Below are positions 1 to 27,249 of a stretch of 27,249 nucleotides of DNA, one piece after another. The notes under the pieces are model-generated. The model saw only the letters and a list, made by a program, of their open reading frames with translations. It was not told where the DNA came from and did no database searches. The stretch is from a virus. The stretch lies in the IMG/VR virus record IMGVR_UViG_3300022699_000085, positions 1 to 27,249 of that record. One strand, 5' to 3'. Position 1 is the first letter of the stretch; each line of letters starts with the position of its first letter. The translations under genes and the position numbers were made by a program.

Positions 1-295
1 CGCCCTGCGCGGCGGTAGCGTACTCGTCCGCGTCGGTGGTCGCGGCGGTGCCGAGGCCCAAGTTGCTTCGGGCCGTTGAGGCGCTGTTGAGGTCGCTTAG
101 ATCGTTCGTACGATGCGCGTAGCGGTCATCATCCTCTACAGAGGCGGTCCCAAGGCCAAGCGCAGTGTTTACGCGTGTGGCGATATCATCTGGAGTCGTC
201 TTCTTAGTCGCACCACCCTGAACAACCGGAATAGGCTCAGCCCCAGCTAACGAGGAAGCGACGTCTAGTTCAGAAATCTTTTTATCAACAGCCAT
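1..295 (-). CDS. Virion/tail-fibre-like protein, N-terminal part (runs off left edge)
   Basis: The frame is open from an ATG at 295 to the window edge, about 98 codons, with no stop. It begins MAVDKKISELDVASSLAGAE, followed by a PIPVVQGG stretch. That is a common start for phage tail or appendage proteins: a KISEL segment, then a proline/valine turn. Further on it has NLGLGTAATTDA and YATAAQG, the short degenerate repeats of tail-fibre proteins. It starts three bases after the stop of the upstream 58-aa gene, so the two are probably co-transcribed and translationally coupled. The virion role follows from composition and location beside head genes; the C-terminal receptor-binding or trimerisation part is missing. 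The exact product is uncertain. Confidence 0.7.
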   Translation of the reverse strand, partial: MAVDKKISELDVASSLAGAEPIPVVQGGATKKTTPDDIATRVNTALGLGTASVEDDDRYAHRTNDLSDLNSASTARSNLGLGTAATTDADEYATAAQG

Positions 296-297
296 AA

Positions 298-474
298 CTA
301 ATTCTCCAGAAGAACAAAGCCGCCATCCTCGGCTAGCAGGTCAAAGTTGTTCTCCAACTCCAAGTTGCCCGGAATCGTATCATATCTCTGCCCCGTAACG
401 CTCTGAACAGGAGAGAGTATTACGACTCGGACAACAGAAAAAACGACAGGCGCAAAGGGCAGGTAAAAACGCAT
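298..474 (-). CDS. Small hypothetical virion-region protein (58 aa)
   Basis: An ATG at 474 and a TAG at 298-300 give a 58-residue protein. It starts MRFYLPFAPVVFSVVRVVIL, a hydrophobic stretch that could be a membrane segment or signal-like anchor, and ends in an acidic tail (ENNFDLLAEDGGFVLLEN). It fits exactly between the 105-aa gene (stop at 477) and the fibre-like gene (start at 295), which is the main reason to believe it. I do not recognise a family. The hydrophobic start could suggest a small membrane protein, but many short phage virion-associated proteins look like this. No catalytic motif is visible. Confidence 0.6.
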   Translation of the reverse strand: MRFYLPFAPVVFSVVRVVILSPVQSVTGQRYDTIPGNLELENNFDLLAEDGGFVLLEN

Positions 475-476
475 GC

Positions 477-794
477 TTAGCCTCTATTGCGAGGGTTGCT
501 AACGATCTGCCAATCCCACTGAGGAGATGAGCCTGAACTCGCGCTGCCACGCAACTGCACGTCATTGCCAAAGAAAGCATTGACCATGTGACTGCCAGTA
601 AAAGACTGCACCGTGGTGCCAGTCTCTCCACCGTAGAGGTCACGCCACACATTATCCGGGCCTTTGAATTGCCACGTCCATGTACCCGACCCAGAATCAA
701 GATGCGCCGAGAGCGTTACAAAGCCGCTGCAGACCACGGAGTCCGTGGTCGTATCTGTCGTTACAGTGCCAAAACCTTCATGCTGAGACGCCAT
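477..794 (-). CDS. Hypothetical virion-associated protein (105 aa)
   Basis: The ATG at 794 is preceded by AGGAG at a normal distance. The 105-residue product is rich in Thr, Ser, Gly and aromatic residues, with beta-type segments such as TWTWQFKGPDNVWRDLYGG and WDWQIV. This is the composition of small beta-sandwich decoration or tail-associated proteins. There is no signal peptide and no Cys pair. It lies between the 72-aa gene (807-1025) and the 58-aa gene with gaps of only 12 and 2 bases, so all four leftmost genes form one unit. Function is inferred only from composition and position. Confidence 0.65.
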   Translation of the reverse strand: MASQHEGFGTVTTDTTTDSVVCSGFVTLSAHLDSGSGTWTWQFKGPDNVWRDLYGGETGTTVQSFTGSHMVNAFFGNDVQLRGSASSGSSPQWDWQIVSNPRNRG

Positions 795-806
795 GACGGA
801 CTCCTA

Positions 807-1025
807 TTAGGCCGGGCCAGCCGAGACGCTAAGCACGCCGCTGTTATTCCACAGCTGACCAACAACTTCCGGGTCAGTCTCAGGGAGATCAGAAATAACA
901 ATCGTGGTGCCGTCAATCGTGACAGTGCCAGTCGTGGTGAGATCAGTAGCAGTAACGCTACCAGTTACGTCGCCCTCGAAGCCGTTATCAGACGCAACGG
1001 GGCCGGAAAAAGTAGTGCGAGCCAT
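807..1025 (-). CDS. Hypothetical virion-associated protein (72 aa)
   Basis: I chose the ATG at 1025 (MARTTFSGPVASDNGFEGD) over an upstream possible start at 1049 because GGAG lies a few bases before 1025. The product is small, with repeated Thr/Gly/Val beta-strand-like segments (TTGTVTIDGTTIVI) and no charged helix. Short proteins that open with an ARTTFSGPV-type segment are common beside tail genes of environmental phages, as far as I recall. It heads the four-gene cluster left of the homing endonuclease. The 112 bases between 1026 and 1137 show no clear promoter. Confidence 0.6.
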   Translation of the reverse strand: MARTTFSGPVASDNGFEGDVTGSVTATDLTTTGTVTIDGTTIVISDLPETDPEVVGQLWNNSGVLSVSAGPA

Positions 1026-1137
1026 TGGATTATCTCCGTGTTGCAGCACTCGCTATATCGTCATCTGCAAAGTCCGCTGGGTCGGTCGATATAGCTGGAA
1101 TGTTCCCAGACTTATAATCTTTATACGCGGTAGGGAG

Positions 1138-2553
1138 TTAGGGGTCAAGAACCCATTTTTTGTGCCCCACTCCAGAAACTCGATACATGTTATGCGCAGC
1201 TGCATAGTCTTTCTCAGGAACCCCAGTTTTTTGTTGCTGAAGCGCGTATCGAGAAGTTCTAGTTGCTGTTTTTCGGTCAACCCACCAGTAATCTGGCTCT
1301 GTTATCTTTTCTAGTTTAAAGCCTGCGGAGCGGTAGCTCTCTCCGTCACCCCAGCGGAGATCAGCATAAGAAACGATCGGGCCTTCACTGTCTGCCCTAA
1401 ACGCTGATACTAATTTGGATATACCGCCAAGTACTCGGCCATCAGAAGCATAACGAAGTAGCTCCCACCCGTTGTTGTTGAATCGACCTAGCCCAAACGT
1501 CGCTATAGCAACCAAACGGCCTTGGTACTCCAGACCATAAACACGGTTGAGCGCAGCTCCTGCTCCTTGCGTGTGGGTAGACTGTAGAAACAAACGAGCT
1601 TCTTCCTTGCTCGGGCGACATACAGTGCATTGCCGGGCGTAAATACGTTGAGAAGCCCCTAGCATAGCGCGGAGTCTGTTTTTGACTTTCTCCTGCTGAT
1701 CTCTCCACTCATCCTCAAATACTTGTATTAGTTTTACACCAGCTTGGTCTGCAAACTCCCACTTTTTTCTAGTCTTATCTTCTACTAGATCATCCCTATG
1801 CCACCACAAACCGTTGTACTCTATGGCTAGTTTTTGATCAGGGCAGTAAATATCGACCTCGTATGGAGGTATTACGCCGTACTTACTTTGCTCTACAACG
1901 ACTCCAAGAGACACTACAAAATCAGCAAGTTCTTGCTCGCCTATGGAAACTCTACCGACACATTTAGGGCACCCTGCACCGTTTAAATGGTTCGCGGGGG
2001 TCTGTTTAAACTCTCCATGTAGCGGGCATTTGATTAGAACTGGTTTGTGCATGCCATTAAGCCCAGAGAGATACTCATAAGTGTCGCCGTGTACTTCTTG
2101 CGCCCTGCGCAAGAATTCAGACACTCCAAGCTGTGATCGTTTTCCATTTTTCTGGTAAGAGCACTCTGTGCACCCGTGCCCGGCGAGATGAACATACGCC
2201 GCTTGCTCAAAGTCTCCGTGCTCAGGGCAAATAATCTGAACGCGCGTGCGGCTGTTATGGATTTCCATCTCAGGATAATCATAGCTATCGCCATGAACTT
2301 CACGCGCTGCAGTAACAAAACTCTCGTAGCTGTGAGCTCTAATTTTTTGTCTAGAAACAACGCCACACTTAGGGCAGCCCGCCCCATTCCGATGGTTGTT
2401 TTCTCGCTGCCAAAACGCCCCGTGCTCACGGCAGACTACCTCAACCTTTTTTCCATAGCCTTGGTACTCAACTTTAGAATAGTCGTAGCGCTTCCCGTGC
2501 TGTTGTCTTGCTTTTTCAACCCAGTCTTGTGTTGTTAGCGCTTTGCGTCCCAT
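1138..2553 (-). CDS. Free-standing homing endonuclease: DUF723-type repeats plus Vsr-like nuclease
   Basis: About 471 aa. I start it at the ATG at 2553 (MGRKALTTQDW) because AGGGCAGAGG lies just upstream; an upstream TTG at 2610 coincides with the -35 box. Three repeats of the type W/F-x-x-A-x-x-x-HGxxYDY ... CxxHGxF ... GCPxC occupy roughly residues 9-63, 75-130 and 140-195; these are the DNA-binding DUF723 modules with zinc-binding Cys/His. A Vsr/PD-(D/E)XK-like nuclease follows, with YEVDIYCPDQKLAIEYNGLWW near residues 232-252. The C-terminal 200 residues match the domain that often follows it (LLRYASDGRVLGGISKL; VSYADLRWGDG). The gene sits alone between the capsid terminator and tail-type genes, typical of an inserted mobile endonuclease. 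The substrate site is unknown. Confidence 0.85.
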   Translation of the reverse strand: MGRKALTTQDWVEKARQQHGKRYDYSKVEYQGYGKKVEVVCREHGAFWQRENNHRNGAGCPKCGVVSRQKIRAHSYESFVTAAREVHGDSYDYPEMEIHNSRTRVQIICPEHGDFEQAAYVHLAGHGCTECSYQKNGKRSQLGVSEFLRRAQEVHGDTYEYLSGLNGMHKPVLIKCPLHGEFKQTPANHLNGAGCPKCVGRVSIGEQELADFVVSLGVVVEQSKYGVIPPYEVDIYCPDQKLAIEYNGLWWHRDDLVEDKTRKKWEFADQAGVKLIQVFEDEWRDQQEKVKNRLRAMLGASQRIYARQCTVCRPSKEEARLFLQSTHTQGAGAALNRVYGLEYQGRLVAIATFGLGRFNNNGWELLRYASDGRVLGGISKLVSAFRADSEGPIVSYADLRWGDGESYRSAGFKLEKITEPDYWWVDRKTATRTSRYALQQQKTGVPEKDYAAAHNMYRVSGVGHKKWVLDP

Positions 2554-2581
2554 ACCTCTGCCCTTCGTAAAAGTTGATAAC

Positions 2582-2610
2582 AGATTAGCCTTTTTACCGT
2601 TGTACGTCAA
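2582..2610 (-). promoter_or_regulatory. Sigma70-type promoter for the homing endonuclease
   Basis: Reading the minus strand, TTGACG (2610-2605) is followed by exactly 17 bases and TAATCT (2587-2582). The predicted start is near 2576, giving a leader of about 20 bases before the ATG at 2553. It lies directly after the capsid-gene terminator, so the endonuclease would have its own transcript. Confidence 0.6.
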
Positions 2611-2625
2611 GTATTGATTATAGTC

Positions 2626-2653
2626 AAAAAAAGACCCCGCCGAAGCAGGGTCT
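2626..2653 (-). terminator. Rho-independent terminator after the major capsid gene
   Basis: On the minus strand AGACCCTGC, loop TTCG, then GCGGGGTCT forms a 9-bp stem with one G-T pair, followed by a run of seven T. It lies 26 bases after the capsid stop codon. It should end the head-gene transcript that starts upstream of 12538. Confidence 0.9.
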
Positions 2654-2678
2654 TGGTCAACTGAGAAAGCCTCAGTTT

Positions 2679-3590
2679 TTAAGCAGCGCCGGGACTGCCG
2701 TAGATACCCAGAGGGTCGCTCACACCGAAGCTGTAACGCTCACGCGCTTTGTAGCGCACGTTACCCGTGTCGAAGTCGCCCTCCATTTTGGTAGTCAGCG
2801 GCGTACGCACGAAGTGCTTCATGCCGTTCGGGATATCAGTGGTCAAGAACCATGCGTCATCATCCGTAAGGAAGTGATTTACGGTATAACCTCCCGAAAT
2901 CGACCCGTTGTTCATGATAGCGTTGATGTCGTTATCGGCAGTGCCAACACGCTGCTCGGTCTCAAGGAGGCGAGTAGCAACGAACATCAGGCTCGGCGGA
3001 ACAATCAACTTACGCGGCTGAGCGGCGACCAGAAGACCGCGCTCGTCCGTCCAACCAGAAATCTGAATAACAGCGGCCTCAAGCGAGGTCTCGTTAAGGT
3101 CAGACGCAGTGGTCGGGGTGTTGGAGTTCACGCCACCGGACACCAACGGGTGGCTTTCCGAAAACAAGGCCTCACCGTCGCCATAAGTGACGCCAGTATC
3201 AAAACCGTTGTTCAGGATCGAAGCAGCCTTAACCTGCTTGGTGTACGCCATCGCACGAGCAAGCGCCTTCGTGTAACGCGAAGACAGGGAATCATAGAGG
3301 TTATCCTCCATGGCTTCCTCAGTAATCGAGAAACCGAGAGCAATCGTCTCGTGGTTGTAGCGGGCCGTGTAGGCTTCCTGCGCCGAGTCATACTGAATAG
3401 CATCGCCTTCAGACTTAACCGGAGCAGCCGAGAAACCCGACAGCTTAACTTCTTCTTCAAAAGAACGCTCGGAAGTCTCCTGCTCGAAGATTTCCTTGTG
3501 CTCCTCACCATAACGGGAGTACTCCATGCCGAACAAAGCGTTCAGGCCGGGGAGAAGCTCCTTTACCATCTGTGCTCTTGAAATTGCCAT
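2679..3590 (-). CDS. Major capsid protein
   Basis: 303 aa, ATG start, the last gene before a strong terminator. It begins MAISRAQMVKELLPGLNALF. It has long helix-rich N-terminal segments (YTARYNHETIALGFSITEEA), a stretch resembling the peripheral domain of HK97-fold capsid proteins (FSESHPLVSGGVNS), and a C-terminal half with KHFVRTPLTTKMEGDFDTGN. The MAISR/LLPGLNALF start and the order scaffold, two small head proteins, capsid match capsid proteins of the Mu gpT-like/HK97-fold group, a family assignment from memory. It assembles the icosahedral shell on the scaffold encoded at 4710-5816. No N-terminal prohead-protease delta domain is obvious; a separate protease gene is not seen here. Confidence 0.85.
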   Translation of the reverse strand: MAISRAQMVKELLPGLNALFGMEYSRYGEEHKEIFEQETSERSFEEEVKLSGFSAAPVKSEGDAIQYDSAQEAYTARYNHETIALGFSITEEAMEDNLYDSLSSRYTKALARAMAYTKQVKAASILNNGFDTGVTYGDGEALFSESHPLVSGGVNSNTPTTASDLNETSLEAAVIQISGWTDERGLLVAAQPRKLIVPPSLMFVATRLLETEQRVGTADNDINAIMNNGSISGGYTVNHFLTDDDAWFLTTDIPNGMKHFVRTPLTTKMEGDFDTGNVRYKARERYSFGVSDPLGIYGSPGAA

Positions 3591-3603
3591 GATCTAAGCT
3601 CCT

Positions 3604-4212
3604 TTAAGCGTCGCCCGCGCCAGTCGCGGTGCTCAGCTGATGACCGGCGTTAAACTTGACCAGAATTTCGGTGAATTCACCGGAAGCATTCTTAGTCTCA
3701 GCAACGCCCTGAACCACACGCAGGGGCAGAGTGGCCGTGTTAGCGTGCGAAGCGTCGTCAACAGCAACTGCTGAAACGCCAGTTGCGGTGTTACCAACAG
3801 GGCTCTGGTCGTCGAGGCCGACGTTATTGCCGACTTCCGACTGAGCAATGCCCGAGATATCACCACTGGAGTCCACAACAGCAACCTTGTACAGGACGTT
3901 GGCGCCATCGACGACAAAAGCCGTGATGTCATCAGCGACCACATTACCCGGATAGTAGTTGCGGAAGGTCAGACCATAGACAGGGTCAGTGTACGAGCAA
4001 CCAACGAAGACGCCGACGTAGTCGATGTCATCACCAGCAGCAACACGATCAATAAGGCCATCGGTGCCGATAGCAACAAGATCACCGTGGAAGATCGCGG
4101 TCGAATTGCCCGACTCGATCTCGTAAGCGCGCTGGGCGCCGTTGTACGGTGAACCGTCGACCATCTTCACCGGAACAAGCCCGTAGGGGCCAGAAACGGT
4201 TGGATATGCCAT
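3604..4212 (-). CDS. Head-associated protein, probable capsid decoration/stabilisation (202 aa)
   Basis: The ATG at 4212 is preceded by AGGAG. The product starts MAYPTVSGPYGLVPVKMVDG and is Gly, Ala, Val and Asp rich, with beta-strand-like segments (STAIFHGDLVAIGTDGLIDRV) and almost no long helices. It lies 13 bases upstream of the major capsid gene. Proteins of this size beginning YGLVPVK next to the capsid gene recur in environmental podo- and siphoviruses. A decoration or minor head protein role is inferred from position and beta-rich composition. It has a single Cys and no catalytic motif. Confidence 0.65.
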   Translation of the reverse strand: MAYPTVSGPYGLVPVKMVDGSPYNGAQRAYEIESGNSTAIFHGDLVAIGTDGLIDRVAAGDDIDYVGVFVGCSYTDPVYGLTFRNYYPGNVVADDITAFVVDGANVLYKVAVVDSSGDISGIAQSEVGNNVGLDDQSPVGNTATGVSAVAVDDASHANTATLPLRVVQGVAETKNASGEFTEILVKFNAGHQLSTATGAGDA

Positions 4213-4246
4213 GAGATTACACTCCTAAAAGGAAAAGTGGGTAGCT

Positions 4247-4717
4247 CTAAGAGCCACGTCCAAAACTAACGGTGGATTTGCGGTCGCGGAAAAGAGGCAT
4301 CCGAGGATCATTCTCACGCATAAAGTTGTTGTCCACCGATTCAACCTGAGCTTCGCTGCTGCGCTGATAGTAAGCGTTTCGCTGCTCAACCATTTCGGTA
4401 GGCATCTTGCAAAGGATAAGGCCGCCGACCTCAACCAGTCCTGAAACTTCAGCATCAGGGTCAACATGAAGCTTCATTTCGGGGTGGTCTTCAATACGGC
4501 AGGTCTCCCAGCCTTCACGAACTTTACGCGAGAAGTTAGTCGGGTCATTAACTCCCAGCATCGACTTGCGAATCCAACGGAACGAGAACCCTTCAGCGGG
4601 ATCAGGTTCAGGCAACAGACTTGCAGGTGCCCACTGCTTCTTACGCGCAGTCGCTTCACGATCATTGTGCTCGCGAGAAACCGGACGAGCTTCACGGGTT
4701 CGAGTTGAATTAGCCAT
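4247..4717 (-). CDS. Hypothetical head-region protein (156 aa)
   Basis: I start it at the ATG at 4717 (MANSTRTREARP), which overlaps the end of the scaffold gene by 8 bases and has GGAG upstream; a longer frame to 4789 lies inside the scaffold gene and is unlikely. The first 45 residues are very basic and Arg-rich (TREARPVSREHNDREATARK). The middle has WIRKSMLGVNDPTNFSRKVREGWE, and the end is ENDPRMPLFRDRKSTVSFGRGS. Basic, probably partly disordered, possibly DNA- or scaffold-contacting inside the prohead. I do not recognise a defined family; the operon position argues for a head-assembly role. Confidence 0.65.
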   Translation of the reverse strand: MANSTRTREARPVSREHNDREATARKKQWAPASLLPEPDPAEGFSFRWIRKSMLGVNDPTNFSRKVREGWETCRIEDHPEMKLHVDPDAEVSGLVEVGGLILCKMPTEMVEQRNAYYQRSSEAQVESVDNNFMRENDPRMPLFRDRKSTVSFGRGS

Positions 4718-5816
4718 TGTTACTCTCCAGCTTCTGTACTTCGCGGGCGTAGGCTTCAGGGCTAATTCCAAGCCTTTTAGCCATCGCAACTTGCGACTGA
4801 GTTAGCACTACCCTTTTTCCCTTCGGAGTTCTTCCAGCCGGGGCGACAACGGTAGAGGGTTGCCGCTTTTTCCTTTTTGGAGGCTCGTCGTCTTCTGAGG
4901 TTTGTGCGTCCTCAAACCGACTCGGAAAGACCTCACGCATGCGAGCGTCAATTTGCTCGTAATACTCGTCAGTAGAAGGCGGAACACCGTCTTTTACCAA
5001 CTTCTGATGGACCCCCAGTGCAAAACTGGTCATCTCATCGTCTTTGCCGAACCACTCGTTGCGTTTTCCCCATTCCGCAGCTTTTGCGTCGGGCTCTGGT
5101 GCGCTAACTTGTGGCCGCGCTTGGTTATTATATACCTGTTGGTTTGTCTGTTGTAAAGCGTTGTTTTGTTGGGCTGTGACATTCTGTGCCGAATAGCGAG
5201 GAGAAAGTAAATTAGCCCTCTCTGCCTGATATGTAGCCTGAGCTAGTTTTTCCTGCGCATTTACGATCGCTTCAGAGTCGCCCATTTCATACGCATCACG
5301 GTACGCTCGCTTAGCTGCTTCTAGATTAAGCTTAGCTCTTTCTTTGGCTTGCTCAAGCGCCCAAGTCTCGCCAGACGAAAGCTCTGTGCGCAGCTTATCT
5401 CGTTCAGCCTGAAGACGACTTGCATACTCTGCCGCTGCCTGACGCTCGCGCGCAGCTTCTTCTTTAGCGCGTCGTTCGTCATGCCAAGCTTTTTTCAGCT
5501 GGTCAATGCGCTGCTTTACTTTAGCCGAGTATTCCTCTGCGGCGTCTTTTTCAAGCTCTTCAACAACATCTTCAGGCAAAGGCTTACGGTTTCGATCCTC
5601 CGGTGGAGTGTCGTCGACAATCTCAAGTTCTAGATCATCTTCAGTCTCCTGCGTGCCTTCGCTCGACTTTGGCTCTTCGGTTTCAGTGGAGACTTCGACA
5701 CCGTCACTATCTTTTAACTGGTTTTTCATCGCAGGTGGAACGCCACTATCGTCCGATCCCACGACAAACTCAGTATCGTCAAAATCGACTTCCTGATTAG
5801 CTGCGTTAGGGTCCAT
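4710..5816 (-). CDS. Scaffolding protein
   Basis: 368 aa, highly acidic at the start (NQEVDFDDTEFVVGSDDSG; then many Glu/Asp to about residue 85). A long charged coiled coil follows, about residues 85-200 (KQRIDQLKKAWHDERRAKEE and onward). Then come a Gln/Asn-rich linker (QQNNALQQTNQQVYNNQ) and a basic C-terminal region with PPKRKKRQP and a final helix (TQSQVAMAKRLGISPEAYAR). Acidic disordered N terminus, central coiled coil and basic C terminus that binds capsid subunits are standard for phage scaffolds. Position two genes upstream of the capsid gene agrees. Confidence 0.8.
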   Translation of the reverse strand: MDPNAANQEVDFDDTEFVVGSDDSGVPPAMKNQLKDSDGVEVSTETEEPKSSEGTQETEDDLELEIVDDTPPEDRNRKPLPEDVVEELEKDAAEEYSAKVKQRIDQLKKAWHDERRAKEEAARERQAAAEYASRLQAERDKLRTELSSGETWALEQAKERAKLNLEAAKRAYRDAYEMGDSEAIVNAQEKLAQATYQAERANLLSPRYSAQNVTAQQNNALQQTNQQVYNNQARPQVSAPEPDAKAAEWGKRNEWFGKDDEMTSFALGVHQKLVKDGVPPSTDEYYEQIDARMREVFPSRFEDAQTSEDDEPPKRKKRQPSTVVAPAGRTPKGKRVVLTQSQVAMAKRLGISPEAYAREVQKLESNNG

Positions 5817-5827
5817 GAGTCATCTCC

Positions 5828-6199
5828 TTAAATGCGGGAATATCCCGTTGGGTCTTCAACCACGGCTTCAACCGAATCATCGTTAATGACTCGAAAAACT
5901 TCTCGACCGTGAATCTTAAAGCGCGTGCCTGAGTAAGCACGAATCAAAACAAAGTCGCCAATTTTACAGTAAGGCCCGTTTGGAAACCTATCTTCATCGG
6001 CGTAAGCATCCGGGCCCATATCGACCACTTGAACTACCATAGTAGACACTTCTTCCTGTTTCAAAACAGAATCAGGCTTAACAATGCCGCCTTCAGTAGT
6101 CTCTCTGATCTCAGGAATAGCGACCAGAATGCGATAGCCCGAAGGTTTCGGGATTTGCTGCTCAGTGAGCTGTGGTGCAGCCGTGTCGGCTGTAGTCAT
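5828..6199 (-). CDS. GroES-like co-chaperonin
   Basis: 123 aa, AGGAGG eight bases before the ATG. The core PSGYRILVAIPEIRETTEGG (from about residue 19) followed by IVKPDSVLKQEE matches the cpn10 fold start, where the flexible mobile loop that contacts GroEL lies around the GG. The downstream VVQVVDMGPDAYADE and the CKIGDFVLIRAYSGTRFKI segment match the beta-barrel core (VVAVGxG... GDxVLF). It would replace or adjust host GroES for folding the phage capsid protein, as T4 gp31 does. Location between portal and scaffold supports a head-folding role. Confidence 0.85.
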   Translation of the reverse strand: MTTADTAAPQLTEQQIPKPSGYRILVAIPEIRETTEGGIVKPDSVLKQEEVSTMVVQVVDMGPDAYADEDRFPNGPYCKIGDFVLIRAYSGTRFKIHGREVFRVINDDSVEAVVEDPTGYSRI

Positions 6200-6207
6200 G
6201 ATGCCTC

Positions 6208-6408
6208 CTAGTTTTCGTCGTCAGTTTTTTCTGCAGCTTCCATTAAATCCAGCACAAGCCGTTCAGCCTGTGCCAGCCCTTTTAGTACTCCAGTGTAGTG
6301 GGTGTACTCTTCATAAGACGTGGCAGCGCCGGTAGCAATAGCGTCGGTGATGCTGTCCATATCTTTGCGAAGTTCTTGGCGGAGATGTTCTCCGAAAGTG
6401 CGAATCAT
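6208..6408 (-). CDS. Small conserved helical phage protein (66 aa)
   Basis: 66 aa, placed between the portal stop (6412) and the co-chaperonin start (6199) with gaps of 3 and 8 bases. It is almost entirely helical: FGEHLRQELRKDMDSITDAI, then SYEEYTHYTGVLKGLAQAER and an acidic tail (EAAEKTDDEN). Small proteins with a SITDAIATG...YEEYxxxxGVLxGLAxAE pattern are frequent next to portal genes in marine phages, as I recall; their function is not established. A head-completion or assembly accessory role would be a guess. Confidence 0.65.
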   Translation of the reverse strand: MIRTFGEHLRQELRKDMDSITDAIATGAATSYEEYTHYTGVLKGLAQAERLVLDLMEAAEKTDDEN

Positions 6409-6411
6409 CGT

Positions 6412-8919
6412 TTACTCCTGTGAACGATTGCGGGTTTGCTGCATCATCTGAGCCGCTAAATCCTGCTCAGCGTCGATGCGTTTTTCAGCAAGGTCAGCTC
6501 CGGTTTCTAGCCCTGCTTTCTCAAGGTCGACTTCAGCTTTAATGATCTGCTGACGTAACTTAGAGCCGATCGAGGCCCCAGTCTGCTCCTCTTGAGAACT
6601 GATGCGAGCTGCTTCAAGCTCCATGTCCCGAAGCTTTAGCTCGTAGTCCATGCGGTCTTTGGCGATCTTACGCTGCAGCTCACCCTGCTCGATCTCAAGC
6701 TCACGCTGCTGCATTTGCAAGACCGGGTCCTGTGAACGGCGAGCGTTTTCTTCCGCCTGCGCCATCTGTTGAGCCTTGCCAGTTACACGGGGTGCAGCTT
6801 CTGCCACAAGACGTGAAATAGCCAGCTCCTGCTCTTGATCCAGACCTTTATCGTCATCCTCGTCCACTGCCGGGAGCGGAACACCCAGTTCAGTCTCGAC
6901 ACGACGACGATATTGCTCAGCAATGTGCTCGTTGATATGCGCCATGCCAGCGGCCAGCTTCATCTTGCCGGCCTCACCCTCCATCTCGATCATTTTCATG
7001 ATCTCAGGGTCCTGAGCAAACGCCATGTGCGCCTGAATATGCGCCTCGTGGTCCTGATAAGAAAAGGCCTTGACCGGCTTGCCGTTGAGCAATGCCATGT
7101 TCTCCGACATTGGGTCCATCGGCTTGATGTCGTCCTTATCCGGGACAAGCTCGTTAGCGTCCTTAATGCCCAGCGTCTCGATCATCTTGCGATGCAGAAG
7201 TGGCAGGTCGTAGAGCTGCGGAGCCTGCTGAGCCATCTGCATGGCCGCCTGATACTGAACAATGCGCTGTGACATTGTTGAGGCGTTCGGATCAGACACC
7301 GGAATAATGTTAGTCATGCTGTAGTCGCGACGGCGGGCCATAAACCCCTCATCGCCAACCGCATCGTAGTCGTACTCTTCTGGCGCCATCTCAGAGACGA
7401 TTGACTTGAGAATCTTAAACTCAGACTTCATAGCCGCGTGCATGCGCGCCTGAACAGCTGTCAGAGTCTTAAGCTGACGCTCCAGAATAGCCAGTGTCGA
7501 TCCAACTGGCGCGTTTGGCTGCATATCGCCAACACTAAGATCAGACATAGACACAAACCGCCGAGCCTCTTGGACGATCTTGTCCAGAAGTCCTGCTAGG
7601 ACTGTTGAGGGCTCCTTATAGGGCAGCGGCATAATGTTGTCTTTGATCGTGCCAGTCGGCACATCCACATCGCGGAACTCACCCGGAGCAATCGGCGTAT
7701 CACCGCCACGTATACGAAGCCCCCGCGTACGGAAGCCGCCCGGCAGGTTAGACAACGTCCCCGCGTCGACGAGCTGGCGCATAATTGACGTCGCGCCCTT
7801 GGCAAAACCACCAATGAGGTGGATAAGGCCGAAACCATAGAACCCAAAGCCCGGTATGTAGTTGTAGTGGGAGAAGTGAATCTGTTTTTGTTTCTTGTCA
7901 TCGTCTTCTGCCCAGTTGCGGTAAATTGACAAGACTTTGTTGTTGTCTTTCAGGATAGTCACAACGTATGGCAGCTCGATGCCCGTGGGTTCACCTTCTT
8001 TGTCTAGGTCCTCAAACCCTTCAAGATCAAGCTCGCAGTGAATCTCAAGCAGCGTGTAGCGATCGTCCTGAGCGGCGTCAAACCCACCAATCTCGTTCTT
8101 GCGACGCGAGATGTCGTCTTCATCAGCCATGGGATCGCCAATCTCGCACTCTTTATAAAACCCACTGACCTGCATTTTACGAATTTCATTTTTAGTCCGC
8201 TTCATGCGATGGGCGTAGCGCTGTGCGTTCTCAAGGCTTGAGGCGCCGTAGCTGACGATAAAATCTTCAGCCGGAATAAACTGAGCAACCGGACGCTCCA
8301 GTGAAGGGTCGTAGAACACCTTCTTAAACGCCGAACCTGCAATGGGTAGGTTCCACAACAACCGCTCGTGCTCTGAGCGATAATCAGCCATTTTATCGGT
8401 CAGCAAGTAATTCATGTCTTCACCGACACGAGCTGCTGCTTCTTCCTTCTCCTTATTACTCTGCCCCATCACCTTAGTGCGCACAGGACCCTGCGCCGGG
8501 AAGGTCTCGACAATGCTCTCAGACTGGAACTTCACCACAGCTTCAGCAAGCATCGGGTGGTAAACGCCAAACGCGCCTTCCCACGGCTCGGAGCGGTCTT
8601 CAATCTTAAGCCCAAGTAACTCAAGCCCGTCGTGGTATGTCTCTTCCCACTCAGCGCGCGAGAGTACATCACTTGCGTAAGCTTCGAGGAGTTCATCAGC
8701 AATGGCCGCGCACTGCTCGTCGTCAATGTATTCTGCAAGGTTAGCTGAATGTGGGATCATATCTCCCTCATCGCCCGCCTCGATGTCCAGAATCTCCTGA
8801 CCAGCGATGCTAACCTCTACGCTCTCTGGGTCTTCAATTTCAATCTCAAGTGGCGCTTCGTTTTCTGCCATTTTATCGAGGCTTTTTGGAGCACCGTACA
8901 ACGCTTTATCAATAGCCAT
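6412..8919 (-). CDS. Portal (head-tail connector) protein
   Basis: 835 aa, ATG start, immediately after the terminase gene, where a portal belongs. It has an acidic N-terminal leader (about 1-80). A region typical of large portals follows: SEPWEGAFGVYHPMLAEAVV, then FQSESIVETFPAQG and FYDPSLERPVAQFIPAEDFI. The stem/crown region is FIPGFGFYGFGLIHLIGG-like. The C-terminal 150 residues are a Gln/Glu-rich coiled coil (QQRELEIEQGELQRKIAKDR), probably the barrel extending into the capsid. It forms the dodecameric channel for DNA and docks the terminase. The length resembles P22-type portals more than the roughly 530-aa T7 type. Confidence 0.85.
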   Translation of the reverse strand: MAIDKALYGAPKSLDKMAENEAPLEIEIEDPESVEVSIAGQEILDIEAGDEGDMIPHSANLAEYIDDEQCAAIADELLEAYASDVLSRAEWEETYHDGLELLGLKIEDRSEPWEGAFGVYHPMLAEAVVKFQSESIVETFPAQGPVRTKVMGQSNKEKEEAAARVGEDMNYLLTDKMADYRSEHERLLWNLPIAGSAFKKVFYDPSLERPVAQFIPAEDFIVSYGASSLENAQRYAHRMKRTKNEIRKMQVSGFYKECEIGDPMADEDDISRRKNEIGGFDAAQDDRYTLLEIHCELDLEGFEDLDKEGEPTGIELPYVVTILKDNNKVLSIYRNWAEDDDKKQKQIHFSHYNYIPGFGFYGFGLIHLIGGFAKGATSIMRQLVDAGTLSNLPGGFRTRGLRIRGGDTPIAPGEFRDVDVPTGTIKDNIMPLPYKEPSTVLAGLLDKIVQEARRFVSMSDLSVGDMQPNAPVGSTLAILERQLKTLTAVQARMHAAMKSEFKILKSIVSEMAPEEYDYDAVGDEGFMARRRDYSMTNIIPVSDPNASTMSQRIVQYQAAMQMAQQAPQLYDLPLLHRKMIETLGIKDANELVPDKDDIKPMDPMSENMALLNGKPVKAFSYQDHEAHIQAHMAFAQDPEIMKMIEMEGEAGKMKLAAGMAHINEHIAEQYRRRVETELGVPLPAVDEDDDKGLDQEQELAISRLVAEAAPRVTGKAQQMAQAEENARRSQDPVLQMQQRELEIEQGELQRKIAKDRMDYELKLRDMELEAARISSQEEQTGASIGSKLRQQIIKAEVDLEKAGLETGADLAEKRIDAEQDLAAQMMQQTRNRSQE

Positions 8920-8928
8920 TATTTAACC

Positions 8929-11472
8929 CTAGTAGTAAGCCGCTCTCACGGGTTCAAAATCTTCTTCGTCATCACCCCACCGATCGTCGGGTAACTCAAT
9001 AAACCCACCGCTTCTAAAACGCATTAGCGCCATCACAGTGCTGTCCACCAAGTCATCGTTCGGCATCGCAGGGAACCCACAGACCTCATCTACAACCTCT
9101 TCAGCCCAACGCCTACCCGCTGGGTACCAAACAAATCCTGATGCGAACATATCAGACACAGAGTTTAGACGCATAACTTTATCACCTGTACCCCGGTGAG
9201 GTGTAAACTCTTGGACCGGCACGCCAGCCCTACGAAACTCCTGAAACAGAGGCGACCCAGAAGACTTTTTCTCAATCACAAACCAATCAGGGCCCCACTC
9301 CTTGTACTCATCATACGCAAGGCGCTTTAACTCGGGAAACTCCAAGCGCTCTTTAATGCTATTCAGCAGTATGATGTTAGCCTGCGCAACGCCGTTCTCG
9401 TCGTCTTTATAGAACACACCCCACGTTGTCAGCGCCGTGAAGTCAGCCCTAGTGTTCTTCTCCGCTGCCGCATCAAGGCTCATTATTATGTACTCACAAG
9501 GCGGGGGCTGGTCCTCTAGCCACTCTTGCCACCATTCACGCTTAACAATAGACGCTTCGCGCGATGTGGGCTGCTGCATATACTGCGCCGACCACTGGAA
9601 CGGCGGCATTGACGCTTTTGTCCGCAGGAGAGACTTAACCGGCCACTGCTCCGGCCACAGCGAGATGTATTTCTGCTCTTCAGGAGCCTCTGCAGATACG
9701 TGCTCATTCTCAAAAAGTGCTGGAAATTCAACAACTTCCCACTGATCTGAGTCCTCGTTGCGCACCATATCTTTCTGGACACGCCCGATCAAGTCCTGCT
9801 CGGCCCAGCGTGTGGCCACAATTGCCACAGACCCACCCGGCATGAGTCGAGTCCGCGCACCGTAGGCGTACCACTCGTAGGCTTTGTCAAAAACTTCAAA
9901 ATTGCCGTTGAGAATGTCCTGCTCGTTGTGGGGGTCGTCGACCACCAGCAGATGTGCGCCGCGACCTGCGATGGCACCACCAATCCCGCAATTATGAGTA
10001 AGAACCTTATCAGCAAAAAATGTGTGGTCTCCGTCGAGTAAAAAGTTAACGAAGGGCTTTTCTTCGTGCTGTTTGGCGGCTACTTTTCCGGCTCTCCGTA
10101 CTCCCAGCAATAGTTCTGATAAGTTTTGCGCTGCTCTTCTAAAACCCGCCATATACTTTTTAGTGCTGCCTGAGGGTTGTCGAACGCTAGAGACGCCTCT
10201 TTTAAGGAGCCAAACTCCGATACTACGGCCCCATCCTTTGTTTTTTGGAGGACTGTACGACCATAGTTCTTCTTGCGCTTCTTCTCCGCGCTCAGTGGGT
10301 CCGCCCCTGTTTTCAAACGGTATGCTATCGCTTCCGGCGTAACCCCTAGTTTTCTGGCCTGCTCCGCCAGTGTCTCCCCGCCAACCACTCGGTTTGTTCT
10401 GCGGTTGTTGGCTTGCTGGTGTGGGGTTTCCCAGCGACAATTCTCCGGACTGTACGGCCCATTGTTGTCTATGCGCCCAACTGTGTACCCAGCGCCCGGC
10501 GGCTCGCCCATATCCTCCAAAAAATTCTCGAACTTCAGCCAACGATCGCAGACAGTTATGCCGCGCCCGCCATAATTTTTCCACTTTGGGTTGTTTGGGT
10601 TTAAACAGCGAGACTTGATGTAATACCAACGCCGATACATGGAAGTGTTCCAAATAGCCATAAGCCCTCCTAGTTATGGCCTTAAGTCTATCCGAAATAC
10701 TCTCCACAATCAATATGTCATCGGGTTTTATATTTCTTGCGTACACCCACCCTTTGTTTTCAGTCCATATCGGGTGGTCTGCGGAGCACTCAAGCCCAGC
10801 CACAGTATAAGTAGCACTGTGCTGTGTGCGGTAAATTTTCTGTACTGTTGCGCCTCTGCCAGAATTTAATAAGTGATCTCCAACCCTTATATCGCCAGCA
10901 TTGACCAGCCCATGTTCAGTGTGCACCTTGGAATGGAGGCGTAGACACGCGAAGTACTCACCGTCTTTGTTTGTAGACCATCTGCCTGCCGATTTAGAGT
11001 CCGCTGAGAGCTTCACATCGGGGAAAATGCGCTGGTAGTCGGGCGTGCCGACCAAATTTCTGACCTTACGGCCAAAATCTGTAGCCAAATCAGAGGTATG
11101 CGAGACCATCATGATCTTTTTATCGGGCCAATTGCCGATAAACCACGCCGGAAAGAAAATTGAAGTCAGCTGAGACTTACCAAATCGCGGTGCGATAGAG
11201 ACTGTGACACGATCTTTGCGCCCGTGGGCCAAATCTTCTAAATACTCGGCTAACTGCCTGTGGTGAGGGCCAATTTTATAGTCAGGCATCATCGCCTGCG
11301 CGAAGTCCAGCAGTGACGTCCTAGCCCGCTCTGCTTTTTTGCGCTCTTCTAGCTCCTCAACGACTTCTAATAGCTTAGCCTGCTCACCGGGAGAGAATTT
11401 ATGCAAGTTCTGCATAAGAACTTTTAGCTCTTCTTGCGAAAACTGCTTTTGTTCTGCCGCTACTGAACTCAA
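8929..11472 (-). CDS. Terminase large subunit, intein-containing precursor
   Basis: 847 aa precursor; removal of a 319-residue intein (176-494) would leave about 528 aa, a normal TerL length. N-terminal ATPase: Walker A VSIAPRFGKS (91-100). The insertion falls in the conserved segment GEYFA|CGIGGAIAGRGAH, just before Walker B LLVVDD (508-513). C-terminal RNase H-like nuclease: MSLDAAAEKNTRADFTA with its acidic residue and NDDLVDS near the end. It cuts and pumps DNA into the prohead through the portal. The annotated start is TTG at 11472, because an in-frame TAA precedes it directly; the next Met is at 11415, so the true start is uncertain. It lies 7 bases after the small subunit candidate. 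Confidence 0.92.
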   Translation of the reverse strand: MSSVAAEQKQFSQEELKVLMQNLHKFSPGEQAKLLEVVEELEERKKAERARTSLLDFAQAMMPDYKIGPHHRQLAEYLEDLAHGRKDRVTVSIAPRFGKSQLTSIFFPAWFIGNWPDKKIMMVSHTSDLATDFGRKVRNLVGTPDYQRIFPDVKLSADSKSAGRWSTNKDGEYFACLRLHSKVHTEHGLVNAGDIRVGDHLLNSGRGATVQKIYRTQHSATYTVAGLECSADHPIWTENKGWVYARNIKPDDILIVESISDRLKAITRRAYGYLEHFHVSALVLHQVSLFKPKQPKVEKLWRARHNCLRSLAEVREFFGGYGRAAGRWVHSWAHRQQWAVQSGELSLGNPTPASQQPQNKPSGWRGDTGGAGQKTRGYAGSDSIPFENRGGPTERGEEAQEELWSYSPPKNKGWGRSIGVWLLKRGVSSVRQPSGSTKKYMAGFRRAAQNLSELLLGVRRAGKVAAKQHEEKPFVNFLLDGDHTFFADKVLTHNCGIGGAIAGRGAHLLVVDDPHNEQDILNGNFEVFDKAYEWYAYGARTRLMPGGSVAIVATRWAEQDLIGRVQKDMVRNEDSDQWEVVEFPALFENEHVSAEAPEEQKYISLWPEQWPVKSLLRTKASMPPFQWSAQYMQQPTSREASIVKREWWQEWLEDQPPPCEYIIMSLDAAAEKNTRADFTALTTWGVFYKDDENGVAQANIILLNSIKERLEFPELKRLAYDEYKEWGPDWFVIEKKSSGSPLFQEFRRAGVPVQEFTPHRGTGDKVMRLNSVSDMFASGFVWYPAGRRWAEEVVDEVCGFPAMPNDDLVDSTVMALMRFRSGGFIELPDDRWGDDEEDFEPVRAAYY
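9991..10947 (-). other. Intein inserted in terminase large subunit
   Basis: 319 codons. Intein residue 1 is Cys (TGT at 10945-10947). Block A is CLRLHSKVHTEHGLVNAGDI followed by RVGDHLL. Block B carries the splicing His in GLECSADHPIWTENKGW. At the far end, FVNFLLDGDHTFFADKVLTHN is blocks F/G, with the terminal His-Asn and the +1 extein Cys at 9988-9990. All the residues needed for class 1 splicing are present. The linker between the halves (about residues 271-465) has no DOD or HNH endonuclease in the intein frame. It is instead an out-of-frame reading of the nested HNH gene. The splicing parts alone total about 125 residues, like a mini-intein. Confidence 0.9.
10080..10661 (-). CDS. HNH-type homing endonuclease nested out of frame inside the intein
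   Basis: 193 aa on the same strand as terminase but in another frame. The ATG at 10661 has AGGAGG about 4 bases upstream, one of the best ribosome binding sites in the window; it stops at a TAG at 10080. The N-terminal nuclease part reads RRWYYIKSRCLNPNNPKW, NYGGRGITVCDRWLKFENFL and GRIDNNGPYSPENCRWET followed by QQANNRR, the pattern of the HNH/AP2-associated phage endonucleases. A helix-turn-helix (LAEQARKLGVTPEAIAYRL) and a NUMOD1-like segment (EFGSLKEASLAFDN ... NYCWEYG) follow and should bind DNA. The relatives usually have LDRIDN where this has VGRIDN, so activity is not certain. It probably drives spread of the intein into intein-free terminase genes. Confidence 0.88.
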   Translation of the reverse strand: MAIWNTSMYRRWYYIKSRCLNPNNPKWKNYGGRGITVCDRWLKFENFLEDMGEPPGAGYTVGRIDNNGPYSPENCRWETPHQQANNRRTNRVVGGETLAEQARKLGVTPEAIAYRLKTGADPLSAEKKRKKNYGRTVLQKTKDGAVVSEFGSLKEASLAFDNPQAALKSIWRVLEEQRKTYQNYCWEYGEPEK

Positions 11473-11479
11473 TTAAGCA

Positions 11480-12082
11480 TCACTCTTCGTTGAGAATGTC
11501 TTCGGCAGTTACACTCTGCGCTAACTGCTGCGGGTTGTTCGCAGGCTCAACAATCTCCGCATCGCTTACATCACCGTCGATCAGCCGTGAGAGCTTGTTA
11601 CGCAGCAAATCTTCCAGTTCCTCAGTGCTCTGGTGCTTGACTGTAACTTCTTGGCGCTCGGTGAAAAGGCCCACATCCGTGATCTTGCCCAGCAGCTCAA
11701 GCGCGCGCATGCGGATTTTTGGGTCATCGTCGTTAGACTCTTCGAGCAGACGGTTTGTGACGTACGTCCGCACCTGCTGAGCATCTTTAATGACCATGTG
11801 GTCATACTCAGAGAGCAACGTGTCTAAGTGTCGCATAACACCGGGCAGCTGTTTCTCATACTTAGTAGGCACGCGGGCTGTTTCAAATAGGTCTCTCGCA
11901 CGCTCAGCATCAGTTTCGTCGGTTGTAGCTTCTTTGTCGCCCAGCGCCGCAAGAAAATCAGCCGTGTTAGCAGCTGCAAAAATCTCTTCACGCTCAGTAA
12001 GCTTTTCTGTCTGAGGCTCCATCGGCATCTGCTCCAGCGGCGGGACGAGGTCTTTGTCGTCTAAGAGAAACTCAAGCGCCAT
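11480..12082 (-). CDS. Terminase small subunit candidate
   Basis: 200 aa, directly upstream of the large subunit with a 7-base gap. N-terminal acidic and Pro-rich part, then helices: PTKYEKQLPGVMRHLDTLLS, QVRTYVTNRLLEESNDDDPK and IRMRALELLGKITDVGLFTE. The pattern VRxYVTNRLxEE...ALELLGKITDVGLF is seen in small terminase-like proteins of environmental phages; it would recognise DNA for packaging and regulate TerL. No classical N-terminal HTH is clear. It overlaps nothing and follows the TraR-like gene by 2 bases. The role is based on gene order plus this helix pattern. Confidence 0.7.
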   Translation of the reverse strand: MALEFLLDDKDLVPPLEQMPMEPQTEKLTEREEIFAAANTADFLAALGDKEATTDETDAERARDLFETARVPTKYEKQLPGVMRHLDTLLSEYDHMVIKDAQQVRTYVTNRLLEESNDDDPKIRMRALELLGKITDVGLFTERQEVTVKHQSTEELEDLLRNKLSRLIDGDVSDAEIVEPANNPQQLAQSVTAEDILNEE

Positions 12083-12084
12083 AA

Positions 12085-12267
12085 TCAGTCCAACTTGTGC
12101 TCATCACGACACCGTGCACACGCACGTTTTACTAAGCGAAGTGTGTATTCACCACACCAGTCGCACTCGCCGGGCTCACCTTTGGCCATCTTCGGGCGAG
12201 GTGCACGCATAACGGCAGTTTGTACGCGCTCCATGTAGTCATTGGCAATGTCAGCTTCGTCAGCCAT
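12085..12267 (-). CDS. TraR/DksA-type C4 zinc-finger protein
   Basis: 60 aa; I start it at the ATG at 12267 (MADEADIANDYMERVQ). It has the short helical N terminus and C-terminal zinc finger CDWCGEYTLRLVKRACARC, two CxxC pairs about 15 residues apart, as in phage and plasmid TraR proteins, which are a half-length DksA. TraR binds the RNA polymerase secondary channel and mimics DksA/ppGpp, changing host promoter use. The acidic DEAD-like tip (DEADIANDY) at the start is the part that acts in the channel. Its start overlaps the Tad2-like gene by 8 bases, and it leads into the terminase genes by 2 bases. Confidence 0.78.
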   Translation of the reverse strand: MADEADIANDYMERVQTAVMRAPRPKMAKGEPGECDWCGEYTLRLVKRACARCRDEHKLD

Positions 12268-12538
12268 CAACAACTTCCCAGTCTTCGGCAAGTATGTCGG
12301 TCTGCGACGCCACCCAAGGCACAAGCTCACCATCAACAGTCTTCATGTCAATGTGCGGTCGGTATGTGCACTGTGTGCCTTCTGGGAATACTTTGTTGAG
12401 CGGTGCGCGGTTAGCAGTAAACTGCGACCCATCGACCAGATACAAGAACATACCTTGTCCATTCCAGCCTTTTCGAGCAACACAACGCCCCTGCTTGAGG
12501 GCTTCAATAGCTTCGCCAAAATTAAGTGAAATAGCCAT
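12260..12538 (-). CDS. DUF2829 / Tad2-like anti-Thoeris protein
   Basis: 92 aa. Diagnostic pattern: FGEAIEALKQGRCVARKGWN, GQGMFLYLVDGS, RPHIDMKT and VPWVASQTDILAEDWEVV. This is the DUF2829 fold; Tad2 of this family binds the cyclic ADP-ribose signal molecules of the Thoeris defence system and sequesters them. Size and all conserved segments match a full-length single-domain member. It is the first gene of the leftward transcript, 29 bases after a predicted start, and overlaps the TraR-like gene by 8 bases, suggesting coupled expression. Anti-defence activity is from family knowledge; many DUF2829 proteins are untested. No strong SD is seen (GCGGAAAAC only). Confidence 0.82.
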   Translation of the reverse strand: MAISLNFGEAIEALKQGRCVARKGWNGQGMFLYLVDGSQFTANRAPLNKVFPEGTQCTYRPHIDMKTVDGELVPWVASQTDILAEDWEVVDG

Positions 12539-12573
12539 GTTGTTTTCCGCTTTGATCGTATAAGGTCCTTGGG

Positions 12574-12602
12574 ACTATATAAACATATTACACCCAACGC
12601 AA
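12574..12602 (-). promoter_or_regulatory. Leftward sigma70-like promoter for the packaging/head operon
   Basis: On the minus strand TTGCGT (12602-12597), 17 bases, TATAGT (12579-12574). Predicted transcription start near 12567, about 30 bases upstream of the Tad2-like ATG. The -35 deviates from consensus and no other minus-strand candidate is as good. Confidence 0.5.
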
Positions 12603-12630
12603 GAAACTCGCGGGTCCCTCAGCAAAAAAT

Positions 12631-12809
12631 GGGGGTGGGGGTGTTTTGCTAGGTAAGTCTAACAAAAGCGATAGGGGGTGGGGGTGTTTTGAAAAATTTT
12701 GCTGGTTGTTCGTGCGAAATGCCATGTATATAGAGTTATGCGCGCGCGTCGTTTTTTGGGGGGTGGGGGGTTGCTCACAGCCCGTTTAAGAATCGCTAGG
12801 GGGGCGGGG
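12631..12809 (+). repeat. Four G-rich islands at roughly 42-base intervals
   Basis: The islands are at 12631-12648, 12674-12691, 12758-12770 and 12799-12809. The first two are identical 18-mers (GGGGGTGGGGGTGTTTTG). The third is GGGGGGTGGGGGG and the fourth GGGGGGCGGGG. Starts are separated by 43, 84 and 41 bases. They lie between the leftward and rightward promoters and encode nothing on either strand. Confidence 0.75.
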
Positions 12810-12815
12810 TCTTGC

Positions 12816-12844
12816 TTGACAATTCAAGCTGGCTATGCTATTCG
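12816..12844 (+). promoter_or_regulatory. Rightward sigma70 promoter P1
   Basis: TTGACA (12816-12821), 17-base spacer, TATTCG (12839-12844). The -10 is weak; TATGCT at 12834 is too close. The 12 bases starting at the -35 (TTGACAATTCAA) recur exactly at promoter P2. Confidence 0.5.
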
Positions 12845-12872
12845 CGGTTCATCTATGCGAGCCATGCGGTGC

Positions 12873-12885
12873 TTCCTAATTAGGA
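12873..12885. promoter_or_regulatory. CCTAATTAGG palindrome, copy 1
   Basis: TTCCTAATTAGGA. It lies between promoters P1 and P2, 17 bases upstream of the P2 -35 box. It is not at a ribosome binding site. Confidence 0.8.
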
Positions 12886-12901
12886 GCGCCAATGTTCTGT
12901 T

Positions 12902-12929
12902 TTGACAATTCAACGGGGTTGTGTAATAC
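12902..12929 (+). promoter_or_regulatory. Rightward sigma70 promoter P2
   Basis: TTGACA (12902-12907), 16-base spacer, TAATAC (12924-12929), with a TG-type extension before the -10. Predicted start near 12936, giving about a 50-base leader to the ATG at 12985. It is one of the strongest promoter matches in the window. Confidence 0.75.
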
Positions 12930-12984
12930 TGTATTCGTCGTCTGGGTTGGCCCGGCGGCGCAACTAACCAAAGAGGATTCAATC

Positions 12985-13497
12985 ATGAGCAACGCGAAAG
13001 CAATCAACGTTCTGATCACGCGAAATAAAGATGGGGAAACCGTAGAAAACGTGGCGGCCGCGCCGGTCGTGCGTGCCGAGGAGTTGCGGGCGACGGGCAA
13101 CGCGCTCGACAATCTGACGCGGAATGTTATGGCAGGTCGGGTGGGCGCGCCCATCCGCAAGGCGGCGGACAATGGAAAGTTGGCGGATGTCCTGCCCGGC
13201 GATCAATTAAAGAACCAGCGTAGCGCGTTGGCATTCCTGCTCGGTTTAGAACCGGAGGCTATCCGCGCGGCATGGGCTGGGTATTGTGAGGGCCGCGAAC
13301 GAGTGACGCCGCCTACCCTGCAGCGTCTGCACAAGGAATGTAAGCCAAGCAAACCACGGGAGTCTTTCAACTACGCCCAAGCGGCAAAGGATGCCGCGCA
13401 AGCAATGGTGGACGGGAACGACGCCACGGTGTCCCAAATTCTCCATGATGTCGCGGCCGAGCTGGGCATACTCAAAGACGAGGAACCAGCCCACTAA
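12985..13497 (+). CDS. Uncharacterised early protein (170 aa), monocistronic
   Basis: I start it at the ATG at 12985 (MSNAKAINVLITRNKDGETV), with AAGAGG nine bases before it. The longer frame back to 12892 would overlap the P2 promoter and is rejected. Soluble, mixed alpha/beta; VRAEELRATGNALDNLTRNV and LAFLLGLEPEAIRAAWAGYC look helical, and the tail is helical too (DATVSQILHDVAAELGIL). There is no HTH, nuclease or membrane segment that I can see, and I do not recognise the family. Two tandem promoters in front and a strong terminator behind make it a separate, probably highly expressed early unit. Candidates include a host-takeover factor or regulator, but nothing in the sequence decides. 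Confidence 0.8.
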   Translation: MSNAKAINVLITRNKDGETVENVAAAPVVRAEELRATGNALDNLTRNVMAGRVGAPIRKAADNGKLADVLPGDQLKNQRSALAFLLGLEPEAIRAAWAGYCEGRERVTPPTLQRLHKECKPSKPRESFNYAQAAKDAAQAMVDGNDATVSQILHDVAAELGILKDEEPAH

Positions 13498-13505
13498 CCT
13501 CAACC

Positions 13506-13557
13506 GCCCGGCACCGCCGGGCTAACCAACCCAGCCCCGCTCCGGCGGGGCTTTTTT
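13506..13557 (+). terminator. Rho-independent terminator after the 170-aa gene, with an extra upstream hairpin
   Basis: A perfect 7-bp hairpin GCCCGGC-ACC-GCCGGGC lies at 13506-13522. The terminator proper is AGCCCCGC-TCCG-GCGGGGCT at 13533-13552, followed by TTTTTT. The 8-bp GC-rich stem and T-run are textbook. Confidence 0.93.
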
Positions 13558-13580
13558 ATGTCCGCGTCACGCGCATGTTG

Positions 13581-13666
13581 TGACCGTACCGTGACCGTTC
13601 CCCGCGATAGCAGTAATGGGCACTGACCGTACCGTGACCGTTCCCCGCGATAGCAGTAATGGGCAC
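13581..13666 (+). repeat. Two perfect tandem copies of a 43-bp repeat (iteron-like)
   Basis: Copies at 13581-13623 and 13624-13666 are identical. Each contains TGACCGT twice, 11 bases apart, so the heptamer occurs at 13581, 13592, 13624 and 13635. They lie immediately before palindrome copy 2. An 11-bp spacing suits protein binding on one DNA face. Confidence 0.9.
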
Positions 13667-13670
13667 CGAG

Positions 13671-13683
13671 TTCCTAATTAGGA
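13671..13683. promoter_or_regulatory. CCTAATTAGG palindrome, copy 2 (non-coding region)
   Basis: TTCCTAATTAGGA, five bases after the second 43-bp repeat. No gene starts nearby on either strand. Confidence 0.8.
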
Positions 13684-13784
13684 CGTGTTCTCGGCCGACC
13701 GAAACACGCTAGCCCTTGTGTGGCGCGGGTTTCAGCATTTTGCAGGGTGGTTTGTTCCGTCGTGTTCTGTCAGACCGAAACACG
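13684..13784. repeat. Pair of inverted repeats CGTGTT-N12/13-AACACG
   Basis: First unit 13684-13708, second 13761-13784; both arms are perfect. The two units also share GACCGAAACACGC (13697-13709 and 13773-13785). The first has a further TCGGCCGA palindrome in its centre. The region between shows no gene. Confidence 0.7.
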
Positions 13785-13840
13785 CAAACCCGCGTGGTTG
13801 AGCCATTGTTCCTTGTTTTACTATTATTATTACTATTTAT

Positions 13841-13864
13841 ATCTATCTATCTATCTATCTATCT
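13841..13864 (+). repeat. Tetranucleotide microsatellite (ATCT)6
   Basis: Six perfect ATCT units, preceded by an AT-rich CTATTATTATTACTATTTAT run. It lies in non-coding DNA and is prone to slippage. Confidence 0.95.
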
Positions 13865-13933
13865 CTCACCCACCCGGCCACGCGCTCATTCGTGCGCTCT
13901 GGTGCTATCTCCCAAGGCTGAGAAAAAATAACA

Positions 13934-14126
13934 CGGAACACACCGCCAAAATCTTAACTAAGTTCTTGATTACATTAAACTTTTCGTGTTCCCTGCACAC
14001 AGAACACACCCCACTTTTTTCCTCATAACTCATTGATCTGCCGCGTTTTTTCATGTTCCGTCCATTCCAGAACAACGCCCCACTGTTTTTCGCTAACTCT
14101 TTGATTTTCCTTGTACTTTTTGTTCC
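13934..14126. repeat. Three degenerate tandem repeats, about 67-68 bp period
   Basis: Units are 13934-13992, 14001-14059 and 14069-14126. Each opens with GAACA, has a TAACTxxxTTGAT core and ends TTTTxxTGTTCC, so each is bounded by GAACA/TGTTC inverted ends. The units are AT-rich and the period is not a multiple of three overall, so this is not a coding repeat. Confidence 0.7.
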
Positions 14127-14159
14127 AGCCCATTTTCCATTTAACATAATACTTCTAAT

Positions 14160-14188
14160 TTGACATCCTAATATGGATATGATATACT
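14160..14188 (+). promoter_or_regulatory. Strong rightward promoter with an operator-like site in its spacer
   Basis: TTGACA (14160-14165), exactly 17 bases, TATACT (14183-14188); predicted start near 14195. The spacer contains TCCTAATATGGA (14166-14177), a near copy of the palindrome that keeps a CC(A/T)6GG core. It should drive the whole cluster starting at 14718. Confidence 0.8.
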
Positions 14189-14248
14189 ATAGGCTCAGGC
14201 TGGGAGGAATCCCAACCCCGATCTTTAACAATGCGGACAGACTGCGGG

Positions 14249-14262
14249 TTCCTAATTAGGAA
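14249..14262. promoter_or_regulatory. CCTAATTAGG palindrome, copy 3 (leader region)
   Basis: TTCCTAATTAGGAA, a perfect 14-bp palindrome, about 55 bases downstream of the predicted start of the 14160 promoter. There is no gene start nearby. Confidence 0.8.
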
Positions 14263-14524
14263 CTCAACGTCGAACGGGTACTCCACCGAATAAGGTGGCC
14301 CGTCACTGAGCGAGCGCACAAACCAACCGCGCTGCGAGTGCACACAACCGTAAAGTCTCGGCACGACTCCGCGTGCCTTGCCCTGCTAAACCGCTGACCG
14401 GCGGATGGGCGGCAATGTAGGTGCACCAGCAAGCAGCGCGTGCGGCGTGGTCGTGGTGGCGTGTCAGGCGAAAGGGGTGACCAGCGGCAGATGCAAAGCG
14501 GACAGAGCCCGTGGCAGTTCCTGA

Positions 14525-14537
14525 TTCCTAATTAGGA
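14525..14537. promoter_or_regulatory. CCTAATTAGG palindrome, copy 4 (leader region)
   Basis: TTCCTAATTAGGA inside the leader, 180 bases before the first gene. There is no adjacent start codon. Confidence 0.8.
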
Positions 14538-14717
14538 GCTTGCCGAACACTTGTACGAGCTGCGTGCATACAACACGCAGCGTAAAACGGCGCAGATGCG
14601 GCCGAGCGTGCAAGCCTATAGGTCGAAACGATAGTGTTCGTAGTGGGGAGTGCTGCTCCCCACTACTTATCGTCGCAGTGTGATTCACTGCCTGATGAGA
14701 CCAGAGGAGCATAAACG

Positions 14718-14888
14718 ATGCAGTATTACGTAGAGCGAAGCGTTAATGGACGGCTTGAGTGGCTGGCCATATTGCCTGTAGGCGAGCGTCTGGCTCGTAA
14801 GCGCCAGCACACTGTAGTGCCCATGCACAAAAGCAACTATCAGGTCGTCACTGACCGTGACCTTTTACAGTGGCTCAACAAGGGGTGA
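14718..14888 (+). CDS. Small hypothetical protein (56 aa), first gene of the rightward operon
   Basis: The ATG at 14718 is preceded by AGAGGAGCATAAACG, a good SD at normal spacing. The 56-residue product starts MQYYVERSVNGRLEWLAILP and ends DRDLLQWLNKG. It looks like a compact beta/alpha protein with mixed charge; no known motif. It starts 27 bases after the second strong leader hairpin, so the hairpins could control its translation. The next gene starts 5 bases beyond its stop. Confidence 0.7.
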   Translation: MQYYVERSVNGRLEWLAILPVGERLARKRQHTVVPMHKSNYQVVTDRDLLQWLNKG

Positions 14889-14893
14889 GTGAG

Positions 14894-15055
14894 ATGCGGG
14901 CAAGTATGCGAGCGAGTCGGTTAGTAAAGCAAGTCTATGGCCACTATGACGCTGGCCGTATCAATCTGGTCGAATTGATCGACGCTTTAGACAAGATCAA
15001 TGACTTGATCCATCTGATGAATTATCTGGAGAAAAGGGGAGTGACCTATGACTGA
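14894..15055 (+). CDS. Small helical hypothetical protein (53 aa)
   Basis: I prefer the ATG at 14894 with AAGGGG upstream; a longer GTG frame from 14870 overlaps the previous gene. The product is MRASMRASRLVKQVYGHYDA followed by a helical, Leu/Ile-rich stretch (LVELIDALDKINDLIHLMNY), suited to dimerisation. It overlaps the next gene by 8 bases, indicating translational coupling. No family recognised. Confidence 0.65.
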   Translation: MRASMRASRLVKQVYGHYDAGRINLVELIDALDKINDLIHLMNYLEKRGVTYD

Positions 15056-15227
15056 CGAGCAGCACCAGTTTGGGGAAGTCAACCTGTTAGAGTTATGCGA
15101 GATGCTGAACGTAACCCTCGAAGCGGGTCATGAGAAGGCCACACTACGCGGGAATGTCGATGATCTGCGCGAATTGGCAAACCAGCTTCCCCTCTTTATC
15201 GAGCCACAGGAGCATAAACCAGCATAG
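15048..15227 (+). CDS. Small hypothetical protein (59 aa)
   Basis: ATG at 15048, overlapping the previous stop, with AAAGGGGAG upstream. Product MTDEQHQFGEVNLLELCEML..., acidic and helical (LRGNVDDLRELANQLPLFI). Its TAG is followed immediately by palindrome copy 5, so the palindrome marks the boundary between this gene and the next. No known domain. Confidence 0.65.
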   Translation: MTDEQHQFGEVNLLELCEMLNVTLEAGHEKATLRGNVDDLRELANQLPLFIEPQEHKPA

Positions 15228-15240
15228 TTCCTAAATAGGA
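15228..15240. promoter_or_regulatory. Palindrome variant CCTAAATAGG, copy 5
   Basis: TTCCTAAATAGGA; the arms are intact and the central AT is changed to AA. Its right arm supplies the AGGAG ribosome binding site of the gene at 15249. Confidence 0.8.
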
Positions 15241-15248
15241 GTACAGCG

Positions 15249-15416
15249 ATGCGTGAAATGACTAACAAACTTATTGAGCTTGCCGAAGAGGGAATCCTCC
15301 GCTGGGAGGACATCGCCTTAGAGTGCCTTGACTACATGAGCGAGGACGATGTGAAGGCCATGGCTGATGGCCTCGACCCTGATCTGTTCGATGATGACGA
15401 AGAGGAGGACGAGTGA
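15249..15416 (+). CDS. Small acidic hypothetical protein (55 aa)
   Basis: ATG at 15249 following the TAGGAGTACAGCG cassette. Product MREMTNKLIELAEEGILRWE, then a helix, and a strongly acidic end (FDDDEEEDE). Strongly acidic small phage proteins often mimic DNA or bind host enzymes, but nothing specific supports that here. Its TGA shares a base with the next ATG (TGATG), so the two are translationally coupled. Confidence 0.7.
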   Translation: MREMTNKLIELAEEGILRWEDIALECLDYMSEDDVKAMADGLDPDLFDDDEEEDE

Positions 15417-15739
15417 TGCGTGAAGTAACAGAAGGAACCATTATCCACGGCACCCTGCGACCGCAGGACCTGCTGCCTGAGTTTCTGGCGACGGCCATTG
15501 AGATCGACCAAGACCGCACGCTGAAGAGTCTGGAGATTATTTTGCCGGACATGCGAGTGGTGATCTACGACGACGACCACCCGTGGTGGGAGAGTGACGA
15601 GTGCGGTGAGGCGATCAATGGGCTGGTCGATCTGCTATGCAGCCTCGCCCCCGAGGGCTATGCGTTCGGTGCCCATCCCGGTGATGGCAGTGACTTCGGG
15701 TTCTGGCCTGACGACCTCGACGTTGAATACTTTTCCTAA
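15416..15739 (+). CDS. Hypothetical protein (107 aa)
   Basis: The ATG at 15416 overlaps the previous stop; GAGGAGGACGAG provides the SD. Product MREVTEGTIIHGTLRPQDLL, LPEFLATAIEIDQDRTLKSL, a DDDHPWWESDECGEAINGL segment and the C terminus SDFGFWPDDLDVEYFS. The FGAHPGDGSDFGFW segment is a pattern shared by small phage proteins of unknown role. Its stop lies inside palindrome copy 6's flank (the TAA at 15737-15739 is part of TTCCTAAATAGG). Confidence 0.7.
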   Translation: MREVTEGTIIHGTLRPQDLLPEFLATAIEIDQDRTLKSLEIILPDMRVVIYDDDHPWWESDECGEAINGLVDLLCSLAPEGYAFGAHPGDGSDFGFWPDDLDVEYFS

Positions 15740-15745
15740 ATAGGA
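15733..15745. promoter_or_regulatory. Palindrome variant CCTAAATAGG, copy 6
   Basis: TTCCTAAATAGGA. It overlaps the TAA stop of the upstream gene and supplies AGGAG for the gene at 15754. The next 11 bases are identical to those after copy 7. Confidence 0.8.
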
Positions 15746-15753
15746 GACCAGTG

Positions 15754-16005
15754 ATGAGTAACACCAGAGAATACCACATCAACATTAACCTATCGGAGAT
15801 AGACGACAGCGATGTGCGAGACCAGCTTGTTGACTATTTGCTCGACCGTGTAAGCGATGCGACTGGATACCTTGTTCAGTCTCTCGACTGCACACTGCGT
15901 ATTGAATGTGTTCTGGACACAAGCGATGAGGACGAGATGAGCGTCCGCAACTTTGTCGATGCCGTGTTCCACGGCGAGGGCTTCAACCGAGCGGAGGATG
16001 AATGA
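15754..16005 (+). CDS. Hypothetical protein (83 aa)
   Basis: I use the ATG at 15754, seven bases from AGGAG; a GTG precedes it directly. Product MSNTREYHININLSEIDDSD, then helices with acidic residues, and LRIECVLDTSDEDEMSVRNF. Compact alpha/beta, no known motif. Its stop overlaps the next start (ATGATG), so coupling is expected. Confidence 0.65.
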   Translation: MSNTREYHININLSEIDDSDVRDQLVDYLLDRVSDATGYLVQSLDCTLRIECVLDTSDEDEMSVRNFVDAVFHGEGFNRAEDE

Positions 16006-16229
16006 TGAAAGACAGTGTAGTTGAGAGTTCTAAACTCCACCTTGAGCATGACCATGCCGCGTTGGTGTTCACCGAGGACAGCGTGCGTGTTGTCACGCCG
16101 CACAAGGACGACAGTGAGATTGTGCCATCCCAAGTGCGGTTTGCAGTCATGCTGGCGTACTTATGCTCGACCGACGAGGTATGGGTAGCGTCAACCATTC
16201 AGAGATTTGAGGATCAGACCAATGGCTAA
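16002..16229 (+). CDS. Hypothetical protein (75 aa)
   Basis: The start is at 16002 or the adjacent ATG at 16005; it overlaps the previous gene. Product (M)MKDSVVESSKLHLEHDHAAL, VFTEDSVRVVTPHKDD and VRFAVMLAYLCSTDEVWVAS. Alternating beta-strand pattern, then a helix. It overlaps the next gene's ATG (16222) by 8 bases. Family not recognised. Confidence 0.65.
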   Translation: MMKDSVVESSKLHLEHDHAALVFTEDSVRVVTPHKDDSEIVPSQVRFAVMLAYLCSTDEVWVASTIQRFEDQTNG

Positions 16230-16551
16230 GCGAGTAGCAAACCAAGACGCCCGCCGTTATGTGCAGAACCTCGAAGAGTTCCAAGGCAGTAATACGTTCG
16301 CGGTGTGGAAAACCGTGCCGGGCGACGTCAGCCGCTATGTCGTGTATTCATACAGCCAGCACTGGCCGCTGTTTATCTATGAGGATGGCAAGTGGTACGA
16401 GAACGCGGATAAGTATAGCCGCACCACCAGTAAACACTGCAGCCAGCTCCACCCGCTATGCGACACCGAGAGGCGCTCTGCCAGTGACATGGTCGACATC
16501 GCGCTTTATGGAGTAGCTGAGTGGGTGCAGAGAAAGTTGCGGGCAGCCTAG
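16222..16551 (+). CDS. Conserved phage protein of the DUF8033-like type (109 aa)
   Basis: The start is at the ATG at 16222 with TTGAGG upstream. Product MAKRVANQDARRYVQNLEEF, GSNTFAVWKTVPGDVSRYVV, YSYSQHWPLFIYEDGKWY, then ENADKYSRTTSKHCSQLHPL. The pattern FxGSNTFAxW...YVVYSYxxHWPLFIYxxxxWYxNxxKYSxTTSKHxxQxHP recurs in phages and bacteria as a family of unknown function; the family number is from memory. Rich in aromatic residues, likely a small beta-sheet protein. No catalytic role known. Confidence 0.7.
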   Translation: MAKRVANQDARRYVQNLEEFQGSNTFAVWKTVPGDVSRYVVYSYSQHWPLFIYEDGKWYENADKYSRTTSKHCSQLHPLCDTERRSASDMVDIALYGVAEWVQRKLRAA

Positions 16552-16558
16552 TGCTGCC

Positions 16559-16571
16559 TTCCTAAATAGGA
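16559..16571. promoter_or_regulatory. Palindrome variant CCTAAATAGG, copy 7
   Basis: TTCCTAAATAGGA, with flanks matching copy 6 up to the ATG. It supplies AGGAG for the gene at 16580. Confidence 0.8.
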
Positions 16572-16579
16572 GACCAGTG

Positions 16580-16777
16580 ATGATTGAAGAAGAAATGGAG
16601 CCCGCCGGACAGGGTGATGATGCTGACTATTGGGAGAGCCCCGCTGGCTGGGTGGATGTTATGCCGATGCTGCTGCTGTGTGTTCGTGGAGGCGGCGAGT
16701 CTGCTCGCATCGCTGAGCAGGAGCTAACTAGGCTGGCTGAAATTGTTGACTATCTAAAGGAGAAGATTGATGCGTAG
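16580..16777 (+). CDS. Hypothetical protein (65 aa)
   Basis: ATG at 16580 after the palindrome/AGGAGACCAGTG cassette. Product starts MIEEEMEPAGQGDDADYWES, with a central hydrophobic VDVMPMLLLCVRGG (too short and mixed for a confident membrane helix) and a helical C terminus (EQELTRLAEIVDYLKEKIDA). Overlaps the next gene by 8 bases. No family. Confidence 0.6.
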   Translation: MIEEEMEPAGQGDDADYWESPAGWVDVMPMLLLCVRGGGESARIAEQELTRLAEIVDYLKEKIDA

Positions 16778-17045
16778 TGGAAAACTGAAACTTGCGACGA
16801 TCATCGAGGACATCTCATACACCGCAGACGACTGGGAGTTGTTCGACAGTGCACCCGGTGTGGAGAGTATCGCCGCTCATCTCAACAAGCAGCTCAAAGA
16901 GTGTGTCAACGAGGGGCTGAGCCGACGTGACACTGAGCGAGTGATGTACGAGCTGATGAGTCGCCATTCATACGCCGGTGCGTGTGACTCCGAGCCGGAG
17001 CATGTACTGAGAGGTATCTTGAATAAAGTGTATGGCAATGACTAG
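16770..17045 (+). CDS. Hypothetical helical protein (91 aa)
   Basis: ATG at 16770 with AAGGAG upstream. Product MRSGKLKLATIIEDISYTAD, then VESIAAHLNKQLKECVNEGL, ERVMYELMSRHSYAGACDSE and a short C-terminal helix. Mostly helical with no clear fold. It overlaps the cell-wall hydrolase gene by 14 bases, the usual pattern in this operon. Confidence 0.62.
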   Translation: MRSGKLKLATIIEDISYTADDWELFDSAPGVESIAAHLNKQLKECVNEGLSRRDTERVMYELMSRHSYAGACDSEPEHVLRGILNKVYGND

Positions 17046-17421
17046 CGCCGCACTATGCCTAGCACTGGCCATATACTACGAGGCGCGCGGTGAGTTGCTC
17101 GACGGGCAGCTCGCCGTTGCCGAGGTGGTGATGAACCGTGTGGAGAGTGACAGATACCCTGACAATCCATGTGATGTCATCACGCAGGGTGGCACGCGCA
17201 AGCACAAGTGCCACTTTAGTTTTTACTGCGACGGCAAGCCTGAGCGTCCCGGAGATATGATTGCGTGGCAGCGCGCACAAGACCTAGCAGACTGGGTGCT
17301 GACTGGGCAGGTCACGCTTGGCCTGACTGCGACGCACTACCACGCTGACTATGTAGAGCCATTCTGGGCTGATAGTTATACATATCTGGGTCGCATAGGT
17401 GGACACATGTTCTACGAATAG
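17032..17421 (+). CDS. SleB-type cell wall hydrolase (Hydrolase_2), candidate endolysin
   Basis: 129 aa, ATG at 17032. The whole protein matches the Hydrolase_2/SleB catalytic domain: ALAIYYEARGE near residue 11 with the conserved Glu pair, GQLAVAEVVMNRVESDRYPD, CDVITQGG, CHFSFYCDGKPERPGD and ATHYHADYVEPFWAD near the end. SleB-type enzymes are lytic transglycosylases cutting the glycan backbone. The domain starts at residue 10, so there is no room for a signal peptide; export would need a holin or similar. It sits among early-type small genes rather than in a lysis cassette with obvious holin or spanin genes, so a role in lysis or peptidoglycan editing is open. Confidence 0.85.
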   Translation: MAMTSAALCLALAIYYEARGELLDGQLAVAEVVMNRVESDRYPDNPCDVITQGGTRKHKCHFSFYCDGKPERPGDMIAWQRAQDLADWVLTGQVTLGLTATHYHADYVEPFWADSYTYLGRIGGHMFYE

Positions 17422-17449
17422 CTGGTGTTTCTGTTCAGATACGGACAAG

Positions 17450-17462
17450 TTCCTAATTAGGA
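17450..17462. promoter_or_regulatory. CCTAATTAGG palindrome, copy 8
   Basis: TTCCTAATTAGGA, 17 bases upstream of the gene at 17479. A separate AAAGGAGG serves as the SD here. Confidence 0.8.
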
Positions 17463-17478
17463 GCAAAGGAGGTTCGAT

Positions 17479-18144
17479 ATGAAGACAGTCGACATTGACG
17501 TGCTCAAGGAGCACTACCCTGCTGAGTATAAGCGAGCGTATGAGAACTGGGTCGACGGTTTATACGACGGGCTCAACGAGATACTGCACATGAGTCTTGA
17601 GGATATTTGCAGGCAAGAGTTGGAAGGCAAGGGCTGGACTTGCGATGACGTTACATTTTCAGTTGGGTTTACCCAAGGTGATGGCGTCTGCATAGAGGGG
17701 CACGTGTACTTCGACGAGTTTGACGAAACCACGCTGGACGAGGTTAGCCGAGACTTCCCCATGTGCCTTGAGTTACTTAGAAGAGACTACTTTGAGGTTT
17801 GGTCTTACCCGGCACGCCGAGGGTATACCTCGCTTGTTAATTGGGTTGTGAGTAGTGACATCCAAGAGTTCGAGGAGGACGAGGTCTGGGATGGAGAAAT
17901 TCGCCGCTTGGAGGGTGGGGTGTATCACGGCCTGCCTGAGTCGGTTGCGCTTAAGGCGGCTGACGCAGAGCGTTTTGATCGTTTTGCCGATGACATGCAC
18001 TCTCGGCTGAAAGATGCACAAGATCGTGCGTACCGCGCAATCATTGAGGAGATTGAGTCCCAAGAGAGTGAGGAAATGTTCATCGAGTGGGCGCGCAACT
18101 TTAATGAAGAGTTTGAGGTTGAGGATGAGGAGTCAGTGGTATGA
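17479..18144 (+). CDS. Hypothetical phage protein (221 aa)
   Basis: The ATG at 17479 follows AAAGGAGGTTCGAT. Starts MKTVDIDVLKEHYPAEYKRA; the segment VTFSVGFTQGDGVCIEGHVY is a pattern shared by many phage early proteins of unknown function. The C-terminal half is a long acidic helix (SRLKDAQDRAYRAIIEEIES, and EEMFIEWARNFNEEFEVEDE). Very acidic overall. Its stop overlaps the next start (ATGA). No enzyme motif is visible. Confidence 0.7.
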   Translation: MKTVDIDVLKEHYPAEYKRAYENWVDGLYDGLNEILHMSLEDICRQELEGKGWTCDDVTFSVGFTQGDGVCIEGHVYFDEFDETTLDEVSRDFPMCLELLRRDYFEVWSYPARRGYTSLVNWVVSSDIQEFEEDEVWDGEIRRLEGGVYHGLPESVALKAADAERFDRFADDMHSRLKDAQDRAYRAIIEEIESQESEEMFIEWARNFNEEFEVEDEESVV

Positions 18145-18536
18145 GAGTCGAGGTATATTTCAACCTGCACAGGCGGATGTACAGCGTGCGTGCGTTGGAG
18201 GGTGAGGACAAAGGGCGAGTGATAGACCACCTGCCTGAGTGCGCCATACGCAATGCGAAGTTTGTTGTGAGTGAGGCTGGCCGTCAGCGCGTACTGCGTG
18301 ACGGTCGTAAAAACGTGCATGCGTACGTGCGTGGTGAGCTGGTCGCGGAGACTCGTGGTTACATCTCGTTTATAGGCAGCTTGGCTAGAAAAGACGGGCC
18401 TATACGTGTGGTTACGTACAACCCGTATCGCTTCGACAGCTTTTTTGATTTGGATACAAAAGAGCCTGTGTACGAGGCTGAAGTGTGCCTGTTGTTCCAG
18501 ATGCCTGTCAGCGCCCCAGCGATTTTAACCCTCTAG
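18141..18536 (+). CDS. Conserved phage protein of unknown function (131 aa)
   Basis: ATGA overlap with the previous gene. Product MRVEVYFNLHRRMYSVRALE, GRVIDHLPECAIRNAKFVVS, then EAGRQRVLRDGRKNVHAYVR and VVTYNPYRFDSFFDLDTKEP. The YFNLHRRxYSVRA ... AGRQRVLRxxRKNVHAxVxG pattern is one I recognise in phage small proteins annotated only as hypothetical. Basic centre, could bind nucleic acid. The stop lies 2 bases before palindrome copy 9. Confidence 0.7.
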   Translation: MRVEVYFNLHRRMYSVRALEGEDKGRVIDHLPECAIRNAKFVVSEAGRQRVLRDGRKNVHAYVRGELVAETRGYISFIGSLARKDGPIRVVTYNPYRFDSFFDLDTKEPVYEAEVCLLFQMPVSAPAILTL

Positions 18537-18537
18537 G

Positions 18538-18551
18538 TTCCTAATTAGGAA
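18538..18551. promoter_or_regulatory. CCTAATTAGG palindrome, copy 9
   Basis: TTCCTAATTAGGAA, immediately after the upstream stop; AAGGGAGTACAGC then leads to the ATG at 18564. Confidence 0.8.
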
Positions 18552-18563
18552 AGGGAGTACAGC

Positions 18564-19064
18564 ATGAATATATTTGTATTGGACTACCACCCACGCGGCG
18601 CTGCACAAATGCACTGCGACAAACACGTGGTCAAGATGGTGCTTGAGTCGGCGCAGATACTCAGCACAGTGCACCATCTGTACGAGAGCGAGTATTCCTC
18701 CCGAGTATACAAACCCACCCACAAGAGCCACCCCAGTGTGAAGTGGGCAGCGAAGAGTTGGGGTAACTACTGGTGGCTGTACAACCTGTTCGATGAGCTG
18801 GCTCGTGAGTACACGCACCGCTATAACAAGGTACACAAATCTTGGGAGTTGCTTAAATACATACTCGGAAACACGCCGCGCGAGTTGACGGACGATATAG
18901 GAAACACTGGCGTGACGCAGTTTGCGCTGGCTATGCCTGATGTGTACAAATTTGTAAGCGACGACCCGGTTGAGTGTTACCGGGCGTATTACATGCACGA
19001 TAAAGCAGACATGCTGACTTATACAAACAGAGCACGACCAAGATGGATGACAAAGACGCCATAG
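18564..19064 (+). CDS. Conserved phage protein with HCDKHVVKM signature (166 aa)
   Basis: ATG at 18564 after GGGAGTACAGC. Product MNIFVLDYHPRGAAQMHCDK, HVVKMVLESAQILSTVHHLY, HKSHPSVKWAAKSWGNYWW and VTQFALAMPDVYKFVSDDPV. The family, with N-terminal (I/F)VLDxxPxxxAxxHCDKHVVKM and HPSxxW, is widespread in phages infecting aquatic bacteria and has no agreed function that I can name. Conserved His, Cys, Asp and Lys suggest a metal site or catalytic centre. It overlaps the next small gene by 22 bases. Confidence in the family is good, in function nil. Confidence 0.75.
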   Translation: MNIFVLDYHPRGAAQMHCDKHVVKMVLESAQILSTVHHLYESEYSSRVYKPTHKSHPSVKWAAKSWGNYWWLYNLFDELAREYTHRYNKVHKSWELLKYILGNTPRELTDDIGNTGVTQFALAMPDVYKFVSDDPVECYRAYYMHDKADMLTYTNRARPRWMTKTP

Positions 19065-19255
19065 TCCCCGGCTGGAGCCACCAGCGCATAACATTGGAGC
19101 CAGATACACCGACGCTGGAGGACTTTGTTGCCGCGCTTGAAGATGGCGAATTGTCTGGCTTCGTGCGATCTCTACCCCGACAGGATTTGACGTTGTCAGA
19201 AGAGGAAGCAGTCGAGAAGTTTCGCGAAGCAGCGACTAGGTATTTGTTTAGGTGA
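19043..19255 (+). CDS. Small hypothetical protein (70 aa)
   Basis: The ATG at 19043 overlaps the previous gene. Product MDDKDAIVPGWSHQRITLEP then DTPTLEDFVAALEDGELSGF and a helical acidic C terminus (LSEEEAVEKFREAATRYLF). Weak SD only. Acidic, helical, no recognised domain. It is the last gene before a 209-base gap with a possible terminator and a strong promoter. Confidence 0.55.
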   Translation: MDDKDAIVPGWSHQRITLEPDTPTLEDFVAALEDGELSGFVRSLPRQDLTLSEEEAVEKFREAATRYLFR

Positions 19256-19317
19256 GTGCGTAGTGCCTTGGGTGGCTTCATGCCCGAAAACACGCACAGT
19301 CGGCACGAGCAATCCTC

Positions 19318-19388
19318 TTTGGCGGCATAAGCCGTTTTCTTTGAGCTCGGGACCCGACCGCTTGGCCCACGAGACGGGCCATTTATTA
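19318..19388 (+). terminator. Possible terminator(s) ahead of the 19403 promoter
   Basis: A short hairpin CGGC-ATAA-GCCG followed by TTTTCTTT lies at about 19323-19341. A second, TGGCCC-ACGAGAC-GGGCCA (19363-19381), is followed by TTTATTAT. Both T-runs are imperfect and the first stem is short; together they could end or slow the upstream transcript. Confidence 0.4.
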
Positions 19389-19402
19389 TCAGGAGACCTG
19401 AT

Positions 19403-19431
19403 TTGACATTTCAACTCACATATGAGATAAT
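19403..19431 (+). promoter_or_regulatory. Strong sigma70 promoter
   Basis: TTGACA (19403-19408), 17 bases, GATAAT (19426-19431). Predicted start near 19437, leader about 28 bases to the ATG at 19465. There is no palindrome in this spacer; only a right half-site (CTAGGAG) lies before the gene. Confidence 0.75.
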
Positions 19432-19464
19432 AGTGTTTCACAGTGGGAAAACTAGGAGTACAGC

Positions 19465-19731
19465 ATGAGTAATGAGAAACCTGCGCCACCCGAGAGGCAT
19501 CTGGCTAAGATCACGCTTGGGTTCACGGATTACGTACTGCCAGTCACCGAAGCGACTAAGGTATTGCAGGCGCTGGAGAAGGCCGAGCGCTATCAGTTCC
19601 GATACAGGAGCGAGGAGGATGGTGGCCCGATGCACCACATTTGGTCTGAGCCCCCGCGCGTTGGTATGGAGCTTGTGAGCTACGGCACGTACCTGCAGGG
19701 CAAATTCACTGGCAAACCCGAAGACGATTGA
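19465..19731 (+). CDS. Hypothetical protein (88 aa)
   Basis: ATG at 19465 after CTAGGAGTACAGC, the same cassette as other genes but with the left palindrome arm missing. Product MSNEKPAPPERHLAKITLGF, VTEATKVLQALEKAERYQFR, then YRSEEDGGPMHHIWSE and a GTYLQGKFTGKP end. Small alpha/beta pattern, no known function. First gene behind the 19403 promoter and just before the AAA+/VWA unit. Confidence 0.68.
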   Translation: MSNEKPAPPERHLAKITLGFTDYVLPVTEATKVLQALEKAERYQFRYRSEEDGGPMHHIWSEPPRVGMELVSYGTYLQGKFTGKPEDD

Positions 19732-19732
19732 G

Positions 19733-19746
19733 TTCCTAATTAGGAA
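19733..19746. promoter_or_regulatory. CCTAATTAGG palindrome, copy 10
   Basis: TTCCTAATTAGGAA, directly after a TGA; GGAGTACAGC then leads to the AAA+ gene at 19758. Confidence 0.82.
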
Positions 19747-19757
19747 GGAGTACAGCA

Positions 19758-20792
19758 ATGACTACAACAGTTTCTCTGAGCCAAGCGGCTAACCTCATCC
19801 GCACTTGCGGCAACACAAACACATTCATTTTTCAGGGCGAGCCCGGCATTGGAAAGTCTGCCATGCTCAGCCAGCTCGCTGGCGACGCTGAGTTCGAGCC
19901 GCGCTACGTTGATTGTGCGTTGCTCGACCTTGGCGATCTTCAGATGCCCAAAGTCACGGACTCGGTTGAGTTTGTACCCAACAAGATGTTCACGGGCGAC
20001 AAGCCACTGCTTGTCATGCTCGACGAGATTGGCAAGGCCATGCGCCCTGTGCAGAACGCCCTGCTGACTTTGTTGCTTGAGCACCGCATCGGTAATCACA
20101 AGCTACCCGAGGGCTCGGTGGTGTTTGGCACGACTAACCTTGCGACAGATGGTGTCGGAGATATGCTGCAGGCGCACGCACGAAACCGTGTGACTTTTCT
20201 GACGGTTCGCAAGCCTGACGCCGACGAGTGGGTTGAGTGGGGCATGGACAACGGCGTTGAGCCAGCCGTGATGGCGTGGGTCAAAGAGTACCCTCATTGC
20301 CTGTCTAGCTATGCCGACGACCCCGAGGGCTCGGTTGATAACCCGTATATTTTCAACCCGCGCAGGCAACAGGCTGCCTTTGTCACACCTCGCTCGCTGG
20401 CTCATGCCTCGCATATTGTGAAGCAGCGGCCCAACCTGCCTGATGATGTGTTGATCTCGGCGCTGTCCGGCACCATCGGTGAGTCCGCTGCTCGTGACAT
20501 GCAGGCGTTCCTGTCCGTGGCTGATGCACTGCCGCCGTTCAAGGCAATCCTTGAGAAGCCCGACACAATCTCTGTGCCCGACTCGCCCATTGCGTGTGTG
20601 ATTCTGGCGCTGGGTGCGGTGACTCGACTGACTGCCGAGAACATTGATGCGTGGATGACTTACCTTGTCCGCCTGCCCCGTGAGGTTCAGTTCATGTTCG
20701 TGCAGAACGCCATGCGCAGCCGTGCTGCTGGCATGATCGTGAAGTCTAAGTCCTTCACGGATTGGGCGCGTGAGAATAGCTACTTTGTTTGA
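19758..20792 (+). CDS. AAA+ ATPase, MoxR/CobS-like
   Basis: 344 aa. Walker A GEPGIGKS at residues 27-34, Walker B LLVMLDE with D89-E90, sensor 1 GTTN at 124-127. The segment KAMRPVQNALLTLLLEHRIG is the typical MoxR-group helix after Walker B. The C-terminal part has a lid-like helical region. MoxR/CobS/CbbQ-type ATPases form rings that remodel a partner with a VWA domain, often inserting metals or activating enzymes. The partner is very likely the next gene, 26 bases downstream. Translation starts from the palindrome-linked cassette GGAGTACAGCA. Confidence 0.88.
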   Translation: MTTTVSLSQAANLIRTCGNTNTFIFQGEPGIGKSAMLSQLAGDAEFEPRYVDCALLDLGDLQMPKVTDSVEFVPNKMFTGDKPLLVMLDEIGKAMRPVQNALLTLLLEHRIGNHKLPEGSVVFGTTNLATDGVGDMLQAHARNRVTFLTVRKPDADEWVEWGMDNGVEPAVMAWVKEYPHCLSSYADDPEGSVDNPYIFNPRRQQAAFVTPRSLAHASHIVKQRPNLPDDVLISALSGTIGESAARDMQAFLSVADALPPFKAILEKPDTISVPDSPIACVILALGAVTRLTAENIDAWMTYLVRLPREVQFMFVQNAMRSRAAGMIVKSKSFTDWARENSYFV

Positions 20793-20806
20793 TTCCTAAT
20801 TAGGAA
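20793..20806. promoter_or_regulatory. CCTAATTAGG palindrome, copy 11
   Basis: TTCCTAATTAGGAA, beginning right after the AAA+ stop; GGAGTACAGCG then leads to the ATG at 20818. Confidence 0.82.
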
Positions 20807-20817
20807 GGAGTACAGCG

Positions 20818-21966
20818 ATGAAGAACCTGACACATGAGCAGAGATTGCAGCGCAGTCACATCGCGCTGATGCGCTCGCCCAAGTTTGCCTTGCTCTCCGG
20901 CGTCCTACTGCTGGGTGAGAGCCGGGTGAAGAGTGGTGTGCCCACGGCGTACACCAATGGCTGCGATAAGTACTACGGCAAAGAGTTCATGGACAAGCTC
21001 AATGAGAAGGAACTCAACTTTGTTGTGGCTCACGAGAACTTCCATGTGCTCTACAAACACATGACCACGTGGCGCAAGCTCTGGGAGGAGGATGCGATGC
21101 TGACCAACATGGCGTGTGACTTTGTTATCAACCAGCAGATCGTCGACCTCGACCCAACGGGTGAAATTGTCAAGATGCCTGACATCGGTGGCTGCCTCGA
21201 TGAGAAGTACCGTGGCTGGGACGCCAAGCAGGTGTATGACGACCTCAAGCGCAACGGCACTGGTGACGGCGGGCAGGACAGCTTTGATGAGCATGACTTT
21301 GAGCACGCCAAGCAGATGACTGATGAGGCGCGTAAGGAGTTGGAGCAGGCCATTGACCAAGCCGCGCGACAAGGAGACATACTGGCTGGCAAGCTCGGTG
21401 GTAACTCCGCGCGCGACATCGGTGCTATACCTGAGCCGCAGGTTGACTGGCGTGAGCAGCTCCAAGAGTTTGTTCAGTCTGCCTGTGCCGGGCGTGACAG
21501 TTCGACGTGGCGTAGGCCGAATCGACGCTGGCTGGCTGATGGCCTGTATATGCCCTCGCCGTTCTCTGAGTCTATTGGCCCCATGGTGATTGGCGTTGAC
21601 ACTTCAGGATCAATCGGCCCTGAGACTGTCAATCAGTTTCTTGCGGAAGTCGTGAAGATCACCGACGACATTCCGCCTGAGCGTTTGCATCTGCTCTATT
21701 GGGACAGCCACGTGGCGCGAGAGGAGGTGTATATGCCCGGTGAGTACGAGTCACTGACTAGCTCGACCAAGCCGATGGGTGGTGGCGGCACTGACCCTAA
21801 CTGTGTCAAGGAGTTTGTTGACTCAATGGGTACAAAGCCTGAGCTAGTGCTGATGCTGACTGACGGCTTTATTTTCGGCGGCTGGCCCAACTTCAACGAA
21901 CCCACTTTGTGGGTTTCCACCAGCGACAATGTCTCGCCATACGGCAAGACTATTCATATCAATTAA
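20818..21966 (+). CDS. VWA-like metallopeptidase-type protein (DUF2201-like), AAA+ partner
   Basis: 382 aa. The N-terminal half has FVVAHENFHVLYKH with HExxH at residues 72-76, a zinc metallopeptidase motif. The middle is an acidic linker and helix (about 140-190). The C-terminal half is VWA-like: VIGVDTSGSIGPETV with the MIDAS-type DxSGS at 261-265, GGGGTDP at 321-327 and LMLTDGF at 346-351. This domain order fits the DUF2201-type putative metallopeptidases. Paired with a MoxR-like ATPase it resembles the CobS/CobT, NorQ/NorD and RavA/ViaA pairs, but with a possible protease domain. Target unknown. Confidence 0.85.
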   Translation: MKNLTHEQRLQRSHIALMRSPKFALLSGVLLLGESRVKSGVPTAYTNGCDKYYGKEFMDKLNEKELNFVVAHENFHVLYKHMTTWRKLWEEDAMLTNMACDFVINQQIVDLDPTGEIVKMPDIGGCLDEKYRGWDAKQVYDDLKRNGTGDGGQDSFDEHDFEHAKQMTDEARKELEQAIDQAARQGDILAGKLGGNSARDIGAIPEPQVDWREQLQEFVQSACAGRDSSTWRRPNRRWLADGLYMPSPFSESIGPMVIGVDTSGSIGPETVNQFLAEVVKITDDIPPERLHLLYWDSHVAREEVYMPGEYESLTSSTKPMGGGGTDPNCVKEFVDSMGTKPELVLMLTDGFIFGGWPNFNEPTLWVSTSDNVSPYGKTIHIN

Positions 21967-21967
21967 G

Positions 21968-21981
21968 TTCCTAATTAGGAA
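21968..21981. promoter_or_regulatory. CCTAATTAGG palindrome, copy 12
   Basis: TTCCTAATTAGGAA, starting 2 bases after the stop of the VWA-like gene; AAAGGAGTGCACTA leads to the ATG at 21994. Confidence 0.82.
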
Positions 21982-21993
21982 AGGAGTGCACTA

Positions 21994-22851
21994 ATGTCTA
22001 TTTCAATTTCATCAAGCGCTATGCTCGTTGACCTGTCCATCAGCACGTGGACAGCACGCAAGCTCGATAAGAGTGTAACCAATGAGGTCAACACCAGTAA
22101 GCACGCCAGCGCTCAGGCGTCTCGTGTGAACAAAAACTTGCTGGCCGGTGTGCAGCAGCTCGACGAAATCACCAAGCTCGCTGCGGCTGTGCGTAACTAC
22201 ATGGCGTCCCGCACACTGCCATGGTCAGACTATGGCCCGAGGTTGATCACCACTGATAAGTTCTTTGACTTCAAACAGGACATGGATGAGTACGAGCAGA
22301 AGTACAACCAAGTAGTCCAAGACTTCCTCGCTGTGTACCCCACCCTCATCAGCATGCAGGCGTTCAAACTCGGTGACATGTTCGACCGTGACGAGTACCC
22401 GGGCGTTGACGAGATCGCGAACAAGTTCAAGTTCCGAGTCGCCTACCTGCCAGTTCCCGAGACGGGAGACTTCCGCGTTGACATTGGCAATGAAGCTCTG
22501 GAGGAAGTGCGTGCGCAGTATGAGCGTGAGTATGAGCAGCGGCTCGAAAACGCCATGAGTGATGTGCGCCAGCGCATCCTTGATTCACTTCGCCACTTGT
22601 CCGAGCGATTCACTGACAAGGAAGATGGTGAGCGCAAGAAGTTCCGCAATAACATTCTTGATAGCTTTGCAGAGAGCATCGCTGCAGTGCGTGAACTAAA
22701 CCTCACTAAGGATCAGACCATCGAAGCAATGGCTGATGAAGCAGAGAAGGCTATTAAAGGTGTAGATGTGGATAGCCTGAAAGAGAGTAAAGATGTGCGT
22801 GAAGATGTTAGGAGCCGGGTTGATTCCATCCTCGATTCATTCTCCATGTAA
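21994..22851 (+). CDS. DUF3150-like coiled-coil protein, third gene of the AAA+/VWA unit
   Basis: 285 aa. Starts MSISISSSAMLVDLSISTWT, with ARKLDKSVTNEVN next; then a long helical region and KYNQVVQDFLAVYPTLISMQ, MFDRDEYPGVDEI and a KFKFRVAYLPVPETGDFRVD strand region. The C-terminal third is a charged coiled coil. I assign it to the DUF3150-type family by its start and by its company: an AAA+ CobS-like protein and a VWA protein appear with it in phages and mobile elements. It could be an adaptor or substrate. Ends with TAATG shared with the next gene. Confidence 0.7.
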   Translation: MSISISSSAMLVDLSISTWTARKLDKSVTNEVNTSKHASAQASRVNKNLLAGVQQLDEITKLAAAVRNYMASRTLPWSDYGPRLITTDKFFDFKQDMDEYEQKYNQVVQDFLAVYPTLISMQAFKLGDMFDRDEYPGVDEIANKFKFRVAYLPVPETGDFRVDIGNEALEEVRAQYEREYEQRLENAMSDVRQRILDSLRHLSERFTDKEDGERKKFRNNILDSFAESIAAVRELNLTKDQTIEAMADEAEKAIKGVDVDSLKESKDVREDVRSRVDSILDSFSM

Positions 22852-23084
22852 TGCTTAGAGTCTATAGAGACAACGACGGCGAATGGTGGATTGACCGCAG
22901 GGGGTTGGGAATCTACCCGACCCGATGGAGCAAAGGGCCTGAGAGAGCTGAGAGTCTTGACGATCTTGAACCTGAGATATCCGAGAGACTCTCCGCTCTA
23001 CTTTTCGTTGAGCCGGGCAAACAGCTGCCAGACGTCGGACGACGAATTGACGAGAAAACATTCTGGTTGTTTTACGAGGACTAA
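22851..23084 (+). CDS. Hypothetical protein (77 aa)
   Basis: The start overlaps the previous stop (TAATG). Product MLRVYRDNDGEWWIDRRGLG, then IYPTRWSKGPERAESLDDLE and a C terminus ending TFWLFYED. A basic/aromatic start and acidic centre; no known family. Coupling to the upstream 285-aa gene suggests the same functional unit. Confidence 0.62.
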   Translation: MLRVYRDNDGEWWIDRRGLGIYPTRWSKGPERAESLDDLEPEISERLSALLFVEPGKQLPDVGRRIDEKTFWLFYED

Positions 23085-23085
23085 C

Positions 23086-23247
23086 ATGGCTACGTACCAA
23101 CGCTACAGCGTCGAAGACCTACAGAAGGCGATTAACTCGGTTGAATCTGGACGAGACTTTAACTGGGCCTCCATGCGATATGGGGTGCCCGTAGCGACTC
23201 TGAGAAGGAAGCACAAGCAGTTTAAACAGGAGAAATCTGATGACTGA
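23086..23247 (+). CDS. Minimal Psq-type helix-turn-helix protein (53 aa)
   Basis: I start it at the ATG at 23086 (MATYQRYSVEDLQKAIN), two bases after the upstream stop; a longer frame from 22891 is mostly a shadow. The SVEDLQKAINSVESGRDFNW and ASMRYGVPVATLRRKHKQF segments match the pipsqueak/homeodomain-like HTH pattern (L..A...V..G..S...AA..YGVP.sTLrrr). Almost the whole protein is the DNA-binding fold. It is a candidate regulator, possibly for the palindromes or its own operon. It overlaps the next gene by 8 bases. Confidence 0.75.
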   Translation: MATYQRYSVEDLQKAINSVESGRDFNWASMRYGVPVATLRRKHKQFKQEKSDD

Positions 23248-23482
23248 CGATAAAGTTGTGAAGCTACACACCGCAAAGAACTCCAAAGACCCCGATCAAA
23301 TGCTTGAGATGGCGAAAGGGGACTTTAAATCTGTGTGCGTCATCGGCGTCAACCAAGATGGCAACATCGAGGGCCGTGCTACAAAAGATATGAGTGTGGC
23401 TGAGCTGCTGTTCTATCTGGAGAGCATCAAACTCACAATCATGATGCACGGGAGGTATGAAGAGGGTGACGACGATGAGTGA
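23240..23482 (+). CDS. Hypothetical protein (80 aa)
   Basis: The ATG at 23240 overlaps the Psq-like gene; AGGAG lies upstream. Product MTDDKVVKLHTAKNSKDPDQ, MLEMAKGDFKSVCVIGVNQD, GNIEGRATKDMSVAELLFYL and an acidic tail. The beta strand VCVIGVNQDGN then helix MSVAELLFYLESIK is a pattern of many small phage proteins of unknown function. Overlaps the zinc-ribbon gene by 8 bases. Confidence 0.68.
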   Translation: MTDDKVVKLHTAKNSKDPDQMLEMAKGDFKSVCVIGVNQDGNIEGRATKDMSVAELLFYLESIKLTIMMHGRYEEGDDDE

Positions 23483-23615
23483 CGACAAGAAAGATGTTGA
23501 GTCAGATGAGCCGCAGTACTGCCCCGCTTGTGGGCAGGAGCTGCCTGACTTGAGTGGCCGCGCAGCGTGCCTGTGCCCTCATTGCGGCGTGCGCTGCTGT
23601 GAAGGTGCGGTTTAA
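23475..23615 (+). CDS. Small zinc-ribbon protein (46 aa)
   Basis: ATG at 23475, TAA at 23613-23615; GAGGGTGACG upstream. Product MSDDKKDVESDEPQYCPACG..., with CPACG and CPHCGVRCC, two CxxC pairs 14 residues apart, forming a rubredoxin-type zinc ribbon. Acidic N-terminal tail. It may bind a polymerase, DNA or protein; nothing here decides. Ends one base before palindrome copy 13. Confidence 0.72.
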   Translation: MSDDKKDVESDEPQYCPACGQELPDLSGRAACLCPHCGVRCCEGAV

Positions 23616-23616
23616 G

Positions 23617-23630
23617 TTCCTAATTAGGAA
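23617..23630. promoter_or_regulatory. CCTAATTAGG palindrome, copy 13
   Basis: TTCCTAATTAGGAA, one base after a TAA; GTGGAGAGTTCAGC leads to the ATG at 23645. Confidence 0.82.
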
Positions 23631-23644
23631 GTGGAGAGTTCAGC

Positions 23645-24163
23645 ATGAAGCGGTGTGATACATGCGGGGAGGACCTTCCCGACAAAATGTTTTGGGGTGC
23701 TAAGCGCAGACCCATGCCTACGTGCACACCTTGCAGACGTAAGGAGGCTCGCAAACAGAAGTACCGCAGGGAGAAGATGAAGAAGCTCCGAGAAGACAAG
23801 CGCCGCGAGTTGAATAGCGCCATGACGGAGCAGGGCAAACTTATACGCGATACCAATGTGTATGCTGCTGTGATGGAGGTGAACAGGATAATCTCTCGCA
23901 TTGACAACAAGATTAAGAAGTACGCTGATAAGTTGTCGTACGGTGAGGCGACAGTACGCACTGAGGGGGCGCTCCGACATCAGTGGCAGAGGCGGGACTA
24001 CTTTGAAGAGGTTAGAGATTTACTGTACTCTGATGCGAAGCGTGGGGTAGACAGGCCGTTGGAGTACTATCTAACCAACACCTTCCTCCTCCACAAGCAC
24101 GGGTTTCCCGTAGTTGTAACAGATGTTGACCCCAACGAGGAGCACAACAATGCCAACAGTTGA
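23645..24163 (+). CDS. Zinc-finger, basic coiled-coil protein (172 aa)
   Basis: ATG at 23645. The N terminus MKRCDTCGEDLPDKMFWGAK has CxxC, and the second pair is CTPCRRKEARKQKYR, so a treble-clef-type zinc finger (residues 4-32) continues into a very basic helix (KQKYRREKMKKLREDKRREL). The rest is helical and charged, ending with ATVRTEGALRHQWQRRDYFE and a C-terminal strand. The zinc finger plus basic helix resembles endonuclease VII/HNH-like or nucleic-acid-binding phage proteins, but no His-Asn-His motif is visible. DNA or RNA binding is likely; catalysis is not supported. Confidence 0.72.
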   Translation: MKRCDTCGEDLPDKMFWGAKRRPMPTCTPCRRKEARKQKYRREKMKKLREDKRRELNSAMTEQGKLIRDTNVYAAVMEVNRIISRIDNKIKKYADKLSYGEATVRTEGALRHQWQRRDYFEEVRDLLYSDAKRGVDRPLEYYLTNTFLLHKHGFPVVVTDVDPNEEHNNANS

Positions 24164-24386
24164 GAAAGCAAAAGTGGGTGGGGTTCGCCCTGACGGCAGC
24201 AAGATTCTTCTGCCTGAGACTGAAACTGTAATCCGCCATGCACGAACAGGTAAGGAGTATTCCTGCGAAGAAGAGGCATTGGCTGATGTCGAAAGCCCTG
24301 ACACTGACACTTGCGAAGAAGATATCTCCCGTAGTACAACTCTACGTGTGTTGCAGGGGGTCGACTCCGAGGGGGTTACACTTTGA
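24150..24386 (+). CDS. Hypothetical protein (78 aa)
   Basis: ATG at 24150, AACGAGGAG upstream; overlaps the previous gene by 14 bases. Product MPTVEKAKVGGVRPDGSKIL, then VIRHARTGKEYSCEEEALAD and SPDTDTCEEDISRSTTLRVL. The RHxxTGKEYxxEEEAxxDxxxPxT pattern occurs in small proteins of aquatic phages (from memory); role unknown. Last gene before the 188-base gap 24387-24574. Confidence 0.62.
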   Translation: MPTVEKAKVGGVRPDGSKILLPETETVIRHARTGKEYSCEEEALADVESPDTDTCEEDISRSTTLRVLQGVDSEGVTL

Positions 24387-24410
24387 ACTCCTGCCTTAGT
24401 AGCTGAGGTT

Positions 24411-24488
24411 ATGGGCGGTGCCCCCCGCTGTACTCCCGCCGCCCATCAGTTGAACACGGCGCGCTGGCCGTCGTAGCTACACGCCAGC
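24411..24488 (+). terminator. Inverted repeats in the gap 24387-24574, possible factor-dependent end
   Basis: ATGGGCGG (24411-24418) pairs with CCGCCCAT (24439-24446) over a 20-base loop. GCTGGC (24463-24468) pairs with GCCAGC (24483-24488), with GTAGCTAC palindromic between. No T-run follows, so a Rho-independent terminator is not supported. Confidence 0.35.
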
Positions 24489-24503
24489 ACTTACTGCAAA
24501 AAG

Positions 24504-24520
24504 CTTTCACAATATGAAAG
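24504..24520. promoter_or_regulatory. Operator-like inverted repeat CTTTCA-N5-TGAAAG
   Basis: Perfect 6-bp arms with a 5-base centre, AT-rich, 32 bases before palindrome copy 14. TGACCGT, the heptamer of the 43-bp repeats, follows at 24525-24531. Confidence 0.45.
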
Positions 24521-24551
24521 TATCTGACCGTACCCATCACCCTACCCACCC

Positions 24552-24565
24552 ATCCTAATTAGGAA
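24552..24565. promoter_or_regulatory. CCTAATTAGG palindrome, copy 14
   Basis: ATCCTAATTAGGAA; the first base differs from the others. GGATTCGTT leads to the ATG at 24575. This is the rightmost copy I found. Confidence 0.78.
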
Positions 24566-24574
24566 GGATTCGTT

Positions 24575-24820
24575 ATGTCTGAAATAAAAACTCCTTACAT
24601 TTCTGACGGAAGTACCGCGAGCTATTACGAGCTGCCTGAAGGCGCGACTGAGCTTCAGCATTTGATTAGTTTTAAGAACATGAATGCGCAGGTCGGTGAG
24701 ATTTTCCGCGCTTGCTACCGCACGGGGCAGGTTGCACACAGCGACCGTTTGCGCGATGCCAAGAAGATGAAGTTCTATGCAGAGGCAGAGATTGAGCGGC
24801 TTGAGAAATACGGAGATTGA
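24575..24820 (+). CDS. Small DUF3310-like protein (81 aa)
   Basis: ATG at 24575 after AGGAAGGATTCGTT. Product MSEIKTPYISDGSTASYYEL, LPEGATELQHLISFKNMN, QVGEIFRACYRTGQVA and a DAKKMKFYAEAEIERL end. The pattern of a short N-terminal segment, then LxxLIxxKxMNxxxGxIFxxxYRxG...D..K...YxxxEIERL, resembles DUF3310-type phage proteins, whose true activity is not established. Positioned 3 bases before dCTP deaminase, which would fit a nucleotide-metabolism module. Confidence 0.65.
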   Translation: MSEIKTPYISDGSTASYYELPEGATELQHLISFKNMNAQVGEIFRACYRTGQVAHSDRLRDAKKMKFYAEAEIERLEKYGD

Positions 24821-24823
24821 AAA

Positions 24824-25369
24824 ATGAGCCTGCTGACTTTTACCCAACTTGTTGATCTGGTTGATGATGCGGTCCTAGAGAACGCTACCGTCGATCAAGT
24901 TAACGCAGCCAGTATTGACCTGCACTTGGGAGACACACTGCTTGTGGAGAGCTATGGCGACGTGTCTGTTGACTTGTCCAAGAAAGGAAAGCCGCCTATG
25001 GAGTCAGCGATCTTGGATGAAAATGGCAGTTGGTGGCTGGAGCCCGGTGAGTTTGCGCTGGCCGAGACTCGTGAAGTCTTCAACCTTCCAGACTGGATCG
25101 CCTGCGAATTCAAGTTGAAGTCGTCTCTTGCTCGCGCTGGGCTTAACCACGTTCTGGCTGGCTGGGCTGACCCCGGCTTTAATGACGCGACGCTGACGCT
25201 TGAGCTTATCAACTCACTACGCAAGAACTCTCTTGGGTTGAAGCCCGGTATGAAGATCGGACAAGTAGTGTTCTGGCAAGGCGAGCGCGTCCCCCCTGAC
25301 GCAAGCTATTCAGTGCTTGGTCGGTATAACGGGCAGCGTGGGGCGACGCAAAGCAAGGGAGCTGTGTGA
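24824..25369 (+). CDS. dcd: dCTP deaminase / dUTPase-like
   Basis: 181 aa, ATG at 24824. The motif SSLARAGLNHVLAGWADPGF (residues 100-119) with Ser100 or Ser101 and Arg104, followed by DATLTLELIN with Glu127, is the dCTP deaminase active-site region. The N-terminal NAASIDLHLGDTLL and the C-terminal KPGMKIGQVVFWQGER match the shared dUTPase/Dcd fold. It converts dCTP to dUTP (or on to dUMP in bifunctional forms), feeding dTTP synthesis. The last base of its TGA is the A of the next gene's ATG. Whether it also has dUTPase activity cannot be told. Confidence 0.85.
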   Translation: MSLLTFTQLVDLVDDAVLENATVDQVNAASIDLHLGDTLLVESYGDVSVDLSKKGKPPMESAILDENGSWWLEPGEFALAETREVFNLPDWIACEFKLKSSLARAGLNHVLAGWADPGFNDATLTLELINSLRKNSLGLKPGMKIGQVVFWQGERVPPDASYSVLGRYNGQRGATQSKGAV

Positions 25370-25665
25370 TGGCAGACACCCCAGAAAAGCGGGTTAAAAA
25401 GAGAGTCGTTGAGATTCTCAAGAAGTACAAAGCCTATTACTTCTACCCTGTTACGGGCGGGTACGGAGCATCCGGCGTGCCGGATATTATCGCCTGCTAC
25501 AACGGTAGGTTCCTTGGCATTGAGGTCAAGGCTGACGCAAAGAAACGCGGCCCTACTGCGCTCCAGCAGAAGAATTTACGGCAGATCAATGAAACGGGCG
25601 GCGTTGGTGTAGTCATCGACGCGCACAACTTAGACGAGCTAAGCGAGGTTATGGAAAGACTATGA
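25369..25665 (+). CDS. VRR-NUC domain nuclease (98 aa)
   Basis: ATG at 25369, sharing a base with the previous stop. The whole product is the VRR-NUC fold: VEILKKYKAYYFYPVTGGYG, GVPDII with Asp39, FLGIEVK with Glu52 and Lys54, and the Gln-rich ALQQKNLRQI helix. The D-(x12)-E-x-K arrangement is the PD-(D/E)XK metal-dependent nuclease core. Stand-alone phage VRR-NUC enzymes may act on DNA junctions or branched replication intermediates; the partner here is unknown. Length is normal for a stand-alone member. Confidence 0.88.
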   Translation: MADTPEKRVKKRVVEILKKYKAYYFYPVTGGYGASGVPDIIACYNGRFLGIEVKADAKKRGPTALQQKNLRQINETGGVGVVIDAHNLDELSEVMERL

Positions 25666-25913
25666 AGGGTATAACGCCGGGGAACTGGGAGTACAGGCCC
25701 TCACAGTCACGACAGGTTGTCTCCGACAAGGGCGACACTATTTGCAAGGTGCATCGTGGCAAGAAAGCGCAGTTCAATGGCCCACTCCTAGCAGCGTCCC
25801 CACGCATGTATGCGGCGCTTTCGTTGATAGCTCAATACAGTACTGATGAGAACGCTAAGGAGCTCGCTAGAGCAGAGTTAGAACTGGTAGCGGAGTTGGA
25901 TCGTGGAGCCTAA
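25662..25913 (+). CDS. Small conserved phage protein (83 aa)
   Basis: Starts by ATGA overlap at 25662. Product MKGITPGNWEYRPSQSRQVV, SDKGDTICKVHRGKKAQFNG and PLLAASPRMYAALSLIAQYS. The GNWEYRP start and the GPLLAASPxMYxAL motif are hallmarks of a widespread small phage family (similar to proteins with NAxLIAAAPxLLxAL). The function is unknown. It overlaps the next gene by 11 bases. Confidence 0.75.
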   Translation: MKGITPGNWEYRPSQSRQVVSDKGDTICKVHRGKKAQFNGPLLAASPRMYAALSLIAQYSTDENAKELARAELELVAELDRGA

Positions 25914-26121
25914 GACATTTGTGCACGAAGGTAAACATATACCCATCGCTCGCAAGGGTGAGAGCCACCATGCAGCTAAGCTCACGGCTGACAAGGTTCG
26001 TCAGATGCGCCAGTTAAGTTGGGAGTATGGCTTATGCACGAAGTGCATCGCGAAGATGTTTGAGGTTAAGTACGCGACCGCTTGGGAGGCGATCAACTTA
26101 CATACATGGAAACATGTGTAG
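25903..26121 (+). CDS. Small helix-turn-helix protein (72 aa), GTG start
   Basis: GTG at 25903, overlapping the previous stop region. Product (M)EPKTFVHEGKHIPIARKGES then HHAAKLTADKVRQMRQLSWE, YGLCTKCIAKMFEVKYATAW. The GExxHxAKLTxxxVxxMR...IAxMFxVxxxTxWxxIxxxTWKHV pattern is the HTH often fused to HNH endonucleases in phages, here alone, so it may be a free DNA-binding regulator or an endonuclease remnant. Confidence 0.7.
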   Translation: MEPKTFVHEGKHIPIARKGESHHAAKLTADKVRQMRQLSWEYGLCTKCIAKMFEVKYATAWEAINLHTWKHV

Positions 26122-26131
26122 GGGGAACGGG

Positions 26132-26380
26132 ATGAATGGCAAGACCAATAGCATCGAGTCGATCTGCAGAGACTTGAAAGCGAGGGGTGAAGGTGATGCG
26201 GCCGAGCTGATTGAGCGATTTGCTCATGCAAATGCAGAGCTGGGTGATAAGAACGTTGAGTTGCTAAATGCGCTTATATATTTGCGCGAAACCAGTACGG
26301 GCTTGACACACGACCAGTGGATTGAGGCGATGGAACTTGCTTCAGAGATTATCAACAGGGAAACAGGAGAAACGGAGTGA
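26132..26380 (+). CDS. Paralogous small helical protein A (82 aa)
   Basis: ATG at 26132 (MNGKTNSIESICRDLKARGE), with GGGGGAACGGG upstream; the longer frame to 26027 overlaps the HTH gene and is rejected. The core ICRDLKARGEGDAAELIERF followed by AHANAELGDKNVELLNAL recurs in the 26768 gene. Its end (GETGETE-like) coincides with a 20-bp repeat. Coiled, acidic; function unknown. Confidence 0.65.
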   Translation: MNGKTNSIESICRDLKARGEGDAAELIERFAHANAELGDKNVELLNALIYLRETSTGLTHDQWIEAMELASEIINRETGETE

Positions 26381-26445
26381 GTAGCGTGTCCTGCGTTTCA
26401 GGACTCGGGACAAAGATAGTGTTTAAAACAGGAGAAACGGAGTGA
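26361..26445 (+). repeat. Two copies of a 20-bp repeat, 65 bases apart
   Basis: AAACAGGAGAAACGGAGTGA at 26361-26380 and again at 26426-26445. The first contains the stop of paralogue A. The second contains the GGAG and GTG start of the next gene. A 15-base portion (GGAGAAACGGAGTGA) recurs at 27068-27082. Between the two, a 22-codon GTG frame (26378-26445) ends in the same KTGETE tail and may be a remnant. Confidence 0.9.
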
Positions 26446-26771
26446 CAGCACTAGAAAAGTTGCTCAGGGAAGCATGGGACGCAGGGTTTGATGATGGGTC
26501 GAACGTAGGCGGCCTAGCTGACATACCACGAAGCACTTTGTTTGAGGGGTGCATGGAAAACATTATTGAAGGACTGCAAAACGACTCTTCGGAAGTAGAA
26601 AACCAAATCGGAGCGAGTAGTATCAACGCTGAGTTGGTGGAGGCGGCAGAAAATCTCGTCGATTTACATATGCGAGCGTTGAGCAGGGACATTGCTGAAC
26701 CCGTGGAGTGGGACTCGGCTATATTTCGGCTCCGCCACCTTATCGCCAAGGCGAGAGGAGAAACGAGATGA
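26442..26771 (+). CDS. Hypothetical protein (109 aa), GTG start
   Basis: GTG at 26442 with GGAGAAACGGA just before it. Product (M)TALEKLLREAWDAGFDDGS, then ADIPRSTLFEGCMENIIEGL, VEAAENLVDLHMRALSRDI and an end LRHLIAKARGETR. Helical and acidic. The pattern of a KLLREAWDAGFxDG start is common in phage small proteins. It overlaps paralogue B by 4 bases (ATGA). Confidence 0.65.
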   Translation: MTALEKLLREAWDAGFDDGSNVGGLADIPRSTLFEGCMENIIEGLQNDSSEVENQIGASSINAELVEAAENLVDLHMRALSRDIAEPVEWDSAIFRLRHLIAKARGETR

Positions 26772-27082
26772 CTGACTGCTATTGCGATAGGAACAATATC
26801 GGAGTGCCCGGCGTTAGCTGCGGTGACTGCCCTGAGAGGGACTACAAAAAAAGCAGGGACAAAGTGAAAAGTATCGGGCTGCTTTGCGCTGAACTCAAAG
26901 CCAAGGGCGAGTACGAGGCTGCTGAGTGTATTGATCGGCTTGCTAATGCAAACGCGGATTTGGTGGATGAAAACGCTGAGTTGCTGGAGGCGTTGGAAAA
27001 GATATCAGATACATGCGCTTGCAAGAAGACGATCGCCATAGCTGATAAGGCCCTTGCAAAAGTCTACGGAGAAACGGAGTGA
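26768..27082 (+). CDS. Paralogous helical protein B with Cys-rich N terminus (104 aa)
   Basis: ATG at 26768 (ATGA overlap); GAGAGGAG upstream. The N terminus MTDCYCDRNNIGVPGVSCGD has four Cys with a fifth in the following CPE, a possible zinc knot. The C-terminal half CAELKAKGEYEAAECIDRLA, then NANADLVDENAELLEAL matches the core of paralogue A. Its end repeats GETE, encoded by the same 15-base repeat. The arrangement suggests domain shuffling: a zinc-like head on the duplicated coil. Confidence 0.68.
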   Translation: MTDCYCDRNNIGVPGVSCGDCPERDYKKSRDKVKSIGLLCAELKAKGEYEAAECIDRLANANADLVDENAELLEALEKISDTCACKKTIAIADKALAKVYGETE

Positions 27083-27249
27083 GCGCAGAAAAAAACATCA
27101 AGATCAACGGGGTCGAAGTGCCTGAACCTGTGCGGGAGCCTTTGGAGATCGGCCAAGAATATTGGTTAGCAGATATAACCACAGGAATTCCCATAGAGTT
27201 TGCGTGGAGTGGAAACGAAAATGTACCCGATGACTACTGGCTATCTAAT
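27079..27249 (+). CDS. Hypothetical protein, N-terminal part (runs off right edge)
   Basis: GTG at 27079, overlapping the previous stop (GTGA), with GGAG upstream in the repeated cassette. 57 codons are visible: starts (M)SAEKNIKINGVEVPEPVREP then LEIGQEYWLADITTGIPIEF and WSGNENVPDDYWLSN. The EVPxPxxxPLExGxxYWxAD pattern is common in small phage proteins of unknown function. C terminus missing. Confidence 0.65.
   Translation, partial: MSAEKNIKINGVEVPEPVREPLEIGQEYWLADITTGIPIEFAWSGNENVPDDYWLSN

Follow-up and report, generated by a model that had tools for sequence, protein, structure and literature searches.

Predicted splicing and endonuclease genes in two overlapping frames of a viral terminase intein, with related inteins in many viruses

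In a 27,249-nucleotide stretch of viral DNA (positions 1 to 27,249 of IMG/VR record IMGVR_UViG_3300022699_000085; hereafter the window), the gene for the terminase large subunit (TerL) carries an intein, and the intein encloses a complete HNH endonuclease open reading frame (ORF) in another frame of the same strand. We regard this, with high confidence, as a mobile intein in which a single DNA stretch encodes splicing and homing in two overlapping frames. The computed basis comprises both ORFs, their conserved phase, the avoidance of stops, purifying selection on the HNH, the splicing residues and fold, a sporadic distribution and empty sites in relatives; from it we infer splicing, independent translation, DNA cleavage and homing. 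The features, all on the minus strand, are as follows.

8929..11472 (-): TerL ORF holding the intein; 847-aa precursor, putative TTG start as listed
9991..10947 (-): intein, 319 aa; C1 at 10947, HN end with N319 at 9991, then Cys+1
10678..10947 (-): N-terminal splicing half, residues 1-90; AlphaFold2 pLDDT ~76-92 per 10-residue block
9991..10107 (-): C-terminal splicing half, residues 281-319; AlphaFold2 pLDDT ~85-91, conserved HN/C end
10168..10659 (-): intein-frame linker, residues 97-260; mostly pLDDT <50, a second-frame reading of the HNH gene
10080..10661 (-): predicted HNH endonuclease ORF, 193 aa, ATG to TAG; +1 relative to the intein frame; phrog_3377
10666..10671 (-): AGGAGG Shine-Dalgarno (SD) sequence, 4-base spacer to the ATG of the HNH ORF
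9988..9990 (-): Cys+1 codon of the C-extein; the closest intein-free TerLs (L003-L016) have Val or Ile at this position

The TerL ORF (11472-8929) is free of interruption over all 847 codons and matches phrog_38 (E 6e-92) and TIGR01630 (E 7e-13). The intein separates the Walker A region from the DDPH motif, and the HNH ORF (10661-10080) lies wholly within it, position 1 of each HNH codon being position 2 of an intein codon. One continuous ORF is not the arrangement of a fractured gene or split intein. A group I or II intron was considered and dropped, as Rfam gave no intron match in the window at gathering score, nor in 8900-11500 at E up to 1. Several endonuclease genes lie on the window contig: a 490-aa ORF at 1138-2610 (-) that matches HNH and homing endonuclease families (phrog_559, E 3e-95), and endonuclease-like ORFs at 20818-21966 (+; phrog_1314, E 4e-77) and 23645-24163 (+; phrog_2340, E 4e-6).

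A sequence-only reading of the window had described the complete HNH ORF out of frame in the TerL intein (10947-9991), and its coordinates and description are correct. The 193-aa product matches phrog_3377, 'HNH endonuclease', at E 1.1e-45 and phrog_374 at E 4e-41; a Pfam search of the same ORF gave no HNH match. Its structure was modelled with a mean pLDDT of 89.9, from the very bases whose intein-frame linker is mostly below 50. The best Foldseek match of the model is I-HmuI (PDB 1u3e), with a probability of 0.99 but a modest E of 3.5e-3, and the VIA comparisons are likewise modest structural matches (Z 7.4 against I-HmuI over HNH residues 127-192, and 6.1 against PacI over residues 1-108). 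A PDB sequence search with HNH profiles returned no meaningful relative. Catalysis is thus predicted from membership of an HNH family that lies far from solved structures.

Scans of viral contigs recovered 20 further TerL inteins at the same site, each with a nested HNH at +1 and with both frames open. Compared with the window, they are 32-49% identical in the intein frame and 46-68% in the HNH. Every homologue at this TerL site comes from a metagenomic contig, and two contigs are listed under two locus numbers (the L numbers used here). Megablast of the window against phages gave no match, a scan of bacterial genome contigs for prophage copies returned just two distant ribonucleotide reductase inteins without the nested design, and a scan of plasmids gave nothing stronger than weak Hint or HNH matches. 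Some homologues hold additional in-frame insertions. A second intein-like insert is present in the TerL Walker A region of L082/L178 (~1500-2480 in L082 coordinates) and L180, and is absent from L083, which is near-identical to L082; a further insertion of ~840 bases is found in the TerL C-extein of L170 (~3880-4725) and L183.

The start of the HNH ORF points to separate expression. The AGGAGG that had been noted about 4 bases ahead of the ATG is present at 10671-10666, with a 4-base spacer, and an SD-like motif precedes the HNH start in 21/21 homologues, whereas its background in these inteins is 15%. For L170 and L180 the motif table uses a coordinate three bases downstream of the HNH ATG. 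Since the two frames overlap throughout, the HNH could instead be made by programmed ribosomal frameshifting from TerL, which would give a fusion of the N-terminal intein half to the HNH in place of a product of internal initiation. A start codon and an SD-like motif of its own in every member (21/21) make such a fusion improbable.

The splicing halves, described as intact from the sequence, are so by residue conservation and by predicted fold. Residues C1, S55-x-x-H58, W61, G66 and L316-N319 (including H318) are invariant in an alignment of 20 relatives, and Cys+1 is present; the window intein thus has the class 1-type residues at position 1, the block B His, the C-terminal His-Asn and position +1. 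The solved inteins nearest by profile search are gp41-1 (E 4e-10) and NrdJ-1 (E 8e-6). Residues 1-90 and 281-319 were modelled by AlphaFold2 as a confident Hint fold, for which the best Foldseek match is gp41-1 (6qaz, E 8e-6). We conclude that the insert is a class 1-type intein with a complete splicing domain, whose splicing is predicted from these residues and this model. The intein frame itself gave no endonuclease match, so the in-frame endonuclease of a canonical bifunctional intein is not found here.

The insert might nevertheless remain unspliced in TerL as a tolerated loop, as has been proposed for the ShiLan domain, a 'hidden' out-of-frame HNH in actinobacteriophage DNA methylases (Arsenault, Gosselin and Gogarten 2025, PMC11855218). 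A long, poorly folded linker could indeed impair splicing. We consider this very unlikely: all 20 inteins share C1, H58, H318, N319 and Cys+1, a Hint fold is predicted for the halves, and a permanent loop would part the Walker A region from the DDPH motif in an essential gene.

The distribution of the insert suggests mobility. The TerLs nearest to the window (88-91% identical) are intein-free, and in the TerL tree the window sequence groups among intein-free TerLs with support of 100/100; this tree implies at least 6 gains or losses of the intein. In TerLs ~90% identical, the empty site reads GEYFA/VGIGGAIAGRG. Position +1 is Val or Ile in the nearest empty sites (L003-L016) and Cys in the window, so the window Cys probably came by coconversion; together these comparisons suggest recent homing with coconversion at the window terL. 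Splicing-domain and extein identities are moreover uncoupled, at 57% vs 46% in L163 and 42% vs 60% in L196. The tree and the uncoupled identities amount to the sporadic distribution expected of an HNH homing endonuclease.

HNH proteins beside terminases take part in genome packaging in some phages. Such proteins are named in PMC12613952. The host gene being terL, the nested HNH might likewise be a packaging partner of the terminase with no part in homing. Close relatives do without the HNH, however, and nested genes of this kind are also found in inteins of DNA polymerase A and of helicases, which leaves a packaging role highly improbable.

That both frames are open at once is difficult to ascribe to chance. 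Over the HNH ORF the window has 0 stops in the intein frame and 13 in the remaining (third) frame. For equal base use, a frame of 193 codons stays open with a chance of (61/64)^193, ~1e-4, in agreement with the initial estimate of about 1 in 10,000. Synonymous shuffling of the window HNH with its own codons gave a mean of 7.7 stops in the intein frame and left it open in 5 of 100,000 cases (P 5e-5), and the frame is open in the 20 further TerL inteins as well. When codons were drawn from the usage of the TerL extein, 12.3 stops were expected and 0/20,000 shuffles were open. For the 21 nested HNHs, own-codon shuffling predicts 5-11 stops per gene against 0 observed; no gene has a P(open) above 0.002, and most have 1e-4 or less. 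Distant members have an identity of 0.336 at four-fold synonymous third bases, a level close to saturation, so most lineages count as separate tests of frame openness. The means by which stops are avoided is visible in the codons. Among pyrimidine-ending codons before AA, AG or GA in the 21 genes, 0/422 end in T, whereas the T-ending share is 51% in the rest of these genes and 57% in free-standing relatives; this lack is the footprint of stop avoidance. Every ORF found to enclose an HNH out of frame either has intein features or is cut by a contig end. The contrast between open nested and closed free-standing genes is partly circular, the nested set having been recognised by its open frame.

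A recent insertion of the HNH into an intein whose frame is open by luck, with no selection, would be conceivable for a single new event, and for the second HNH family described below, nested at +2, the median P of 0.04 is not negligible. For the +1 class it is refuted by the 21 genes, none of which has a P(open) above 0.002, and by the near saturation of synonymous sites between them, so that luck is an extremely unlikely explanation.

Substitutions between close relatives indicate what each frame is selected for. Four close pairs provide just 23 changes, 15 of which are synonymous in the HNH and nonsynonymous in the intein (4.8 expected), while 3 are nonsynonymous in both frames (10.2 expected). 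This comparison of both frames, which had been put forward as a check on dual coding, bears it out. The HNH amino-acid sequence is under selection, whereas the intein frame is selected for the absence of stops and its linker residues are free to change. The sequence-only reading had suggested that selection keeps the intein frame so that splicing stays possible; the shuffles and the homologues uphold a selected stop-free frame, with the refinement that selection acts on the absence of stops and not on the linker residues. Linker residue conservation is 0.365 vs a codon-shuffled expectation of 0.286, a difference that we did not accept as amino-acid selection because stop avoidance and shared descent can yield it.

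Two homologues have lost most of the HNH. In L181 the HNH core is gone and its C-terminal part kept, and in L182 nearly all of the HNH is gone and its frame is full of stops; in both, the intein frame is open and ends LTHN/C. An HNH frame full of stops beside a conserved intein frame had been named as the pattern that would refute dual coding. It occurs once, in L182, but there the HNH is almost wholly deleted. The deletions preserve the phase of the intein, on which the host gene depends; both loci fit a degenerate stage of the homing cycle, and L182 looks like such a stage rather than a contradiction of dual coding.

We propose the following sequence of events. First, the TerL frame would be translated into the precursor, in which the intein halves would fold as a Hint domain and excise themselves, the approximately 190 linker residues forming a loosely structured excursion from that domain. 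Second, the +1 frame of the same mRNA would yield a separate HNH endonuclease from its own Shine-Dalgarno sequence and ATG. Third, this enzyme would be expected to nick or cut the empty terL site, where ...GEYFA meets (V/C)G(I/V)GGAIAGRG..., and repair off the intein-bearing copy would insert the intein and convert the flanking codon to the Cys needed for splicing. Selection would keep the HNH sequence for mobility and the intein frame stop-free because TerL is essential, and loss of the HNH through an in-phase deletion would leave a splicing intein.

Two profile scans extended the design beyond this site, with 133 further distinct viral inteins, all open and continuous and nearly all of nested-HNH design. 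The total beyond the window is over 150 viral inteins, so that the arrangement noted in the window is not only real but a widespread class (20 TerL and 133 further inteins). The 133 were retrieved with alignments that include the linker, which over-represents nested cases, and the figures are counts and not a frequency. Among them, 63 hold an HNH of the window's family at +1, with one more probable case; at least 61, plus most of 7 missed by a simple motif, hold an HNH_3-like protein at +2; none holds an in-frame HNH; and the ORF nested in L350 is probably no HNH. Among inteins reached from the window intein by weak matches, window-family HNHs at +1 also occur in TerL inteins at other sites, in DNA polymerase A inteins (L259 and L266) and in helicase inteins (SNF2-type, L229; DEAD/ResIII, L161). 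The second, unrelated family (Pfam HNH_3) is nested at +2 in terminase inteins at another site (L184, L185, L186, L188, L191, L193, L194, L269, L270 and L271, including isolate phages Highwayman and TJE1); the HNH is without annotation in three phage genomes among these cases. Isolate phages with nested out-of-frame HNH ORFs are Caulobacter GB2A, Acinetobacter Highwayman, Rhodobacteraceae LS06 and Tetrasphaera TJE1, and in the isolate genomes examined the annotation at such loci is terminase or polymerase alone. Caulobacter phage GB2A (OR260089; nested locus L266, 3229-3870) is a cultivable test system. Indels can occur in metagenomic contigs, but assembly or sequencing frameshifts at both junctions that disguise an ordinary in-frame HNH are practically inconceivable, already refuted by the same phase in 21 TerL contigs from many metagenomes and 133 further inteins and by the four isolate phages; with the shuffling and the recurrence of the open second frame in 20 homologues, chance and assembly error were both dropped as explanations.

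Each HNH family has a fixed phase relative to the intein, +1 for the first and +2 for HNH_3. The +2 class has 2.7 stops expected and a median P(open) of 0.04; the +1 class has 7.0 stops expected. In free-standing HNHs of the first family, the frame used by inteins has 9.4 stops per 100 codons vs 4.8 in the other, and as the used frame is the richer in stops, ease of staying open does not explain the +1 phase; one ancestral insertion with later spread is the simpler account. At the terminase site where relatives hold a nested HNH_3, L192 (3849-4235) has a 129-aa mini-intein, a natural endonuclease-free form. L189 (3470-6145) appears to hold two inteins within a single terminase ORF, and the first of them is a mini-intein.

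The design resembles several known systems and departs from each. In canonical bifunctional inteins, with in-frame LAGLIDADG or HNH, the Hint halves are likewise interrupted by an endonuclease-coding segment; the window endonuclease lies in another frame, outside the intein protein. Fractured genes (Dassa et al. 2009) reportedly pair split inteins of the gp41-1/NrdJ-1 type with a free-standing endonuclease between the halves. They share with the window an endonuclease that is a separate protein encoded between intein halves, and gp41-1 and NrdJ-1 are its closest solved splicing domains; in the window, however, the intein is contiguous, the endonuclease overlaps the halves rather than separating them, and it is an HNH rather than an EDxHD enzyme. 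I-HmuI is the HNH homing endonuclease of a group I intron, whereas the window HNH lies in an intein, with no Rfam intron found. The nearest published case found is the ShiLan domain, which also is an HNH out of frame in an uninterrupted phage gene whose own frame stays open, with a sporadic distribution that suggests homing. The ShiLan domain has a GTG start, no intein or intron splicing domain found and no ribosome-binding site, and lies in a dispensable methylase (PMC11855218); in the window a full Hint splicing domain lies in an essential host gene, and the HNH has an AGGAGG-ATG start. The complete splicing domain sets the window apart from ShiLan, the phase of the endonuclease from ordinary inteins, and contiguity from fractured genes. 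On overlapping frames in actinobacteriophages, PMC11855218 cites a preprint by Gosselin, Arsenault and Gogarten (2025, bioRxiv 2025.01.02.630785; inteins with 'non-canonical architecture') and Gorbalenya 1998, 'Non-canonical inteins' (PMC147447). As cited there, both may describe inteins like that of the window, and priority may be theirs.

Nesting is a genuine and mostly overlooked route to a mobile intein, in which the HNH probably spreads the insert. The textbook view places the endonuclease domain in frame within the intein; here one DNA stretch serves a splicing protein and a separate nuclease, and this dual demand falls on an essential gene, across many viruses. It explains the poorly folded Arg- or Ser/Thr-rich linkers of phage inteins as places where an unannotated nuclease gene, missed by annotation pipelines, is concealed. 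Selection on overlapping genes can also be measured in this natural setting, where free-standing HNHs and HNH-deleted inteins serve as internal controls. As gp41-1 and NrdJ-1, the solved inteins nearest to the splicing domain, are split, the question of how split inteins arose becomes open to test. More tentatively, and as a possibility we rate below even, phage inteins with the endonuclease as a separate overlapping gene may form a class that is large and old but has mostly gone unrecognised, assembled at least twice from two unrelated HNH families with fixed phases of +1 and +2, in which splicing and homing are uncoupled proteins with separate expression and which could be the missing step to fractured genes and naturally split inteins. 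If this is true, the endonuclease being already independent, an intein whose linker gained a stop followed by a restart would become split and keep both functions.
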